Source of the DNA: Ancylobacter sonchi
GTDB lineage: Bacteria; Pseudomonadota; Alphaproteobacteria; Rhizobiales; Xanthobacteraceae
Direction of reading: 5' to 3'
DNA: 64,000 bases
Assembly (NCBI RefSeq): GCF_018390695.1
Contig: NZ_JAHBGF010000013.1
Location: forward strand, 1 to 64,000
The notes below the pieces were generated by a model, which saw nothing but the letters and a program-made list of their open reading frames with translations, searched no databases and was not told the origin of the DNA. Of this stretch, positions 1 to 64,000 are shown in pieces. Made by a program: the position numbers and the translations under genes. Position 1 is the first letter of the stretch, and every line of letters starts with the position of its first letter.

Positions 1-293
1 ATAAACCACCGGCTCCAGCGGCCATCCTGTCCCTGAAGCCCTGCCAATCAAGCCAGGCCGAAAGGCCCACTATGCATTAGAGTCCAACCGGACCACTCAA
101 TAGGGGCAGGCCACGGCGCCGCTGGCTTGATCAACCGGCGCGCCTCCGCAAACCAACACCCAGCGAAAGCAGGACGTCAACTTGACGTAGCTCTGCAACG
201 GCCTCTTCGGGCTCGCGCGCCTTCTGCGCTATCGCGCCCCCTCGAAAAGCCAGCATCGAGCAGGACCACTTCTCAGAGAGCAAGTCAGCAAGC
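1..293. other. left window edge, no supported gene
   Basis: No convincing gene is visible. Short open frames on both strands lack ribosome-binding sites and have arbitrary composition. An open minus-strand frame runs off the left edge, but it is too short to identify. Confidence 0.4.
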
Positions 294-518
294 CTACGCT
301 GCCATTCGGGGCACGATGACCCCAGGCATCGCCTCATCATCGGAAATTACATCCGGCTCGTCGCCCGCGAAGAGAATTTTCGCAAGCCTGATGAATTCAA
401 ACATGTCTGGGTCTTTGTCATAGCTGACGATGGCCTCGATGATCTCCAGCCTCCGGGCGTTGTCACCGCCTGCAAGTACAATCACGGCAAGAACACCAGC
501 CAGTCGTTTTGGCGTCAT
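294..518 (-). CDS. small hypothetical protein
   Basis: This 74-residue protein begins MTPKRLAGVL, and I do not recognise its family. A very good ribosome-binding site (GGGAGG, 7 nt before the ATG) decides the start and is the main evidence that it is real. An in-frame upstream start lies inside that site and is less likely. The N-terminus is mildly hydrophobic and ends near a GG, and the C-terminal half is acidic. It stands alone upstream of the DSF-signalling genes on the opposite strand. No function is proposed. Confidence 0.5.
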   Translation of the reverse strand: MTPKRLAGVLAVIVLAGGDNARRLEIIEAIVSYDKDPDMFEFIRLAKILFAGDEPDVISDDEAMPGVIVPRMAA

Positions 519-1035
519 GTGGCAGCCTCCCACATTTTATAAAGATACCGGAATTGTTTCTGTTTTTTAATCGCTTGCGATATACGCATCGCGTCATGCT
601 CTAGTCAGAGGAGGCTACAACCACCCTATGATTGCGCCGATGCAATGCCCGATGGGGTATTTAGCGACCATCCGTAAGAACGAAATGCCATTCGAGTGAC
701 CGCGGCGACCGGGCATGTCGGCCCTTGCGAGTTCGGCTCTCGAATTTCACAACGAGCGTACGGATATTAACCGCCCACTCACGTTCGCGACGCGCTTCGA
801 AGCATGCTATGTCTACCCTGGGGAGGGGCAAGAGAGAAGCGTTTATGCACCTCAATGGGATAACGCCTATGTATCGGATTGATTCGTCCAGCTGATTTTA
901 CGGCTAGTTCGGCCGATACGAGCGATGTATCTAGCCTTAGTTGGATAGAAAATCGATCCAGATAACTTCTATTTTGGATAGATTAATCTTATAAACTCTA
1001 AAAATATATACGCTTCACGTTCCAAGGCGTTAGAA
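519..1035. promoter_or_regulatory. AT-rich divergent intergenic region
   Basis: About 500 bp separate the small minus-strand gene from the response regulator. The last 130 bp before the regulator are strongly AT-rich compared with the surroundings, as expected of a promoter region. I could not assign a -35/-10 pair with acceptable spacing. The short open frame at 661-855 looks non-coding. Confidence 0.35.
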
Positions 1036-3210
1036 GTGATGCCAAAAATACTGATAATCGACGACAGTTCGACAAATCGACGCATCTATTCGGAACTGTC
1101 GCGACAGCTTCAGGCGGATGTTCGCGTCCGTACCTTCGAGAACGGACGAAAGGCACTGGACTGGTTGGCGGAGAACACGGCCGATCTGATCATCACGGAT
1201 TATCGGATGCCGCAGATGACCGGCGCGTCGCTGATCAGCGCCGTGCGCGCGCTGCCCCAGCACCGGGATCTGCCCATCATCGTCGTCACTGCCTATGACG
1301 ATCGCCGCTATCGTGTCGCGTCGCTGGAAGCGGGAGCGACGGATTTCCTGTTGAGTCCCGTGGACCACGTGGAGTTTCTCGCGCGGGCACGCAATCTTCT
1401 CAAGCTGCGGGCCCAGCACCTGCTCATCTCTCAGCGGGCGGACCAGCTGGAGATGAATCTGAATGCCACGGACCTGCTGCTCCGCGAGAGCCGGGACGCC
1501 CTCGCGCAGGTGATCGACACCGTGCCCGCCCTCATCAGTGCCGTCGATCTCGATGGCCGCTGCGTGTTCGTCAATGCGCATCAGGCCGCCTTCGTTGGCA
1601 AGATGCCCGCGGAACTCGTGGGCCATTCGGTCGAGGCACTGTTCGGGGAGGAAAGGGGGCACATCAGCCGCAGGTTGGACCAGTTGGTATTGAAGACCGG
1701 ATACCCTTTGCTCCCACGCGAGGAAGAGGTCGTTACATCCTCGGGCGAGCACCGCGTCTATCTGACCAGCAAGGCTCCTCTACACGACGGTACGAGCCGA
1801 ATCACCAGCATCCTGAACACGTCGATCGACATCACCGAGCGACGGCAGGCGGAGAGGCGCCTCGAATATCTGGCCAACCACGATTCGCTCACTGGCTTGC
1901 CGAACCGGTTGATGTTGCGCGACCACTTACGTCGAGAACTCGCGCGCGGCCGCCGGGGTGATCAGAATTTCGCGCTGCACTTCATCGATCTCGACCGCTT
2001 CAAGGCAGTGAACGACGCCGATGGGCACCAGCGTGGGGACAGACTGCTGCAGAACGTGGCGGAACGCCTGAAGCGGCTGGTTCGTCCGGGGTATACCGTC
2101 GCTCGATTGGGAGGCGACGAGTTCGCCGTCCTTCAGCCCGACATTGATGGGCCGGAGGACGCCGGGCAACTGGCCCAGTCGATTCTCGATATGCTGGCCG
2201 CCGAGGACGACGATCTCGAGGCGATGAAGATCGGCGCCAGCGTCGGTGTCACGATCGGGCCCCCGGATGGGGCGGATCCGGATGAACTGCTGAGGAACTC
2301 CGACCAGGCCATGTACCTCGCCAAATCGCTCGGCGGAGGGACCTGGCGCTTTTTCTCGGCTGATATGGCGCCGCGTGCGAGCCAGAGAGCGCAGATCGAG
2401 ACCGAATTGCGCAGTGCGGTAAAGCGTCAGGAGTTCGAGCTTCACTATCAGCCGCTCATCGAGTTGCGCAGCAACTGCGTCGTGGGCGTGGAAGCGCTGC
2501 TGCGCTGGCGGCATCCGCAACGCGGATTGCTGCGGCCGGATGCGTTTCTCAACCTTGCCGAGGAGAGCGGCCTGATCGTGCCGATCAACGAGTGGGTCCT
2601 ACGGGAAGCGTGCCGCCAGGGAGTTTCCTGGCAGGCAGCGGGAGTGGGCGCGCTACGGATCGCCGTCAATTTGTCGCCGATCCAGTTCCGGCGCCAGAAA
2701 GTGGGAGAGTTAGTGCGCGAGGTCCTCGCGGATACCGGGCTGCGCCCTGATCTGCTGGAGCTGGAGCTGACCGAGGGAATCCTCATCAGCGACGATGAGC
2801 AGATCGTCACGGAAATGGAACTGCTGCGCTCGCTCGGCGTCAGTCTTTCCGTCGACGATTTCGGCACCGGCTATTCGTCGCTGAATTACATTCGCAACTT
2901 TCCGCTGCAACGTCTCAAGATCGACAGCTCCTTCGTGCGGGATCTCGCTCATGGCCCGCGCGCGCTTGCCATCGTCCGGACCATCATCGATCTCGGGCAC
3001 ATCCTGAATCTGCAGGTGGTGGCAGAGGGGGTGGAGGAGGAAGCGCATCTCACCGTGCTGCGGGCAGAGGGCTGCGACGAGGTGCAGGGTTATTACTTCA
3101 GCCGCCCGATTCCGCCCGATGCCTTCGTCGAATGGCTGCTGGCGCGCGAGGCGGAGGGGGCCGGCGTGTGCAGGGACGGTGCTGGACGGGTGCATGTCGG
3201 TCGGATCTAG
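1036..3210 (+). CDS. REC-PAS-GGDEF-EAL response regulator (c-di-GMP synthase/phosphodiesterase)
   Basis: This 724-residue protein has an N-terminal receiver domain (about 1-125; acidic pair D9/D10, phospho-acceptor D55), a PAS region (about 155-285), GGDEF (motif at 359-363) and EAL (motif at 486-488). GGDEF and EAL signature motifs are intact, including the DDFGTGYSS stretch, so both synthesis and breakdown of cyclic di-GMP are possible in principle. The R-x-x-D inhibitory site upstream of GGDEF is not conserved, and the receiver's usual LxKP lysine reads LLSP. GTG at 1036 is directly followed by ATG at 1039; either may be used. The next gene is the RpfC-like kinase, whose start overlaps this stop by 17 bp, so this is very probably its cognate output. 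It takes the place of HD-GYP RpfG. Confidence 0.93.
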   Translation: MMPKILIIDDSSTNRRIYSELSRQLQADVRVRTFENGRKALDWLAENTADLIITDYRMPQMTGASLISAVRALPQHRDLPIIVVTAYDDRRYRVASLEAGATDFLLSPVDHVEFLARARNLLKLRAQHLLISQRADQLEMNLNATDLLLRESRDALAQVIDTVPALISAVDLDGRCVFVNAHQAAFVGKMPAELVGHSVEALFGEERGHISRRLDQLVLKTGYPLLPREEEVVTSSGEHRVYLTSKAPLHDGTSRITSILNTSIDITERRQAERRLEYLANHDSLTGLPNRLMLRDHLRRELARGRRGDQNFALHFIDLDRFKAVNDADGHQRGDRLLQNVAERLKRLVRPGYTVARLGGDEFAVLQPDIDGPEDAGQLAQSILDMLAAEDDDLEAMKIGASVGVTIGPPDGADPDELLRNSDQAMYLAKSLGGGTWRFFSADMAPRASQRAQIETELRSAVKRQEFELHYQPLIELRSNCVVGVEALLRWRHPQRGLLRPDAFLNLAEESGLIVPINEWVLREACRQGVSWQAAGVGALRIAVNLSPIQFRRQKVGELVREVLADTGLRPDLLELELTEGILISDDEQIVTEMELLRSLGVSLSVDDFGTGYSSLNYIRNFPLQRLKIDSSFVRDLAHGPRALAIVRTIIDLGHILNLQVVAEGVEEEAHLTVLRAEGCDEVQGYYFSRPIPPDAFVEWLLAREAEGAGVCRDGAGRVHVGRI

Positions 3211-5686
3211 TCTCCTGGAAGCGGTTGCGAAACCGCTTCGGTGGATGGGCGGCCGGTTGCGCGACCGGCCCGACAGCGAACACGAGATGAGCTTCAATCG
3301 CCTCGTCTTCGCGTGCATCATCGTCGTCGTCCTGCTGGTGAACCGCAGCAGCAGCGATGTCGGCGACGCTCTTCGGGTCATGGCGCTTTACATACCGCTA
3401 GCCCTTGGAGTGCTCGGACACATCGTTCTCTTCCCGGGCATCTCGCGTGGGCGGAGACTGTTCTCGCTGCTGCTGGATTGCGGCTTTCTGTCCTGGCAGC
3501 TGCACCTGGGGGGCGAGATCGCCTCCCTGTTCTTCCCGATCTATCTTTGGGTCATCTTCGGCAATGGCTTTCGCTTCGGCCTGTCTCAACTGGCCGTCGC
3601 CATCCCCGTCGCCACCCTGAGTTTTGCGGCCGTCGTCTGGACGACACCCTACTGGTACGAGCAGTGGCACCTTTCGGCGGGTCTGCTCATCGGCCTCGTC
3701 ATCTTGCCGGCCTATTCGGGCACGCTCATTCGCAAGCTCTCGCAGGCCACCAAAGTTGCCGAGGAGGCCAGTCGGGCGAAGAGCCTGTTTCTTGCGAGCG
3801 TGAGCCACGAGCTGCGCACGCCGCTCACCGCTATCGTCGGCATGACCGGGCTGCTGCGGGGAACGCCGCTGGTTCCCGAGCAGCGCGAAATGGTGGAGAC
3901 GGTGGATGTGGCCACGCACTCCCTGCGCTCGCTCATCGACGGACTGCTCGATCTTTCCCGCATCGAGGCCGGCCGGATGCCGGTACCGGAGGGGCCGTTC
4001 GATCTGCTGGCACTGCTGCTCGACGCCCGGCGGCTCGTCGAGAGCCAGGCACGCGAGCGAGGGTTGAGTTTCGATATTCATGTGACGCCGCGAACGCCGC
4101 TGTACCTGTCCGGTAGCCGGCAGCACCTGCATGAAGTGCTGATCAATCTGGTCGGCAATGCCGTCAAGTTCACCCACCAGGGAGGGGTGACGCTGGCCGT
4201 GGATGCCGAACCGGAAGAGAGCGGAAGCCTTCGACTGACGGTTGAGGTGTCCGATACCGGCATCGGTATCGCTCTCGCCGATCAGGCCCGCATCTTCGAG
4301 GATTTCACTCAGGCGGATCCCAGCATTCTCAATCGCTTCGGAGGGTCCGGCCTCGGGCTTTCGATCGTCCGTCGGCTCATCCATCTTATGGGCGGGACCG
4401 TTGCGGTGGAGAGTGAGCCGGGAATGGGCAGCACGTTCCGTTTCCACCTCACCGTCTTGCCGGTTTCCGACGAAGAACTAGCGGGTGAGGAGCCCTGGCG
4501 TGACCAGGGGGTGGCGCTGGTCTGCCGCGACGTCTCGCCATTGACCACGTTTCTGGCAGCCCTGTCCTCGCTGGGGATCACGCCGATCATCGTGGATCCC
4601 CGGCTTGGCCCGGCGCGCATGTTCCCGCCGGATGCGATGGGGGCCATCCGTGTGCTGTTCGAGCCGGACACGCGCCTTCTGCCGCTCCCCGCTCCCGCCT
4701 CGTCCAGTTCCTCCAGGCCCCTGCTCATTCGGCCGGGGGCCGGGGCCGGCCTTTCCGACATGGAGACGCGCCATTCATGCGCCAGCCTGCTGGGCGACAG
4801 CCCTACCGTCGCGGAGCTCCGGCGGGCGTTGACCGTGGCATGCCGGATCGCGGCTCGTTCCACCGGCCAGGTAACCGAGGCGCCGCGATCGCTGGCAAGC
4901 CAGCCGCGACATCTCCTGCTGGCGGATGACAATCGCATAAATCAGAAGGTGTTTCGCCGCATTCTCGAGGGTGCCGGCCATTCCGTCCTGGTCGTGGAGA
5001 GCGGGGAGCAGGCGCTCGACGTACTGGCCGAGCGAGCCGACGAGATCGACCTTGTGCTGATGGACTTCAACATGCCCGACACCGATGGGTTGGAAGCTTC
5101 CAAGCTCTATCGGATGATGGCGACAGGGGCCGACCGTCTGCCGATCGTCGGGCTGACGGCGGATGCGACGGCGCAAGGCGATCAACGTTGGCGCCAGGCC
5201 GGAATGGACGCCTGCCTCATCAAGCCTATCGAACCCTCCGCCCTGCTGGCAGCGGTCGATCGCCTGGCAAGAAAGACGGGAGCGGCTTGGATACCGGTGC
5301 CGCGGCTCGCGGATGCGAAAGAGGCCGCCGTATCGGCTTTGGACGACCGGGCCATTGAAAGTCTCCGCCAGCTCGGTGGTGCCCGGTTCGCGACCGAGCT
5401 GATGGAGGATTATCTGCTGGACGCCGAAGTCATTCTCCGCCGGCTGGTGGAGACGGCGGAGCGTGGGGACTTGCTGGCGTTTCGCAACGAGGCTCATGCC
5501 TTGCAGAGCAGTTCCGCCAATGTCGGCGCCCTCGCTCTCGGTACCTTCTGCCTGCCATGGCGGGAGTTGCGGGCACAGGAACTCCGCGCCGGGGCCGCCG
5601 AGCTCCAGCGGCAGGCAGATGAGGAACTGCACCGGACGCGGGACGTCATGCGGGCGTGTTCGGAGCGTATGTTGGGTCTTAGCTGA
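3194..5686 (+). CDS. RpfC-like hybrid sensor histidine kinase
   Basis: A membrane hybrid kinase of 830 residues from the ATG at 3194. This start overlaps the upstream gene by 17 bp and is preferred over an in-frame start at 3119. Order: N-terminal block of several transmembrane segments (about 35-180) containing the LWVIFGNGFRFG stretch typical of RpfC sensors, HisKA with phospho-His205 in SHELRTPL, HATPase, REC with D624 (LVLMDFNMP), and a C-terminal Hpt domain with His768. In the known RpfC family the membrane region senses DSF fatty-acid signals and the kinase drives a phosphorelay to a partner regulator. The partner here should be the overlapping REC-PAS-GGDEF-EAL protein. It converges with the RpfF-like synthase, as expected of an rpf locus. 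Confidence 0.9.
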   Translation: MSVGSSLLEAVAKPLRWMGGRLRDRPDSEHEMSFNRLVFACIIVVVLLVNRSSSDVGDALRVMALYIPLALGVLGHIVLFPGISRGRRLFSLLLDCGFLSWQLHLGGEIASLFFPIYLWVIFGNGFRFGLSQLAVAIPVATLSFAAVVWTTPYWYEQWHLSAGLLIGLVILPAYSGTLIRKLSQATKVAEEASRAKSLFLASVSHELRTPLTAIVGMTGLLRGTPLVPEQREMVETVDVATHSLRSLIDGLLDLSRIEAGRMPVPEGPFDLLALLLDARRLVESQARERGLSFDIHVTPRTPLYLSGSRQHLHEVLINLVGNAVKFTHQGGVTLAVDAEPEESGSLRLTVEVSDTGIGIALADQARIFEDFTQADPSILNRFGGSGLGLSIVRRLIHLMGGTVAVESEPGMGSTFRFHLTVLPVSDEELAGEEPWRDQGVALVCRDVSPLTTFLAALSSLGITPIIVDPRLGPARMFPPDAMGAIRVLFEPDTRLLPLPAPASSSSSRPLLIRPGAGAGLSDMETRHSCASLLGDSPTVAELRRALTVACRIAARSTGQVTEAPRSLASQPRHLLLADDNRINQKVFRRILEGAGHSVLVVESGEQALDVLAERADEIDLVLMDFNMPDTDGLEASKLYRMMATGADRLPIVGLTADATAQGDQRWRQAGMDACLIKPIEPSALLAAVDRLARKTGAAWIPVPRLADAKEAAVSALDDRAIESLRQLGGARFATELMEDYLLDAEVILRRLVETAERGDLLAFRNEAHALQSSSANVGALALGTFCLPWRELRAQELRAGAAELQRQADEELHRTRDVMRACSERMLGLS

Positions 5687-5688
5687 GG

Positions 5689-5725
5689 GCACAACCCGGC
5701 GGGCACAGGGCCCGCCGGGTTGTGC
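5689..5725. terminator. bidirectional hairpin between rpfC-like and rpfF-like genes
   Basis: A perfect 15-bp inverted repeat (GCACAACCCGGCGGG and its complement) surrounds a 7-nt loop. It starts 2 bp after the kinase stop codon and ends 11 bp before the stop codon of the convergent gene. There is no clear T tract on either side, so termination is inferred from stem stability and position. Confidence 0.75.
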
Positions 5726-5736
5726 GTTGCGCGGCA

Positions 5737-6705
5737 TTATTCGGCCGCCGTGAGCAGGGGCATCGGTGCCGCGAGCGCTGCGAGCCGCCGGTTTTGCGCC
5801 GTGCAGAGCCGGTCCATCTTTCTGAGGTCGGCTTCGGTCAGGTTGAGCGCAGCTTCGGCCCAGATGTCGACGACGTCGATGAGTTCCTCGAGCGTGATCG
5901 GATTGACGCGCCGGCGTGCCCGATACATGGCGTGATGGGCATTGTGCTTGCGGTTGTGACGCGCGACATAGTCGATCACCGCCTGCCGCCCCTGTCCATC
6001 CTCGGCCAGGATATCGACCACGCCCATGGCATGCAGTTCTTCGGCCGTGTGGATGCGGCCGGAGAGAATGAGCGCTTCGGCCTTGTCGCGATCCATGCGC
6101 CGCGACAGGAAGCTGTAGGCGCCCATGCCGGGGAACATGTTGAACAGGATCTCCGGCAGGCCGAGTTTCGCGCTGCGCTCCGCGACGATGAGGTCGAAGG
6201 ACAGCGCGTGTTCGAAGCCGCCGCCGAGGGCATCTCCCTGCACCAGGGCGATGGTGACCACGGGGGTGTCGAACGCGACGGCATTGCGGTGGATCGCCTT
6301 GACCGCGACATGCCCGTAGTGGCGCATCGCGTTGAGGTCGCGGGTGCGGATCCGTTCCGCGAAATGGCCGAGGTCGCCGCCCAGATTGTAGATTCCCGGC
6401 ACGTCGGATGCCATGACGAACCATGAGAACGGCGCGGCGGCAGAACGAGGCAGTTCGGCGAAGGTTCGTGTGATCGCCGATTGCATCCGGCTGATGTCGT
6501 CCATCAACTCATGCGTGTAGGACGGCTTGCCGACGGGCTTCATGAAGCACCAGCCGATGGCGTTCGCGGCGTCTACGTCCAGCCGGAGGTTGTCGTAGCC
6601 GGTAGCGCGCAGTGCGCGGATCGCCTTCTCCGTGGCGAGGTGCGGAGTGTCGGTGGTCGCGTGAGCACGTATGGCGGCATCATGAATCGTGTCGATAACG
6701 GGCAT
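5737..6705 (-). CDS. rpfF: RpfF-like DSF synthase (crotonase family)
   Basis: A 322-residue crotonase-fold protein. RpfF enzymes make cis-2-unsaturated fatty-acid quorum signals from acyl-ACP by combined thioesterase and dehydratase action in the cytoplasm. The two catalytic glutamates known from RpfF are present 20 residues apart: E165 in GGGFEHAL and E185 in LPEILFNMFPGMG. Oxyanion-hole region YNLGGDLGHF is also seen. Start ATG at 6705 has GGAG 7 nt upstream; an in-frame extension to 6807 lacks support. Convergent with the RpfC-like kinase gene, which strengthens the call over a generic enoyl-CoA hydratase. The chain length and unsaturation of the signal cannot be read from sequence. Confidence 0.9.
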   Translation of the reverse strand: MPVIDTIHDAAIRAHATTDTPHLATEKAIRALRATGYDNLRLDVDAANAIGWCFMKPVGKPSYTHELMDDISRMQSAITRTFAELPRSAAAPFSWFVMASDVPGIYNLGGDLGHFAERIRTRDLNAMRHYGHVAVKAIHRNAVAFDTPVVTIALVQGDALGGGFEHALSFDLIVAERSAKLGLPEILFNMFPGMGAYSFLSRRMDRDKAEALILSGRIHTAEELHAMGVVDILAEDGQGRQAVIDYVARHNRKHNAHHAMYRARRRVNPITLEELIDVVDIWAEAALNLTEADLRKMDRLCTAQNRRLAALAAPMPLLTAAE

Positions 6706-7174
6706 CTTGTCGCTCCATTTGCGAAGGGTGGATCGATGACTGCCACGCGATGAAAGTCGCAGGACAGATCGCCCTACATTAGGCGCGCCACTTGATGCGA
6801 GGGCCACAAACTATCGGATTAGCAAATCGTTAACGCTCAAATGATGCGGACGGGTCCGTTCGCGCGCGATCCAAATCCTGGCCAGCGGAGGAAACGGCGA
6901 TTGTCGCTTAGATCACGGAAGGACGTTCTACACGGCTGATGCCTGATACGCCTGTCGAACACAGCAGCCGTGGCGCGAAAGAGCGATCCGCCCTGCCTCA
7001 AACTCGCTTTTCAGATACGTCGTTTGGGTGCATTTCACCAAAATTGAGGGGTCACGACCGAGACGACATTCAAACGAGTAAATATTTTAGATTAAATTTT
7101 CGAGAAAAATTCCCGCAACCAATCAACGATCATGTCGCGATATTTTATTTCTCCGGCCAGATCAGGATATAAAA
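6706..7174. promoter_or_regulatory. divergent intergenic region
   Basis: About 470 bp lie between the divergent rpfF-like and Hint-domain genes. The half nearest the Hint gene is AT-rich. A 77-codon open frame at 6939-7172 has no ribosome-binding site and no recognisable composition, so I do not call it a gene. The region probably holds promoters for both flanking genes. Confidence 0.35.
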
Positions 7175-8014
7175 ATGGCGACATATGAGGTTAATTACTG
7201 GAATTATGTCTCATACCACGAAGAAACAAAAACATTTACGGTTACCAGCGAACCCATACCCTGGCCGGCAATTTATAACGACGAACAACCCGATTCTTCA
7301 TTCTACCCTGGAGAAAATATACTTGTAGACGGATATTACGAAACGTATATTGGCTATACCAATCTTGGAATATTGACCTTTTATCAGGGCGTATATGGTA
7401 TCAGCACACCGACAGCCGCTTATCATACGGGTGACGTTGTCAGCGTTAACGTAACGGATCCCTTCATCGTCTGCTTCCTGGCGGGCACGATGATTTCTAC
7501 GCCGACTGGCGACGTTGCCGTGGAGGCATTGACAGCCGGTGATCTCGTCCTCACGACGGAGGGCGCCGCCAAGCCCGTGCGCTGGCTTGCTCGACAGACT
7601 GTCTCGACCGTCTTCGCCGATCCGTTGCGAATCCTGCCAATCAGGATCGCGGCGGGCGCGCTAGGCGATGGCCTTCCCAGCCGCGATCTCTTCGTCTCGA
7701 CCGACCATGCGCTGTTGCTCGATGGCCTGCTCATTCAGGCGGGTGCGCTGGTCAACGGAACGACAATCGTTCGACATGCCGACATGCCCCAGACTTTCAC
7801 CTACTACCATGTGGAACTGGACGACCATTCGCTCCTCTTGGCCGAAGGGGTGCCAGCCGAGACCTTCGTCGACAATGTCACACGCCGCAGTTTCGACAAC
7901 TGGCAAGAAGCGCCCGAAACCCCAATCGCTGAGCTCGACCTCCCGCGGGTGAAGTCGGCTCGTCAGTTGCCTGCCCGGATCCGCGGACGACTGGCGGAGC
8001 CTACGGCGGCGTGA
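7175..8014 (+). CDS. Hint-domain protein
   Basis: 279 residues. The first ~105 residues are rich in Tyr, Thr and Asn and resemble a secreted beta-structured domain. They lead into a Hint (Hedgehog/intein) domain of the bacterial Hint_2 type, starting at VCFLAGTMISTPTGDVAVEAL and running to about residue 245. The Hint motif C-[FL]-x-x-G-T and the later STDHALLLDGL block with its conserved His are visible. Hint domains can self-cleave or cyclise; whether this one acts on itself is unknown. No secretion signal is obvious at the N-terminus. The 5' part is AT-rich compared with neighbours, suggesting a different history. It lies between the DSF and polysaccharide genes. Confidence 0.8.
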   Translation: MATYEVNYWNYVSYHEETKTFTVTSEPIPWPAIYNDEQPDSSFYPGENILVDGYYETYIGYTNLGILTFYQGVYGISTPTAAYHTGDVVSVNVTDPFIVCFLAGTMISTPTGDVAVEALTAGDLVLTTEGAAKPVRWLARQTVSTVFADPLRILPIRIAAGALGDGLPSRDLFVSTDHALLLDGLLIQAGALVNGTTIVRHADMPQTFTYYHVELDDHSLLLAEGVPAETFVDNVTRRSFDNWQEAPETPIAELDLPRVKSARQLPARIRGRLAEPTAA

Positions 8015-8022
8015 GCCAACAA

Positions 8023-8050
8023 GGTGAAGCCGCCAACGGGCAGCTTCACC
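8023..8050. terminator. hairpin after Hint-domain gene
   Basis: GGTGAAGC and GCTTCACC form an 8-bp perfect inverted repeat with a 12-nt spacer, 9 bp after the Hint gene stop. There is no T tract, so this is a candidate terminator only. Confidence 0.45.
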
Positions 8051-8096
8051 CACTTCCTCGATAAGTGAGCGCCTCACATTTGCGAAGGGTGGCGGC

Positions 8097-8345
8097 ATGT
8101 CGAAGCAATGGAGGCCCGGCATGGTGTCGGCACCGATGGAGATTGCTCGCGCGCCGAGAAAGCGGACCGTCATTATGCGAGCCGATCACTATCACTTGCC
8201 CGATTCAACAAGTGGCGGCAATCCCGGCGGGAATCTCGGCGTACGTTTTCGCTGCGAACGATGCGGACATTTGAGCAACCGATTGTTCGGCATGACGGCG
8301 AGCGCCATCGCGCGTGGACTACCCTGCCGGATTTGCAACGCATAG
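8097..8345 (+). CDS. small protein with zinc-ribbon-like cysteines
   Basis: 82 residues. The C-terminal third contains two Cys-x2-Cys knuckles (RCERCGH and PCRICNA) about 21 residues apart, the arrangement of a small treble-clef or zinc-ribbon fold. A GA-rich stretch (GAAGGGTGGCGGC) precedes the ATG. Overlapping open frames in other phases lack such a pattern. It is an orphan between the Hint gene and the convergent export gene. No function is proposed; it could be a DNA- or protein-binding accessory. Confidence 0.5.
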   Translation: MSKQWRPGMVSAPMEIARAPRKRTVIMRADHYHLPDSTSGGNPGGNLGVRFRCERCGHLSNRLFGMTASAIARGLPCRICNA

Positions 8346-8480
8346 GACCACGCGCGATTGCCGCGCAGAAGCAATCGATCCGTTCTTGAGTGATCGGTTC
8401 CTGCATGTTGCGCTAACGAGCGCGACATTGATCTCGGGCTCGAATGGTCCAGCGACCTCCGATGCGGTACTGATCCGCAT

Positions 8481-9902
8481 TCAGGGCTGGTTTTCGGCGG
8501 CTTCGATCCCGGTCGCCTCGCCACTCAGGGCAGGATCTCCAGGCTCCTCTGGAAGCGGCAGGCCCACCTTCAACGTGTCGCCAGGTTCGATCGGGGTTGT
8601 TTCCGTGGCGTCCATCTCGGAGAGCTCGGCTCCACTGCCCCGCACGATCACATAGCTTGGCTCGAGGCGAAGCGACCGACTACGCTCGATATAGCGGTGG
8701 GGCGCCGACACTCCGGCTTCGTACAGCAATTGCTGCGCCGTCTTTATCTTTTGAAGCGTGTCATCGAGCTTCGCCTGGGTCGTGCGCAATTCCGCCGTCA
8801 GTTCGTTCGTTCGCGTGTTCTTCAGATCGATCATGGAAATGTCGGCCCGGCTTGCATCCTGCCTGACGCGCAGGAGTTCCGTCTCCAGCCGCAGCTTGTC
8901 ACCCTGGATCTGCGCAATGGTGCGCTCAAGTCCGAGTTGCCGTGAGGAAACCGCATAGCCCTTCTCGACAAGCCCGGTGATCGCCTGAAGCTCCTGGTTC
9001 ACCAGGGTCATCTGCCTGTCTTGGGCGGCGATCTGCCCTTGCAACGTCTGGGCTTCCTTCTCAAGGAAGGATTTCAGCTGAACCAGCGCGTTAGTCTGCG
9101 CCACCATCGCTTCACGGCGGCCAACGAAAATCTGGCGCTCCTGTCGTATCAGCAGGAGAATACGACTGTCGTCGCCGCGCTTCATCACCTCAGCGGGGAA
9201 GCTGACATTATCTAGCCCGTCGAGTTCGGATTGCAGGCGACCGAGCCTGGCGCGCAGCGCATCGCGCTCCTGCCCCAGCAGAATGAGTTCGCCCTGGCCG
9301 GCAATGACATCGCGTCCCAGACGGAGCAGACCAGCGTCGGCGGGCCGCTGGATTCCGCCGGCGATCGCGATCGCCTGCAAGACAGTAAGCTTCGGACGAT
9401 ACGGATACGGGCCAGGTCGCATCACATCGCCGGTAGCGTAGAACGGACGGAACTCGGAGACCTCGACAGCCACGCGAGGCGCCTCGACGAGCCCCATCAG
9501 TTGCTGCAGGCCCTCGCCGATCTCGCGCCCGATCTCACTCGAGGTGCGGCCGGCCGCCTCGACGGTGCCGATCAGTGGCAGGTTGAGCCGGCCTTCTGGA
9601 TTGATGGAAAACTCTCCGGCCATCGGGGTCCATTCGAAGATCTCATCCTGCGTGGCGCGCCACTCCAGCACTTTGAGCCGTATCTTGTCCTCGGGACCCA
9701 AGCGGTATTCCCGCCCCCCTGCGGCGGGTGGTGGATCGTCTGCCATGGCGGAGCCGGTGAACAGGAAAAGCAGCACCATGGCGAGGCTGGCCTGCCACCG
9801 TGTCGCTGCAAGCGGAGCAGAGCCCCCGTTCATGGAGGGCTTGGATGGCCGCCCTTCTGACAACTGGGCCGAGAATTCGCATATCCGAGGTTGAGCGGTC
9901 AT
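8481..9902 (-). CDS. polysaccharide export protein, ExoF-like
   Basis: 473 residues. A hydrophobic signal-like segment (about 36-54, ending in SAMA) is followed by a polysaccharide export domain (about 62-155; REYRLGPEDKIRL is characteristic), an SLBB-type region (about 155-205) and a long coiled-coil region (about 205-385). This layout is that of ExoF-type outer-membrane or periplasmic components of exopolysaccharide export. ATG at 9902 follows the upstream GT2 stop by one base (TGA-G-ATG), implying translational coupling. An internal ATG at 9833 would give a shorter leader but has no ribosome-binding site. Likely to act with the adjacent glycosyltransferases. Confidence 0.85.
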   Translation of the reverse strand: MTAQPRICEFSAQLSEGRPSKPSMNGGSAPLAATRWQASLAMVLLFLFTGSAMADDPPPAAGGREYRLGPEDKIRLKVLEWRATQDEIFEWTPMAGEFSINPEGRLNLPLIGTVEAAGRTSSEIGREIGEGLQQLMGLVEAPRVAVEVSEFRPFYATGDVMRPGPYPYRPKLTVLQAIAIAGGIQRPADAGLLRLGRDVIAGQGELILLGQERDALRARLGRLQSELDGLDNVSFPAEVMKRGDDSRILLLIRQERQIFVGRREAMVAQTNALVQLKSFLEKEAQTLQGQIAAQDRQMTLVNQELQAITGLVEKGYAVSSRQLGLERTIAQIQGDKLRLETELLRVRQDASRADISMIDLKNTRTNELTAELRTTQAKLDDTLQKIKTAQQLLYEAGVSAPHRYIERSRSLRLEPSYVIVRGSGAELSEMDATETTPIEPGDTLKVGLPLPEEPGDPALSGEATGIEAAENQP

Positions 9903-9903
9903 C

Positions 9904-10779
9904 TCACTTCAGTTCCAGCACATATTCCGGTTCGATCCGTCCGGCGATCAGGTGCCTGGCGCCGATCAAATTCCCTTTAAGCCTGCCGCGCCTATCGATG
10001 TGGGGTTCGGGAAACAGGCTTTTGGCCAGGTTGGCTGCGAGGTTTCGGAAGATCAGGTCTGCTGCGAAACCAACTGGCATGGTACCTTTGCGTGCCAGAT
10101 AGACCGGGTTCACCATCTGGGAATAGCCGAACCGCACACCACTGACGCGCCCGCTCCTTATGCCGAGATGAACCCCCCGCAGCGAACTCAGTCGGACCAC
10201 GCGCCCGTGCCGGCGTAGTTGTGCTGTGAAGTCGATATCTTCCTGCCATCCATAAAGCGCCAGCTTTTCGTCGAAACGCACCGCACCTATGGCGCTCGTC
10301 CGGATAGACATGTTGCATCCATATGCGCCGAGATGATCAACCGGATCGTGAAAGGGGGGCGGGCTGGACGCAGCATGCTGCAAGATCCTGATTGCTTCCT
10401 CGAAGGAGCACGCCTTGTCATGCGCGCCATCGTACAGAACGTCCCCCATCAACACGGAATATTCATTGTGTAATTCGAACTCATCGACGACATTTTTTAT
10501 GTAATCGTCTGATGGAACAAAATCATCATCGAAGAACGTGATGATATCGAATCCACCTATGGACTGAGATAGAGCGCGATTTCGCTGAGCACATAATCCT
10601 CGACCACCGAATACCATTGAAATCGGATAAGAATGCGACGTCTCTTGCTCGACATGGCCTTCGTCGGGTGCCGTGACGAAAACATGATCGGGCAGTCGAC
10701 TCTGGCTTTCGAGATGAGAGAGGAGGCGGCTTGCAACGGCCTTGCGTCCCAGCGTTGGAATGACGACAGCAAGCTTCAT
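9904..10779 (-). CDS. glycosyltransferase family 2
   Basis: About 291 residues from ATG at 10779 (an in-frame start at 10788 is also possible). GT-A fold features are visible: N-terminal KLAVVIPTLGR, the nucleotide-sugar metal site FFDDDF and a later GWQEDIDF acidic motif typical of inverting GT2 enzymes. It should transfer a sugar from a nucleotide donor during exopolysaccharide assembly at the cytoplasmic face of the membrane. It is the first gene of the two-gene unit with the ExoF-like exporter, and it faces a GT4 gene across a 310-bp divergent region. Confidence 0.87.
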   Translation of the reverse strand: MKLAVVIPTLGRKAVASRLLSHLESQSRLPDHVFVTAPDEGHVEQETSHSYPISMVFGGRGLCAQRNRALSQSIGGFDIITFFDDDFVPSDDYIKNVVDEFELHNEYSVLMGDVLYDGAHDKACSFEEAIRILQHAASSPPPFHDPVDHLGAYGCNMSIRTSAIGAVRFDEKLALYGWQEDIDFTAQLRRHGRVVRLSSLRGVHLGIRSGRVSGVRFGYSQMVNPVYLARKGTMPVGFAADLIFRNLAANLAKSLFPEPHIDRRGRLKGNLIGARHLIAGRIEPEYVLELK

Positions 10780-11089
10780 GCGGAGCACTCGCGTTTCAAG
10801 CCTGCCAGGGGGCCGGCGATGGGTGAACGTTCATCGCGAAAGATAGGCAGACACGAAAGCCGGGAGGCGCGAGGCAGGCGATGCCATCGGCATCAATTCG
10901 GCTAAGGACGTTCCTCCAAAGGACTAAGGCCCGCCAATAGGTGCAAGACGCACACGAACAGCGATTGGTAGCAAAACGATTTCGCCCGCGCGGCACCTCA
11001 CTTCGCCATTTCGATGCGGACCGTCGGATGTACGCTCCGGATGAACGCTCCGTGCGGTTTGAGCCCCTCCATCAAGCGAGTGACGACAC
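10780..11089. promoter_or_regulatory. divergent promoter region of the polysaccharide genes
   Basis: About 310 bp lie between the divergent GT2/exporter unit and the GT4 gene. No gene is supported inside. It presumably holds both promoters, but I could not identify convincing -35/-10 elements or an operator. Confidence 0.4.
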
Positions 11090-12337
11090 ATGAGCGACGT
11101 TGCGGTCGATCTGCCTGTCGCTGCCTCCCCAATTCGTGCGGTCGAAACAGCTGAGCTGGCCGCTCCTTTCAGACTCGACACATCAACGCAGACCGGTATG
11201 GGCCGCGTCGCCATTGTACATGACTGGTGCCCCTCGTTCCGGGGGGGCGAACGTGTATTGGCCGAGCTCTGCAAGATCATGGGGGGAAGGGACGTTTACA
11301 CGTTGTTCGACTTTTTATCCCCCGAGGTGAAAAACGAATTCTTTCCTGATATTTCATTCCACACGTCGGTCGCCAACCAATTGCCTGGTGTAAGACGCTA
11401 TTACAGATCACTCTTCTTTCTCTGCCCGTTCCTGATCGAACAGTTCAATGTGACCGAGTATGATGCCGTCATCACGTCATCGGCAGCGTTTGCGCGAGGT
11501 GTCCTGACTCGACCCGATCAGCCGCATGTGTGCTACGTGCACAGCCCGGTCCGCTATGCTTGGGACGAACAGTTCTCCTATCTGAGCGAGGGTCGGCTGG
11601 GCTATGGCCCGAAGGGGCTGCTGTTTCGGCACATGCTCCATAATCTGCGGATCTGGGATACCCGCACGGCGCATGGGCCAGATGTGATGCTGGCGAACTC
11701 ATGCTATGTGAGAGATCGGATCCGGCGCATCTACGGGCGAGACGCACAGGTGGTGCATCCTCCCGTTCCGATGGATCATTCCGGCCGTGAATTCATTGCA
11801 AAAAAAGATGATTACTATGTAACGGCTTCGTTTCTCGCCCCTTACAAGCGCACAGATCTCGTCATTCGTGCTTTCAACGACATGCCAGGCCGGAAGCTTC
11901 TGGTAGTTGGCGATGGCCAGCAAGCACGCTCCCTCCGTTCGTTGGCCACGGGCGACAATATCGAATTCGCGGGATACTTGCCCCGCCTCGACTACGTCGC
12001 CGCCGTCGGTCAAGCTAGGGCGCTGCTCTTCGCGGGTTGCGAGGATTTCGGCATCGCAATGGCTGAAGCCCAAGCCTATGGCACACCGGTAATCGCATTC
12101 GACCGGGGCGGTGCCCGTGACATCGTGCAACCGCTAGGCGGCGCTTCGAATCCCACTGGTCTGCTCTTCAAGCAGCAAACCGTTGAGGCGGTGCGGGAAG
12201 CGGTCGAGCAGTTCGAACGCCGAGAGCGCGAGATTTCGCCGGTAGCATGCCGGCTCAACGCGACTCGCTTCTCGCCGGAGCGCTTCCGGCTGGAGATCGG
12301 ACGGGCTGTAGAGATGGCGGTTAACATGTGCCGTTGA
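11090..12337 (+). CDS. glycosyltransferase family 4
   Basis: 415 residues, GT-B fold. A variable leader of about 36 residues precedes MGRVAIVHDW, so ATG at 11198 is an alternative start. The N-terminal acceptor domain carries the early FRGGERVL loop, and the C-terminal donor domain carries the E-x7-E motif EDFGIAMAE. Such enzymes add mannose, glucose or similar residues from nucleotide sugars to a lipid-linked oligosaccharide. It is divergent from the GT2/exporter unit, so it likely belongs to the same exopolysaccharide pathway. Confidence 0.85.
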   Translation: MSDVAVDLPVAASPIRAVETAELAAPFRLDTSTQTGMGRVAIVHDWCPSFRGGERVLAELCKIMGGRDVYTLFDFLSPEVKNEFFPDISFHTSVANQLPGVRRYYRSLFFLCPFLIEQFNVTEYDAVITSSAAFARGVLTRPDQPHVCYVHSPVRYAWDEQFSYLSEGRLGYGPKGLLFRHMLHNLRIWDTRTAHGPDVMLANSCYVRDRIRRIYGRDAQVVHPPVPMDHSGREFIAKKDDYYVTASFLAPYKRTDLVIRAFNDMPGRKLLVVGDGQQARSLRSLATGDNIEFAGYLPRLDYVAAVGQARALLFAGCEDFGIAMAEAQAYGTPVIAFDRGGARDIVQPLGGASNPTGLLFKQQTVEAVREAVEQFERREREISPVACRLNATRFSPERFRLEIGRAVEMAVNMCR

Positions 12338-12369
12338 GCGCGGCACGTCCAATAAACCACCGAAGGTGC

Positions 12370-13539
12370 TCAGGCGAGTGCCGCTTGTTCCGCATGGTTG
12401 GGTACCATGGAGAGTATGTTCGCCTCCGGAGCCGTCAGACCATCTACGAACGCCATCGCCTGCAGATATGCCTGCGCGGAGTCGTTCCACGAAAATCGGG
12501 TAGCGCGTAGACGCCCGGCGGCAATCAGTCGGGCGCGCAAGCCGGGCTCACGCTTTAGCCGCCTGAGGCGGTCCAGCCAGGCTTCGGGATCGGTGGGAGA
12601 GGCATAGAGCGCAGCATGTCCGCACACCTCCGGCATGCTTGCCCGATCCGACGTCACCACCGCGCATCCTATCGTCATCGCTTCCAGGAGCGGAAGGCCA
12701 AAGCCTTCGGTAAAGGAAGGAAACGCCAGACAAAGCGAATCCTGCAAGAGCGCCGTGAGGGCTTCGTCTGGCAGCCGCCCAAGCCAGTGCACATTCCCTG
12801 CCGAGACGGCTACGCCATCGTGGTGAAGAACATGCGGATCGACCTGACCGACAATGGCGAGCCGCAGGCTTTCGGCTGCCAGTTTATCGGCGATGCCGAG
12901 CAGCAAGGACATGTTCTTGTGAGGGGCTGGACTACCGACGAGGACAACCGTGTCCGGCCCCGCCACGGAAAGTGTGGCCTCGCTGTGCCGACCCTGCCAT
13001 TGCAAGGCATGCTCGTATCCATTCGGCGCGACCATGAGTTTGGATGATGCGCACAACTCGCGCCCCACCAATTCATTGGCCGAATGCTGAGATACAGTCG
13101 CAATCATCTTCGACAATCGGCCAAGAAGCGGAACCATAGCCAGTTGTAGCAGCCGAAACGGCAGCGAATAGCTCGCAGGAAAGCTGCGGGTATTCACATC
13201 GTGGATGCACGCAATCTGCTTGCGGTGACAGACGGGACCGCTGTTACCAAGGCTGAGCAGGCCCCCTCGCAATCCTCGAGGTAGGGCAAATTGCTCCCAG
13301 AGATGACCGGATGCGAAAGGCCCGCGAACCGGGCCACTATGGCGCAGACGAATGGCCGACAATTTAGGAAGCGCCACCGTACCGGCTGGTACAACCAGCT
13401 CGACATCGAGATTCTGCGCCAACGGCTCGGCGGCGGCAATCTTGCGGTCCAGCGCCTGGACGATCTCGCTAGCGTAACGTTGCACGCCTGTGACCTTTTG
13501 GGTCAGAAAACGACCATTGATGGCCCAGTGACGTCTCAT
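12370..13539 (-). CDS. glycosyltransferase family 4 (paralogue A)
   Basis: 389 residues from ATG at 13539, chosen because GAGG lies 6 nt upstream and the protein then begins at the conserved MRRHWAING. Longer in-frame starts up to 13788 would overlap the divergent neighbour and look non-homologous. GT-B fold with the E-x7-E motif EGFGLPLLE. It is clearly paralogous to the divergent gene to its right: RHWAING/RHWTING, RGGLLS, ACIHDV and ATVS/TTVS blocks match in order. Probably acts in exopolysaccharide repeat-unit assembly. Confidence 0.82.
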   Translation of the reverse strand: MRRHWAINGRFLTQKVTGVQRYASEIVQALDRKIAAAEPLAQNLDVELVVPAGTVALPKLSAIRLRHSGPVRGPFASGHLWEQFALPRGLRGGLLSLGNSGPVCHRKQIACIHDVNTRSFPASYSLPFRLLQLAMVPLLGRLSKMIATVSQHSANELVGRELCASSKLMVAPNGYEHALQWQGRHSEATLSVAGPDTVVLVGSPAPHKNMSLLLGIADKLAAESLRLAIVGQVDPHVLHHDGVAVSAGNVHWLGRLPDEALTALLQDSLCLAFPSFTEGFGLPLLEAMTIGCAVVTSDRASMPEVCGHAALYASPTDPEAWLDRLRRLKREPGLRARLIAAGRLRATRFSWNDSAQAYLQAMAFVDGLTAPEANILSMVPNHAEQAALA

Positions 13540-13786
13540 GACCATCCTCGCGACATTCCTGGCCACCCGTGTCCTGCCCGTCATTGTGCAGGTGCGGCAT
13601 TTCCGACGCCGCACAACGAAGGTGTTGGAAGGCTGACCAAAGGAGCCGCGTACGTTCGTTCGGTGGCGCGAACTACCGTTTTGGCGTGCAGCCTGGCTCA
13701 ATGTGCCGGCAGGCCAGACGGTTCGAGTTGAGAGGATCGTGCCGGAGACAGGGCGTCTACCCCACCGCAACGAAACGGCGCAATTC

Positions 13787-14935
13787 ATGTTCCGACCTTA
13801 TCGCGACGAACTCGACCGGCCCCGCGAAGCACGGGACCCCGCCGCCGTCCGGCACTGGACCATCAATGGCGATTTCACCACGCTCAGTCCCATGGGCGTG
13901 GCTCGTTATGCGCGCGAGGTTACGCTGGCGCTCGATGCGCTCGTGATCGAGAAGCATCCGTTGACACGGAATCTGCGTCTCAATCTTGTCGCTCCTCGCC
14001 CCCCTACCGACCCGCTGCCATTGCAGGCCATAGCCACGCAGATAGCTCCCGAATATTCTCGGCCGAGGTTGCCGCAATTCTGGGTTCAGCTACAGCTGCC
14101 GAGGCATGTGAGGGGCGGCCTTCTCAGCTTCTGCAATCTGGCGCCGGTGATGGTGCGCCGACAGGTCGCCTGCATCCATGACGTGCAGACGCTTACATCG
14201 CCGCACAGCTATTCACGCGGCTTTCGGTGGGCGCACCGTGTCATCCTTCCCGTGTTGGGCCGAAGAGCGAGCGCTATCACGACCGTATCGAATCTGTCGC
14301 GCGACGAACTGGTGCGCCATGGCGTGGCGCCGGCAGAGAAGATCGTCGTCACTTATAACGGCGCCGATCATGCGAAGGGCTGGCGCCCGGAACGCTCCCA
14401 CCAGGATTTTGGAACGACACGTCCTTTCGTGCTGTGCCTGCTGCGCAACCAGGTCCACAAGAACCCGGAATTGCTCCTGCGTCTTGCCCAGCCACTAGAA
14501 GTGATCGGCGTCGACATGATGATCATGGGTGAGCTCGACGCAGAACTCACCGAGCGCCTGCGGATGTCGGGCGCGCAAAATGTGCGTGTACTCGGCCGGA
14601 TCAGCGACGACGATTTCGCCGCTGCCCTTTCGCGAGCGCTTTGCTTCCTGCTCCCTTCTCGGGCGGAAGGCTTCGGTCTTCCGGCGGTAGAAGCGATGAT
14701 GTGGGGGTGCCCGGTCGTTGCGTCCACATCCCCCTGTTTACCCGAGGTTTGTGGCAGTGCTGCCCTGTTCGCCGATCCAGATGATACCACGGCTTGGATC
14801 TCCGCGATCGCTCGGCTGCTCGCGTCACCTGAGTTGCACCAACGTTTCTCCTCCGCTGGCCGCAAGCGAGCGAATGAATTCAACTGGCGGCGCGTTGCCG
14901 TTGCATATCTAACACTCATGGCCGAGATCGACTGA
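13787..14935 (+). CDS. glycosyltransferase family 4 (paralogue B)
   Basis: 382 residues from ATG at 13787. A GTG at 13703 would add 28 residues, and neither start has a strong ribosome-binding site. GT-B fold with E-x7-E motif EGFGLPAVE. Shares ordered blocks with the divergent neighbour at 12370-13539 (see that entry), indicating a duplication followed by inversion. Likely to add another sugar of the same exopolysaccharide. Confidence 0.82.
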   Translation: MFRPYRDELDRPREARDPAAVRHWTINGDFTTLSPMGVARYAREVTLALDALVIEKHPLTRNLRLNLVAPRPPTDPLPLQAIATQIAPEYSRPRLPQFWVQLQLPRHVRGGLLSFCNLAPVMVRRQVACIHDVQTLTSPHSYSRGFRWAHRVILPVLGRRASAITTVSNLSRDELVRHGVAPAEKIVVTYNGADHAKGWRPERSHQDFGTTRPFVLCLLRNQVHKNPELLLRLAQPLEVIGVDMMIMGELDAELTERLRMSGAQNVRVLGRISDDDFAAALSRALCFLLPSRAEGFGLPAVEAMMWGCPVVASTSPCLPEVCGSAALFADPDDTTAWISAIARLLASPELHQRFSSAGRKRANEFNWRRVAVAYLTLMAEID

Positions 14936-15024
14936 CGTTGCCTCCAATTTCTATCCAGCTGCGAGTCCGTCCCGGCGACTTTATTTTAGCTCTCGAGTGG
15001 GCTGAACGGCGGGGGCAGACGCGG

Positions 15025-15250
15025 AGCCATTCACTGTGCTTAGCATCAGACTCTGCCTCCTCCCGGACAGCGACGTGCCCGCCACCAGTACCGGGCTTCC
15101 CCAGGTGCAGTCGCCTACGACCGCAAGCATCCGGAAGCGCCGGCCGTCGGTCATCTGACCGGCAACGAAGTCGAGCGGCCCGCGCTCGTTCAGTTTCATC
15201 GGGATCATCACCAGCGCGCATGTGTCGCGGTTCCAGATGGCCGACCACAG
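15025..15250 (-). pseudogene. IS3-family transposase remnant
   Basis: A minus-strand frame contains LNERGPLDFVAGQMTDGRR, then RMLAVVGDCTW and VAGTSLSG. This matches the DDE integrase core of IS3-family OrfB proteins, which normally read like LDFVSDQL-TDGRRFRIL-TVVDDCTRE. The DDE core is truncated on both sides and has unusual substitutions (VVGDC for VVDDC). No inverted repeats or OrfA are visible. It lies at the boundary between the polysaccharide genes and the sugar-acid locus. The rest of 14936-15302 shows nothing else. Confidence 0.7.
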
Positions 15251-15302
15251 CGCCCTCCCTCCGGAGCGACCGATGCCCCCAGAAATGCGGACTGGATTTT
15301 CA

Positions 15303-16205
15303 TCAGACCCTGAATGTCTGCTCAGCGATCCCCACGAAACCCGTTTGCAGGGCGAAGAGCGAGCCGGAGAGCGGGGCCGCTTCCAGCAGCGGAGCCGTAA
15401 GATCCTGCCGCGCACTGGTCGCGAAAAGAACAGCCAGCCCCTGCCCTCCAAAGGCAACACTCGTGAGGCGCGGTACCGGCAAAGGCATCACAAGCACGCG
15501 GTCACCTTCTGACGAGAAGCGGGTGATCCGCCAGCCATCCCAGTGCGCCACCCAGACGCCCCCGTCGGCGTCAACGGTCAGTCCGTCTGGATATCCCTCG
15601 TCGATCGCCATCTCGGAGAAAACCCGGCGGTTGCAGAGACCGACGACATCGGGCGCGAGATCATAGGCAAGGATCCGCCGTCCAACACTGTCGCTGAGAT
15701 AGAGCACATCTCCGCCCGGCGAGAAGGCCGGTCCGTTGACCACGGTGAAGCCGCTATCCGCCAGCACGGGAGGCGATCCCGGAACCCAGCACCACAGCGC
15801 CCCTCTCGGGTCGCGCTCGGCGAGATCGCTCGTACCGATCCACAGGCGTCCCCACCGGTCGATCTTGGCATCATTGTAGCCGATGCCGCTGCGTCGCGCT
15901 TCGGGATGGCAGAGCGGTTCCATGCCGTCCGTCGCCCAGTCGTACAGCCACAGGCCGTCGGAGGCGCTCAGGACGAGGCGGCCGGGGGCCTCCCCGGCCA
16001 CGATGGCACCCAGCGGCGGCGGCCGAACGATCCGGCGGGTCTCGACCCTCCCCTCGCCGTCCCTGCGGTGCAGGCGGGCGAGGGCGAGGTCGAGCCAATA
16101 GAGGTGGCCATCCACTGGATGCCAAAGCGGCGACTCGCCGAGTGCATCCCCGGTTTCAGCGGCGACCCGGAAGGTCGGGCGTGAGGAGGTCGGTTCGCTG
16201 GTCAT
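15303..16205 (-). CDS. SMP-30/gluconolactonase-family lactonase
   Basis: 300 residues, six-bladed propeller family. Metal-ligand regions are visible: GESPLWHP near residue 23, NDAKIDRWGRLWIG in the middle, NGPAFSPGG and DGLTVDADGGVW further on. Family members hydrolyse sugar lactones to aldonic acids in the cytoplasm. It is the last gene of a minus-strand series with a dehydratase and an ABC importer, so the likely role is the lactone-opening step of the local sugar oxidation route. The precise lactone is unknown. Confidence 0.85.
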   Translation of the reverse strand: MTSEPTSSRPTFRVAAETGDALGESPLWHPVDGHLYWLDLALARLHRRDGEGRVETRRIVRPPPLGAIVAGEAPGRLVLSASDGLWLYDWATDGMEPLCHPEARRSGIGYNDAKIDRWGRLWIGTSDLAERDPRGALWCWVPGSPPVLADSGFTVVNGPAFSPGGDVLYLSDSVGRRILAYDLAPDVVGLCNRRVFSEMAIDEGYPDGLTVDADGGVWVAHWDGWRITRFSSEGDRVLVMPLPVPRLTSVAFGGQGLAVLFATSARQDLTAPLLEAAPLSGSLFALQTGFVGIAEQTFRV

Positions 16206-16226
16206 CGTCCGCCCTTCCCTCTTGCC

Positions 16227-17444
16227 TCAGGACGCCGCGTCCACCGCCGTTGCACCGGCCGTGCTGAAATCGTCCCCGGCGCGTGAGCGAAACAGGGTCC
16301 TCCCTCCGACGGAGATCTCCACGTCGACCCGGTATCGCTCCAGGGCGGCAGGGTCGATCTCGACCCCCAGACCCGGCGCCTCGGGTGCCGCGATCTCGCC
16401 ATTGCCGTCGCGCTCGATGTGGTTGGCCGTCAACTCCACCGCGAGTGGCTGCAGCGCCACCGGAAATTCGCAGAGCGTGGCCTCGGCTACGCCGGCGAAG
16501 GGCTGGAGCGAGGCGCTCAGTGCGAGGTTCGAGGTGAAGGTGTGGTTCACATAGGTGACGCCCTTGGCACGCGCATGGTCGGCCACCCGCTTGGCCGGGC
16601 CGATGCCGCCGATGCGCCCGCAATCGATCTGCACATAACCGATGCCGCCGAAATCGATGAGGTTGCGGGCCATGTGGAAATTATGAGCGCCTTCGCCACC
16701 GGCCATTTTCACCGTGCCGCGCGCGGCGAGCGCGGCATATTCGCCATAGGCGCTGGCAGCGAACGGCTCTTCCAGCCATGTGGCGCGCGCCGCCTCGAGG
16801 GCCGGAAGGCGCTCCGCCGCTCGCTCGACATCCTCACCGAAGATCTGGCCGACATCGACGAGGAGGATTCCGTCGGCGCCCAGTCCCTCGCGAGCGGCGA
16901 CGAAATGGTCGACATCCACCGCCAGCGTGCCGCGCCCGATCGGACCCCAGCCGAATTTCACGGCCCGAAACCCATCGGCGCGCGAGCGCCGGCCGCGCTC
17001 CAGCGTCTCCTGCGGCGTGTCGCCGAAAAGCTGAGAGGCATAAGGCGTCTTGCGACAGGAATGGTCATAGCCCAGTAGCTTCCAGACCGGCTCGCCGCGC
17101 GCCTTGCCGAGGAGGTCCCACAGCGCCATCTCGATGCCCGACCAGGTGTGCGCGGCCTGCAGCAGGTCCATGCTGTCATATTCGACCTGCGCGGCCATGC
17201 GGGCGATGTCCTGCGGCCCGTCGAGCCGCTGGCCGAGCACGGCGCTTCGGACCGGCTGGCAGGCGCCGTGCGACATCGGGCAGATGAAGGCGGCGATGGA
17301 AGGCAACGGAGCCGCTTCGCATTCGCCCCAACCGACATGGCCGGCGGCGGTGACACGCACAACGAGCGCGTCCTGGCTGCCATCAGCCGCGGTGGTGATC
17401 TCGGGCATGGCCAGATAGAAAAAATCGACGGCTTCGATCTTCAT
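16227..17444 (-). CDS. enolase-superfamily sugar-acid dehydratase/cycloisomerase (copy 1)
   Basis: 405 residues, mandelate racemase/muconate lactonizing enzyme architecture: N-terminal capping domain (1 to ~125) and a barrel with lysine motif VKFGWGP, metal ligands in LLVDVGQ, WLEEPF and GGEGAH, and a His-Asp dyad region (IDCGRIGG, VNHTF). Sugar-acid dehydratases of this superfamily turn aldonates into 2-keto-3-deoxy acids. Position between lactonase and ABC permease supports that role, though racemase or lactone cycloisomerase activity cannot be excluded. A second, distinct member lies at 26100-27269. Confidence 0.85.
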   Translation of the reverse strand: MKIEAVDFFYLAMPEITTAADGSQDALVVRVTAAGHVGWGECEAAPLPSIAAFICPMSHGACQPVRSAVLGQRLDGPQDIARMAAQVEYDSMDLLQAAHTWSGIEMALWDLLGKARGEPVWKLLGYDHSCRKTPYASQLFGDTPQETLERGRRSRADGFRAVKFGWGPIGRGTLAVDVDHFVAAREGLGADGILLVDVGQIFGEDVERAAERLPALEAARATWLEEPFAASAYGEYAALAARGTVKMAGGEGAHNFHMARNLIDFGGIGYVQIDCGRIGGIGPAKRVADHARAKGVTYVNHTFTSNLALSASLQPFAGVAEATLCEFPVALQPLAVELTANHIERDGNGEIAAPEAPGLGVEIDPAALERYRVDVEISVGGRTLFRSRAGDDFSTAGATAVDAAS

Positions 17445-17500
17445 AGGACGCGTCTTCTCTCAAAAGCAGAATGTTGGGTCGGGTGGCGCGGCGCGGTGTG

Positions 17501-18298
17501 TCAGACCCGCTCGCCGGCGCGTTGCATCAGTCCGATGGCGAAGGTAATGGCGGCGGTGCACAGAAAGATCAGCGTTGCCAGGGCGTTGATCTCCGGAACG
17601 AAGCCGACCCGCATCATCGCCCACAAGCGGATCGGCAGTGTGGTCTGCGATCCCGCGACGAAGAGGGTGATCAGCGTCTCGTCGAAGGAGATGGCGAAGG
17701 CCAGGAGGACGCCGGAAATCAGTGCCGGCCGCATCTGCGGCAGGATCACATAGCGCAGCGTCTGCACCCGCGAGGCGCCGAGATCGAGCGAGGCCTCGGT
17801 AAGGCTGCTGCCCAGCAGTTGCAGTCGCACCAGCACCGTGCGGTACACCACCGGCACGATGAAGACGACATGGGCGATGATAATAGTCACCAGCCCGCGG
17901 CCGAGATCGATCTCGCGAAAGGCGATCAGCAGCGAGAGGCCGGTGATGATCGGCGGCAGCAGGAACGGCAGGAACACCATGGTCTGCATGGCGATGCCGA
18001 GGCCACGCCGTGCCGAGACGAAGTAGAAGGCGAACATCAGCGCCAGGACCAGCGCCAGTAGGCTCGACATCGTCGCCACGACGAGCGACGTCGAGAGCGC
18101 CGCGAGGATCTCGCCATTGGCGAGCAGGGCGACATAGGGATCGAGCGAGAAGGGCGCGAAGCCCAGCTTGCCGCGTACCCGCACGATCTGGAAGAAAGAG
18201 AGCGCTGCGGTCGCCAGCAGCGGGGCATAAAGCGCGATGAGGCCAACCCCGGCCACGAGGCCGAGGAGCGCGTCAAGGAACGGCGCCTTCTGCTTCAT
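17501..18298 (-). CDS. ABC transporter permease, PotC-like (POPT family)
   Basis: 265 residues from ATG at 18298, which overlaps the upstream stop (ATGA). About six transmembrane helices are seen. The EAA loop region (EASLDLGASRVQTLRYVILPQ) is where the permease contacts the ATPase. POPT-family permeases import polyamines, iron or organic anions. Together with the PotB-like, ATPase and binding-protein genes it forms a complete importer, here probably for a sugar acid or related solute given the neighbours. Confidence 0.88.
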   Translation of the reverse strand: MKQKAPFLDALLGLVAGVGLIALYAPLLATAALSFFQIVRVRGKLGFAPFSLDPYVALLANGEILAALSTSLVVATMSSLLALVLALMFAFYFVSARRGLGIAMQTMVFLPFLLPPIITGLSLLIAFREIDLGRGLVTIIIAHVVFIVPVVYRTVLVRLQLLGSSLTEASLDLGASRVQTLRYVILPQMRPALISGVLLAFAISFDETLITLFVAGSQTTLPIRLWAMMRVGFVPEINALATLIFLCTAAITFAIGLMQRAGERV

Positions 18299-19179
18299 CG
18301 CACATGCTCCCGCCTGAGGCTCAGGCCGGCGAGCGCCACCGCAAGCAGCGTGGTGGCGAGCAGAATGACGGCGAGAGCGGAGCCGAGCGGCCAGTTGAGC
18401 GCGAGGCCGAACTGACTGAAGACGATCCGTCCGAAGGTAAAGCCCTGGGTGCCACCCACCATTTGCGGCGTGACGAAATCGCCGAAGGTGAGGATGAAGG
18501 TGAACACGGCGCCCGCCGCGATGCCCGGCCGCCCGAGGGGCAGGACGACATCGCGCAGCGTCTGTATCGGCGTGGCCCCGAGGTCGGCGCTTGCGGCGAG
18601 ATAGTTCGCCGGGATGCGATCCAGTGCCAGATACATCGGCAGGATCGCATAGGGCAGATACAGCACCGCGAGGGCGATGAAGATGGCCGTGCGCGAGAAC
18701 AACAGCGCCTCGATCGGCTGATCGATCAGCCCGAGCCCCAGCATGGCCTCGTTCAGCAACCCGCGTTGCCCCAGAATGGAGCGGATCGAATAGACTTTGA
18801 TGATGTAGCTCATGAACAGCGGCAGCATGAAGCTCATCAGGATCAGGAAGCGCATGCGCGGGGTGCGACGGAAGATGAACAGCGCAATGGCGGTGGAGAG
18901 CGCCACATTCACCAGCGTGACCTGAAGCGACAGCCCGACCGTCTGCAGATAGACGGGCAGATAGCTGCCGTCGGTGAAGAAGGTGCGGTAGTTTGCGAGT
19001 GTCGGGATGAGAAGAATCTGCCCATCCTGCAACGTCCAGAAGCTCACCACCACGAAGGACAGGATCGGGATCACCACGAAGAGCAGCGGCAGGCCGAGAT
19101 TGAGCGCATGGCCAAGGCCGGCGCGCAGGAGGTCTTGTCGATCGCGTCGAAGGGAGGTGTTCATCGCGCCCGTCCTCAC
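18295..19179 (-). CDS. ABC transporter permease, PotB-like (POPT family)
   Basis: 294 residues from GTG at 19179 (ATG at 19164 also possible). The start overlaps the ATPase stop and the stop overlaps the next permease start, implying one coupled transcript. Six predicted transmembrane segments; the coupling loop includes AASADLGATPIQTLRDVVLP. Partner of the PotC-like permease in a heterodimeric inner-membrane channel. Confidence 0.88.
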   Translation of the reverse strand: MRTGAMNTSLRRDRQDLLRAGLGHALNLGLPLLFVVIPILSFVVVSFWTLQDGQILLIPTLANYRTFFTDGSYLPVYLQTVGLSLQVTLVNVALSTAIALFIFRRTPRMRFLILMSFMLPLFMSYIIKVYSIRSILGQRGLLNEAMLGLGLIDQPIEALLFSRTAIFIALAVLYLPYAILPMYLALDRIPANYLAASADLGATPIQTLRDVVLPLGRPGIAAGAVFTFILTFGDFVTPQMVGGTQGFTFGRIVFSQFGLALNWPLGSALAVILLATTLLAVALAGLSLRREHVR

Positions 19180-20261
19180 GGTGCCATCTGCAGCAGAGCG
19201 GCGTCGTCGGCCGCCCAGCGGAGCCTGACGGATGCCCCCGGCCGAAGCCCGGCGACCGAACCATCGGCGAGGCGGCGCACCTTGATCACGGCTCCCGGCA
19301 GCGCGGGATTGAGCAGCTCGATCATCACATTGGCGCCGAGAAAGCGCACATCCGCCACTTCGGCCGACAGCCCGTGCGGGGCGGCCGGATCGGCGTCCAG
19401 CCGAACATGCTCGGGGCGCACCGCCACCAGCACGGCGCTTCCAGTCGCCGGTGCCGGCCCGTCAACTGTCGCGTCGAGAAGCCCGGCGGCGGTATCGACC
19501 GTGCAGAGCCGGCCGTCGACCGCGGCCAGCGTTCCGGGGATCAGGTTGTTGTCGCCGAGAAAGGAGGCGGTGAAAGGCGTGCGGGGGCGGCGATAAAGCT
19601 CCTCGGGCGCTCCCTCCTGTTCGATGCGGCCGCGATTGACCACGATGATGCGGTCGGACAGCGCGATCGCCTCTTCCTGGTCGTGGGTGATGAAGACGAA
19701 GGCGATGCCGAGCCGGCGCTGCAATGATTTGAGGAAGCGCTGCATCTGCGCGCGCAATTCGACATCGAGGGCGGACAGCGGTTCGTCGAGGAGAATGAGC
19801 CGCGGTTCGCAGATGATGGCGCGGGCCAGCGCCACGCGCTGGCGTTGGCCGCCGGACATCTGCGCGGGATAGCGTCCACCGAGGGTGCCCAGCCCGACCG
19901 TGTCCAGCACCTCGGCGACACGTTTGGCGATCTCCGCCTTCGGGCGCCCGCGCACCTTCAGGCCATAGCCGACATTCTCGGCGACCGTCATGTGGTGGAA
20001 CAGCGCGTAGTCTTGGAAGACCGTGTTGAAGGGGCGCCGGTTGATCGGCACGGCGGAGAGGTCGCGCCCCTCGAACATCAGGCTTCCGCCGTCGATCCCC
20101 TCAAAGCCGCCGATGATGCGCAGGATGGTGGTCTTGCCAGAGCCGGACGGCCCGAGGATGGTGAGGAATTCGTTGTCGGCCACGGTGATGTCGATGCCGT
20201 CGAGCACACGCACCGCGCCATAGCGTTTCGAGACGTTGTTAAGATGGAGGAGAGGCTGCAC
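19176..20261 (-). CDS. ABC transporter ATP-binding protein, PotA-like
   Basis: 361 residues from GTG at 20261. Walker A GPSGSGKTT (about 38-46), signature MSGGQRQR, Walker B LILLDEPLSALD and switch His are all present, followed by a C-terminal TOBE regulatory domain. It powers the importer formed with the two overlapping permeases. The binding-protein gene upstream is separated from it by a strong hairpin. Confidence 0.9.
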   Translation of the reverse strand: MQPLLHLNNVSKRYGAVRVLDGIDITVADNEFLTILGPSGSGKTTILRIIGGFEGIDGGSLMFEGRDLSAVPINRRPFNTVFQDYALFHHMTVAENVGYGLKVRGRPKAEIAKRVAEVLDTVGLGTLGGRYPAQMSGGQRQRVALARAIICEPRLILLDEPLSALDVELRAQMQRFLKSLQRRLGIAFVFITHDQEEAIALSDRIIVVNRGRIEQEGAPEELYRRPRTPFTASFLGDNNLIPGTLAAVDGRLCTVDTAAGLLDATVDGPAPATGSAVLVAVRPEHVRLDADPAAPHGLSAEVADVRFLGANVMIELLNPALPGAVIKVRRLADGSVAGLRPGASVRLRWAADDAALLQMAP

Positions 20262-20317
20262 GCGTGTCGTTCCGTCATCCGGTCGAGGGAGGCGGCATCC
20301 GGAGGCCGCCCGAGGGT

Positions 20318-20344
20318 CACGGCCGGCCCGTCGGGCCGGCCGTG
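20318..20344. terminator. hairpin between binding-protein and ATPase genes
   Basis: CACGGCCGGCCCG and its complement form a perfect 13-bp stem with a single-base spacer, 14 bp before the binding-protein stop codon position. Such a structure inside an ABC operon usually attenuates transcription or protects the upstream mRNA, so that binding protein is made in excess over the membrane components. Confidence 0.6.
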
Positions 20345-20357
20345 TCGGAGGCGGCGG

Positions 20358-21377
20358 CTATTCGGCCGCCTTGACCTCGTTCCAGATCGCCTGGCGGCGT
20401 GTGTAGTCCTCGGGATTGTCCGCCCAGATCAGGCGGCTGGCGTAATCCATCCCCTCGGGAGCGTCGGTGGTCGAGCCGTAGCCGAACTTCTTCGCCATAT
20501 CGGCGCCGATCTTCTTCTGCAGCACGAAGTTCATCCAAGCATAGGCGGCGTCAGGATTGGACGTGCCCGCGCTGACCGTCAGATTGTCGAGCCAGCCGAC
20601 GGCGCCCTCCTTCGGGATGGCGTAGCCGACATCGAAGCCCTTCTTCTGCAGGTTGATAGCCGCGAGCTCGCCCATGGAGAACATCAGCACCACGTCGTTC
20701 TCGGTCCAGATGGTGGTGCCTTCGTCGAAGCCGGCGAAATAGGTGAGCAGGTTGCGCTTGAGGGCGATCAGCTTGTCCTTCACCTGCGCGAACTGCGCAT
20801 CGGTGAGGTGGAACGGGTCCTTCATGCCCAGCACGATGGCGCCGAAATTGATGGCGTTGTTGGCGTCGTCGAGCGAGATGACCTTGCCCTTGTATTTCGG
20901 GTCCCACAACACCTCCCAGCTTTCCGGCGCGGTGGGAAAGGTCTTCTTATCATAGACCATGCCGAGCGAGCCCCACGCCCACGGCACGCCATAGGTGGCG
21001 CCGTCGAAGGTCGCGTTCGCCATGCCCCGGAACTCGGGGAGAAGATTGCCGGCGCTGGTGAGCTTGGCCTTGTCGATCGGAGCGATGAGCTTCTGGTCGG
21101 CATAGGCCTTGAGGCTGGCGGTATCGATGGTGACGACGTCGTAGTCCTTGCCGTTCGACGCCTTCATCTTCGCGATCTGCTCGTCGACACCGCCGACATA
21201 GGTCACCTTCACGGCGATGCCGGTTTCCTTCTCGAACTCCTCGACCCAGGCTGGATCGGCATAGCCCTCATAGGCGAGCAGGCGCACCTCGCCCTTCGGC
21301 TGGGCGACGGCCGCCGCCGAGGAGAGAAGGGTAAGCGTGGTGAGCGATGCAGCCACTGCCCTCGACATCCAATTCAT
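20358..21377 (-). CDS. periplasmic solute-binding protein, PotD-like
   Basis: 339 residues. ATG at 21377 has GGAG 8 nt upstream and is followed by a signal peptide (AVAASLTTLTLLSSAAAVAQ); longer in-frame starts would place the signal internally. The mature part begins GEVRLLAYEGYADPAW, typical of type II periplasmic binding proteins of the spermidine/putrescine class. It captures the solute for the PotA/B/C-like genes downstream. The ligand is unknown. Confidence 0.88.
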   Translation of the reverse strand: MNWMSRAVAASLTTLTLLSSAAAVAQPKGEVRLLAYEGYADPAWVEEFEKETGIAVKVTYVGGVDEQIAKMKASNGKDYDVVTIDTASLKAYADQKLIAPIDKAKLTSAGNLLPEFRGMANATFDGATYGVPWAWGSLGMVYDKKTFPTAPESWEVLWDPKYKGKVISLDDANNAINFGAIVLGMKDPFHLTDAQFAQVKDKLIALKRNLLTYFAGFDEGTTIWTENDVVLMFSMGELAAINLQKKGFDVGYAIPKEGAVGWLDNLTVSAGTSNPDAAYAWMNFVLQKKIGADMAKKFGYGSTTDAPEGMDYASRLIWADNPEDYTRRQAIWNEVKAAE

Positions 21378-21584
21378 CGTCTGTTCTCCATCTGGCGCCG
21401 TTCGGCTTGAGGCAAAAAAATCATATTTAATTTTGACGGTCAATTCGGCGCTTGAAGAAATCGGCCGAAAATCGTCATTCTTATGCGACGACTCCTGGCT
21501 CGCCTCCGAGCGAGGATCGATTGACGTCACTAAATATCATATTTTATATCGATACCTCCCTTCCCGTCATTGCTGGAACCGCTC
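21378..21584. promoter_or_regulatory. divergent promoter with two AAATNATATTT-type sites
   Basis: AAATCATATTT at 21418-21428 and AAATATCATATTT at 21532-21544 (a perfect 6+1+6 palindrome) lie in the divergent region of the binding-protein and SDR genes. The same motif recurs at 24356-24366 and 24421-24431. They are candidate operators of the local GntR regulator (inference). Confidence 0.55.
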
Positions 21585-22391
21585 ATGTCCACCGAGGCCC
21601 CGCCTGTCCCGCCCGCCGCCCGCCGCCTGGAAGGACGCGTCGCTATCGTCACCGGTGGAGCGCGCGGCATTGGCCGTTGCATCGCCGAGCGCCTCGCTGC
21701 CGAGGGCGCACAGGTGGTCGTGGCGGATATTGACGAGGCCGAAGCGCACCAGGCCGCCGCCGATCTCGGCCCGCAGGCGCTGGGACTGCGCGTCGACATC
21801 GCCGATGCCTTCTCGATCGCGGCGCTGGCGCAGACCGTCGAGCAGCGCTACGGCCGCTGCGAAATCCTCGTCAACAACGCCGCCATCCTCGATGCTGCCG
21901 GCGTGGACGCCATGAGCTTCGACCATTATCGCACGGTGCTGGACATCAATCAGGATGGTGCCGTCCGGGTGACGCTCGCCTTGCTGCCTCTTATGCGCAA
22001 GGCAGGCGCAGGCCGGCGCATCCTCAACATCGTCTCGATCCAGGGCCTGCGCGGCACCCGCGATTCCCTCGCCTATGCAACGGCCAAGGGCGCGCTGGTC
22101 AATTTCACCCGCGCCCTTGCCTGCGACCTCGGCGAGGAAGGCATCGTCGTCAACGCGTTGGCCCCCGGCTTCATCGATACGCGGATGGCGCAACTGCCGG
22201 ACGGGAGCGGCCATGAGCACGAGACCGACTGGTTCCGCGACATCTATATCCGCCACGGCCGCATTCCGCTGCGCCGGCCCGGCACGCCAGTGGACATCGC
22301 CGGGCCGGCCTTCTTCCTCTGTTCGGACGATGCGCGGTACGTGACCGGCCAGATCCTGCTCGTCGACGGCGGCCTGTCCGCCACCTTCTAG
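21585..22391 (+). CDS. SDR-family oxidoreductase, probable aldose dehydrogenase
   Basis: 268 residues from ATG at 21585 (GGAA upstream; a TTG at 21570 is less likely). Classical short-chain dehydrogenase: TGGARGIG cofactor motif, NNAA, catalytic Ser in NIVSIQG and Y-x3-K in YATAK. In known non-phosphorylative fucose, rhamnose or arabinose routes an SDR of this type oxidises the aldose at C1 to a lactone. The adjacent convergent mutarotase-like gene supports that step. It could instead act on another hydroxyl of an intermediate. Confidence 0.82.
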   Translation: MSTEAPPVPPAARRLEGRVAIVTGGARGIGRCIAERLAAEGAQVVVADIDEAEAHQAAADLGPQALGLRVDIADAFSIAALAQTVEQRYGRCEILVNNAAILDAAGVDAMSFDHYRTVLDINQDGAVRVTLALLPLMRKAGAGRRILNIVSIQGLRGTRDSLAYATAKGALVNFTRALACDLGEEGIVVNALAPGFIDTRMAQLPDGSGHEHETDWFRDIYIRHGRIPLRRPGTPVDIAGPAFFLCSDDARYVTGQILLVDGGLSATF

Positions 22392-23410
22392 CGGCGGGGA
22401 AGCGGACGCGCCGCGAGGCTGTAGCGAAGGATGGTGGGCCGCTCCGGCGTCGCCGCCAGGCAGGTCGGGGTGCCGGCCGCCACTATCGGGTTGTCGGCCA
22501 GCGACACCGGCTCGGCGAAATCGAAGCAGGCGGCTATCGGCTCGATGCCGAGACCACGGTAGCGCCCGTCCCAGGGCGCGCCGGCCAGCGCCCGGTCGCT
22601 GATCCACAGCAGGCACGAGGGCAGCAGATCCTGGTCCCAATCGAGGCTCAGCACCGCACCACGTTCCGAGAAAACCGCCTCCACGGCCCCCTCGACACCG
22701 CAGAGCTGAAGGACATCCTCCATGGGCTCGGCTTTTGGCAGGCGCGCCAGATCGATAAAGCCACCCGTGCGTGACGGTACGGCGGCAAGGGTCGCGAAAT
22801 CACGGCCGATGGCCGCACGCATCGCCCCGCCCGGCACCGCGGCCGGATAGGTGAGGCCGCGGCGGAAGCGGGCCTGGATGTGGAGGCCTTCCGGGGGAAC
22901 ATCCAGCGACAGGATCGGATGAAGGCCGAGCGGAAGACGGGTCGCGCGCCGCACATCGATCACGAGTTCGAGGTCCAGCGCCGGTGCGTCGGGCCGCACC
23001 GCGAGCGTGCGGGTGAGCCGTCGCACCGCATGATCAGTCGGGTAGTCGAGCGCTAGGCGGATGTGATCGGCGCCCTGCTCTTCCACGCGCCATGTGGCAT
23101 TGGCGGCAAGGCCATGGGGAGGATCATTGCAGAGATCGAGGCCGAATTCGCTCCAGCCCGGCGCGATCCCGTCCAACGGCCCGCCGACGCCGAAGGGCAG
23201 GCACACGAACTCCGCGCCGAGACGACGCAGATGGGCCGGCAAGGCGCCCAACAAGGGATCGTCCGGTGACCAGTGCGGCCGAGCGAAGGGCGCGAAGGGC
23301 CCATCCGGCAGATGGAAGACAAGCTCGGTGAGCATCGCGCCCACCGGCGACACACGCAGGGCGCCATGCGGCCAGTCGAGCGTGAGGAGGTCGAGCGGCG
23401 CGCCGTTCAC
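22388..23410 (-). CDS. aldose 1-epimerase (mutarotase)-like protein
   Basis: 340 residues from GTG at 23410, which overlaps the GntR stop codon (GTGA). An open frame extends further upstream, but that part is only the shadow of the regulator. Galactose-mutarotase-like beta-sandwich: conserved LGLHPILSLD with its His and a later GIEPIAACFD segment. Mutarotases interconvert alpha and beta anomers so that the dehydrogenase gets the right form. The stop overlaps the end of the convergent SDR gene by 4 bp. Confidence 0.78.
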   Translation of the reverse strand: MNGAPLDLLTLDWPHGALRVSPVGAMLTELVFHLPDGPFAPFARPHWSPDDPLLGALPAHLRRLGAEFVCLPFGVGGPLDGIAPGWSEFGLDLCNDPPHGLAANATWRVEEQGADHIRLALDYPTDHAVRRLTRTLAVRPDAPALDLELVIDVRRATRLPLGLHPILSLDVPPEGLHIQARFRRGLTYPAAVPGGAMRAAIGRDFATLAAVPSRTGGFIDLARLPKAEPMEDVLQLCGVEGAVEAVFSERGAVLSLDWDQDLLPSCLLWISDRALAGAPWDGRYRGLGIEPIAACFDFAEPVSLADNPIVAAGTPTCLAATPERPTILRYSLAARPLPRR

Positions 23411-24216
23411 TTCAGCGCCGCGAGCAGCGAATCCTTGCCGTCGAGGATCACGTCGCGCATGGCCCGCGCCGCCCCCTCCCCCTCGCCACCGGTAATCGCC
23501 TCGAACACCGCCCGATGCTGGCTGATGTCGTCCTCGACGCTCTTGTCCGCCTTCAGCGCCTGCTGTTGGATGGAAAAGCTGAGATGCAGGAAGTCGGCGA
23601 CCAGATGGGCGAAGCTGCCGAGCAGCACGTTGTGGCTCGCGGCGAACACCGCCATGTGGAACGCAACGTCGGCATGGGCATAGGCCGACAGATCGCCGCT
23701 CGTCGCCTCCATGGCGTGCAGCGCCGCCCGGATGCGACGCAGGTCCTCGATCGTCGCCCGGCCGGTGGCGAGCTGGGCGGCCGCCGGCTCGATCATCAGG
23801 CGCAGCTCGATCAGATCGCGCATCATGGTGTCGCGCAGCGCGGCGGAGCCGTTCCCGTCGCCGAAATGCCAGGCGAGCACGTCGCTGTCGAAGGTGTTCC
23901 ACAGGTCGCGCGGGCGCACCCGCGTGCCGACCTTCTGGCGCATTTCGATCAACCCCTTGGCCGCCAGCACTTTCAGCGCCTCGCGCAGGGAGGGGCGGCT
24001 CGCCGCGAACTCCGCCATCAGGTCCGGCTCGCGCGGCAGCAATTCGCCGGGCGCGAAACGGCCGGAAACGATAGCGCGGCCGAGCTCGGTGATCACATGG
24101 CCCTGCACGCCGCTGATCCGATAGCCGGACGGCCGCACCGGACGGGGGGCGCGCCCTTCACCGGCCGCGGCTTCGGCCTCGGGGCGCTGGCGTGGCGTCG
24201 ATGTGCGCTCCGTCAC
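23407..24216 (-). CDS. GntR-family (FadR subfamily) transcriptional regulator
   Basis: 269 residues from GTG at 24216, favoured by GGAG 7 nt upstream; a TTG at 24255 would add 13 residues. N-terminal winged helix (ELGRAIVSGRFAPGELLPRE ... SRPSLREALKVLAAKGLI) and C-terminal all-helical FCD ligand domain with Asp/His metal-site residues (LRLMIEPAAA, ADVAFHMAVF, QHRAVFEAI). FadR-type regulators commonly repress sugar-acid operons until a pathway intermediate binds. It is divergent from the binding-protein/dehydratase genes and most likely acts on the AAATNATATTT sites of this locus. Confidence 0.9.
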   Translation of the reverse strand: MTERTSTPRQRPEAEAAAGEGRAPRPVRPSGYRISGVQGHVITELGRAIVSGRFAPGELLPREPDLMAEFAASRPSLREALKVLAAKGLIEMRQKVGTRVRPRDLWNTFDSDVLAWHFGDGNGSAALRDTMMRDLIELRLMIEPAAAQLATGRATIEDLRRIRAALHAMEATSGDLSAYAHADVAFHMAVFAASHNVLLGSFAHLVADFLHLSFSIQQQALKADKSVEDDISQHRAVFEAITGGEGEGAARAMRDVILDGKDSLLAALK

Positions 24217-24475
24217 TGGCGCTCTCCGTCTTCCGTCGTTGCGGCCGCCCCGCAATGCTCAGGTCTGGGGCCATCCTTGCCGGACACGATAGCCTAAGCC
24301 GCGCATGGGGGCCTTACCGCCCATCGGCCTGCGATCATGTCCACAGGATTCATTTAAATCATATTTTTTAGCCAAACAAGCACAGGAAACGCTGACACAT
24401 CTGGACAGGCAGCGCATATTAAATAATATTTTTTCGTCGGCACAGATCGACCCTTCCAGAGATCAGGAGAATGGC
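24217..24475. promoter_or_regulatory. divergent promoter with two AAATNATATTT sites
   Basis: AAATCATATTT at 24356-24366 and AAATAATATTT at 24421-24431 lie between the GntR gene and the second binding-protein gene. The 24356 copy is identical over 11 bp to the one at 21418. Confidence 0.55.
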
Positions 24476-25330
24476 ATGCTCAGGACCGTATTGGCGGCCG
24501 TGCTTGCGGCTGTCGTCAGCGTCAGCGCGAGCGCGCAGGAATTCCAGTTCGAAGCGCCGCCGCTGTTCGACAATTGCGGCGATCCCTCTCTCGCCCGCGC
24601 GAAGACCGAAGGCGTGACCCTCGGTTTCTCGCCCTCGCCGCCCTACTCCTCTCTCGATCCGGCAACCAAGAAGGCGGGCGGGCTCGACATCGAGCTGGTG
24701 GAGGCGGCGCTGAAATGGGCCGGTGTCACCAAGTTCAAATATGAGGTGATGCCGTTCGGCCAGCTCATCCCGGCCTTGCTCGCCAAGCGTATCGACGTCG
24801 TCTCCGCCAACATCCACGTCACCCCGGACCGGCTCAAGGCGGTGTCCTTCTCCGGTCCGGCGTGGTGGTACGGGCCGGCCATCGTGGTGGCGAAGGGCAA
24901 CCCGGCGGGCGTTACCTCCTTCGAGGGCCTGAAGGGCAAGAAGGTCGGGGCCATCGCCGGCTCAGCGGCCGATGAATATCTGCGCAAGATCGGCGTTGCC
25001 GTGACGGCCTTCCAGACCGACGCCGAGGAATTCGCGGCGATCTCCACCGCTCGCGTCGACGCCATTCTCGACGACGACGTGAAGATCATCGAGTTCATGA
25101 AGGCCAACGGTTCGACGCCGATCGAGATCGTCGCCAATGTCGCGATCCCGGACGAACTCATCTTCAAATACGGCTATGGCTATGCCCGCTATGCGCTACG
25201 CAAGGACGATTGCTCGTTGCGCGTCGCCTTCACTCAGGGCCTCGCCGAGGTGCGCGGCAACGGTCAGGCCACGGCGATCTTGAAGACCTACGGGCTCACC
25301 AACCGCAACCTGTTCTTCTTCCCGCTCTGA
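24476..25330 (+). CDS. polar amino-acid-type ABC substrate-binding protein
   Basis: 284 residues. ATG at 24476 follows AGGAGA and starts a signal peptide (TVLAAVLAAVVSVSASAQ). Family 3 periplasmic binding protein: VTLGFSPSPPYSS near the start of the mature domain, GGLDIELVEAALK, the first lobe return and KVGAIAGSAADEYL hinge region. Family members bind amino acids, opines or related small acids. Followed by a matching permease, but no ATPase gene is nearby. Confidence 0.87.
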   Translation: MLRTVLAAVLAAVVSVSASAQEFQFEAPPLFDNCGDPSLARAKTEGVTLGFSPSPPYSSLDPATKKAGGLDIELVEAALKWAGVTKFKYEVMPFGQLIPALLAKRIDVVSANIHVTPDRLKAVSFSGPAWWYGPAIVVAKGNPAGVTSFEGLKGKKVGAIAGSAADEYLRKIGVAVTAFQTDAEEFAAISTARVDAILDDDVKIIEFMKANGSTPIEIVANVAIPDELIFKYGYGYARYALRKDDCSLRVAFTQGLAEVRGNGQATAILKTYGLTNRNLFFFPL

Positions 25331-25409
25331 CAGCCGCCGGGCACGGCAAACGGACGCGCGGGGCGGTTGATCCCGCACGTCCCTTCCGGCTTCCGCGGCA
25401 GGTTGCGTC

Positions 25410-26090
25410 ATGAACCTTCTCGATCTCTCGGTCGTCGACGAATACGGCTCGGTCTTCCTGCAAGGCCTCGCCATGACGACCTTCCTCACCCTCGTCGTCA
25501 TCCTCCTGGCAGGGGGGCTCGCCGTCCCGCTGGCGCTGGCACGGCTTTCGCCGCGGCGCTGGATCCGCTGGCCGGCGGATTTCTATGTCGAGTTCATCCG
25601 GGCCACGCCGCTGATCCTGCAGCTCATCTATATCTACTACGTGCTGCCCAGCGCCGGCATCCGGCTGGAGCCGGTCACGGCGGCGATCATCGGCCTCACG
25701 GTGAACTATTCCGCCTTCATGAGCGAGGTCTATCGCTCGGGCATCCAGGCGGTACCGAAAAGCCAGTATGAGGCGGCGCAGAGCCTGGGGCTCGGTCGCA
25801 CCATCACCTTCATCAAGATCATCTTCCCGCAGGCCTTCCGCATGGTCCTGCCGGCGCTCGGCAACTATCTCATCGCCCTGTTCAAGGATACGGCGCTGGC
25901 ATCGGTGGTCACGGTGCAGGAACTCATGTTCTCCGGGCAGATCGTAGCCGCGCGCAACTACCAGTATTTCACCGTCTATACCGTCACCGCCATTCTCTAT
26001 TTCTCCGTCGGCTTTCCTGCCGCCCTTCTCGTGCGCCGGCTGGAGCACTGGTCGCGGCGTGGCTGGTCGTCGCCCGATCGAAAGTCCTGA
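25410..26090 (+). CDS. polar amino-acid-type ABC permease
   Basis: 226 residues with five or six transmembrane segments and the HisM/ArtM-type coupling loop (EVYRSGIQAVPKSQYEAAQSLGL). It should form the membrane channel for the preceding binding protein, probably as a homodimer because only one permease gene is present. The ATPase must be supplied from elsewhere or shared. The next gene starts within 10 bp of its stop. Confidence 0.88.
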   Translation: MNLLDLSVVDEYGSVFLQGLAMTTFLTLVVILLAGGLAVPLALARLSPRRWIRWPADFYVEFIRATPLILQLIYIYYVLPSAGIRLEPVTAAIIGLTVNYSAFMSEVYRSGIQAVPKSQYEAAQSLGLGRTITFIKIIFPQAFRMVLPALGNYLIALFKDTALASVVTVQELMFSGQIVAARNYQYFTVYTVTAILYFSVGFPAALLVRRLEHWSRRGWSSPDRKS

Positions 26091-26099
26091 GTGATCTCC

Positions 26100-27269
26100 A
26101 TGTCCAACATCAGCTTGCCGAAAGTGACCATCCGCTCCATCGCCGTCGCCCCCCTGTTCGGCGAAAGCCCGAAGGGCGGCTGGTCGGCCGAGATCAAACC
26201 GGAAGATTCCGTCCACGCGCTGATCGCCGTGCACACGGAAGAAGGCATCACCGGTCATGGCAGCGTGTTCACCGACGGGCGGCTCGTCCAGGCCGCCGTC
26301 GACGTGCTCGAGCCGCTCTGGCGCGGCGAGAACGCCCTCGAGCCCGAGCGCGTCACCGAAAAGCTGCATCAGAACAGCTTCTGGATGGGGCGCGGTGGCA
26401 GCCTCACCCATGCGATCAGCGGCATCGACATCGCGCTGTGGGACATATTGGGCAAGAGCCTCGGCCAGCCCGTGGGGAGGCTGCTCGGCGGCACCTATCG
26501 CGACCGCGTCACGCCCTATTGCTCGCTGTTGATGGAGGAGCCCGAGCGCATGGCCGACGTCATCGGCCCGCATCGCGCGCGCGGCTTCAAGGCCTTCAAG
26601 ATCGGCTGGGGGCCCTTCGGTCGACGCGACAGCACGAAGCTCGACGAGGCGATCGTGCGGGCCGCCCGCGAGGCGGCGGGGCCGGATGCCCAGCTCTTTG
26701 TCGACGCGGGAGCCTCCGACGCCTATTGGCCGCAGGGGCTGAAATGGGCGCTCAACACCGCGCAGATGCTGCGCGACTACGATGTAGGCTGGTTCGAGGA
26801 GCCGCTGCGGCCGGACGCGCTGGAGGGGTTCCGCACGCTGCGCCGGGCGAGCCCGGTGCCGATCGCCGGCGGCGAGGTGCTCACCCGGCGGCAGAGTTTC
26901 GTCCCCTGGCTCTCCACCGGCGCCCTCGACATCGTACAACCGGACGTGACCAAGGTCGGCGGCATCAGCGAGCAGCGGCGCATCGCCTGGCTCGCCGATG
27001 ATTTCGGCCTGCGCTATGTCGGCCATGGCTGGAACACCGCGCTGGGACTGGCCGCGGATCTTCACCTCGCCGCCGCGCTGCCGCACTGCGACCTCGTCGA
27101 GTTCATCGGCGGCAGCGCCTATGTCGACGGCATCGTCGCCGAGCCCTTCATTCTCGACGACGAGGGCAAGCTGCATATCCCCGATCGGCCGGGTCTCGGC
27201 ATCCACCTTGATCCCGAGGCACTGGCGCGTTTCACCCACACGCCCGCTTCGCTTTTCGCCCCGACATAA
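26100..27269 (+). CDS. enolase-superfamily sugar-acid dehydratase (copy 2)
   Basis: 389 residues from ATG at 26100 (a GTG at 26091, immediately after the permease stop, is an alternative). Capping domain then barrel with lysine motif FKIGWGPFG, metal ligands in LFVDAG, WFEEPL and GGEVL, and dyad regions QPDVTKVGG and GHGWNTA, as in the mandelate racemase subgroup. Probably dehydrates an aldonate to the 2-keto-3-deoxy acid that feeds the SDR and FAH-family enzymes just downstream. It differs clearly from copy 1, so the two may take different sugar acids. Confidence 0.86.
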   Translation: MSNISLPKVTIRSIAVAPLFGESPKGGWSAEIKPEDSVHALIAVHTEEGITGHGSVFTDGRLVQAAVDVLEPLWRGENALEPERVTEKLHQNSFWMGRGGSLTHAISGIDIALWDILGKSLGQPVGRLLGGTYRDRVTPYCSLLMEEPERMADVIGPHRARGFKAFKIGWGPFGRRDSTKLDEAIVRAAREAAGPDAQLFVDAGASDAYWPQGLKWALNTAQMLRDYDVGWFEEPLRPDALEGFRTLRRASPVPIAGGEVLTRRQSFVPWLSTGALDIVQPDVTKVGGISEQRRIAWLADDFGLRYVGHGWNTALGLAADLHLAAALPHCDLVEFIGGSAYVDGIVAEPFILDDEGKLHIPDRPGLGIHLDPEALARFTHTPASLFAPT

Positions 27270-27339
27270 GGTCCGCTGCGAGAAGCCCACGGGCCGTTCA
27301 GCCGAGCGACCCGTATCGATATCAAAGGAGAAAGCGTCG

Positions 27340-28185
27340 ATGAAGCTTGTCCGTTACGGTCAACCGGGGGCGGAGCGTCCCGCCATCCTCGATGCGCAGG
27401 GCGTGCTGCGCGATCTTTCGGGCGTGGTGCCCGACATCGGCGGCGCGACGCTGCTGCCCGAAGGCCTCGCCAAGATCGCCGCGCTCGACCTGTCGACGCT
27501 GCCGGCGGTGGACGGCAATCCCCGCATCGGCGCCTGCGTCGGGCAGGTCGGCAAGTTCATCTGCGTCGGACTGAACTACACCGACCACGCCGCCGAATCC
27601 GGCATGGCGATCCCCGACGAGCCGGTGCTGTTCATGAAGACCACCAGCTGCATCGTCGGCCCCAATGACGACGTCGAGATCCCCCGCGGTTCGGAAAAGA
27701 CCGACTGGGAGGTCGAGCTCGGCATCGTCATCGGCAAGGCCGCCAAATACGTGTCGAAGGAAGACGCCTACGACCACGTCGCCGGCTATTGCGTGATCAA
27801 CGACGTCTCCGAGCGCCACTTCCAGCTCGAGCGCGGCGGCCAGTGGGACAAGGGCAAGGGCTGCGACACCTTCGGCCCGATCGGCCCGTGGCTGGTCACC
27901 ACCGACGAGATCACCGACCCGCACGTGCTGGACATGTGGCTGGAGGTCGACGGCAAGCGCTACCAGAACGGCTCGACGCGCACGATGATCTTCGATGTGC
28001 CGACCATCGTGTCCTACATCAGCCAGTTCATGAGCCTGCAGCCGGGCGACATCATCTCCACCGGCACCCCGCCGGGCGTCGGCCTCGGCCAGAAGCCGCC
28101 GGTCTATCTCAAGGCCGGCCAGACCATGCGCCTCGCCATTTCCGGCCTCGGCGAGCAGCAGCAGACCACCGTTCCGGCGGCGTGA
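27340..28185 (+). CDS. FAH-family hydrolase, probable 2,4-diketo-3-deoxy sugar-acid hydrolase
   Basis: 281 residues from ATG at 27340 (AAGGAG 9 nt upstream). Fumarylacetoacetate-hydrolase fold: CVGLNYTDHAAE, the metal motif WEVELG, KGCDTFGPIGPW and STGTPPGVG. Close in pattern to enzymes that split 2,4-diketo-3-deoxy-L-fuconate or -rhamnonate into pyruvate plus a small acid. The directly following SDR would make that diketo substrate, which supports the call. The FAH family has other members acting on aromatic ring-cleavage products, which fit the neighbours less well. Confidence 0.86.
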   Translation: MKLVRYGQPGAERPAILDAQGVLRDLSGVVPDIGGATLLPEGLAKIAALDLSTLPAVDGNPRIGACVGQVGKFICVGLNYTDHAAESGMAIPDEPVLFMKTTSCIVGPNDDVEIPRGSEKTDWEVELGIVIGKAAKYVSKEDAYDHVAGYCVINDVSERHFQLERGGQWDKGKGCDTFGPIGPWLVTTDEITDPHVLDMWLEVDGKRYQNGSTRTMIFDVPTIVSYISQFMSLQPGDIISTGTPPGVGLGQKPPVYLKAGQTMRLAISGLGEQQQTTVPAA

Positions 28186-28198
28186 AGGAATTAGCCAG

Positions 28199-28951
28199 AT
28201 GAACAAGCTCGACCTCACCGGCCGCGTCGCCATCATCACCGGCGGCGCCCGCGGCATCGGCTACGCCACCGCCGAGCGCATGCTCGCCTCCGGCGCCTCC
28301 GTCGCGCTGTGGGACATCGACGCCGCCCGCCTCGACGAGGCGGCGGCCGAACTCGGCAAGCTCGGCAAGGTGTCCACCCATGTCGTCGAACTGACCGACG
28401 AGGCCTCGGTCACCGCCGCCACCGAGGCGACGGCGGCGGCGCACGGCAAGATCGACATCCTGGTCAACAATGCCGGCATCACCGGCGGCAACGGCAAGCT
28501 GTGGGAGCTCGACACCGAGACCTGGCGCCGGGTGATCGACGTCAACCTCGTCGGGCCGTTCCTGACCTGCAAGGCCGTGGTGCCGCACCTGATCAAGAAC
28601 GGCTGGGGGCGCATCGTCAACGTCGCCTCCATCGCCGGCAAGGAAGGCAACCCGAACGCCTCGCACTATTCGGCGTCGAAGGCCGGGCTGATCGGGCTGA
28701 CCAAGTCGCTCGGCAAGGAGCTGGCGACCTCGAACATCCTCGTCAACGCCATCACCCCGGCGGCGGCGAAGACCGAGATCTTCAACCAGATGAAGCAGGA
28801 GCACATCGACTTCATGCTGTCGAAGATCCCGATGAACCGCTTCCTGGCGGTCGACGAGGCGGCGGCGCTGATCTCGTGGCTGTCCTCCGAGGACTGCGCC
28901 TTCTCCACCGGCTCCGTGTTCGACATCTCCGGCGGCCGCGCCGTCTACTGA
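28199..28951 (+). CDS. SDR-family oxidoreductase, probable 2-keto-3-deoxy sugar-acid 4-dehydrogenase
   Basis: 250 residues; AAGGA precedes the ATG. SDR signatures: TGGARGIG, NNAG, Ser in NVASIAG and YSASK. In the known L-fuconate and L-rhamnonate routes an SDR of this type oxidises C4 of the 2-keto-3-deoxy acid to the 2,4-diketo acid, which the FAH-family enzyme then cleaves. Its position 13 bp after that gene fits. A generic sugar-alcohol dehydrogenase is the alternative. Confidence 0.85.
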   Translation: MNKLDLTGRVAIITGGARGIGYATAERMLASGASVALWDIDAARLDEAAAELGKLGKVSTHVVELTDEASVTAATEATAAAHGKIDILVNNAGITGGNGKLWELDTETWRRVIDVNLVGPFLTCKAVVPHLIKNGWGRIVNVASIAGKEGNPNASHYSASKAGLIGLTKSLGKELATSNILVNAITPAAAKTEIFNQMKQEHIDFMLSKIPMNRFLAVDEAAALISWLSSEDCAFSTGSVFDISGGRAVY

Positions 28952-29459
28952 GGCGGCGCCGGGAGACACTCCGCCCGACATCGGCCCAAACATTGCAGAT
29001 CGAGCCCGGCTCCAGCCCAAGTCAAAACAGGACGCAATCGGCGGTCATTGCGTGACATGGCGTAGTCTTGGCGCGCCGACCTTGATGACAGTGAAAACTA
29101 ACGCCTCCGCTGCGGCGCTCGAGGATGCACACTTCAAGGTGGTTGAGAACGCCGACTACACGACGCTGCTCGAATACCGCCCGTGTTCCGGCTTTGATGC
29201 CAAAGATGTGCGTGATCATCTGCAAGTCGACAAAATCCGCCGATGGCAGCATCAGTGGCCGTGGCAACCAAGATGAGAACTATGTGTTCGCTACAGCGCT
29301 ATGACGCATGTGATCCGTAGCCGAGCTCGACGAGGCCCGTTTCATGTATTCAGCTTCGAGATCGCGGAGAAACATAGATTAATTCACCAGATATTATCCT
29401 GCATTAAGACGAACACCAATATTTACTTCCAGCGAAACCGATGAGGTACGGAGACGACC
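28952..29459. other. intergenic gap without supported gene
   Basis: About 500 bp between convergent transcription units. Short open frames on both strands (29052-29276 plus, 29022-29267 minus) overlap antisense and have no ribosome-binding site or known motif. No clear hairpin was found. It may hold gene debris, but I cannot name it. Confidence 0.35.
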
Positions 29460-30578
29460 CTACAGGAACAGATCGCCTTTACCGCAGAGAAAACTCTCCA
29501 ATAGTGCCATGGGGGCGCCGATCTCGATGCCGCGCTCGGCAAGCCAACCGTCATTGTAGAGTGTGGAGGCGTAACGCTCTCCCGAGTCGCAAAGAATGGA
29601 GACGATCGATCCGGTTTCGCCGAAAGCCGCCATCTCCTCGGCCAGTTTGAGCGCCGCATAGACATTGGTCCCCGTCGAACCGCCGCAGCGGCGGCCGAGC
29701 ATGTCACTGACGACGCGCATGGTGGCGACGGACAACGTGTCCGGGACCGTGATCATCCGGTCGACCACATCGGGAATGAATGAGGGTTCGACACGCGGAC
29801 GGCCGATGCCCTCGATGATGGATCGGCAGTGGTCGACCTCCAGTATCGAACGATCCTCATAGTGCCGATGGAACACCGATTCCGTGGGGTCGGCGACACA
29901 AAGCCGGGTTGAGTGGCGCTGGTAGCGGATATAGCGCCCGATCGTCGCCGAGGTGCCACCGGTTCCGGCACCGGTCACGATCCACTTCGGCACCGGATCG
30001 GGCTCCTGCGACATCTGGCTGAAGATCGATTCAGCGATGTTGTTGTTGCCGCGCCAGTCGGTCGCGCGCTCAGCGAAGGTAAACTGGTCGATGTAGAAAC
30101 CGCCCGTCTTGCGGGCGAGCTCGGCGGCCTCGCCATAAACGGCCTTCGGATTCTCGACCAGATGGCAGCGGCCTCCCTGAAACTCGATAGCCGCGATCTT
30201 CTCCGGCGAGGTGGTGCGGGGCATCACCGCCACGAAATCGAGGCCGATCAGGCGGGCGAAATAGGCTTCCGATACAGCGGTCGATCCGCTCGACGCCTCG
30301 ACGATCAGGGTCTGCGGCCCGATCCAGCCGTTACACAGCGCATAGAGAAACAGCGAGCGCGCCAGCCGGTGCTTCAGGCTGCCGGTCGGATGGCTCGACT
30401 CGTCTTTCAGATAGAGCGTGATGCCGGGAAGCGCGGGCAGCGGCACGCGGATGAGATGCGTGTCGGCGGAGCGGTTGATGTCCGCTTCGATGCGCTGGAT
30501 GGCGGTGCACAGCCAGTCGCGTGGCTGCGAGTTGGAATGACGAATAGGGTGTGGTGAGACCTGGATGAGGTTCGTCAT
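29460..30578 (-). CDS. PLP-dependent cysteine synthase-family protein, Cds1-like
   Basis: 372 residues, fold-type II PLP enzyme. The Schiff-base lysine is K69 in TGSLKHR; the phosphate-binding loop [14 protein letters not shown] and the Ser/Cys near the C-terminus (LCDSGERY) are present. The C-terminal DGWLAERG segment is typical of the Cds1 subgroup of L-cysteine desulfhydrases rather than CysK synthases. Cds1-type enzymes release sulfide, pyruvate and ammonia from cysteine. It is separated from the amidohydrolase operon by a strong hairpin and so is probably transcribed alone. Confidence 0.82.
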
Positions 30579-30732
30579 TTCGGACTCTCAGCATACAGAC
30601 GAGATGATACTTGGTTGGGGTTCATAGCTTCGCCAAGTTTACCGGTGCCATACGGCATCTTCCGGGCGCAGCGCGAATGATGTCCTGCGCCGCCCACGAG
30701 AGTGGGCGCCCGATCAAGCTTTTGCCCGGCGA

Positions 30733-30767
30733 CGCCATGGCCTGTTCAGGACGAGCAGGCCATGGCG
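30733..30767. terminator. hairpin downstream of the amidohydrolase operon
   Basis: CGCCATGGCCTG and its complement make a perfect 12-bp stem with an 11-nt loop, 45 bp after the amidohydrolase stop. It probably ends the minus-strand transport/amidohydrolase transcript. No T tract is present. Confidence 0.6.
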
Positions 30768-30811
30768 GGTACGGGTTCCCGCATCCTACGACACGGCGGC
30801 GCCGACAGATC

Positions 30812-32515
30812 TCAAGCAGGCACGCGAGCTTCTTTGGCAATGCCGACCTTGTCTTCGTCACGCGCGAATACCCGCTCACCGCCGATCCATGTCTGGTTCG
30901 GCATCATGTCCCGCAGCATGTCCGAAGGAACGGTGAGCGGATTGTCGTCGAACACGACGAAATCAGCGAACTTGCCCGGCTCAAGGGAGCCGATCTCATG
31001 CTCACGCCCGATCGAGCGCGCGGCAAAACGGGTGTACATCCGCAACGAGGTCATGACGTCGAGGTTCTCGCCGTCAGTGAGCGTCTCGCCATTGTTCATT
31101 TCCCGCGTGACCATCGCCCAGATGCCGAACATGGGAACGTGCTGCTTCGGGTGAATGCCGATCGCGTCAGAGTTTCCGGGAACAGCGAACTTCTGCTCCA
31201 TCACCATCCGGCGCATGGGAAAGAGGTCGGCGCCACGCACCGGTCCCAGGTTCTTACGATAGCCCGCGGCCGTGGTGTAGATGAACGGAGGCTGCGGCAC
31301 TGGCAGCACACCCAATTCCGCGAAGCGCTTGGCGCGTTCGTCGGTCCACAGGCAGTTGCCGGCATGCTCGATCCGGTGGGCCGCGCCGTTCGCTGCCTTG
31401 CGCTCCGGCAGAGCGGCGAAGGCATCCAGCACAACGTCCTGCGCCAGATCGCCGATCGCATGGACGCAGATCTGGTAGCCCGCGCCATGCAGCTTGCCGA
31501 CGATCTCCGAGAATTCCTCGGGCTTGAAGGAAAGGTGGCCCTTCAGATCGCTGCCCCAATAGGGCTCGTACATCGCCGCGGCGCGGGACGTCAGGCCGCC
31601 ATCGATGAACATCTTCATTCCGCCGAGTTTCAGTCGGCTCGGGTCCGCTTTGGCGAAACGGGCGGCGATCTTCCCTGACAGGGCATCCTCCAGCGGGCAG
31701 ACGGAGGGTACCTTGGGATAGAGCGCGACGCGGATCTTCAGATCCTTGCGCCGCTCCATCTCCAGATAGGCGTCGACGCCGCCGCGGAACAGCGTGAACT
31801 CGGTGATCGCCGTGACGCCGTTCTCAAGAAAGCTCGCCTGAGCATTGGCGAGGGCGGGGCCGACTTCCTCATAGGGCCAGTCCGGCGCGTTCAGCGCGTG
31901 CCACATGTCGTTGGACACGCCATTTGGGACACCGTCCGCGTCGCGCTCCAGATAGCCACCATCCGAATCGGGCGTGTTCTCGTCCACGCCCAGCACCTCG
32001 AGAGCCTTGGAGTTGAAGACATTGATGTGGAAGCTGAAACGCACCACCACCGGATGCTCGGTGCTGACACGGTCGAGATCCCAGCGATTGGGATAGCGGC
32101 CTTCGGCGATATGCTGGTTCTGATAGTGCATGCCCTGGCCGAGGACCCATTTTCCCACCGGCAAGCTCGCCGCTTTCTCGGCGAGGCGCTCGACCATGTC
32201 GTCGATGGACTTCACGAGCGGCGGCTTGACGTTGACGGCAATGTTCCAGCCATAGGCGATCATTTCCATATGGGTGTGCGCGTCGATCAGACCGGGAACC
32301 ACGGTCTTACCGCCCATATCCACGATTGCGGCGCCCTTCGCCTGCTCCTCAGAGGGGTTGACCGCAACGACCCGGCCGCCATCAATCAACAGCGAGTTGG
32401 CAGTGGTCTCCGCCTCGTCCATGGTCAGGATGGTCGCGTTGGTGACGAGGATTCTCCCGGTCGGCACGCCGTTCGCCTTCGTGACGTTCAGGTTGGCGAT
32501 GTCTCGGTTGCTCAT
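30812..32515 (-). CDS. amidohydrolase family 3 (YtcJ-like)
   Basis: 567 residues. Metal-dependent hydrolase: GKTVVPGLIDAHTHME carries the first H-x-H ligands, further His residues lie in CVHAIGD and HRIEHAG, and a C-terminal Asp lies in the FVVFDDNPL segment. No signal peptide, so cytoplasmic. Family members hydrolyse amides, imides or exocyclic N-acyl groups. It is the last gene of the POPT importer operon, suggesting the imported solute is its substrate or precursor. The substrate is unknown. Confidence 0.85.
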   Translation of the reverse strand: MSNRDIANLNVTKANGVPTGRILVTNATILTMDEAETTANSLLIDGGRVVAVNPSEEQAKGAAIVDMGGKTVVPGLIDAHTHMEMIAYGWNIAVNVKPPLVKSIDDMVERLAEKAASLPVGKWVLGQGMHYQNQHIAEGRYPNRWDLDRVSTEHPVVVRFSFHINVFNSKALEVLGVDENTPDSDGGYLERDADGVPNGVSNDMWHALNAPDWPYEEVGPALANAQASFLENGVTAITEFTLFRGGVDAYLEMERRKDLKIRVALYPKVPSVCPLEDALSGKIAARFAKADPSRLKLGGMKMFIDGGLTSRAAAMYEPYWGSDLKGHLSFKPEEFSEIVGKLHGAGYQICVHAIGDLAQDVVLDAFAALPERKAANGAAHRIEHAGNCLWTDERAKRFAELGVLPVPQPPFIYTTAAGYRKNLGPVRGADLFPMRRMVMEQKFAVPGNSDAIGIHPKQHVPMFGIWAMVTREMNNGETLTDGENLDVMTSLRMYTRFAARSIGREHEIGSLEPGKFADFVVFDDNPLTVPSDMLRDMMPNQTWIGGERVFARDEDKVGIAKEARVPA

Positions 32516-32621
32516 GGGTCAAGTTCTCCTTGGGCCAACCCTGCCGGAGAGGCTCCGGTGCAGTGGCCTGATTTGGATTGATGAATGTGCGGGCGCCCGA
32601 CGTGCCCGCGGGCAAGTTGCG

Positions 32622-33449
32622 TCAGCCTTTGCTGAGAACCGTTCGGATGCCGATGAAGCGCTCGACCAACAGCACGAGGATAAGCGCAGTGAGCGAGCCA
32701 AGGCTGGCCACTGCATAAAGGCCCGGCGTGTTGGAAACCTCGGCGCTGCCGAACAGATACACGGGGAAGGTAGTCATCTTGGATCCGGCGAGGAACATCG
32801 TCACTGCGACATCCTCGAAGGACATGATGAAGCTCATGAACATCCCGGCGATGATGCCGGGGCGCATCAATGGAATGATCACCCGGATCAGCGTCGTCAG
32901 CGGGCCCGCCCCAAGTCCGGCGGCCGCCTCGTCATACTGGCCGCTGAGCGCCGAAAGGCGGGCGATGGTCGGCACCAGCACGAAGGGAAAGGTGTAGATC
33001 GTGTGGGCGATCAACAACCCCATGAAGGTGCCAACCAGCGGAATGGCAAGCGCGCCCTGCCAGAAGTAGAAGTACTGAAGGATGGCGACGCCGAGAATGA
33101 TCGCGGGGAACTGCAGGGGACTGCGCAGGGCGGCCTCAATCAGCGCCTTGCCGCGCAGGTTGCTCTTCACCATCGCGATCGCCGCCGGCACGCAGAGCAA
33201 CGCCGACAGGGTCGCGCAGCAGAGGCCGAGCACGAGGCTTCGCAGGAAGGTGTCGACGGCCACCTGTGGGATCTGCATGTAGGAGACCAGCGACCAGTCC
33301 CGCGGCGGAAAGATCACCGTCGTCGAGTTGAACGAGACGATCACCACCACGAAAAGTGGCATCACCAGAAAGACCACGGCCAGCACAGTCAGCGCATGCG
33401 CCGCGCCACAGAGCACCGCATCCACAACGCGTGAGATCATGTTTTTCAT
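32622..33449 (-). CDS. ABC transporter permease, PotC-like (second importer)
   Basis: 275 residues from ATG at 33449, overlapping the upstream stop (ATGA). About six transmembrane helices with coupling loop EAAAGLGAGPLTTLIRVIIP. Partner of the PotB-like permease; the importer is complete with ATPase and binding protein upstream. Same organisation as the 17.5-21.4 kb importer, but the sequences are distinct. Confidence 0.88.
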   Translation of the reverse strand: MKNMISRVVDAVLCGAAHALTVLAVVFLVMPLFVVVIVSFNSTTVIFPPRDWSLVSYMQIPQVAVDTFLRSLVLGLCCATLSALLCVPAAIAMVKSNLRGKALIEAALRSPLQFPAIILGVAILQYFYFWQGALAIPLVGTFMGLLIAHTIYTFPFVLVPTIARLSALSGQYDEAAAGLGAGPLTTLIRVIIPLMRPGIIAGMFMSFIMSFEDVAVTMFLAGSKMTTFPVYLFGSAEVSNTPGLYAVASLGSLTALILVLLVERFIGIRTVLSKG

Positions 33450-34312
33450 GATGACGAACCCCTCGCTCGGACGTTGCGGCGCCAGTGGGTAAGCAGAAGG
33501 ATGCCGATCGCGACGGCGCTGATCATCGCCACCAGCATGACCGACAGCGTCGCGGCGTAGCCGAAGTCGAAAAGCACCTGCGATGCCTGCTGGATCTGGA
33601 TCGCGATCACATTGACGCGCCCGCCTCCGAGCAGGACCGGCGTGGTGAAGTAGGCCGCGGTCGCCATGATCGCGATCAGCCCCACCGGGACGGCGTTCAT
33701 CCAGGTCATCGGCAGGTGAACGGTCAGAAAGGTCTTCCACCGCGAGGCACCAAGCCCGATTGCCGCCCGTTCGAAATCACGCGGCAGAGCCTCGATCACC
33801 GGAATGAGCCCGACCATCACCACCGGGACCTGGATGTGGATCATCCCGATCGCGACCGCGGTGAAATTGTTGATGAGCTGCAACGGCTGCGAAATCAGGC
33901 CAATAGCGATAAGCGCGTTGTTGATGGGCCCCTCGAACCCAAGCAGCACGCGCCAGCCCAGTGCACGGGCGATGGTACTGGTGAACAGCGAGGCGATAGC
34001 TGCGACGAAGATGATCTTGCCGATAACGGCGTTGCGCCGCACGATCTGGAAAGCCAGCAGATAGCCTAGGACCAGCGAGACTACGCCGGTCAGAACGCTC
34101 AGAAGAAGGGTGGTCGACAGCGACCGAAGAACCGAGGCCGAACGCAACGCATCGGTGAAGTTGCGAAGCGACAGGGTGGCCGTGCCGCCCGCATCGACTG
34201 CCAGACTGCCCCAGAGAAAATGCAGCACCGGGTAGGCGAAGAACACCAAAAAGAACAGGGCGAGCGGGATGATCCCGAGCCGGAACGGAGAGGACGAGGA
34301 AGAGCTCATCAC
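33446..34312 (-). CDS. ABC transporter permease, PotB-like (second importer)
   Basis: 288 residues, six predicted transmembrane segments, coupling loop RAAIGLGASRWKTFLTVHLP. Both ends overlap neighbouring genes by 4 bp, so it is translated as part of a polycistronic message with the ATPase and the PotC-like permease. Confidence 0.88.
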   Translation of the reverse strand: MMSSSSSSPFRLGIIPLALFFLVFFAYPVLHFLWGSLAVDAGGTATLSLRNFTDALRSASVLRSLSTTLLLSVLTGVVSLVLGYLLAFQIVRRNAVIGKIIFVAAIASLFTSTIARALGWRVLLGFEGPINNALIAIGLISQPLQLINNFTAVAIGMIHIQVPVVMVGLIPVIEALPRDFERAAIGLGASRWKTFLTVHLPMTWMNAVPVGLIAIMATAAYFTTPVLLGGGRVNVIAIQIQQASQVLFDFGYAATLSVMLVAMISAVAIGILLLTHWRRNVRARGSSS

Positions 34313-35382
34313 CGATCCTCCGGCAAATCCGCCGGCAGCAGGCGTGCATCCTGCGGCTGGAAGCTGACGAAGACGTCGGAGCCTTCCTCGAATACGGCAT
34401 GCCGGTGCTGTACCGCGAGCAGCGACCCGAGATCCGGGGTTTCCAGCCGCAAATGGGTGTTCACGCCATAGAACATGCGCTTCACAACCTTGGCCGGCAA
34501 TGCGCCCGGCCCAGAACTGGGGGCGCAGGTGATGTCTTCCGGGCGCAGCGACACACAGCCGGCATTCGTGCCCGGCAGGCTGCCCTCGACGTCGAACTCG
34601 TGGCCGGTCTTCGTCATCCGGACGCGCGCCCTGTTGCCATCGCGCGTCAGCACTTCGACAGCCAGTAGGTTGGTGGTGCCCAGGAATTCAGCGGTAAAGG
34701 CCGTCTTCGGTGAGTGATAGAGCCGCCAAGGGTCGCCAGCGTCGACGATCGCGCCGCCGCGCATGACGATGATCCGGTCGGACATCGCCATGGCCTCGCG
34801 CTGATCATGGGTCACGAGAACCGTGGTGAGCTGCAATTCCTGCTGCAGCGCCCGGATCTCCTCCTGCGCCCGTTCGCGCAGCTTGGTGTCAAGCGCGCCC
34901 ATCGGCTCGTCGAGCAGCAGCATGGTCGGGCGGATGACTATCGCCCGCGCCAGCGCCACGCGCTGCTGCTGACCGCCACTGAGCTCGAACGGGTAGCGCT
35001 CCAGATAGGTGTCCATCTGCACCATCGCGAGGGCCTCGATGGCGCGCCGGCGGCGCTCCGCCTGGGCAACGCCCCGGGTCCGTAGCCCGAACTCGACGTT
35101 CTCGACCGTCGTCAGATGGGGAAAGAGCACGAAATTCTGGAACACCATGCCGATGTCCCGGAACTGGGGAGGGATGGAGGTGATGTCCTTGCCATCGATC
35201 CGCAGCGATCCCCCGGCCGGCTTCAGATAGCCGCCAATGGCGCGCAGCAGAGACGTCTTGCCGGACCCCGAAGGGCCGAGCAGGGACACCAGTTCACCCT
35301 TCTCGATCGTTAGGTTGAGGTCGTCGATCGCAACCCAGCCGCCATAAGCGATCTTCAGGGAGTCGATCTCAAGTCTGCTCAT
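34309..35382 (-). CDS. ABC transporter ATP-binding protein, PotA-like (second importer)
   Basis: 357 residues from ATG at 35382 (GAGGG upstream; an in-frame start at 35424 is less likely). Walker A GPSGSGKTS, signature LSGGQQQR, Walker B MLLLDEPMGALD and a C-terminal TOBE domain. Energises the second POPT importer. It is separated from the binding-protein gene by a hairpin. Confidence 0.9.
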   Translation of the reverse strand: MSRLEIDSLKIAYGGWVAIDDLNLTIEKGELVSLLGPSGSGKTSLLRAIGGYLKPAGGSLRIDGKDITSIPPQFRDIGMVFQNFVLFPHLTTVENVEFGLRTRGVAQAERRRRAIEALAMVQMDTYLERYPFELSGGQQQRVALARAIVIRPTMLLLDEPMGALDTKLRERAQEEIRALQQELQLTTVLVTHDQREAMAMSDRIIVMRGGAIVDAGDPWRLYHSPKTAFTAEFLGTTNLLAVEVLTRDGNRARVRMTKTGHEFDVEGSLPGTNAGCVSLRPEDITCAPSSGPGALPAKVVKRMFYGVNTHLRLETPDLGSLLAVQHRHAVFEEGSDVFVSFQPQDARLLPADLPEDR

Positions 35383-35469
35383 TGCCACGCCCTCGTCGGA
35401 TGCACTTGTTACTAGGGTCGCCAAAACGTTCGGGTGGCGTGCGTTACAGGTCTTCGGACCGAAGCCGGC

Positions 35470-35500
35470 AACGGACGGCGGCGTCTAAGGGCCGTCCGTT
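35470..35500. terminator. hairpin between binding-protein and ATPase genes (second importer)
   Basis: AACGGACGGC and GCCGTCCGTT form a perfect 10-bp stem with an 11-nt loop, just after the binding-protein stop. Same position and presumably the same role (excess binding protein) as the hairpin at 20318-20344. Confidence 0.6.
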
Positions 35501-35514
35501 ACCGCTTACGGGGG

Positions 35515-36645
35515 TCAGTGAAGAATGCCCGCCCACTGCGTGGTCCATTCGCGCAGATTGGCGAGGAAGGCCGGGTAGTCAGGCAGGAACAACTGGGAAG
35601 GATCCTTGATGATCCATTCAGCGGACGACGGATCGGCGGCCATCACGGCGTCGATCGCGGACGAGGTCGGCGGCGTGCCGGCGATGAACATGAAGAGCGG
35701 AAGCGAGGCCTTGGCAGCTTCGTCCGACAGGAACTCGTTCATCATCAGCTCGACCAGTTCCTTCTTGGGCGAGTTGGCCACAAGAACGAGGTTGTCCGGG
35801 TTGATCAGGTCGGAATAGGTCTTGCCGCCCGAGTTGATGGTCCAGTTGGCATAGGTGACCGGGATGCCTTGCTTCTTCAGCGCGAGGCAGCGGCCCTGGT
35901 TGTTGCCGACGGTCAACCACACGTCGCCCGCCGACATCGCCGCGTCCATGTCGCCGGACGAGTTGAAGAAGCCATAGGCCTTCACCTTCGACGAAAGCTT
36001 TTCGATGCTGCCGGACACATCGCTGTAACTGCCCCCCGCCGATAGCGCGATGGCCGGCGCGTTGATCAGCCACTGTGCCGCCGTGGTCGAGGGGAACATC
36101 ACGCGCCCTGCCAGACCCGGATTTGACCAGACGGCGATATCGTTGGGCGTGCCCAGTTTGAGCTCTTGGAACTTGTCGGTCCGGTAGCAGTTGCCATAGC
36201 GATAGGCCATGCTGGGGATTCCCGCCTTGATCTGCAGGCTCTCCGGCACCTTCTTCATGTTGGGAATCTTGGCCGGATCGACCGTGCCGACGACGCCCTC
36301 CTGAATACCGCGCGCCAGGTTCGCGGAATCCATCAGCATCACGTCAATGTCCGGATTGCCGCCGGAGGCGCGGATGCTGGTAATGTTCTTGGACGGGCTG
36401 GACGGAATCCAGTTGATGGTGATGCCGGTGCGCTCGGTGAAATACTTCCCGAAACTCGCGGCCCACTTGTCATTGAACGCACTTGAGTATCCCGCAAAGG
36501 AGATGCTCTGACCCGCGAAGCGACGGACATCGCCCGCATCCTGCGCCAGCGCGCCATGGGTTGCGCTGAACACCAGCGCCACCGAAAGCCCGCAAAGGCG
36601 AAGCCTCGTCTTCGAAAGATAGGAAGAAGGTTTCTTGTCGTTCAT
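35515..36645 (-). CDS. periplasmic solute-binding protein, PotD-like (second importer)
   Basis: 376 residues with a Sec signal peptide (basic N-terminus then LCGLSVALVFSATHGALAQ). Type II periplasmic binding fold: RFAGQSISFAGYSSAFNDKW start of the mature domain and a type II binding-protein core. It delivers its ligand to the PotA/B/C-like genes downstream. The genes around it suggest an organic acid, amide or amine, but the ligand cannot be read. Confidence 0.87.
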   Translation of the reverse strand: MNDKKPSSYLSKTRLRLCGLSVALVFSATHGALAQDAGDVRRFAGQSISFAGYSSAFNDKWAASFGKYFTERTGITINWIPSSPSKNITSIRASGGNPDIDVMLMDSANLARGIQEGVVGTVDPAKIPNMKKVPESLQIKAGIPSMAYRYGNCYRTDKFQELKLGTPNDIAVWSNPGLAGRVMFPSTTAAQWLINAPAIALSAGGSYSDVSGSIEKLSSKVKAYGFFNSSGDMDAAMSAGDVWLTVGNNQGRCLALKKQGIPVTYANWTINSGGKTYSDLINPDNLVLVANSPKKELVELMMNEFLSDEAAKASLPLFMFIAGTPPTSSAIDAVMAADPSSAEWIIKDPSQLFLPDYPAFLANLREWTTQWAGILH

Positions 36646-36684
36646 TGATTTATTCCGTTCCCCTGCTGGTGCTTTCGCACGGTG

Positions 36685-37065
36685 TTACTTGGTGACGTAC
36701 TCCTCGTCGGTGACTGCGCTCTGCCAATCGACATTGCCGAAGTGCAGGGCGATCTGGGTCACGAGACCGGTCTCGCTGGCGCCGTGCCAATGCTCGACGC
36801 CCGGTTCGGTCCAGACGACATCGCCCGGATTGAGGATGACGCGCTCACCACCCCGCTCCTGAATCCAGCCCTCTCCGGAAACCGTGTAGATGAACTGCCC
36901 GCCTTCATGGGTGTGCCAGTGCGTGCGCGCTCCCGGCGGGAACATGATGTTGATCACCCGCGCATTACCCGCATTGAGCAGGATGTCGGACCAGACATCG
37001 CCGGTATTGGTCGCCGAGCGCAGACCGGACGGCTCACCGTTCCGAATGGCTTTTCCGTGATACAT
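36685..37065 (-). CDS. cupin-domain protein
   Basis: 126 residues, single cupin barrel. Metal motif 1 is HWHTHEGGQFIYTVSGEG and motif 2 PGDVVWTEPGVEHWHG. Small cupins of this type act as isomerases, dioxygenases or binding proteins, often beside carboxymuconolactone decarboxylase-type genes. Lies between the FAD oxidoreductase and the importer in the IclR-controlled series, so a catabolic step or sensing role is likely. Confidence 0.8.
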   Translation of the reverse strand: MYHGKAIRNGEPSGLRSATNTGDVWSDILLNAGNARVINIMFPPGARTHWHTHEGGQFIYTVSGEGWIQERGGERVILNPGDVVWTEPGVEHWHGASETGLVTQIALHFGNVDWQSAVTDEEYVTK

Positions 37066-37120
37066 ATTTGATTCCTCTGCATTTTCTGTCCCGGACCCTC
37101 AGGCGCCGCGGACGGCCCAA

Positions 37121-38716
37121 CTAGTGCGCTGGGTGGAACGTGCCGAGCATCTTCCGGCTGGCGTTGTAGCCAGTCAGTCCGCTCATGAAGTTGCCGGGCC
37201 AGTTGCCGACGCCGCACATGAAGAGCCCCTCGATCGGGGTCGTGTAGTTCGAGCATCCCGGCATGGGACGCGCATCGAAGATGCGACCTGGCACGATGTC
37301 GCCATGGGCGCCGTTACCCTCGGTCATGCCGTAGTTCCGCTCGAGATCGACGGGCGTGTAGACGCTGATGCCGTCGAGGATATCCTTGATGTTGCCGATG
37401 TTCCGGCTCAGCGTCTCGACGACGGCATTGCCGAGCGCCTCGCGCTGGTCGTCCCAGCTTCCTTCGGCCAAGTGGTAGGGCGTGCCGCGCACGCTCAGGC
37501 TCATGAAGTGGCAGCCGGGCGGGGTCATCTCCGGATCCGCGGCGGACGACACCACGCCCGAGATCGTCACATGCGACGACCAACGGCCCATGGTAGCTTC
37601 GTTGTAACTCTCCTGAAGCACGTCGATGCTGGGAACCACGCGGAAATTCGTGCCGAGGAACTGAGTGTTTTCCTCATCGGTCTGCGCGCGATTGAAACGC
37701 GGCGTGCCCTTGAGGGCGAGATGCACCTTGGAGGACGAGCCATGCATGGTCAGCTTCCTAGCCCGCTCCTCGATCTCGCGCGGCAGCTGGTTCGCCGGCA
37801 CCAGTTTGGTCAACACCGTCTTCGGGTTGACGTTCGCCAGTACGCGCGAGGCCTCGATCTCCTCACCGCTTTCCAGCACGACGCCCTTAACCTTGCCGTT
37901 GTCGCAGAGAAGCTCGCGCACCGGGGATTCCAGGCGGATCTCGACGCCCAGGCTCTCGTTGGCCCGGGCCATGGCCTGCGTGACGGCGCCCACCCCACCG
38001 ATCGGCGACGCGTTCTTCATCATCAGTTCGTTGCTCTCGAAGACCACGCCACTGCGGCGCATCGATTCTTCCTGCAGCGGTCGCTGCAGCAGTATGTAGC
38101 CGCTGCCCGGCGTGCGCGGGCCGACGAGATTGGTTGCCATCGCGGTGCCGGCCAGAAACGCCTTCAGCCACGGTGATTTCAGGTAGCGGTCCAGCACGTC
38201 GCTGACGCTGCCGAACATGACGAGATTGAAGGCTTCCTTGTCGGCCGGCTCCACAAAACGCGCCGCGACCTCTTCCAGCGAGGGCGCGGGATCGTAGAAC
38301 GACACACCCATCTTCTTCGCGACGTTCTGGTAGAACTGCATGACGTCGGAGAAGCCCTGCATGTCGCCGGGCTCGGCCAGCCGCTCCATCTCGGCGCGAC
38401 GCCGCTCGCGCTCGGGCCACATAACCAGCGCGTCACCGTTGGAGAACAGGGTCAGCGAGTTGAGATCGGGATGTGTCAGCTTCAACCCGTGCTTTTCCAG
38501 CTCCATATCGCCGGCAATACGCGGGTCGAGGCTGTGGCAGGAGTTGGCGATGCTGCTGCCGCGATACCCCGGAAAAACTTCCTCGGTGATGCAGGTGCCG
38601 CCAACTTGGTGGCTGCGCTCCAGCATCAGCACCTTCAACCCCGCCCGCGCGAGATAGAAACCCGCGACCAGCCCGCTATGGCCAGCGCCAACGATAATCA
38701 CGTCATATTTCGACAT
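37121..38716 (-). CDS. FAD-dependent oxidoreductase, CrtI/phytoene-desaturase-like
   Basis: 531 residues from ATG at 38716; an in-frame start at 38761 would disrupt the N-terminal Rossmann motif position. FAD-binding VIIVGAGHSGLVAGFYLARAG begins at residue 5, a GGT-type motif follows (HQVGGTCITEE), and the C-terminus has PIEGLFMCGVGNWPGNFMSG, all typical of the CrtI/NAD(P)-FAD family. No carotenoid genes are nearby, so a catabolic oxidation is more likely than pigment synthesis. Confidence 0.85.
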   Translation of the reverse strand: MSKYDVIIVGAGHSGLVAGFYLARAGLKVLMLERSHQVGGTCITEEVFPGYRGSSIANSCHSLDPRIAGDMELEKHGLKLTHPDLNSLTLFSNGDALVMWPERERRRAEMERLAEPGDMQGFSDVMQFYQNVAKKMGVSFYDPAPSLEEVAARFVEPADKEAFNLVMFGSVSDVLDRYLKSPWLKAFLAGTAMATNLVGPRTPGSGYILLQRPLQEESMRRSGVVFESNELMMKNASPIGGVGAVTQAMARANESLGVEIRLESPVRELLCDNGKVKGVVLESGEEIEASRVLANVNPKTVLTKLVPANQLPREIEERARKLTMHGSSSKVHLALKGTPRFNRAQTDEENTQFLGTNFRVVPSIDVLQESYNEATMGRWSSHVTISGVVSSAADPEMTPPGCHFMSLSVRGTPYHLAEGSWDDQREALGNAVVETLSRNIGNIKDILDGISVYTPVDLERNYGMTEGNGAHGDIVPGRIFDARPMPGCSNYTTPIEGLFMCGVGNWPGNFMSGLTGYNASRKMLGTFHPAH

Positions 38717-38785
38717 TTCTGTCCGTCTCGATCTCGGCCAATGCCACCGGCGCGGCGACAACGCGAATGGTCAAAACTCGATTGG

Positions 38786-39163
38786 CTACAACGGCTTGAT
38801 GGTCCGGGCGGCAATCCGCCAGCCCATGGGAGTCTTCTTCAGAATGTCGGTGTATTCAGCTGCGGCGATCGACTTGTCGGCCCGCTGGGACAGGGCCTTG
38901 CAGAGCGCCTTGACGGTTCCGTCCTCGCTGACTGATAGTAGAAGATTGGTGATGTGGTGACTGAGGGATGGGGCCGGAAAGTTCCTGAACGCCGTCTTCA
39001 GCTCTTCGAGCCCGTTTGCGGTGAGGCGCCCCGGATTACTGAACTGGACGTCGTCAGCAAAAACATCGCCCATCCGGTCATATTCTTTGGAATCGAGGAT
39101 ATAGGCGACCTTGTTGAGAGTGTCGGTGATATCGACCCGGTCGATATCGGCGATTCGCGTCAT
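38786..39163 (-). CDS. SnoaL/NTF2-like protein
   Basis: 125 residues of the nuclear-transport-factor-2 fold: an N-terminal helix with NKVAYILDSKEYDRMGDVFADDVQFSNPG, then a strand-rich half ending WRIAARTIKPL. Members act as ketosteroid isomerase-like cyclases, dehydratases or small-molecule-binding proteins. Co-directional with the FAD oxidoreductase and IclR genes, with 20 bp to the latter. Confidence 0.8.
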   Translation of the reverse strand: MTRIADIDRVDITDTLNKVAYILDSKEYDRMGDVFADDVQFSNPGRLTANGLEELKTAFRNFPAPSLSHHITNLLLSVSEDGTVKALCKALSQRADKSIAAAEYTDILKKTPMGWRIAARTIKPL

Positions 39164-39183
39164 ATCGTTACTTCCGTCATTTT

Positions 39184-39972
39184 CTAGGATGTTTCGGAAA
39201 ATTCGGCGGCGACACGCTTGGTCGCCTCGATCACGGCAGCCAGGCGCTCTTGATCGAAACGGTGATCGGGGATGACGGCGGCGAGGGCGCCGACCAGCTT
39301 GCCCCGAATGAAGACGGGAGCCGCGACCGACCAGGAACCGCCGGTGGATTCATGATGGCTGAAGCCGTAGCCCTGCGCTCGGGTCTGCGTCAGTTCCGCC
39401 TTCAACTCCTCGACCGTCCGGTCCCGCTGGCCGGGAATTTCGAAGCTCACCATGTCTCCGAGAATGTCGTCGACGGCCTCATTCGTGCTGAAGGCCAGCA
39501 ACGCCTTCCCCGCGGCGCCGCGATAGATCTTGCCCTTTTCGCCGGTCAGCCGGACGCGCCGGACCAACTGGCTGGACTCGGCTGAATCGATGCATAGGCG
39601 CTCATCGCCAATCTGCACGAAAAAGGCGGAGGTCTCGTCCAGCTCGGCACATAGGGCGGTGGTCGACTCCGCCGCCAACATCCGAAGCGGCGCCCAGCGG
39701 TCCGTCTCGTGAAGCAGTGTGGTCAGGGCCAGCCCCGCGACATAACGGTTGTTGCTCCCCTGAGCGGCGAAGCCATGAGCCACCAGAGTTCCGAGCAGCC
39801 GTGATGCCGTGCTCACGCTGATGCTCGCCGCCGCAGCCATCTCGGAGAGATTTTTCCCTTTGCGGTCCAGCGCCGAGAGCAGGGCGAGCGCCCGGGCTAC
39901 GGAGCGCACGCCCGACTTGTCTTCACCACCCGATTTGTCTTCGTTTTCCATTTGTCGAAAACCCGTTTCCAT
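39184..39972 (-). CDS. IclR-family transcriptional regulator
   Basis: 262 residues from ATG at 39972; an ATG at 39951 is an alternative and would leave the upstream palindrome free. N-terminal winged helix (VRSVARALALLSALDRKGKNLSEMA ... STASRLLGTLVAHGF) and C-terminal GAF-like effector domain with GAAGKALLAF and the GSWSVAAPVF segment. First gene of the minus-strand series, divergent from the aldehyde dehydrogenase. Probably controls both directions in response to a pathway substrate. Confidence 0.9.
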   Translation of the reverse strand: METGFRQMENEDKSGGEDKSGVRSVARALALLSALDRKGKNLSEMAAAASISVSTASRLLGTLVAHGFAAQGSNNRYVAGLALTTLLHETDRWAPLRMLAAESTTALCAELDETSAFFVQIGDERLCIDSAESSQLVRRVRLTGEKGKIYRGAAGKALLAFSTNEAVDDILGDMVSFEIPGQRDRTVEELKAELTQTRAQGYGFSHHESTGGSWSVAAPVFIRGKLVGALAAVIPDHRFDQERLAAVIEATKRVAAEFSETS

Positions 39973-40050
39973 TTTCTACGCTAAGTGCCGCACCGCTGCC
40001 TTGTCAACCGATTTCCTCTCTGCGAAAAGATGATTCCGTAGAGTGGAAAC
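39965..40050. promoter_or_regulatory. inverted-repeat candidate IclR operator
   Basis: GTTTCCATTTTCTACG at 39965-39980 and CGTAGAGTGGAAAC at 40037-40050 form a near-perfect inverted pair with the consensus GTTTCCA-n-CTACG. The left arm overlaps the regulator's start codon. IclR proteins often bind such TGGAAA-type palindromes, so autoregulation and control of the divergent gene is inferred. Confidence 0.5.
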
Positions 40051-40091
40051 TTTTTGACCGAAACCTGCCTGTCAGCGGAGTAGAACCAGCC

Positions 40092-41531
40092 ATGCGCGAC
40101 TATCCAGACACAAAGCTCCTGATCGATGGCTCTTGGTCGGAATCCTCTGCGGGCAAGACAATCGAGGTCGTGAACCCCGCTACCGAAGCCGTCATCGGTC
40201 AGGTCGCCCATGCGAGTCGAGATGATCTCGACCGGGCGCTGTCAGCCACCGCGCGTGGCTTCACCATCTGGTCGGCGACGCCGGCCTTCGATCGGTCGAA
40301 GCTGATGCGCAGGGCTGCCAATCTGTTGCGCGAGCGCGCAGATAAGATCGCCACGATCATGACGCTGGAGCAGGGCAAGCCGATCGCTGAATCCAAGGCC
40401 GAGACCCTGGGCGCCGCCGACACGATCGATTGGTTCGCCGAGGAGGCGCGGCGCACCTACGGCCAGGTCATTCCCGCTCGAGACGCCGGCATCACTCAGC
40501 TCGCCCTCAGGACGCCGGTCGGGCCGGTCGCGGCTTTCACACCATGGAACTTCCCGATCAACCAGATCGTGCGCAAGCTCTCAGGCGCGCTGGCAGCGGG
40601 ATGCTCGATCATCGTAAAGGCGCCGGAAGAGACGCCGGCGTCGCCGGCCGAACTCATCCGCTGCTTCCTCGACGCGGGTCTGCCGGCCGGTGTGGTCGGC
40701 CTTGTCTATGGCAATCCCGCCGAGATTTCCGAGTATCTGATCGCCCATCCGACGATACGCAAAATCTCCTTCACCGGCTCGACGCCGGTCGGAAAGCATC
40801 TGGCGGCATTGGCGGGCGCCCATATGAAGCGCGCGACGATGGAACTTGGAGGCCATGCGCCCGCCATCGTCATGGAGGACGCGGATCTCGGCCTCGCCAT
40901 TCCGCAACTTGTGACCCAGAAGCTGCGAAACGCCGGTCAGGTCTGCGTCTCTCCCACGCGATTCCTCGTCCAGGAGAGTGTCGCTGACACGTTTATCGAC
41001 GGCTTTGTCGAGGCAGCCGGGAATGTGGTGGTTGGCGATGGATCGAAGCCGGGCGTCCAAATGGGGCCGCTCGCCAATGATCGTCGCATCTTCGCCCTAG
41101 AGGCGATGATCGCCGACGCCGTTGATCGCGGCGCCAAAGTCGCCCTCGGTGGGCGAAGGATGGGCAACAAGGGTTACTTCTTCCAGCCCACCGTACTAAC
41201 CGATGTCCCGACCGACGCGGCGATCATGAATGACGAGCCTTTCGGCCCGGTCGCCATCATTAACCGTTACGGCTCACGCGACGAGATAATCGCCGAAGCC
41301 AATCGTCTGCCCTTCGGTCTTGCCTCCTATGCCTACACGCGCTCCGCCGTGCATCAGGAAGCGCTGAAATCGGTGCGAGCGGGGATGATGAGCGTCAACC
41401 ATCTCGGTCTCGGCATCCCCGAGCTACCTTTCGGCGGCATCATGGATTCAGGCTATGGCTCCGAAGGCGGCTCCGAGGCAATCGAGGCCTATCTCGACAC
41501 CCGCCTCTTCACTGCAGCCAATCGCCAGTGA
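40092..41531 (+). CDS. NAD(P)-dependent aldehyde (semialdehyde) dehydrogenase
   Basis: 479 residues. Active-site Cys285 in NAGQVCVSPTRF and general-base Glu in MELGGHAP are present, with the cofactor motif FTGSTPVGKHLA. Pattern is closest to succinate-semialdehyde dehydrogenase-type enzymes. Divergent from the IclR gene, so probably co-regulated with the amidohydrolase/FAD oxidoreductase operon and used to oxidise an aldehyde formed there. Confidence 0.88.
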   Translation: MRDYPDTKLLIDGSWSESSAGKTIEVVNPATEAVIGQVAHASRDDLDRALSATARGFTIWSATPAFDRSKLMRRAANLLRERADKIATIMTLEQGKPIAESKAETLGAADTIDWFAEEARRTYGQVIPARDAGITQLALRTPVGPVAAFTPWNFPINQIVRKLSGALAAGCSIIVKAPEETPASPAELIRCFLDAGLPAGVVGLVYGNPAEISEYLIAHPTIRKISFTGSTPVGKHLAALAGAHMKRATMELGGHAPAIVMEDADLGLAIPQLVTQKLRNAGQVCVSPTRFLVQESVADTFIDGFVEAAGNVVVGDGSKPGVQMGPLANDRRIFALEAMIADAVDRGAKVALGGRRMGNKGYFFQPTVLTDVPTDAAIMNDEPFGPVAIINRYGSRDEIIAEANRLPFGLASYAYTRSAVHQEALKSVRAGMMSVNHLGLGIPELPFGGIMDSGYGSEGGSEAIEAYLDTRLFTAANRQ

Positions 41532-42087
41532 ATTGAGAATTGCGGTTGCCATTTCGCCACTCCAAATCCCTACTAAAACACCAGACCGGAGGAACTCTGG
41601 ATGGACGCCGGACAGCGCGGCGCCTGCTTTCGGGCAATCACTTAAATGTCCGCAAACGGCGTGCTTTCATCTGCGTGGATTCATCCAATCAATGAGAATT
41701 CATCTGGATCCCATAACTTTAAACAAACTATCATCGTGAAAACAGTTCAAATTTCAAAAATATGATCGCTCCTATGCTTATATTTGCTTAGATGCGACGA
41801 CTACAATCACGAGAGACTTCGCCAGATTGTCGAGCATGATGATCGCGAGCATTTTTCCATCCTCCTCGACAAGCAACGCCGCGTGATTGCACCGAAACAT
41901 CGATCTAGCGACGCAGAAGATAGAACCGTCGGGACCGCATCGCAGGAGTTCGGGCGCCATCGCATCTGACCTCCGATGCCCCGAAAGCGAGCCGATCAGG
42001 TCGCGATCGACGCGATCCGCTCGGCCTTGCCGCCCCTGCACTCATGTCCCCGCTTGTGTCGAGGCCGGCCCGCGATATCCTCCCGCC
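41532..42087. other. intergenic region without supported gene
   Basis: About 550 bp before the two-component regulator; the first half is AT-rich. A minus-strand frame at 41778-42041 and a plus frame at 41784-41969 overlap antisense and show no domain or ribosome-binding site. The response-regulator promoter should lie at the right end. Confidence 0.35.
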
Positions 42088-42720
42088 ATGGATCTGATCC
42101 GCATTCTCCTAGTCGATGATCATCCGATCGTGCGCGAGGGCTACCGGCGGCTGCTCGGCCGCCAGCCCGGCTTCTCGGTCGTGGCCGAGGCCGGAGACGG
42201 CGAGGCGGCGCTAGCTGCGTTTGCCCAGCACAGGCCGGACATCGTGCTGATGGACCTGTCCATGCCGGGCGGCGGAGGGTTTTCGGCAGCGGAAGCGATC
42301 CTCGCGCAGGACCCTCACGCCCGCATCATCGTTGTATCGATGCATCAAGGGGCGATCTTCGCGCAGAAGGCGATGGCCGCTGGAGCACGCGGCTTCGTCT
42401 CCAAGAGCAGCCCGCCTGACGAGCTCGTCCGTGCCATCGCCACCGTGGTTTCCGGTCGGCGTGTGCTTTCGGCTGACATGGCGCAGGAGTTCGCCCGCAC
42501 CTCGCTCGACGACGACTTCGCCGGCCTGACGCCGCGCGAGCGCGACATCCTGCTTCTATTGGTGCGCGGCCTTAACGGCCGCGCCATCGCCCAGAATCTG
42601 GGCCTCTCCTCCAAGACCGTGCAAAATAACCTTTCGCAGATTCGAGCCAAGCTCGGCGCCTCCGGCGACGCCGATCTCGTGCTGAAGGCGCAGCGCGCCG
42701 GCCTCGTCCAGGCCATATGA
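42088..42720 (+). CDS. NarL/FixJ-type response regulator
   Basis: 210 residues from ATG at 42088. Receiver domain with DDHP and phospho-acceptor Asp in IVLMDLSMPG, conserved Lys in FVSKSS, then a LuxR-type helix-turn-helix (GLTPRERDILLLLVRGLNGRAIAQNLGLSSKTVQNNLSQI). Its stop overlaps the start of the histidine kinase gene. Arrangement and position next to moxR-type genes recall MoxX-like regulators of methylotrophs, which is an analogy only. Confidence 0.9.
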   Translation: MDLIRILLVDDHPIVREGYRRLLGRQPGFSVVAEAGDGEAALAAFAQHRPDIVLMDLSMPGGGGFSAAEAILAQDPHARIIVVSMHQGAIFAQKAMAAGARGFVSKSSPPDELVRAIATVVSGRRVLSADMAQEFARTSLDDDFAGLTPRERDILLLLVRGLNGRAIAQNLGLSSKTVQNNLSQIRAKLGASGDADLVLKAQRAGLVQAI

Positions 42721-44045
42721 TGCGCGGGCTACTGCCCCAGCTGGTTCTGCGGGTGCTGGCGGCCGGTCTCATCACTGTGCTCATCGCCGCCGGCTGGGTG
42801 CTGTGGGACACCGCCAACGCCGCCCGCCAAGACGTGCGGATCACCGCCGTCCGCGTGGCCGACGCCATCGCTGCCCGGCCCGACTTCATCGGCCTTGCCT
42901 TTGGCGGCGTGGCTCCGACCCCGGTCTTCCGCGACTGGCAGGAATTCCCGGCCTGGACGTTGATCGCTCCCGGCGTATGCGTGGAATTCGGCGCGCGGGA
43001 CCGACCGGTGCACCGGCGCTGCGGTCCCTATCTCGCCACGGAGGGCGCGCCGCCCGGCTGGTTCATCTGGCTCGCCGAGCATATCGGGCTGGTGCCGGCG
43101 CCCAGCGCCGTACCGGTGCGGATGCGCTACGCCTCGGACGCGCGCGTCACTGCCGTCGCCGATCCCGGCGTTATCGTCACCCGTGCCTGGGGGCGTACAG
43201 GCGACCTCATGCGCGTCGCGGTAGGTATGGCGATCGGCGGCGCGCTCCTTACCGGATTGCTGGTCGTTCGCCTGCTGGCCCCATTCCGCGCCATACTGCG
43301 CGGCATTGAACGGCTGCAGCGCGGCGATTTCGCCGCGCGCCTACCGCCGCTGCGCGTTGCCGAGTTCGACCGGCTGAGTTCCGCGCTGAACGACACCGCG
43401 GCAACGCTTCAGGAAGCGCAGGCGACCCGCACCGAACTCACCCGGCGCCTCTTCAGCGTGCAGGAGAGCGAACGCCGGGCGCTGGCGCGCGAGTTGCACG
43501 ACGAATTCGGCCAATGTCTCACCGCAACCCGCGCGCTAGCGGCGGCGATTTCCCAGTCGGGAGAAACCACCGCGCAGGATGGCGCACGCATCGCCGAGAT
43601 CTCGGGCCAGATGATGGATAGCCTGCGGGCCGAGCTCTCGCGGCTCCGTCCGCCGGATCTCGACGATCTCGGGCTACGCCCGGCGCTGGAACGGATGGTC
43701 GCGGACTGGCGCAGCCGCGTGCCGGCCGTGCGTTTCGGACTGGAACTCGTCGGCGACATCGACGGGGTACCCGACGATCTGGCGCTCAGCCTCTACCGCA
43801 TCGCGCAGGAATGCCTCACCAACGCAATCCGGCACGGGAGGCCGAAAACCGTCGCGCTGCGGATCGAGGTTGCCGAGGCCATCACCCTAGCCGCCACCGA
43901 TGACGGCTCGCCGCGCCATGACGGTCCCATCGGCGACGGCTACGGCCTGCTCGGCATCCGCGAACGGGTGGACGCGCTCGGCGGCACCTTCGCGCTGACC
44001 CCCGTCGATGGAGGCATACGGGCCATCGCCCGGCTGCCGCGCTGA
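42717..44045 (+). CDS. NarQ/UhpB-type sensor histidine kinase
   Basis: 442 residues. Two transmembrane segments (about 10-28 and 163-185) enclose a periplasmic sensor of about 135 residues; HAMP, then HisKA_3 with the phospho-His in ARELHDEFGQ, and HATPase ending YGLLGIRERVDALGG. Starts inside the regulator's stop (ATGA). The pair is followed by a hairpin and the moxR-type operon, which it may control. The periplasmic domain was not recognised. Confidence 0.88.
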   Translation: MMRGLLPQLVLRVLAAGLITVLIAAGWVLWDTANAARQDVRITAVRVADAIAARPDFIGLAFGGVAPTPVFRDWQEFPAWTLIAPGVCVEFGARDRPVHRRCGPYLATEGAPPGWFIWLAEHIGLVPAPSAVPVRMRYASDARVTAVADPGVIVTRAWGRTGDLMRVAVGMAIGGALLTGLLVVRLLAPFRAILRGIERLQRGDFAARLPPLRVAEFDRLSSALNDTAATLQEAQATRTELTRRLFSVQESERRALARELHDEFGQCLTATRALAAAISQSGETTAQDGARIAEISGQMMDSLRAELSRLRPPDLDDLGLRPALERMVADWRSRVPAVRFGLELVGDIDGVPDDLALSLYRIAQECLTNAIRHGRPKTVALRIEVAEAITLAATDDGSPRHDGPIGDGYGLLGIRERVDALGGTFALTPVDGGIRAIARLPR

Positions 44046-44073
44046 CCCGGGCGATCTTCCCGGATCGCCCGGG
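44046..44073. terminator. hairpin after the two-component system
   Basis: CCCGGGCGATC and GATCGCCCGGG make a perfect 11-bp stem with a 6-nt loop immediately after the kinase stop codon. It separates the two-component genes from the moxR-type operon. Confidence 0.65.
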
Positions 44074-44097
44074 AAAGCCTCTCTGGCGGCTCCGCCC

Positions 44098-44123
44098 GTA
44101 CCGGACGCATGCTCTTCCGGTAC
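44098..44123. promoter_or_regulatory. palindrome upstream of moxR-like gene
   Basis: GTACCGGA and TCCGGTAC are perfect inverted arms 10 nt apart, just before the ribosome-binding site (GGAGG) of the moxR-type gene. It could be an operator for the adjacent NarL-type regulator or an RNA hairpin; the sequence alone does not decide. Confidence 0.4.
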
Positions 44124-44137
44124 AGGGAGGTTGCCAC

Positions 44138-45088
44138 ATGAACGACATGAGCCATCCGATTACCCGGCTCGGTGTCGAGGTTGCCGCCGGGCTGATCGGC
44201 CATGAGGAGATGGTCGAGCGGTTGCTGATCGCCCTTCTCGCCGGCGGTCATGTCCTAATCGAGGGGCCACCTGGCATCGCCAAGACCCGCGCCGTCAAGC
44301 GCCTCGCCGCCCATCTGCCGGGAAGCCATGCGCGCATCCAGTGCACGCCGGACCTACTCCCCTCGGACCTCACCGGCACTCAGGTGTTCCGTCCGGAAAC
44401 CGGTGGATTCGACTTCGTGCCCGGCCCGCTGTTCCACGCCCTCGTGCTGGTGGACGAGATCAACCGGGCGCCGCCCAAGGTCCAGTCGGCACTGCTCGAA
44501 GCCATGGCCGAGGGCCAGGTGACAACAGCGGGCGTGAGCCGCCCGTTGCCCGATCCATTTATGGTGGTCGCGACCCAGAACCCGATCGAGCACGAAGGTA
44601 CCTTCCCGCTGCCCGAGGCGCAGATGGACCGTTTCCTGCTGCATCTCTCGCTCCACCTTCCGCTCGCCGAGCAGGAGCGCGCTATCCTCGATCTGGTGGC
44701 CGCCGAGCGCATAGCCCCGCCCGCCTTCGCGGCGATACCGCTGTCGGCCGATACGCTGCACACGACCAAGGCGGAGGTCGCCCGGGTGCATCTTGCTCCC
44801 GCGCTCAAGGATTTCATCGTCCGTCTGGTGATGGCCTCGCGACCCGGCGGCGTGGTCGCCGAATGGGTCGAGCATCCCATCTCGCCGCGCGGCACGCTGG
44901 CTCTGGCGGCGGCGGCGCAGGCACGGGCCTGGCTCAAGGGCCGCGACTATGTGTTGCCCGAGGACGTGGCCACGCTGGCGCCGGACGCGCTCGCCCACCG
45001 GCTGATCCCGAGCTGGACGGCGCAGGGCGAGGGACGCACCGGGCGCAGCCTCGTCGCCGACATCCTACGCATGGTGGAGCCATGGTGA
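44138..45088 (+). CDS. MoxR-family AAA+ ATPase
   Basis: 316 residues; GGAGG lies 7 nt before the ATG. Walker A GPPGIAKT, Walker B LVLVDEINRAPPKVQSALLEAM and the sensor-1 region ATQNPIEHEGTFPLPEAQMDRF are all typical of MoxR. MoxR ATPases work with vWA proteins as chaperones for metalloenzymes, for example calcium insertion into methanol dehydrogenase in mxa clusters. First gene of a seven-gene operon with overlapping ends. Confidence 0.92.
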   Translation: MNDMSHPITRLGVEVAAGLIGHEEMVERLLIALLAGGHVLIEGPPGIAKTRAVKRLAAHLPGSHARIQCTPDLLPSDLTGTQVFRPETGGFDFVPGPLFHALVLVDEINRAPPKVQSALLEAMAEGQVTTAGVSRPLPDPFMVVATQNPIEHEGTFPLPEAQMDRFLLHLSLHLPLAEQERAILDLVAAERIAPPAFAAIPLSADTLHTTKAEVARVHLAPALKDFIVRLVMASRPGGVVAEWVEHPISPRGTLALAAAAQARAWLKGRDYVLPEDVATLAPDALAHRLIPSWTAQGEGRTGRSLVADILRMVEPW

Positions 45089-45918
45089 CGGTGCCGGATG
45101 TCCCCGGCATCCGTCTTCGGGCGGCGGAACTGCTGGCCCTGCGCGAGGGCGTGCCGGGGACGGGCCGCCATCGCCCCGCCTCGCGCCGGCCTGGTGCGGT
45201 TCCCGCCCGATCGCCCGGTTCCGGTATGGATCTGCGGGAGATCCGCGCCTTCGCGGAGGGAGACGACGCCCGCCGCATCGATCCCGCCGCCACCGCACGC
45301 ACCGGCACGCCGCATATACGTAGCTTCCACGAGGATCGGGACGACACGCTTCTGCTGATCGCTGATTTCCGCTCGCCGATGCTCTGGGGCACGGGCGCGG
45401 CGCTCCGCTCGGTCCGCGCGGCGCGGGCGTTGGCGCGACGGGGGTGGCAGGCGGTCGCCCATGGCGCCTCGCTCGCGGCCGTCGGCGTCGATGCCACCGG
45501 CTTCGCGGTCGTCCCGCTCGGCGGCGGTGTGCCGCAGATGAGCAGGATCAGCCACATGCTGGCCGCCCGGCACGACCGGGCTCTGGAGGCCGGCAGCGAA
45601 GCCCCATGTCTCGCCGAGGCGTTCACTCGGGCGGCGCGGCTGGCCCCGCCTGGTGCCGAAGTGCTCGTCGCCACCGATGCGGAGGGAGTGGCACCTGACG
45701 ATGAGCCGGCGCTGGCGCGGCTCGCGCGGCGGCGCCGGGTGCGCCTCCTCCTTCCCCTCGATCCGATCGAATTGTCTCCTCCACCGCTGGCGCTGCCCCT
45801 TCATGCGGGTCCGCTCCGTCGTTTCGCGCGGCTACGCGCCTTCGACCATGTGGCGCTGTCGCAGAGGATGCGGGCGCTGAATGTGAGCCTCGAGGTGGTC
45901 GTCGATGACCCAGGCTGA
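45082..45918 (+). CDS. DUF58-domain protein
   Basis: 278 residues from ATG at 45082, overlapping the MoxR stop. The DUF58 signature GMDLREIRAFAEGDDARRIDPAATARTG-type core is present, with a vWA-like half after it. MxaS of methylotrophs and the equivalent Bat proteins belong to this family and act beside MoxR. Residues are rich in Arg and Ala. No transmembrane segment is obvious. Confidence 0.85.
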   Translation: MVTVPDVPGIRLRAAELLALREGVPGTGRHRPASRRPGAVPARSPGSGMDLREIRAFAEGDDARRIDPAATARTGTPHIRSFHEDRDDTLLLIADFRSPMLWGTGAALRSVRAARALARRGWQAVAHGASLAAVGVDATGFAVVPLGGGVPQMSRISHMLAARHDRALEAGSEAPCLAEAFTRAARLAPPGAEVLVATDAEGVAPDDEPALARLARRRRVRLLLPLDPIELSPPPLALPLHAGPLRRFARLRAFDHVALSQRMRALNVSLEVVVDDPG

Positions 45919-46246
45919 ACTCATCGCAACGCTTCCCGAAGGGCGCCTGCCACCCGGGCTGATGCAACTCAACGCTACGGATTTTGCTACTCTCTTCGGC
46001 GCCGGGTTGCTGATGGCGGCGTTGCTGTGCTGGCTGACGCAGCCACTCCTGCAACGCAGGCCTTCTCGCCGCGTGCTCATCCGCGCCACGCGCGGGATGC
46101 CGCCGCAGGAGCGCGCGCTGGCAATCGCCCGCATTCTCGGACGGTTGCCGGAGGAGCTGCGCGCCACGGCCTATGGCGCCGCGCCGGCGCTACGTTCCGA
46201 GACAATCGAGCGGATTGCGCTGAAAGCGAGGCGCCGGCACCGATGA
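45905..46246 (+). CDS. small membrane protein, DUF4381-like position
   Basis: 113 residues with one transmembrane helix (about 30-48) and a basic cytoplasmic tail. Overlaps both neighbours (14 bp and 4 bp), which supports it being real. It holds the place usually occupied by DUF4381 proteins between DUF58 and vWA genes. Sequence similarity to that family is not strong enough by eye for certainty. Confidence 0.75.
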   Translation: MTQAELIATLPEGRLPPGLMQLNATDFATLFGAGLLMAALLCWLTQPLLQRRPSRRVLIRATRGMPPQERALAIARILGRLPEELRATAYGAAPALRSETIERIALKARRRHR

Positions 46247-47184
46247 GCTTCGCCTTTCCGCTCGCGTTTCTCTTGCTGCCGCTGCCTTGGCTGGTCCGGC
46301 ACATTCTCGCAGCCCACGCGCCTGTGGCCGCGTCGCTGCGCGTCGACTCCATGGTCCTCTCCGCCGCCCTGCCGGCCCCAGGGCACGACGATCGGCTGGG
46401 TAACGCTCTAATAATCTCGGCCTGGACAGCGCTGGTGCTGGCGCTGGCCGGCCCGCAGTTGCCGGTGACCAGGGACATCGTTACCGCCTCGGGACGCGAG
46501 ATAGTGCTGGTGCTGGATCTCTCCGGCAGCATGGTGAAGGAGGACTTTGTCCTCGACGGGCGACCGCTGTCGCGCATGGACGCCGTCAAGCGCGTGGCCG
46601 CGCGCTTCGTCGCCGCCCGCCGTGGCGACCGCATCGGACTGGTGATCTTTGGCGACCGGGCCTACGTCGCACAGCCGTCCACTTTCGACGTCGATTCGAC
46701 CGCCCATGCCATCGAGGTCGCGCAGATCGGCATTTCCGGTCGCTCCACGGCGATTTCCGACGGGCTGGGCCTTGCCACCCGGCGGCTCTCGCGCAGCGAT
46801 GCGCAGAGCAAGGTCATCATCCTGCTGTCCGACGGGATCGATACGACGGGGAAGGTACAGGCGAGCGATGCGGCACGGCTGGCCGCCAGCCATGACATCC
46901 GGGTGCACACCATCGCATTGGGCCCGGACGATCTGGAAAGTCAGCCGCAGTCGCGCGACGCGGTGGACGCGGCAGCCCTGCGCGCCATGGCCGAGGCAGG
47001 AAACGGCACGAGCTTCCGGGTCCGCAGCATGGAGGAACTGGAGGTCATGGCTGCCAGTCTCGACCAGCTCGAGCCCAACCCGATGAAGCGCCCGCCGATG
47101 CTCTATTGGCAGCCGCTCTGGATGTGGTTCGGCGGTACGGCCCTGGCGTTGGTCACGCTGCTGGTTCTGCGGAGGCGAGAATGA
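46243..47184 (+). CDS. vWA-domain membrane protein, BatA/MxaC-like
   Basis: 313 residues. N-terminal hydrophobic segments, a von Willebrand A domain with complete MIDAS (DLSGSM, then GRSTAISDGL and LLSDGIDTTG) and a C-terminal transmembrane helix. Faces the periplasm in known BatA-type proteins, where it partners MoxR-driven maturation. Coupled to both neighbours by overlaps of 4 bp. Confidence 0.88.
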   Translation: MSFAFPLAFLLLPLPWLVRHILAAHAPVAASLRVDSMVLSAALPAPGHDDRLGNALIISAWTALVLALAGPQLPVTRDIVTASGREIVLVLDLSGSMVKEDFVLDGRPLSRMDAVKRVAARFVAARRGDRIGLVIFGDRAYVAQPSTFDVDSTAHAIEVAQIGISGRSTAISDGLGLATRRLSRSDAQSKVIILLSDGIDTTGKVQASDAARLAASHDIRVHTIALGPDDLESQPQSRDAVDAAALRAMAEAGNGTSFRVRSMEELEVMAASLDQLEPNPMKRPPMLYWQPLWMWFGGTALALVTLLVLRRRE

Positions 47185-48047
47185 GTGACTTCATCCTGCT
47201 GCGTCCCTGGTGGCTCGCCGCGCTGCCGATGCTCCTCGCCATCGTGCTATGGAATTGGTGGCGTGGCCCGACCGCCGGCGGTTGGGAGCGGGTGATGTCT
47301 CCCGCCATGCTCGCCGCAATGCGGACGCTCGGCCATCTGCGCGGCGCCGCCGGCCGCCCGGGCCTTGCTCCGCTCGCCGCGGCAGGCTTGATCAGCCTCG
47401 GCCTCTGCGGGCCGGCGGTACCGCGCGCCGATGCGCCCCTGCTGGCGGGAAGCGGCGCGATCCTGATCGCCATCGACATGTCGCCCTCCGTCACCGAAAG
47501 CGGAGCCATGGCCGACGCGCAAGCGGCCGCGGCTGGCGTGCTGTCGGCGGCGAACGGCCGGCCCGTGGGCCTTCTTCTCTATTCAGGAGAAGCCTACGAG
47601 GTTGCTGCTCCCACCGCCGATCCGGCGACGCTGGAGAGCCAGATCGCGGTGCTGGGGCCAGACATCATGCCGAGCGTCGGCAGTCGGCCTGCCGCCGCTC
47701 TGGCGTTGGCGCGGCAGATGCTCGTGGCCAGCCGGGATGCCGATCTCGTGCTGATCTCGGATGGCGGCGGGTTTGACGATGCCGCCCGCGCGGAGGCCGA
47801 GCGGCTCGTCGGCTCCGGCGTTCGCCTTTCCGTGCTCGGCGTGGGAGAGGGCACGGGGGCACTGTCAGCGCTGGGCAGCAGTTTCGCACCAGCCCGCTCT
47901 CCCGGACCGGTCCTCCAGCGCCTGTCGAGCCGGGGCTCGCCGAAGCCGGATCCGGTACTGCCTGCCCTGGAATTCCGCGATCTCGGGCCATTCGTCGCCG
48001 CTCTGGCCGCGATCCCACTGCTCAGCCTGTTCCGGAGGCGCCTATGA
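47181..48047 (+). CDS. vWA-domain membrane protein, BatB/MxaL-like
   Basis: 288 residues, second vWA gene. Hydrophobic N-terminal segments, MIDAS motif DMSPSV and LVLISDGGGFDD, and a C-terminal hydrophobic anchor. Clearly a different branch from the preceding vWA protein. Two vWA genes in a row are typical of Bat and mxa clusters. Confidence 0.86.
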   Translation: MSDFILLRPWWLAALPMLLAIVLWNWWRGPTAGGWERVMSPAMLAAMRTLGHLRGAAGRPGLAPLAAAGLISLGLCGPAVPRADAPLLAGSGAILIAIDMSPSVTESGAMADAQAAAAGVLSAANGRPVGLLLYSGEAYEVAAPTADPATLESQIAVLGPDIMPSVGSRPAAALALARQMLVASRDADLVLISDGGGFDDAARAEAERLVGSGVRLSVLGVGEGTGALSALGSSFAPARSPGPVLQRLSSRGSPKPDPVLPALEFRDLGPFVAALAAIPLLSLFRRRL

Positions 48048-48658
48048 ACCGTACCGCACTGCTGGCGGCGGCCGGGCTCGGCTGCATCGTTTTCGCCGGT
48101 CCGGCGGCATGGGGGCGCCTCGCGCTATGGACGGGCGCACCGGGCGCGGCATGGTTCCTTGATGACGCCGCCGCGCGCGGCCTCGCTCTCTATCGTGACG
48201 GTGCCTATGCCGAGGCCGATGCCGCCTTCGCCGACGCCGGACGCAGCCAGACCTTCAACCGCGCCCTGACGCTTGCCGCGACCGGCCGTCATGGCCTGTC
48301 GGTCGCCTATCTCGACGCTGTTCTCTTCGCCAATCCGGCGGATGCCGAGGCGCGGGAGCTGCGCGAGCGGATTGCCACGATGGTTCCGAAGACACGCGGC
48401 GATGGCATCGCCCCCGGACGGCTGCCCGGACATGGCGGCCTCGAGGCCTCGCGGGAGGTGACCGGCCAGATGATGGCCAGCACGCCCGATCCGACCTGGA
48501 AAAAGCCAATCGAAGCACGCGGCTTCGCGGCCTCCGATGCGTGGCTCGATACGCTCGCGGACGATCCCGGCGAGTTCCTGCGCCTGCGATTGCTGAAGGA
48601 ACATGAGCGCCGCGCCGGCCTCGGCCTGCTCCGGCCGGAGGAGGACGATCGATGGTGA
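48044..48658 (+). CDS. TPR-like small protein, BatC/MxaK-like position
   Basis: 204 residues. N-terminal signal or membrane anchor (about 4-28), then repeated Ala-rich helices resembling one or two TPR units (GLALYRDGAYAEADAAFADAG). No further motif recognised. Its place between the second vWA gene and the BatD-like gene suggests a scaffold role in the periplasm. MxaK is an alternative name by position only. Confidence 0.7.
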   Translation: MNRTALLAAAGLGCIVFAGPAAWGRLALWTGAPGAAWFLDDAAARGLALYRDGAYAEADAAFADAGRSQTFNRALTLAATGRHGLSVAYLDAVLFANPADAEARELRERIATMVPKTRGDGIAPGRLPGHGGLEASREVTGQMMASTPDPTWKKPIEARGFAASDAWLDTLADDPGEFLRLRLLKEHERRAGLGLLRPEEDDRW

Positions 48659-49815
48659 TCCGGATCGTTGCCTTTCTCGTCCTGCTCCTCGGCGGCGCCC
48701 GGGCCGATGACCTGCGGCTCGTCGTGCCGCAGATGCAGCCGGTCGTCGGCGAGATGATCCCGGTGACGCTGCGAGGCGAGTACACCAGCCGTATCGCTCT
48801 CGAGACACTCACCTTTCCCGGCTCCGACCAGTATGACTGGATGCAACTCGCCCGCGACCAGTGGCGAGATGAAGAAATCGACGGCCGCACCGTCCGCGTG
48901 TTCGAACGGCGCCTCGCCGTGTTTCCGCGGCAGGCCGGTCCGCTCACCCTCGGGCCGGTCACGCACCATCTGACCGTGGTCGGCGCGAATAATCTGCGTG
49001 AGCCCCTCGACATGACGGCACAGCCGATCACGCTGCCGGTCGCCCCCTTCCCCGCCGAAGGCGCTCCGCTTTCCGCCCGCAAGCTGGAGATCGAGGACAC
49101 GCTGTCGGATGCGCCGGGTGCGCTGCGCGACGGCGAAACGCTGGTCCGCCGTATCACCCTGAAGGCGCAAGGTGCGCTGCCCCATCAGCTGCCGCCCCGC
49201 CCCTCCATGCGCCAGCCATGGCTAATCAGCTTCGCCGCCCCGGAACGGCGCGAGACGCAGCCCACGCCGGAGGGACCCGCGACGAGCATTACCTGGGAAT
49301 GGCACCTTCGTCCCAAAACCGGCGAGCCGGGCGTGTTGCCGGCGGTCTCCATCCCCTGGTTCGACACCGCCGCTCGCCAGATGCGTACCGTGGAGATTGC
49401 GGCGATCCCGTTTGGCTATGCCAGCTTTCGCGATAATCGGAGCGGCGTCGGGAGCCTGTCGGCCGGCCAAGTGGGCATTGCGCTCTTCGTATTCGCGATC
49501 GGGGTGGCAGCAGGCTACGTTGTGGCCTTCTCGGGACTGTCCCGCCGGCGAAGAGAGGACATCGTGCGGCAGCTGCGACGACTCTCGCCCTTCGACCCGA
49601 CGAAGCAGGGCGTGAAGCGTGTGATGCGCACTGGCGATCTCTTGATCATTCGCCGCGCAGCCGAGCGCTATCTAAATCGTCGTCGCGAGCTGTGCCTTCC
49701 AATGAGCGGGCGGGAGACCACTCTTCTCGATACCCTGCTATACCAGCGAGCTGAGAATACACAGGGATTCGAGGCAAACGCCGCAGCGGCACGGGAAATC
49801 TTTCGACATGAATAA
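48652..49815 (+). CDS. BatD/MxaA-like membrane protein
   Basis: 387 residues. A signal peptide (VIRIVAFLVLLLGGARA) is followed by a beta-rich periplasmic region, a transmembrane helix around 277-297 and a basic cytoplasmic tail. This matches BatD-type proteins and, in topology, MxaA. Last gene of the overlapping operon. An IS-derived sequence begins 52 bp downstream, so any genes that once followed have been lost or displaced. Confidence 0.8.
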   Translation: MVIRIVAFLVLLLGGARADDLRLVVPQMQPVVGEMIPVTLRGEYTSRIALETLTFPGSDQYDWMQLARDQWRDEEIDGRTVRVFERRLAVFPRQAGPLTLGPVTHHLTVVGANNLREPLDMTAQPITLPVAPFPAEGAPLSARKLEIEDTLSDAPGALRDGETLVRRITLKAQGALPHQLPPRPSMRQPWLISFAAPERRETQPTPEGPATSITWEWHLRPKTGEPGVLPAVSIPWFDTAARQMRTVEIAAIPFGYASFRDNRSGVGSLSAGQVGIALFVFAIGVAAGYVVAFSGLSRRRREDIVRQLRRLSPFDPTKQGVKRVMRTGDLLIIRRAAERYLNRRRELCLPMSGRETTLLDTLLYQRAENTQGFEANAAAAREIFRHE

Positions 49816-49866
49816 CGTGCCTGGCAGGGAGCCTGCCGACCATTGCAGTCCGTGAAAGAGGCCGTC

Positions 49867-50480
49867 TCAATGTCGGAACCTTGGACATGATCTCGCGTCC
49901 GCAAATGGCGCGCCATGCTGGTTCCCATTGGCCCAGCAGGTGCGGATTGGGCGCCGTGGGCTCCAGCAGCCGGCGATGGTTGAACCAATCGACGCAGGCG
50001 AGCGTCGCGAACTCAACAGCCTCGAAGGAGCGCAGGGACCACGCCGATGGATGAGCTCGGCCTTGTAGAGGCGGCTGATCGTCTCGGCGAGGGCGTTGTC
50101 GTAGCTGTCGCCGATGCTGCCGACGGAGGGCTCGATGCCAGCCTCGGCCAGACGCTCGGTGTAGCGGATGCTGACATATTGCGAGCCGCGGTCGCTATGG
50201 TGCGCCGGGCCGCCGCGATGAACGGGCCGTCGCTCGTGAAGCGCCTGCTCAAGAGCATCCAGCACGAAGCCGGCATGAGCAGTCCGGCTCACCCGACAGC
50301 CGACGATGCGGCGGGCGTAGGCGTCGATCACGAAGGCGATGTAGACAGAGCCTGACCAGGTGCTGACATAGGTGACGTCGGACAGCCACAGCCTATTCGG
50401 CGCCGGGGCATGAAAGACCCGGCTCACTCGGTCGAGCGGGCACGGTGCCGCTTGATCCTGCACGGTTGGGTTTGCCGGCG
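49867..50480 (-). pseudogene. IS3-family transposase (OrfB) remnant, frameshifted and truncated
   Basis: Most of the integrase core is readable: RLWLSDVTYV (first Asp), YIAFVIDAYARRIVG, HHSDRGSQYVS (second Asp) and SYDNALAET (Glu). Reading then breaks near 50033, where the expected WRSFEAVEFATL continues only in the next frame; a single missing base in what should be TGGCGC explains this. The frame is closed upstream by a stop, and the OrfA gene and the 5' part of OrfB are not seen. Not a functional element. It directly follows the MoxR-type operon. Confidence 0.85.
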
Positions 50481-50695
50481 AAGTTCAGGCGGACGAGAAC
50501 GGGGGACGTAGAGGCGCGCGTAGGGGTGGCATCGGTCATGATGCGGTAGGCTCCGTGGTTTTGAAGGATGGTTGCAGGCGCGGCGAAATGGCCCCGTAAC
50601 GGGGGTCAACTCATTGTTGCGCCGGTAAGACAATATGCCTTGTATGGCGCGCGGCCGGCTCAGGACGAGCCTGTCAGCACAGTGTGGAGAGTGAA
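50481..50695. other. gap between IS remnant and DUF1269 gene
   Basis: No gene. The stretch CCCCGTTACGGGG lies near 50594-50606, a short palindrome possibly belonging to the IS end. The rest shows nothing I can name. Confidence 0.3.
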
Positions 50696-51181
50696 ATGGC
50701 CGACCTCGTAATCATCGCCTACGACTCCGAAGAGAAGGCTGAGGCCGCACGTCAAGAGCTTCTGAAGCTTCAGAAGGAATATCTGATCGAGCTGGGCGAC
50801 GCCGTGATAGCGGTTCGTCGGGAAGACGGTACGATCAAGCTGAACCAGCTCGTGAACACGACCCTGACCGGCGCAGCCTCGGGTGGTCTTTGGGGCGGCC
50901 TTGTCGGCCTGATCTTCCTCAACCCGCTGCTCGGGATGGCGATTGGAGCGGGCGCTGGGGCGATTGCCGGGAAGTTCACCGACGTCGGGATCAACGATGA
51001 CTTCCTCAAAGAAGCCAGCTCGGCTCTCGGCCCCAATCAGGCCGCGCTCTGCGTCCTTATCCGCAAGGTGACGGCCGACAAGGTGGTTGCGGACATGGCC
51101 AAGTTCGGCGGCACAGTTCTCCAGACCAGCCTCTCCCACGAACAGGAAGAGAAGCTTCAGGCCGCCCTCAAGGCCGGCTAA
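50696..51181 (+). CDS. DUF1269-family membrane protein
   Basis: 161 residues from ATG at 50696 (GGAG 6 nt upstream; a GTG at 50684 is in frame). A Gly-rich membrane segment (GGLWGGLVGLIFLNPLLGMAIGAGAGAIAG) sits between an alpha/beta N-terminal half and a short C-terminal helix. DUF1269 proteins are small membrane proteins of unknown function, sometimes stress-associated. It stands alone between mobile-element fragments. Confidence 0.85.
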   Translation: MADLVIIAYDSEEKAEAARQELLKLQKEYLIELGDAVIAVRREDGTIKLNQLVNTTLTGAASGGLWGGLVGLIFLNPLLGMAIGAGAGAIAGKFTDVGINDDFLKEASSALGPNQAALCVLIRKVTADKVVADMAKFGGTVLQTSLSHEQEEKLQAALKAG

Positions 51182-51305
51182 CGCCTCTGAGGTATACCCT
51201 AGTGGTCGATCGACGGACGCACCGAAACCCTGACCGCTAGGGTTAACTTCTCTTCAGCGTACATATTATCCGCGGACATCAGCCTTGCCGACATCGGAGG
51301 GGCCG

Positions 51306-51690
51306 ATGTCCACCGTGCTCCATACCCGCGTCTCCACCGCTGACCAGACTCTCGCCCGTCAACGTACGCAGGCCGAGGCAGCCGACTATAGGTTCGACAC
51401 GGTGATTGCCGATGAAGGCGTTTCCGGCCACCGCTCAGGCCCCAGGCAGAGGACCACCAAGGAGGCTCCGAAGGCCGGCATTGCCCACGCGAAAGCGATT
51501 GAAAGCGAGACCAAGTACCGGGGCAGGAAGCCGAGCTTCACGCGGGAACCGTTCACCAGCATGCGGGAGATGCTCGGTCAGGGAACAGGCGTGAGCGAGA
51601 TATCCAAGTTCACCGGCCTCACCCGGCAGACGGTCTATCGGATCAAGGAAGAGCCCACCGAACAGGCGAAGGCGCTGGAGACGTGGGAAC
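51306..51690 (+). pseudogene. resolvase/invertase-type serine recombinase with internal deletion
   Basis: The frame begins MSTVLHTRVSTADQTL (catalytic Ser in RVST) and ends with a resolvase-type helix-turn-helix region (GVSEISKFTGLTRQTVYRIKEE). Between them, after DEGVSGHRSG, the long middle part with the LDRLGR-type helix is missing, and sequence resumes at TTKEAPKAGIAHAKA. About 80-90 residues expected in this family are absent. The frame reads on into unrelated sequence until 51872. Almost certainly inactive. Confidence 0.75.
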
Positions 51691-52051
51691 TGCAAGGGTC
51701 ACGGAAGCTTGAGACCATGCCTCGGCACCCGCCCTGCGCTGAGCCATTCAGGCCAGCCGAAGACCGCTTCGAAGCTGGCGCAGAAGGCCGCAATGACGGC
51801 CACTATCGCCATGATCCAGACGTTGAGCTGGTCTCCTCATTGGTCTCATATCCCACGGACGGGATCCTATAGTGGGGTTAGCCGGAGCGGTATCCTGAGG
51901 TCGTTTCCCCGGCTGTCATACTGGGAACGCATTGTCCCGTTAGGTCAGCATCGTCGCACATGCGGCCACGCCCTGCCTCAGGCATCGGGCTCCACTCAAA
52001 TCGACGCACGAGCGTCAGCCACCGGCTATCTGCCGGAGGCATAGAGGATAT
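51691..52051. other. gap after recombinase remnant
   Basis: No supported gene. Open frames here are read-through or antisense. It appears to be decayed mobile-element sequence. Confidence 0.3.
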
Positions 52052-52204
52052 ATGCATACTCAGATTATACGCCCCCTCCCCGTCCTTCCGCCCGCCCCCG
52101 CCCCCGCCCCCGAGGCACGCCGCTCCCGCCCCGATTGGAAGCCGGAGCCCTGCGGCCTGACGCGCGAGCAAATCCGCGCAATCGTCATCGATCAGATCGG
52201 CTGA
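52052..52204 (+). CDS. small protein ending LTREQIRAIVIDQIG
   Basis: 50 residues, too short for routine detection. ATG at 52052 has GAGG 4 nt upstream (GAGGATATATG). The first half is a Pro-Ala repeat (PAPAPAPE), and the second half reads RPDWKPEPCGLTREQIRAIV, which looks like a genuine folded helix with one Cys. Codon use matches surrounding genes. Function unknown; conservation in relatives would settle whether it is real. Confidence 0.5.
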   Translation: MHTQIIRPLPVLPPAPAPAPEARRSRPDWKPEPCGLTREQIRAIVIDQIG

Positions 52205-52634
52205 CCTCGCCCCTTTGGACTCAGGGAGCCCCCGCAGGTCGGCGTTCGCACTCCACAGCAGGGCTCTACAGCGGCGGCGCTCAATGCGCGCCCATGGAGT
52301 CCTGAGGGCATCCGCAGGCCACCGCCGGGGCACCCTAGGCTTGGCCGAATGCAGCCCGGCAAGCCCCCCAGGGGGGAACGCGCGGTTCCTTCCTATTCAG
52401 ATACGCGCTCAGTTTTTCCGGTGGAATATCCGCCCCTGAAAGGACCCTAGGAACTTCCTAGGGAGCCCTCCCCCTGACAGCGCGCTTCGCCAACCGACCG
52501 CTGCTTCCACCCGGCAAGCTCCCGCTTCCGGCCCAGTTCGAAAGGCTTTAACTCCCGCATCAGCAGAAAGCGCAGCTTCCGATCGAGCCCGCACGTGACC
52601 CTATGTATATTTTAGTCTAGCCTAGGCCATGAAC
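52205..52634. other. intergenic gap
   Basis: About 430 bp with no supported gene. Composition changes from GC-rich to AT-rich near 52600, at the border of the LuxR-type regulator. Confidence 0.35.
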
Positions 52635-53420
52635 TTACCCATTTTCAGCGTCAGCAAACCTCTGAGTTGCCCAAAGCGCAACTTCAGTCCGATTTCTTAC
52701 ATTGAGTTTTTTCATGATGTTACGAACATGAACTTTCACGGTACTCTCACACATACCGAGCTGATACGCGATAATCTTATTCGGAGCGCCCTTGCACATG
52801 GCGCGTGCCACTAACATTTGCCGATGGGATGCAAATACTGAATCCGTTTTTCCTGAAAATTCATTCGATTTCGGGTCAGCATACAGATTTAGAAACCTTG
52901 ACGCTGGCGCATAAGTGCCACCAGCCTCCAGCAACAGCAAAATTTGAACCATCACCTCGAACGACAAATCGGTCGAAAGATACCCTTGAGCCCCTGCCTG
53001 CATGGCCGCCCGTACGTCGTTTGGCTCATCCGTATCCGACAGAATAGCAAATCGCATCGCCGGCCGTAACTTTGCCAACTCCTGCGAGGCCGCTTCAGAT
53101 GACGAACCGTAAACTTTCGACAAGGAAAAGAGTACCAGCGAGGTACGCGCACTCTCTTCGGAAGAAGCCCAGTCAGACAACCTACAATGAACTGAGAATC
53201 TATCTATCGATTTAACTTCTATAAAAGATTTATACATACATTCCGCACGAAGTACGCGCGGCTCAATCAAGGCTATGCATGATAAAGACTTAGAAATATT
53301 ATTTTTTTCTTCTTCTAATCGACACAAAGATAAATCATCTTTTTCATTCTCACGAATAATATTTTCTTTTGTATATTTATATTCTGTACGCTTCATATCA
53401 TGCGCGTGTGCGATATTCAT
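52635..53420 (-). CDS. LuxR-type regulator with degenerate receiver
   Basis: 261 residues. C-terminal LuxR/NarL helix-turn-helix is clear (GAPNKIIAYQLGMCESTVKVHVRNIMKKLNVRNRTEVALW). The N-terminal part has a receiver-like layout (IALIEPRVLRAE, LVLFSLSK, AILSDTDEPNDVRAAMQAGAQGYLS), but the acidic pair and phospho-acceptor Asp are absent, so it cannot be phosphorylated in the usual way. Markedly AT-rich and rich in Lys, Asn and Ser compared with neighbours, suggesting horizontal acquisition. Stands alone; target genes unknown. Confidence 0.8.
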   Translation of the reverse strand: MNIAHAHDMKRTEYKYTKENIIRENEKDDLSLCRLEEEKNNISKSLSCIALIEPRVLRAECMYKSFIEVKSIDRFSVHCRLSDWASSEESARTSLVLFSLSKVYGSSSEAASQELAKLRPAMRFAILSDTDEPNDVRAAMQAGAQGYLSTDLSFEVMVQILLLLEAGGTYAPASRFLNLYADPKSNEFSGKTDSVFASHRQMLVARAMCKGAPNKIIAYQLGMCESTVKVHVRNIMKKLNVRNRTEVALWATQRFADAENG

Positions 53421-53669
53421 TCAAATCGCCCCGTGGTGTACGTTGCATTTGGCCCTAGGCAATCCACAAGCTTTTAGCTTGGAAATTGCAGCAAACGGCA
53501 ACTCGGTACACCGTCTGGTTTTCCCTGAGTGCCCCATCTATCAAAAGTAGTATCATTTTTGTGGCCTTTCTGGATAACCAAAAAGGCGTAGGCTTGTCGT
53601 CATTCGGATTGGTAACCGGCCGGTAACCCATGGGCCGAAGGTATATGCAGATTCTGGAATAACTGCGTC

Positions 53670-53853
53670 TCATGCGGCCACCGTCTGCGGCCCCTCGCGC
53701 CATGGATCGACCAGCCTCACGGTCACCTTCCCGATGGCCTGAAAGGGCACCCTGAGGGTGAGGAAGGTCGAACTGAGACGCAGTCGCTTGCCGGTCTCGC
53801 TGGCCTTGCTCCACCACCCGCACGCAAAAGGATTTCACCTCCTCCACGCTCAT
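53670..53853 (-). pseudogene. possible short frameshifted gene
   Basis: From ATG at 53853 the frame reads MSVEEVKSFCVRVVE; one base later it continues sensibly as KASETGKRLRLSSTFLTL and ends in GPQTVAA at a TGA (53670). Joining the two frames by dropping one base gives a coherent protein of about 60 residues. Neither frame alone does. The family is not recognised. Confidence 0.35.
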
Positions 53854-54099
53854 GGATCGGAGGGTGTCAGGAATGCCTCTATGCGGCCCCTGAACTGCCC
53901 CTGGAGTCGGCACAGAGAGCTTTCAGCACGTGTCGGCCGCGGGAAGCTCGCTGAAGGGCATCTGTTCGGGAACGTGATGGGTCTCGTGGGGGCGTAGTCG
54001 GAAGGCCCTACGTCCGACTGTCCGGTGTGTTCGGACATCAGCCGGCGAGCATCGTTGAGGCGGTTGCGGTAGCCTGAGGCCCCCGTAGCGTCATCTCGT
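53854..54099. other. gap in decayed region
   Basis: No supported gene. Sequence between two decayed genes; nothing else seen. Confidence 0.3.
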
Positions 54100-54970
54100 T
54101 ATCGGGCAGCGTCCGCCCGGCGCTATTCTTGTAGGAACTGGCCTTAAAATTGAGAGCAGTGGACGGAGCCTCCTCAAGAAGGCCCTTGATGTCCCGCAGC
54201 ACGTTGTCGTGCCGCCTCTCAAAGAACTCCGCAAACGTCCCGGCTGGAGGCGTACGCGCGTGGCGAGTGCCACCTGAGGCGACTCGCCGAGCTTCAGGCG
54301 AGGTTCGGGTGATGCTTTGCTGAATAGATTATCTCCCTCGCGGTCGGGCCGACTGAGGAAGCGATGCCACATGACGACCTGTCCTCGAAGCGACGCGCTG
54401 TTATCGAGCCGTTTCTTCCAGAGAGCAGCGCTGCCGGATAGGCATGCGGAATGAACCCATTGGTCGTGAAGAAGCATGTCGGGCTGATTACCAGATACCA
54501 CTGATCGTAAATACACTCCAATCTAGGAACTGATTCATGATTCTCACGAACTCAATTCGCATTTTGTCAGACTTTCTCATAGAGACATTCACGACTTCGG
54601 TGGATGCCTTCTTCTTTGAAGCATCACAGGTGAATGAGCGAGGTGTATTCACATCCGACGCCCTGAAATAATAAAGCTTGCGCTCCTTGCTCCAGGCGAG
54701 ATCGGCGCGCACCTGATGATCGAGCGTCTTCCGCAAGAGGAAGGCAAAATTGTTCAGCTCATCTTGATCGTCGTGGAAGGCGATCTCGGAGGTCTCGATG
54801 GCCTGGACCTGGTCGAGGTCCACAATATGCCGACACGCCGAGTCATGCGGATCGCTGAACGACCAGAATGTGCCGCCCTTTATGGTCCAGTCAAAACGCG
54901 CAGGCTCATCGCCATCCAGCAGGATCGACACTGCCTTCCATGATGACTGAGGGCAGGAGGCGCTGCCTCT
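54100..54970 (-). pseudogene. decayed gene of unknown family, several frameshifts
   Basis: A coherent protein can be followed through successive frames. It starts around FDWTIKGGTFWSF, passes NNFAFLLRKTLDHQVRADL and KLYYFRA, and breaks near 54520, where DQWYLVISPTCFFTTNGF continues in another frame. Further breaks lie near 54420 (then KKRLDNSASLRGQVVMWHRF) and near 54240 (then TFAEFFERRHDNVLRDIKG). At least three frameshifts are needed. I do not recognise the family with certainty. The decay fits its place in mobile-element debris beside a recombinase. Confidence 0.55.
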
Positions 54971-55257
54971 TCCTACGAGCGAATCAAGAGGCGGCAGCCA
55001 GACGGGCTCGCCGCCTTTTTCGTTCCCGCGACAAGCTGATAGGCCGCCGCAGCTCACAGAAGCTCGGGGCGCCTTTTCCGTATTTTTGCCGTAACGAAGA
55101 AGTTTCCGCACCAAATCAACGGCCAAGCCATTGAAAAAATTGGCGCGCCGACCAAAGTGAAACTGCGAACACCTATGTCGTTGAAATTGCATTGGTTTAG
55201 AAAGCGCCGAAGAATGGGCTTAGTGACGTCTCGAGTTAGGGTGCGCCGGCATGCACG

Positions 55258-56922
55258 TCAACAAACATATCCGCGCGGCACGTGCGTTTCAGCCTCGTTC
55301 GAATCCCGCACGCCCCGCCATTTCAGTCCCAAACTGGGCACGCCTAGAGTCGCCGATTTCCCTCCTGAGACGGCAGCCAGCGTTCGGAGCAGGTCTCCTT
55401 TCGATCCGATAATGCGGACTTCCCTCGCTCCGACTTCCACGCGCTGAGCCAAGGCGCGCAAATGATCGCGCCGGTAGCCGCCGCCTTCGATGCGCATGCG
55501 CTTGCGAGCGATGTCGGCGAAACGCGCCACCATGGCCGGCGTGACGGCGTCGTCGCCTGAAGTCGCGAGAGAGGTTTGCGCGCGAGCAACATCGGCATGG
55601 GCTTGGTCCCGGATACCCTTCAGTCCGTCGATCCGCTCTTTGAGCGCCGGATCGGTAATGTCGGCGACGCCTGATTCGATGGCGTCATAGAGCCGGCGCA
55701 GCCGCTGATCCGCCTCTGTCCCGCGCTTGTTGAGTTCAGCAATGTGCCCGCGGCGGCGCTCAAGGCGCTCCTGGCGGTGGGTGAGCATTGAAGCGAGGAT
55801 TTCCTGCAGCCGCTCGGGCTGGAGAAGACGCTGCTCGATATGGCTCGCCACAAGGGTGTCGAGCGTCTCCATCGGGATGGCCCGCCCGGCGCAGCCGGTC
55901 TCGCCCTGCCGAGCCTTGATCGAGCAGGCATAGTACCGATACCGCCCGCTCTTGCCGGTGCGGATGGTCATGGCCCCGCCGCACTGGGCGCAATAGCAGA
56001 TACCAGTGAGCAGCGTCGGGCCACTCACGACGCGCGGCGGGACGATCTTGGGATTGCGCGCCTGAAGCTGCTCCTGCACGGCGTTGAAGACCTTGGCGTC
56101 GATCAGCGGCGGCACGGCGACCACCACTACCTCGCTGTCGGGCTTCTTCTGCTTGCTCTTGGAGCGGCTGTTGAACTGGTGCTCGCCGACGTAGGTGCGG
56201 CGAGTCAGCACCCGGTGAAGCTGACCGATGCCCCAGCGCCCGCCCTCGCGGGTGTAGATCCGGTTGCGGTTCAGATGGCTGACGAGGGCCTTTACGCCCA
56301 TCGGACCGGAGCGGCCATCGCCATGGAGAGCGAGATCGAAGATGAGCCGCACCGTGTCGGCGTGAAGCGGATCGATCTCCAGCTTCTTCTTCACCTTGGC
56401 ACCGCGCTGCTCGGCCTCGACCACGCGATAGCCGATCGGCGGGCGGGCGCCGTTCCAGAAGCCCTGCCGGGCATTCTCCTTCTGCGCCCGCAGGACGTGC
56501 TTGGCGTTCTCCTTGGACTGGTACTCGTCGAACAGCGCCATGATCTGCCGCATCATGACGTGCATAGGGTCGTCGCCCATTTCCTGGGTGATCGACATCA
56601 GCCGCACGCCGTTGCGGGCGAGCTTGCGGACATAGAATTCCAGCTCGAAGTGATCGCGGAAGAAGCGCGAGAAGCTGTGCACCACGACGACATCGAACGG
56701 CGCCGGCTTCATTGTCCCCGCCTCGATCATCCGCTGAAATTCGGGCCGGCGGTCGTTGGTCGCTGAGGCCCCCGGCTCCACATATGTCTCGACCAGCTGA
56801 TAGCCGCGCGCCTGGCAATAGGCCTCGCCTTGCCGGCGCTGGTCGGGGATCGAGACATCATGCTCGGCCTGCCGGGCTGTGGAGACGCGCAGGTACAAGG
56901 CGGCACGCAACGGAGCGGTCAT
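55258..56922 (-). CDS. large serine recombinase
   Basis: 554 residues. Resolvase domain with catalytic Ser in LYLRVSTARQ (about residue 14) and VVHSFSRFFRD; recombinase domain (about 165-270); zinc ribbon with CYCAQCGG and a later Cys pair; then a coiled-coil and C-terminal extension. Large serine recombinases integrate and excise phage-like or genomic-island DNA at att sites. The last residues (GVRDSN onward) are encoded by a stretch that resembles a tRNA 3' end, hinting at an att junction inside the gene tail. It is the probable integrase of the defence-gene island to its right. Confidence 0.9.
   Translation of the reverse strand: MTAPLRAALYLRVSTARQAEHDVSIPDQRRQGEAYCQARGYQLVETYVEPGASATNDRRPEFQRMIEAGTMKPAPFDVVVVHSFSRFFRDHFELEFYVRKLARNGVRLMSITQEMGDDPMHVMMRQIMALFDEYQSKENAKHVLRAQKENARQGFWNGARPPIGYRVVEAEQRGAKVKKKLEIDPLHADTVRLIFDLALHGDGRSGPMGVKALVSHLNRNRIYTREGGRWGIGQLHRVLTRRTYVGEHQFNSRSKSKQKKPDSEVVVVAVPPLIDAKVFNAVQEQLQARNPKIVPPRVVSGPTLLTGICYCAQCGGAMTIRTGKSGRYRYYACSIKARQGETGCAGRAIPMETLDTLVASHIEQRLLQPERLQEILASMLTHRQERLERRRGHIAELNKRGTEADQRLRRLYDAIESGVADITDPALKERIDGLKGIRDQAHADVARAQTSLATSGDDAVTPAMVARFADIARKRMRIEGGGYRRDHLRALAQRVEVGAREVRIIGSKGDLLRTLAAVSGGKSATLGVPSLGLKWRGVRDSNEAETHVPRGYVC
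55297..55320 (+). other. tRNA-3'-end-like sequence, candidate att core
   Basis: GTTCGAATCCCGCACGCC followed by CCGCCA resembles a tRNA T-loop and acceptor end. The T-stem 5' arm does not pair properly here and no full tRNA cloverleaf precedes it, so it is not a tRNA gene. It may be a fragment left by integration. Confidence 0.35.
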
Positions 56923-56946
56923 GGTGGAGCCTTTCGTGTCAGGCGG

Positions 56947-57195
56947 TCATTCCCCTTGGATCAGCTCCTCCAGAATATCCCCGAACCACGCCTTGAAGAC
57001 AGCAATCTCCGCCTCTGTCACCGGAATGTATTCTGGCCAGTCGTCGGCGACGGTCATCGGGGCGGGAACTGGCGACGGCCGCGTTCTGCGACAGGGCGAC
57101 GGCGTGTCGGCGTAGGTGTAGAGGTTGCCGGGCAAGCGGCTCGGCGCCAATCGATATGCGGGGTATTGAGTGGGTGAATGTGAGCGTCTGGTCAT
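56947..57195 (-). CDS. small protein upstream of recombinase
   Basis: About 82 residues from ATG at 57195; an internal ATG at 57057 gives a 36-residue form starting MTVADDWPEYIPV. The C-terminal part (VTEAEIAVFKAWFGDILEELI) is the convincing portion: acidic and helical. It stops 24 bp before the recombinase start, so the two are likely co-transcribed. Possibly a recombinase accessory; no function is claimed. Confidence 0.55.
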   Translation of the reverse strand: MTRRSHSPTQYPAYRLAPSRLPGNLYTYADTPSPCRRTRPSPVPAPMTVADDWPEYIPVTEAEIAVFKAWFGDILEELIQGE

Positions 57196-57630
57196 TCCCA
57201 AGACTGACGCGACGGCGACCGATGCCCAACAGCCGATCTATGACCTGCAGTACGCAGTACTTCCTTGGCCAGAAGCGGCCATGTCGACACGCCCGTGCGG
57301 ATGGCGGCTTTGCGCCGCCATGTCGGACGTAGAGATCGGATTATCGGATTCCCGAAAGCAGACGTTTCCGCTTACCGCTCTTGAGGTCATGGTTGCGCCA
57401 TAAGCGGAAGTCGCCGAGGGCATCACGAATGGCTGGTTTGGGGCCGGTGGCAGACTGTCCGCTATTCGGGATTTCAAACGAGAAACGGACATATCGCCGG
57501 TGAACGCCCGAGGCTGGATCTGACCCTTAGCGGCCCTCCCGGCACCGGATTGCGAATGGCTGCTTTGCGCCGCGAAATCAGCCTTTGCGGTCGGTTTCGA
57601 AAACGCCTGAAAGCAGACTTGTCCGCCTAT
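57196..57630. repeat. intergenic region with degenerate repeats
   Basis: Copies of a unit resembling GCGAATGGCTGCTTTGCGCCG occur at about 57298, 57424 (partial) and 57550, each followed at a distance by a GAAAGCAGAC(G/T)T-T-CCGC stretch (about 57353 and 57610). No gene is supported. This resembles short dispersed intergenic repeats found in many alphaproteobacterial genomes. Confidence 0.5.
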
Positions 57631-59856
57631 TTAGACGGCGACCGGGATATCAATCACCGGTCGCAGCGTTTCCAGCTGCAGAGCATATCTTCTCACAATA
57701 CGTTCATACAGGTCTCTGATTTTCTTGGCTTGAACACTGACAACAAGCGCATATGGCAGTTCAATGTCAGGTGTAAAATTCCGCCCGCCCATGCGGGCAT
57801 TGTAGTGGATGTCCAGCACAGGATTCTGCAGCGTCTGGCCAAGGAATGAAACAGATGTGTGGAGGCAGTTCTCCCATTTCCACGCATCCCGCCTTAGTTC
57901 GTCCTCCATAAGACCGTTCTGCGTCTTGCCGAAGAAGCTCTTGCTATCGGCGTGGACCTGCTTTGGGTCCTTCCGTTTTTCATCATGCGGCCGGAATGTC
58001 GGTTCAAGCCCGGCGCGTGTGTAATTTCCGGGATGGTGGGGATCGACGCCGGTCGGATAGCAGAGCGTTGCCGTGATCCTAACCTTCCCCGGAATTGAAC
58101 CGGATGGGACAGGTATCGGTGCCCGAATATAGCGGGTAGGCGCGATACTGCCTTGGTAGATGACCCGGACCGTATCGTCGTCGCACAGCAGGATATCCTG
58201 CACCGATCGCGCGACGCGGCCACGCCCCACTTCCGCGCATGCCAGCTCTGACGTTTCCGTGCTGTGCACCAGCAAGGCGCGCACAGCGAGCATGCTGATG
58301 CCCGGTCCGAGATGGGCGCGAATTCCAGCGGCGAGTCGAAGCGACGAAGGTGATGCAAAGGACGTTCCCTCCGTCGCTTCGAGTTCCACGGCGTTATTGT
58401 CGCCGACCACAATGAAGGGGCGCTGGAGACACCCGCCGAACTCAACGAAATCGGGTTTCACCAAGCCCGGGCTTCGGCCCGGGCCGATCGAGCTGTAGCC
58501 GCATCGCTTCCACACCGCATCGGGTGCATCGCAGGCTCCGACCGCGATGGCGTTCACGCAATCTGCCGGGACCTGAATTCTGTTCGACCCGTCTTCAGCC
58601 GACCCGTCCCCGTTATTGCCGACCGCGACCGTGGCAAGAACCGACCCGCGCGAAAGCCGATCGTCGATGACGGCCGTCCAGGCATGGACCTCATCGTCCT
58701 CAATCGGCAGCTCAGGCCCAAGGCTGAAATTGGCCAAGTCATATTCGCCGTCGACAAGGGCCTTATCGATACGACCTAGGACATCATAGAGTTCATAACG
58801 GTTCTCGGTCAGCGTCCCGACGTCGAGCACGCGGTAGTGATCAACGGTGGCATAGGGCCTTGGGATCGGCTTCGTGGGATCGATGTGGCCGAACAAAAAC
58901 GCCGAGGTCACGCCGAGTCCGTGCTTCTGAAAAAATCCGATCGGCTTGCCAATGCCTGGCGGATCGATTGCATTCACCCACCTGCGGATCGGGTGCTTCT
59001 CCGGAATGCCGCCATCAAAGATTGCAGCTCGGATCGTCGTATCAAGCGCCACCTCCTTCGGCAGTTGCACCCCATCAATCGGGATGCGGGACGAGCGGAA
59101 TGCCGGGCGGAGCATGCGTAGCGCCGGCATTTGCCGGAGTGCCCGTAAAGGTGTGAACATAGCGATACGCTCAGCAAGCGCGGCTGGCGCCTCCAGTTCG
59201 ACGAAGCAGAGCCCCCCTGCAAAGAAGCGCCGGGTCAGCGGCTGGTCGATGTCGATCTGCTTCAGATAGTCCTTGAATTGCGCAAGGACGCGCTTGAGCC
59301 CCAACGGTCCATCGGCGTGAAGCACCGCTTCAAGGATGGCAATGCCCGCTTCTGGAAGAGTGCCCTTTAGTTTTTCACGCGTCCGCACCATGCCCACCTG
59401 TTCGATGGTCGCAAGTTCGTCCGCAGCGGGTGCCCCCTCGTTCCATTGTGGCATCGATGACTGCCAAGCCCGGAATGCGGCGCGGGTCCCCATAACGAAT
59501 AGTTCGGTGGTGATTGTTTCTTCAGGCTCGCGGCCTCGCGAGCGCTTCTCGGGCGTGATGCGCCGCGGTCGGCTGCCGACCGTATCGAGCCCCAACCGAT
59601 CGAGAAGCTTATCGGGAAAGTAGGATTTCGCGATGTATTCTGGATTCAACGTGATCGTCGCGACAGCGCGATCATCTGGGCATGCTTCCGCCGGCAACGC
59701 GTCGATGCCGCGCACTGTCCTTGAGAGCATCGGGGTGAGCCGCTGCCGGGCAGCGGCGAAGGTGTACGGATGGTCCTTCGGGCCGCCACCCCGAACACCG
59801 ACGACGTCTTCAATGAGCCGTTCGCCTTTGCCGAGAAGAAAGTTCTGCCTTTTCAT
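57631..59856 (-). CDS. S8 subtilisin-like protease, IetS-like
   Basis: 741 residues. A ~270-residue N-terminal region without recognised domain precedes a subtilase domain with the full triad: Asp281 (AAIFDGG), His312 (KHGLGVTSA) and Ser499 (EGTSFASP), plus oxyanion Asn414 (AVGNNGDG). No signal peptide, so it is cytoplasmic. Its start lies 8 bp after the AAA+ ATPase stop. An ATPase-subtilase gene pair is the known IetAS antiphage and plasmid-exclusion module; the protease is presumably held inactive or activated by the ATPase. The trigger is unknown. Confidence 0.85.
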   Translation of the reverse strand: MKRQNFLLGKGERLIEDVVGVRGGGPKDHPYTFAAARQRLTPMLSRTVRGIDALPAEACPDDRAVATITLNPEYIAKSYFPDKLLDRLGLDTVGSRPRRITPEKRSRGREPEETITTELFVMGTRAAFRAWQSSMPQWNEGAPAADELATIEQVGMVRTREKLKGTLPEAGIAILEAVLHADGPLGLKRVLAQFKDYLKQIDIDQPLTRRFFAGGLCFVELEAPAALAERIAMFTPLRALRQMPALRMLRPAFRSSRIPIDGVQLPKEVALDTTIRAAIFDGGIPEKHPIRRWVNAIDPPGIGKPIGFFQKHGLGVTSAFLFGHIDPTKPIPRPYATVDHYRVLDVGTLTENRYELYDVLGRIDKALVDGEYDLANFSLGPELPIEDDEVHAWTAVIDDRLSRGSVLATVAVGNNGDGSAEDGSNRIQVPADCVNAIAVGACDAPDAVWKRCGYSSIGPGRSPGLVKPDFVEFGGCLQRPFIVVGDNNAVELEATEGTSFASPSSLRLAAGIRAHLGPGISMLAVRALLVHSTETSELACAEVGRGRVARSVQDILLCDDDTVRVIYQGSIAPTRYIRAPIPVPSGSIPGKVRITATLCYPTGVDPHHPGNYTRAGLEPTFRPHDEKRKDPKQVHADSKSFFGKTQNGLMEDELRRDAWKWENCLHTSVSFLGQTLQNPVLDIHYNARMGGRNFTPDIELPYALVVSVQAKKIRDLYERIVRRYALQLETLRPVIDIPVAV

Positions 59857-59864
59857 GGCGCCCC

Positions 59865-60992
59865 TCAGTCGGAATGGCGGCGCATCTTGCGCTTCGGCAC
59901 GGTGCGACTGCGGATTGTATCGCGGGCCACGCCCGTCAGCTCTCGCGCTTTGCGCTGCGAGACGAGACCCTGATCCACCAGGGCCGCAGCGACCGCGATG
60001 CGACCCGCTTTGTCGGTGACCTGACTCCCCGCAAGGATGGCCAAGCGATCATCAAGCGGCGCATCGTTGATCGCTGCGTAGCGCCGGGCCGCTGTGAGCT
60101 CGCGTTCAATATCGCTAAACGACTTGCCTGCGAATGCGACAGCCAGTGGACCGGTCCATGCTGCCGTGTGCGGAAAGATCGGCGCCAGCGTTTCTGCCAA
60201 GAACTGCGCGATGGCGGCGCTGTCGGGCAACGGGAACGCGATATGGGTTTCAAAGCGGCGCCAGATCGCAGGATCCAGCAGGGAAGGATGGTTTGTCGCA
60301 CCGAGAAGGATGCCCGAGGGCGGCCAGTCGTCGATCTGCTGGATCAACACCGTGACAAGCCGCTTCAGTTCGCCGATTTCACCCTGATCGTCGCGCCGTT
60401 TCGCGATGGCGTCGAGTTCATCGAGGAGAAGGACACAATTGATGCTTTTTGCGTAGTCGAGGACATGGCGCAGGTTCCCGCCTGTCCGACCCAGCAGACT
60501 GCTCATGACTGCGGCAAGGTCGAGGATGAGCAGCGGGCGTTTGAGTTCACGCGCCAGCCACCGCGCGGCCATTGTTTTCCCGACGCCCGGAGGGCCGACG
60601 AACAACGCCGAGCGCGTCGGTTGCAGGCTGGCCCGGCTAAGTGACGCCGCATTGCGCCGCTCTGCAACAATCTGATCGAACGCCGCCGCCACCTCCGGCG
60701 CGAAAATCGGTTCATGGTCAATCGCCGGTTCGGTCTCGACCCGTAAGAGATGCAGGCGTGAATCAAGGTCAACCGGAAGCGGGATCTCGGCCTGCTTGCG
60801 CAGCGGCGAGGCAGGGGTCGGCGACTCATGGAGAAGCGTGGTGAGCGAATCCGCAAGCACACCGTCACTGTCGCGGTAACGCTTCGCCGTCCGATGCAGC
60901 ATGAGCTGTACGTCCTGTATGCGCCCAGAAAGGGCGATGCGCGCGAGCTTCAGATAATCGCCGGTGAGATCAGACTTTTTGCCTTCGGTCAT
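59865..60992 (-). CDS. AAA+ ATPase, IetA-like
   Basis: 375 residues. Walker A GPPGVGKT (about 133-140), Walker B VLLLDELDAI, sensor 1 LLGATNHP and an arginine-finger region PAIWRRFETH. The C-terminus ends in a basic segment with a helix-turn-helix-like stretch (LVSQRKARELTGVARDTIRSR). Pairs with the downstream subtilase gene with 8-bp spacing. In the known IetAS system both genes are required for protection. Confidence 0.87.
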   Translation of the reverse strand: MTEGKKSDLTGDYLKLARIALSGRIQDVQLMLHRTAKRYRDSDGVLADSLTTLLHESPTPASPLRKQAEIPLPVDLDSRLHLLRVETEPAIDHEPIFAPEVAAAFDQIVAERRNAASLSRASLQPTRSALFVGPPGVGKTMAARWLARELKRPLLILDLAAVMSSLLGRTGGNLRHVLDYAKSINCVLLLDELDAIAKRRDDQGEIGELKRLVTVLIQQIDDWPPSGILLGATNHPSLLDPAIWRRFETHIAFPLPDSAAIAQFLAETLAPIFPHTAAWTGPLAVAFAGKSFSDIERELTAARRYAAINDAPLDDRLAILAGSQVTDKAGRIAVAAALVDQGLVSQRKARELTGVARDTIRSRTVPKRKMRRHSD

Positions 60993-61033
60993 GGTTCCTA
61001 TGGTAGCCAGAAGTGAAGAGGCGCAAGCGTACC

Positions 61034-61081
61034 GAAGTGTGGACGATTCTGAAAGGGCGCCCTTCTTAAATCGTCCACTTC
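61034..61081. promoter_or_regulatory. nested palindromes upstream of the ATPase gene
   Basis: GAAGTGTGGACGATT at 61034 and AATCGTCCACTTC at 61069 form a long imperfect inverted repeat. Its centre holds a perfect 12-bp palindrome (AAGGGCGCCCTT, 61053-61064). It lies 42 bp upstream of the ATPase start, between the two defence units. It may be an operator, or a terminator for transcripts on the plus strand, since a T run (61085-61090) follows. Confidence 0.45.
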
Positions 61082-61167
61082 CACGTTTTTTCTAATGGTT
61101 ACAGGTGTATGCTGGCATTCCTCGTAGCGCCCCCTGCGGCAGCATGCACCGAGGTCAAGGCTTGGCC

Positions 61168-62079
61168 TCACCTCCAGAGCCAATCCCAGGCGCGCCACCA
61201 CCACGGTTTCATGATCGCGGGACCAACGACCTTGCTTGCCTTCGGGCGGGGGTGGAACGGCTGGGTGCGAATGTCAAAAAGCGGATCACCGGCCTCATCC
61301 AGCGGATGGTGTGTGCAGCCGCAGCCTTTGAGCATTACCATGCGCTTGTTCGGCGTGATCGAGCCCTTGTTGCCGTCATAGTCGAGGAACACAAATACGG
61401 GCGGACCTTTGAACCAGGGGGTCAGGATCTGCGTCACGATCGAGACGGCAGTTGAAGCGAGCGCGCCGTTCGACCAGACCACCTGAGGCCGTGAGCCGGC
61501 TGCGCCGTACCGCTGTGCCTCTTGCGCCAACCGTTCATCGGTGATCAGACCGCAGCAGCGCAGGCAGGGCTCGCCCGGCATCGAGAGGATGACTTGGCCG
61601 GTCACGAGGTAGCCGGCGGCGCCGATAGTATGCACGTCCATCCCAATGTCGACGTAGGGGATGAGATGCTTGCGGGCGAAGCGCTCAAGCTCGTCTCGAT
61701 CCTTAAAGCTATCGACCGCCCCGACGATCACATCGCACTGCTTGAAGTCATCGACGGCGTCCTGCCATTTGCCCGGAACGAGGACAATGCGCGCGTCCGG
61801 CTGAAGCCCGCGGATCAGGCGCGCCGCGATGTCGACTTTCGGTCGCGCGGCTAGCACGTCGTCGAGGGTCCCGCCGATCAGGCGGTTTGTGTTGGTATCT
61901 TCAATGAAGTCCGGATCCGCGATGACATAGCCGCCGATCCCCATATGCGCGAATTGCTGCACCATGTGCGAGCCACCACCACCAGCACCGACGATACCCA
62001 CCGTCGCGCCGCGCAGGATGTTCTCGCTGTTTGCGCCAAGGAAACTCTGCCGCTCAAGCCGGGTCATGCTGCGCTCCAC
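61168..62079 (-). CDS. ThiF/E1-like adenylyltransferase, BilD-like
   Basis: 303 residues. Rossmann nucleotide site GIVGAGGGGSHMV (about 28-40), ADPDFIEDTNTNR with the E1-type Asp and Arg, and Cys-rich segments PCLRCC and KGCGCTHH. E1-like enzymes adenylate the C-terminal Gly of a ubiquitin-like protein and pass it on as a thioester. Last gene of the Ubl-E2-JAMM-E1 operon; the start overlaps the JAMM gene's 3' end by 16 bp. Confidence 0.88.
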   Translation of the reverse strand: MERSMTRLERQSFLGANSENILRGATVGIVGAGGGGSHMVQQFAHMGIGGYVIADPDFIEDTNTNRLIGGTLDDVLAARPKVDIAARLIRGLQPDARIVLVPGKWQDAVDDFKQCDVIVGAVDSFKDRDELERFARKHLIPYVDIGMDVHTIGAAGYLVTGQVILSMPGEPCLRCCGLITDERLAQEAQRYGAAGSRPQVVWSNGALASTAVSIVTQILTPWFKGPPVFVFLDYDGNKGSITPNKRMVMLKGCGCTHHPLDEAGDPLFDIRTQPFHPRPKASKVVGPAIMKPWWWRAWDWLWR

Positions 62080-62567
62080 ATGCTGGTCGGTGCGCCGATC
62101 GCATTGAATGTCGCGATGAAGGGACGCGGTCTGTCCCTGCCAAGCCAGACCTGTCCGAACGCGGCGGTATCGCTAAGAACAATGGCGCCATGCACCGCGA
62201 ACGGCGCCACAGATACGAAATTGGGGATGAACTTCGCATTCTCGCGGTTGTCGACAGAGCTGAAACTGGGAATGCCGCGACCACCGTGTGTGTGGACGTG
62301 GAACATGGCGGCGCGGCTGTTCATCGCCCATTGGCGGGCGCGGCGTATTGCCGACGCATCAATCATCGCGCCGACGTGCGGATCGTCGAGGTAATCCCCG
62401 TCGTCGACCGGGCGATAGTCGCGCGCCAGGATCAGCAACTCGTCGTGGGCGGCGGCCAAACCCGCCGCGACAAAGCCGATGCGCTCGTGCGCGATCGCAT
62501 GCCGGCGTCGAAGGTCGCTGCGTATCGCGTCAAGGAGCCGCTGGGTGATCTTGAACCGGATTCTCAT
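62064..62567 (-). CDS. JAB/JAMM-type isopeptidase, BilC-like
   Basis: 167 residues from ATG at 62567, overlapping the upstream stop (ATGA). JAMM metalloprotease features: Glu28 (AHERIGF), His-rich FHVHTHGGRG (His90/92/94) and S-x2-D at 103-106. The spacing between the second His and the Asp is one residue longer than the usual H-x-H-x7-S-x2-D. Members trim the C-terminus of ubiquitin-like precursors and cut conjugates. The Ubl gene of the same operon ends two residues after a GG, matching a precursor that needs trimming. Confidence 0.85.
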   Translation of the reverse strand: MRIRFKITQRLLDAIRSDLRRRHAIAHERIGFVAAGLAAAHDELLILARDYRPVDDGDYLDDPHVGAMIDASAIRRARQWAMNSRAAMFHVHTHGGRGIPSFSSVDNRENAKFIPNFVSVAPFAVHGAIVLSDTAAFGQVWLGRDRPRPFIATFNAIGAPTSMWSAA

Positions 62568-62896
62568 GCCACGGCCCTCAGGTGGGCGGAGAGCATCTGT
62601 GTCCACTTCAATGTAGCGGGCACATCATTCCAGGATGGCGCCCACCATGGGCGCTCAATCACACGATGCTGGTTCCAATTGGCGCCCCGCCCGGCGATCT
62701 GCTGGGCGAAGAAGAGGCGGGTGACATAACCGGAGTGGAAAAACGGAACGAGGAGAAGGTCCATGCGCTGCGGCTCGCCGCCCGCCAGGAAGGCAAAGGC
62801 GGGCAACAAGGCGACATGCTGGCCGCCCTCCTTGAGGAGGACGGCGCTGCCATGCATCGCCTGCAAGCCGGCGAATTCCTGCGACGGGTCGCTCAC
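62564..62896 (-). CDS. E2-position protein (BilB-like place), no cysteine
   Basis: 110 residues, overlapping both neighbours by 4 bp. It lies where the E2 conjugating enzyme is expected. Features that fit a small E2-like fold: alternating strands LLLVPFFHSGYVTRLFF, a Trp/Pro-rich loop (ERPWWAPSW) and a C-terminal helix. However, the translation has no Cys at all, whereas E2 catalysis needs one. Either the protein is a non-catalytic E2 variant or another kind of adaptor. Not recognised with certainty beyond position and shape. Confidence 0.6.
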   Translation of the reverse strand: MSDPSQEFAGLQAMHGSAVLLKEGGQHVALLPAFAFLAGGEPQRMDLLLVPFFHSGYVTRLFFAQQIAGRGANWNQHRVIERPWWAPSWNDVPATLKWTQMLSAHLRAVA

Positions 62897-63603
62897 GACG
62901 AACCCCCGCAGGGTACCTGCTGGAAGAACTTCATCCCCTCCTTGATGCGGAGCTTGCCGTCCGGCCCCAGGGGAGTCAGCTGGCCCTCGTCATTGAGGTA
63001 CTCCAGAATGTAGCCGGCGTGGACGCCGAACAGGCTAACCAGCTGCTCGGTCGAGTACTTGCCGCGAGGGATCTCGCGCGGATCGTTCTCGAAGTAGACG
63101 GTGATCAGACGCTTCTCGGTGTGCAGATGCTCCGTGCCGTCCGGCGTGAGGTTGATCACCCCATCGCGCGGCAGCTCGATCTCATCGCCGTCGCGCTCAA
63201 GGACCACGACCTCGTCCCGACCCACATGCCCGGATTCGCGCAGCTCCTGCACCAGCGCCTTGCCGACGCCCCATTCGAATCCGTAGCCGTTGAGCGTAAA
63301 GCGGAAGATGCGATCGCTCTTGAATGCGCGGAAGGCCTCCGTGCCCGCGAGCGCCAGGTCGACGGTCTCGTCGAGACCGATGGAACGCGACCCACGGCGG
63401 GTGAAAAGGATCAACACATGGTCGCCAATCGGATCGAAGCCGGCCTTCTCGAGGATGCGCCCGCCAGTCGGCTCAGGCTTGGCAAACTTCACAGCCACAC
63501 CGTTCACGGTCGTGGCGAACGAGCCGTCAGCATCAGGGTGACGGGCAGCCGGTCCAATGAGGCTGCTGGGACCGGATTCCTCCGGGAGGGCGATATGGTT
63601 CAT
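62893..63603 (-). CDS. multi-domain ubiquitin-like protein, BilA-like
   Basis: 236 residues. After a 28-residue leader, three beta-grasp-like units can be laid out at about 28-95, 96-162 and 163-236 (each beginning with a strand such as FATTVNGVAV, RFTLNGYGF and LITVYFENDP). The C-terminus reads QVPCGGSS: a GG followed by two residues. This is the pattern of a ubiquitin-like precursor needing removal of a short tail, and resembles multiubiquitin and ISG15-like proteins of bacterial Bil systems. First gene of the operon, divergent from an XRE regulator. Confidence 0.8.
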   Translation of the reverse strand: MNHIALPEESGPSSLIGPAARHPDADGSFATTVNGVAVKFAKPEPTGGRILEKAGFDPIGDHVLILFTRRGSRSIGLDETVDLALAGTEAFRAFKSDRIFRFTLNGYGFEWGVGKALVQELRESGHVGRDEVVVLERDGDEIELPRDGVINLTPDGTEHLHTEKRLITVYFENDPREIPRGKYSTEQLVSLFGVHAGYILEYLNDEGQLTPLGPDGKLRIKEGMKFFQQVPCGGSS

Positions 63604-63615
63604 GGTTCAACTCTT

Positions 63616-63653
63616 AGCGTGATGCTCCCGGCCCAATGCCAAAGCGTGACGCT
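63616..63653. promoter_or_regulatory. repeated AGCGTG(A)(T/C)GCT elements in the Ubl leader
   Basis: AGCGTGATGCT (63616-63626) and AGCGTGACGCT (63643-63653) are direct repeats with one mismatch, and the second is a perfect 5+1+5 palindrome. They lie just upstream of the Ubl start codon. Candidate operators for the divergent XRE regulator. Confidence 0.5.
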
Positions 63654-63675
63654 AATGTGATGCGGCATGCAAAGA

Positions 63676-63728
63676 ATGTCAAGCACATCGCGAGCATGCT
63701 TGACATATCAAGCGACCCGGCTTAAATT
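63676..63728. promoter_or_regulatory. divergent promoter with shared palindrome
   Basis: ATGTCAAGCA and TGCTTGACAT (63676-63685 and 63697-63706) form a perfect 10-bp inverted repeat with an 11-nt spacer. Each arm contains a TTGACA -35 hexamer pointing outward. On the plus strand TTGACA (63700-63705) is followed 17 nt later by TAAATT (63723-63728), a good promoter for the XRE gene. The minus strand has TTGACA (63677-63682) for the Ubl operon with a weaker -10 (about 63654-63659). Confidence 0.65.
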
Positions 63729-63761
63729 CACATTTTGAATCAAGGACTTCAGGAGGACTTT

Positions 63762-64000
63762 ATGCCGAGCAGCGGCGCAGGGCCGGAGAGCAGGCTCACG
63801 CTGGGGAGGTATCTCGCTTCAATACGCACCGACCGCGGTCTCTCACAGCGTGACGTTGAAAAAGCCACAGATAAGGTGGTTTCCAACGCCTACCTCAGCC
63901 AAATCGAGAACGACCAGATCAAGAAACCCAGCCCGAACATACTGCACGCGCTCGCGGAACTCTACGCGGTAAGCTACGAGAATCTGATGGAGCGCGCGGG
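63762..64000 (+). CDS. XRE-family transcriptional regulator (runs off the window)
   Basis: ATG at 63762 with AGGAGG 6 nt upstream. The visible 79 residues contain a helix-turn-helix of the XRE/Cro type (LGRYLASIRTDRGLSQRDVEKAT ... NAYLSQIENDQIKKPSPNILHALAELY). Partial at the right edge, so length and C-terminal domains are unknown. Divergent from the Ubl operon, it probably regulates that operon and itself via the palindromes between them. Confidence 0.87.
   Translation, partial: MPSSGAGPESRLTLGRYLASIRTDRGLSQRDVEKATDKVVSNAYLSQIENDQIKKPSPNILHALAELYAVSYENLMERA

What the first reader, a model, noticed from the sequence alone, without database searches (positions are those of the whole stretch)
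61168..63603. Bil-type bacterial ubiquitin-like conjugation operon with a three-unit Ubl
The gene order Ubl, E2-position protein, JAMM protease, E1 matches BilABCD antiphage operons. The Ubl appears to contain three beta-grasp units rather than one or two, and ends CGGSS, so trimming by the JAMM enzyme would expose GG. This would be an ISG15-like modifier of unusual length.
Basis: partly seen in the sequence, partly recalled or inferred. Interest (0 to 1): 0.8.

Follow-up and report, generated by a model that had tools for sequence, protein, structure and literature searches.

The report
Bacterial ubiquitin-like operon with protease pair
A bacterial gene cluster makes a three-part ubiquitin-like tag and the enzymes to attach and remove it, next to an unfolding-motor and protease pair; the tag machinery is of a known kind, but its repeated pairing with the protease hints at a bacterial tag-and-destroy system.

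Summary
Three units are not unusual: they were described in 2006 and solved structures exist, and 12 of 33 genomes with this family in the host's order hold a three-match protein.

It is not Bil as defined: the E2-position protein has no cysteine and the E1 is a single 303-residue ThiF domain. The GG is not conserved: P-x-G-x-S-S is invariant in 14 of 14 relatives, GG present in 8 of 14. The closest class is the multi-beta-grasp '6e'/Bub operon, here with JAMM and E1 split and an E2-like protein outside Prok-E2_E.

The array recurs in 7 of 8 near relatives, and IetAS lies beside other Ubl operons in three further layouts. Functional coupling (tag, unfold, cleave) is inferred; two neighbouring defence systems remain a live rival.

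The parts
62893..63603 (-). Ubl: three-unit multi-ubiquitin protein, 236 aa, ending P-C-G-G-S-S
   Evidence: PF14452 67.6 bits; PDB 9cd2 E 1.1e-12; Foldseek 9cd2 E 6.4e-10
63313..63522 (-). beta-grasp unit 1 (residues 28-97)
   Evidence: model pLDDT 60-92; VIA Z 11.3 to 8u38_A over 72 residues, rmsd 1.4
63121..63312 (-). beta-grasp unit 2 (residues 98-161)
   Evidence: homology only: hhalign 92% to unit 1; aligned in solved multi-ubiquitin proteins; AlphaFold model poor, about 31
62896..63120 (-). beta-grasp unit 3 (residues 162-236) with conserved tail P-x-G-x-S-S
   Evidence: model pLDDT 84-89; VIA Z 7.1-7.8 to beta-grasp chains; tail invariant 14 of 14 apart from position 234
62564..62896 (-). 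E2-position protein, 110 aa, no cysteine; UEV/RWD/E2-like fold predicted; invariant Ser88 and His105
62064..62567 (-). JAMM/JAB metalloprotease, 167 aa from ATG (an ORF from GTG 62606 also exists)
   Evidence: catalytic residues invariant 14 of 14; hhalign to the JAB domain of JAB-E1 fusions E 8.6e-15
61168..62079 (-). E1/ThiF-family adenylating enzyme, single domain, C172xxC175...C255xH257
   Evidence: PF00899 96.2 bits; BubCD best PDB match E 4e-16; hhalign E 5.4e-36 to Bub-type E1
59865..60992 (-). IetA-like AAA+ ATPase, 375 aa
   Evidence: PADLOC IetA 3.5e-77; NCBIfam model 230 bits, below its cut-off 510
57631..59856 (-). IetS-like S8 subtilase, 741 aa, Asp281-His312-Ser499
   Evidence: PF00082 53.8 bits; PADLOC IetS 8e-37; NCBIfam model 100 bits, below its cut-off 900; triad invariant 12 of 12
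63735..64000 (+). divergent HTH regulator (runs on to about 64160 in the contig), followed outside the window by an M78 (ImmA/IrrE) peptidase at contig 64147-65058
   Evidence: Pfam HTH_31 and Peptidase_M78; both present in 8 of 8 near relatives

Best explanation
This is a stress-inducible cassette that joins a Ubl conjugation system of the multi-beta-grasp '6e'/Bub class to an IetAS ATPase-protease pair. Proposed working: the M78 peptidase cuts the HTH repressor on DNA damage or infection, as in CapH+CapP, and frees expression. The JAMM trims x-S-S after invariant Gly233 and can later remove the tag. The E1 adenylates Gly233 and passes the three-unit Ubl, with the Cys-less E2-like protein as transfer enzyme (Ser88 the best nucleophile candidate) or as adaptor, onto target proteins. 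IetA (AAA+) then recognises and unfolds Ubl-bearing targets and IetS (subtilase) cleaves them. Shown by sequence: gene content, gene order, three units, catalytic residues of JAMM and IetS, lack of cysteine in the E2-like protein, and recurrence of the array. Inferred: conjugation itself, its chemistry, the inducing signal and the hand-over to IetAS.
For: Ubl, JAMM and E1 homology. E2/UEV/RWD-like predicted fold: 29 of 50 VIA rows shown are titled UEV, E2/UBC, RWD, Atg10 or BubB, 12 of them copies of TSG101. HTH+M78, Ubl, E2-like, JAMM, E1, IetA, IetS in the same order in 7 of 8 near relatives, at 12-42% divergence of the Ubl and 15-31% of IetS. E1 and IetA distances co-vary (Mantel r 0.80, 11 of 5000 permutations as high; E1-IetS r 0.75, 31 of 5000). 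Only the pair L024/L028 shares both adjoining flanks; other pairs share shorter pieces. All 5 plasmid IetS records at 60% identity or more (of 28 found by IetS alone) sit beside a Ubl operon, in two layouts. Further layouts: divergent in Bradyrhizobium quebecense L081 and colinear in L132. The IetA tree needs 4 changes of the linked/solo label; strongly supported branches force 3.
Against: Most IetAS loci seen are solo: 0 of 26 outside the linked group show a Ubl or ThiF gene in the DNA held, also L083. Most Ubl operons lack IetAS: only 1 of 44 non-own Multi_ubiq loci has it nearby; L027 has the same Ubl operon without it and so do the five sisters L030-L033 and L035. A 129-179 nt gap separates E1 from IetA, so a separate promoter is possible. 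E2-like and IetS distances do not co-vary (r 0.30, 458 of 5000). The E2-like protein does not match Prok-E2_E (hhalign 2.4%) and all its VIA Z-scores are under 8, the top row being a non-E2 chain. No activity of any kind has been shown.
Confidence: 0.45

Rival explanations
1. Two separate defence systems side by side: a Bub/6e-class Ubl operon and a stand-alone IetAS, kept together by defence-island clustering and joint horizontal transfer, without mechanical coupling.
For: Each module occurs without the other: IetAS alone in 26 of 26 loci tested, Ubl operons without IetAS in 43 of 44 survey loci and in L027 and L030-L033, L035. The E1-IetA gap is 129-179 nt. In the B and C layouts the modules are on opposite strands.
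Against: The colinear array is kept in 7 of 8 near relatives despite mostly different flanks; pairing arose about 3-4 times with different Ubl operon types; chance expectation in the 44-locus survey is roughly 0.01 from an IetA frequency of 2 in 48 non-own genomes (FtsH-like hits set aside by me), though this ignores island clustering.
Confidence: 0.42
2. The E2-position protein is a catalytically dead UEV/RWD-like adaptor: the E1 loads the Ubl directly onto targets or onto itself.
For: No cysteine in the window protein and none conserved in the family; Iyer et al. 2006 judged such stand-alone Cys-less E2/RWD-like domains inactive (PMC1779556); most of the E2-type VIA matches are UEV or RWD.
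Against: Ser88 and His105 are invariant in 14 of 14, and Bub E2s are said to work through oxyesters (recalled from the abstract of Ye et al.; paper not held).
Confidence: 0.4
3. A true BilABCD thioester pathway.
For: Gene order Ubl, E2-like, JAMM, E1; the Ubl matches the deposited 'Methylobacterium brachiatum Ubl-BilA' 8u38, E 1e-11.
Against: No E2 cysteine; single-domain 303-aa E1 with BubCD as best PDB match.
Confidence: 0.06
4. A sulfur-carrier/cofactor biosynthesis cluster (ThiS/MoaD-ThiF/MoeB type).
For: The E1 is ThiF-family with ThiF/MoeB among its matches.
Against: Three-unit Ubl, JAMM, defence-type neighbours (AbiEii, ImmA, IetAS) and no biosynthetic genes in the annotated relatives read.
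Confidence: 0.03

Closest known systems
Multi-beta-grasp Ubl operons, type 6e of Iyer et al. 2006 (PMC1779556) / Bub pathways
   Same: Ubl of 1-3 beta-grasp repeats; stand-alone Cys-less E2/RWD-like protein between Ubl and E1; JAB and E1 present; sporadic and mobile; HTH+M78 neighbours
   Different: JAMM and E1 are separate genes here (in most 6e operons fused); E2-like protein outside Prok-E2_E and without the QRWSRH motif invariant in the 7 Prok-E2_E proteins aligned; no DUF6527 gene; IetAS attached
BilABCD
   Same: Order Ubl, E2-position, JAMM, E1; Ubl related to a protein deposited as BilA (8u38)
   Different: No E2 cysteine; single-domain E1; three Ubl units
IetAS anti-phage system
   Same: AAA+ ATPase plus S8 subtilase in that order; PADLOC IetA and IetS models match
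   Different: Attached to a Ubl conjugation operon; scores below NCBIfam cut-offs
CapH+CapP regulators
   Same: Divergent HTH plus M78-type peptidase beside an immune-type operon
   Different: ssDNA-triggered cleavage untested here
Eukaryotic ubiquitin-proteasome / ISG15
   Same: Works-like analogy: multi-domain Ubl, JAMM, AAA+ unfoldase and protease
   Different: Not homologous as a system; the protease is a subtilase, not a proteasome; ISG15 matches only weakly

Membership tests
BilABCD | E2 (BilB) with catalytic cysteine in a CEHH motif (PMC11354881, passages) | tested here: not met
   Window E2-position protein has 0 cysteines; none at a shared place in 14 relatives
BilABCD | E1 (BilD) with inactive and active adenylation domains plus Cys domain | tested here: not met
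   303 aa, one ThiF match at 13-240
BilABCD | JAMM protease gene (BilC) | tested here: met
   Catalytic residues invariant 14 of 14
BilABCD | BilA Ubl (two Ub-like domains in the review) | tested here: inconclusive
   Homologous to deposited BilA 8u38 (E 1e-11) but three units
6e/Bub class | Ubl with 1-3 beta-grasp repeats | tested here: met
6e/Bub class | Cys-less E2/RWD-like protein between Ubl and E1 | tested here: met
   Position and no Cys; fold by prediction only, Z 3.5-5.9 for E2-type rows
6e/Bub class | E2 of Pfam Prok-E2_E (PF14462), seen here in 4 Bub/6e-type proteins | tested here: not met
   0 of 14 members match any Pfam model at E 10 or less; hhalign probability 2.4%
6e/Bub class | E1 homologous to BubCD E1 | tested here: met
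   E 4e-16 by phmmer, hhalign E 5.4e-36 to six JAB-E1 proteins
6e/Bub class | JAB/protease fused to E1 (in most cases, per PMC1779556) | tested here: not met
   Separate, overlapping genes here and in L022-L033 and L035; homologous to the fused domain
Bub | Oxyester intermediates (recalled) | not testable with these tools
   Needs biochemistry; paper not held
IetAS | AAA+ IetA followed by S8 IetS | tested here: met
   PADLOC 3.5e-77 and 8e-37; below NCBIfam cut-offs
IetAS | Anti-phage activity | not testable with these tools
   Needs plaque assays
CapH+CapP | Adjacent HTH and M78-type peptidase | tested here: met
   HTH_31 43.4 bits, Peptidase_M78 28.7 bits
CapH+CapP | ssDNA-activated cleavage of the HTH protein | not testable with these tools
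   Needs biochemistry

The most novel reading that the evidence does not exclude
A modular bacterial counterpart of the ubiquitin-proteasome pathway: three-unit Ubl conjugates made by a cysteine-free cascade are delivered to a dedicated AAA+ unfoldase-subtilase pair (IetAS) for destruction, and evolution has assembled this coupling three or four times from different Ubl operons and different IetAS lineages.
Probability: 0.27. Interest if true: 0.88.

Novelty: new variant of a known kind. Interest (0 to 1): 0.55.

Why it matters
What bacterial Ubl tags do after attachment is open: Bub operons have not been shown to protect against phage (PMC13373217, passage). A cassette in which the tagging genes and an ATPase-protease pair travel together names a candidate effector for the tag and makes 'tag then degrade' directly testable. 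It would also suggest how IetAS chooses its substrates. The E2-like family here, with no cysteine and no Prok-E2_E motif, is a further test case for cysteine-free Ubl transfer.

Tried and rejected
Bil membership rejected (E2 cysteine and E1 architecture not met). ISG15 kinship rejected as nearest (weak Foldseek rank 13). 'Three units are unusual' rejected. 'GG conserved' rejected (8 of 14).

PDB searches with the E2-like protein and its profile found nothing relevant: best E 1.2 and 0.45, to unrelated chains. The JAMM and its profile found nothing relevant either (best E 1.8, none). Foldseek with the E2 model gave no match below 0.001; BubB was rank 2 at E 0.81. No model of the E2-like protein reached high confidence (pLDDT 60). 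The viral-contig scan with the E1 alignment found no relative. The class scan with the JAMM profile hit 2 of 385 genomes, one of them the own genome. The class and order scans with the IetS alignment hit 4 of 385 and 3 of 397, own genome included; among them only the own genome has IetAS and Ubl adjacent, and those scans missed the diverged IetS of G625 that later found. A promoter and terminator scan was near chance: 3 against 2.0, 6 against 5.4. No tRNA lies at 40000-64000.

Rows left out: L034 (JAMM-E1 fusion), L036 and L037 are not in alignments A3-A6; plasmid E1 hits H30, H31, H35-H37 were not fetched; of 23 plasmid IetS records under 60% identity I looked at the surroundings of 7 (L042, L044, L053-L057), not 16. 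In the survey some stretches end early at contig ends (for example L130 4.8 kb, L142 4.9 kb). The 0 of 26 depends on window and Rhizobium Ta6 queries; L058, L059, L062 and L072 held under 6 kb there, and L058 and L059 were re-read at 19 kb as L157 and L158, still without ThiF.

No held paper was found that links IetAS to Ubl operons (searches; passages), but the main Bub and Bil papers are not held, so this is not proof that it is unpublished.
Full report
What is there. On the minus strand four overlapping genes encode a 236-aa Ubl (62893-63603), a 110-aa protein (62564-62896), a JAMM protease (to 62064) and a 303-aa ThiF-family E1 (to 61168). The Ubl matches Pfam Multi_ubiq (67.6 bits, cut-off 24.5) and the E1 matches ThiF (96.2 bits); the two middle proteins match no Pfam, NCBIfam or PADLOC family at E up to 1. 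The operon continues: 175 nt after the E1 lies a 375-aa AAA+ ATPase (59865-60992) and 8 nt after that a 741-aa S8 subtilase (57631-59856), best matched by PADLOC IetA (3.5e-77) and IetS (8e-37); both are below the NCBIfam cut-offs for the experimentally named pair. Divergently upstream are an HTH protein and, outside the window, an M78 (ImmA/IrrE) peptidase.

The Ubl. A shallow seven-row AlphaFold model is good for unit 1 and unit 3 and poor for the middle. Unit 2 is supported by profile comparison with unit 1 (92%) and unit 3 (66%), against at most 0.9% for controls; unit 1 against unit 3 gives only 0.1%. The profile of 14 relatives aligns to the solved multi-ubiquitin proteins 9d59, 9cd2, 9d5b and 8u38 with E 8e-33 to 4e-27, and weakly (E 0.012) to the Citrobacter BubA fragment 155-229; Foldseek ranks the same proteins first. 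So three units are real but known. Iyer et al. 2006 (PMC1779556, sections 14 and 16 read) describe proteins of one to three such repeats, with a stand-alone Cys-less E2/RWD-like protein sandwiched between the multi-beta-grasp gene and the JAB+E1 gene. In the host's order 33 of 397 genomes have Multi_ubiq and 12 of the 33 hold three matches in one open frame.

The tail. In 14 relatives (window, L022-L033, L035) the last six residues are P-x-G-x-S-S. Gly233, Ser235 and Ser236 are invariant; position 234 is G in 8, A in 1, H in 1, Q in 4. If the JAMM trims, the conserved end is Gly233, not Gly-Gly. That the JAMM trims here at all is inference.

The enzymes. JAMM: E27, H91, H93, S102, D105 invariant in 14 of 14, homologous to the JAB domain of JAB-E1 fusions (hhalign E 8.6e-15). 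E1: invariant C172, C175, C255, H257 (probable zinc site; inference) and Thr180; Cys176 is conserved only in the nine window-type rows. Its best solved relative is Citrobacter BubCD (E 4e-16; 3e-19 by profile). E2-position protein: no cysteine in the window and no shared cysteine in the family; Ser88, His105, Tyr57 and Arg60 invariant. The predicted fold is helix, four strands, loop, helix. VIA-align gives Z up to 5.9 for UEV/E2/RWD chains, and 29 of 50 rows shown are of that kind by title (12 are TSG101), but the top row is an unrelated capping-complex chain at 6.1 and no Z reaches 8. It matches no Pfam model (0 of 14 members), and hhalign to seven Prok-E2_E proteins is weak (2.4%); their invariant QRWSRH motif is absent.

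Why not Bil. By a review's description (PMC11354881, passages) BilB has a catalytic cysteine and BilD a double adenylation domain plus Cys domain. Both were tested and not met. The operon works like, and by Ubl, JAMM and E1 homology belongs near, the 6e/Bub class, but it differs from the Bub operons read here (Synechocystis, Citrobacter, Nostoc, Methylocystis, Acinetobacter) by the split JAMM and E1, the different E2-like protein and the lack of DUF6527.

The IetAS link. Searching with the E1 gave eight near relatives (L022-L027; L028 and L029). HTH and M78 genes lie upstream in 8 of 8, and IetA-IetS lie downstream in 7 of 8; L027 lacks them. Five more distant four-gene sisters (L030-L033, L035) have no IetAS in the stretch held; L035 holds little on that side. 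L024 and L028 share both adjoining flanks; otherwise only patchy similarity was found. E1 and IetA distances co-vary (Mantel r 0.80, 11 of 5000), E1 and IetS too (0.75, 31 of 5000), Ubl and IetS (0.62, 61 of 5000), E2-like and IetS not (0.30, 458 of 5000). Because these loci were found through the E1, I also searched from the other side. With IetS alone, 28 plasmid records were found; the five at 60% identity or more all lie beside Ubl operons: two colinear like the window, and three (R. leguminosarum Ta6, Rhizobium sp. 007, Agrobacterium pusense) beside a different Ubl operon (one Ubl unit fused to Prok-E2_E, plus a JAB-ThiF protein) on the opposite strand. Seven of the other 23 records were looked at and none is linked. 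A third layout, divergent, is in Bradyrhizobium quebecense, where PADLOC calls the pair IetA 6e-100 and IetS 1.7e-40; its relative in R. johnstonii pRL8 is solo. A fourth, colinear with a Prok-E2_E type operon, came from an unbiased survey: of 44 non-own Multi_ubiq loci from order and class samples, 1 (L132) has IetAS nearby (PADLOC 3e-132 and 3e-232). With clear IetA in 2 of 48 non-own genomes (about 650-aa FtsH-like frames set aside by me), chance expectation is roughly 0.01, ignoring island clustering. In 26 loci of other IetAS lineages no Ubl or ThiF gene was found. The IetS tree puts layouts A and B together (93/89); the IetA tree parts them with solo rows between and needs four changes of the label, three of them forced by strongly supported branches. 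L132 sits on a very long branch.

Regulation. CapP is described as a protease that, on binding ssDNA, cleaves the repressor CapH, and 219 of 544 Bub operons are said to be associated with CapW or CapH+CapP (PMC13373217, passages). In the 44-locus survey 25 have an M78-like gene at E 1e-6 or less. The window's pair fits that pattern; activity is inferred.

Reading. The tagging half is an ordinary member of an uncharacterised corner of a known class. The new part is the cassette with IetAS, kept in order across several genera and re-made with other Ubl operons. I think a coupled tag-unfold-cleave system slightly more likely than two neighbours, but the evidence is genomic only. No held paper that I found reports the pairing, while the primary Bub and Bil papers could not be read; statements on oxyester chemistry are recalled.

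Noticed in passing
G000:C13:13571-14344 (own genome): A second IetA-like AAA ATPase (E 2.4e-60) in the same genome; its neighbours were not read.
   Followed up: no
window 55258-56922, minus strand: Large serine recombinase (Resolvase, Recombinase and Zn_ribbon_recom domains) about 700 nt beyond IetS, suggesting a mobile element border.
   Followed up: partly
L032 (Bosea) and L033 (R. leguminosarum): Two four-gene sister operons are followed by a PD-(D/E)XK nuclease plus UvrD helicase pair instead of IetAS, in different orientations: another candidate partner module.
   Followed up: no
L031, L032, L036, L080: RES-family NAD+ phosphorylase/Xre toxin-antitoxin pairs lie beside several multi-ubiquitin operons.
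   Followed up: no
L044 and L053: Solo IetAS pairs beside a caspase-family gene in Agrobacterium tumefaciens and Komagataeibacter xylinus plasmids.
   Followed up: no
L003:1598-2935 (contig C5 about 65098-66435): HD / HD_assoc phosphohydrolase gene just after the M78 peptidase.
   Followed up: no
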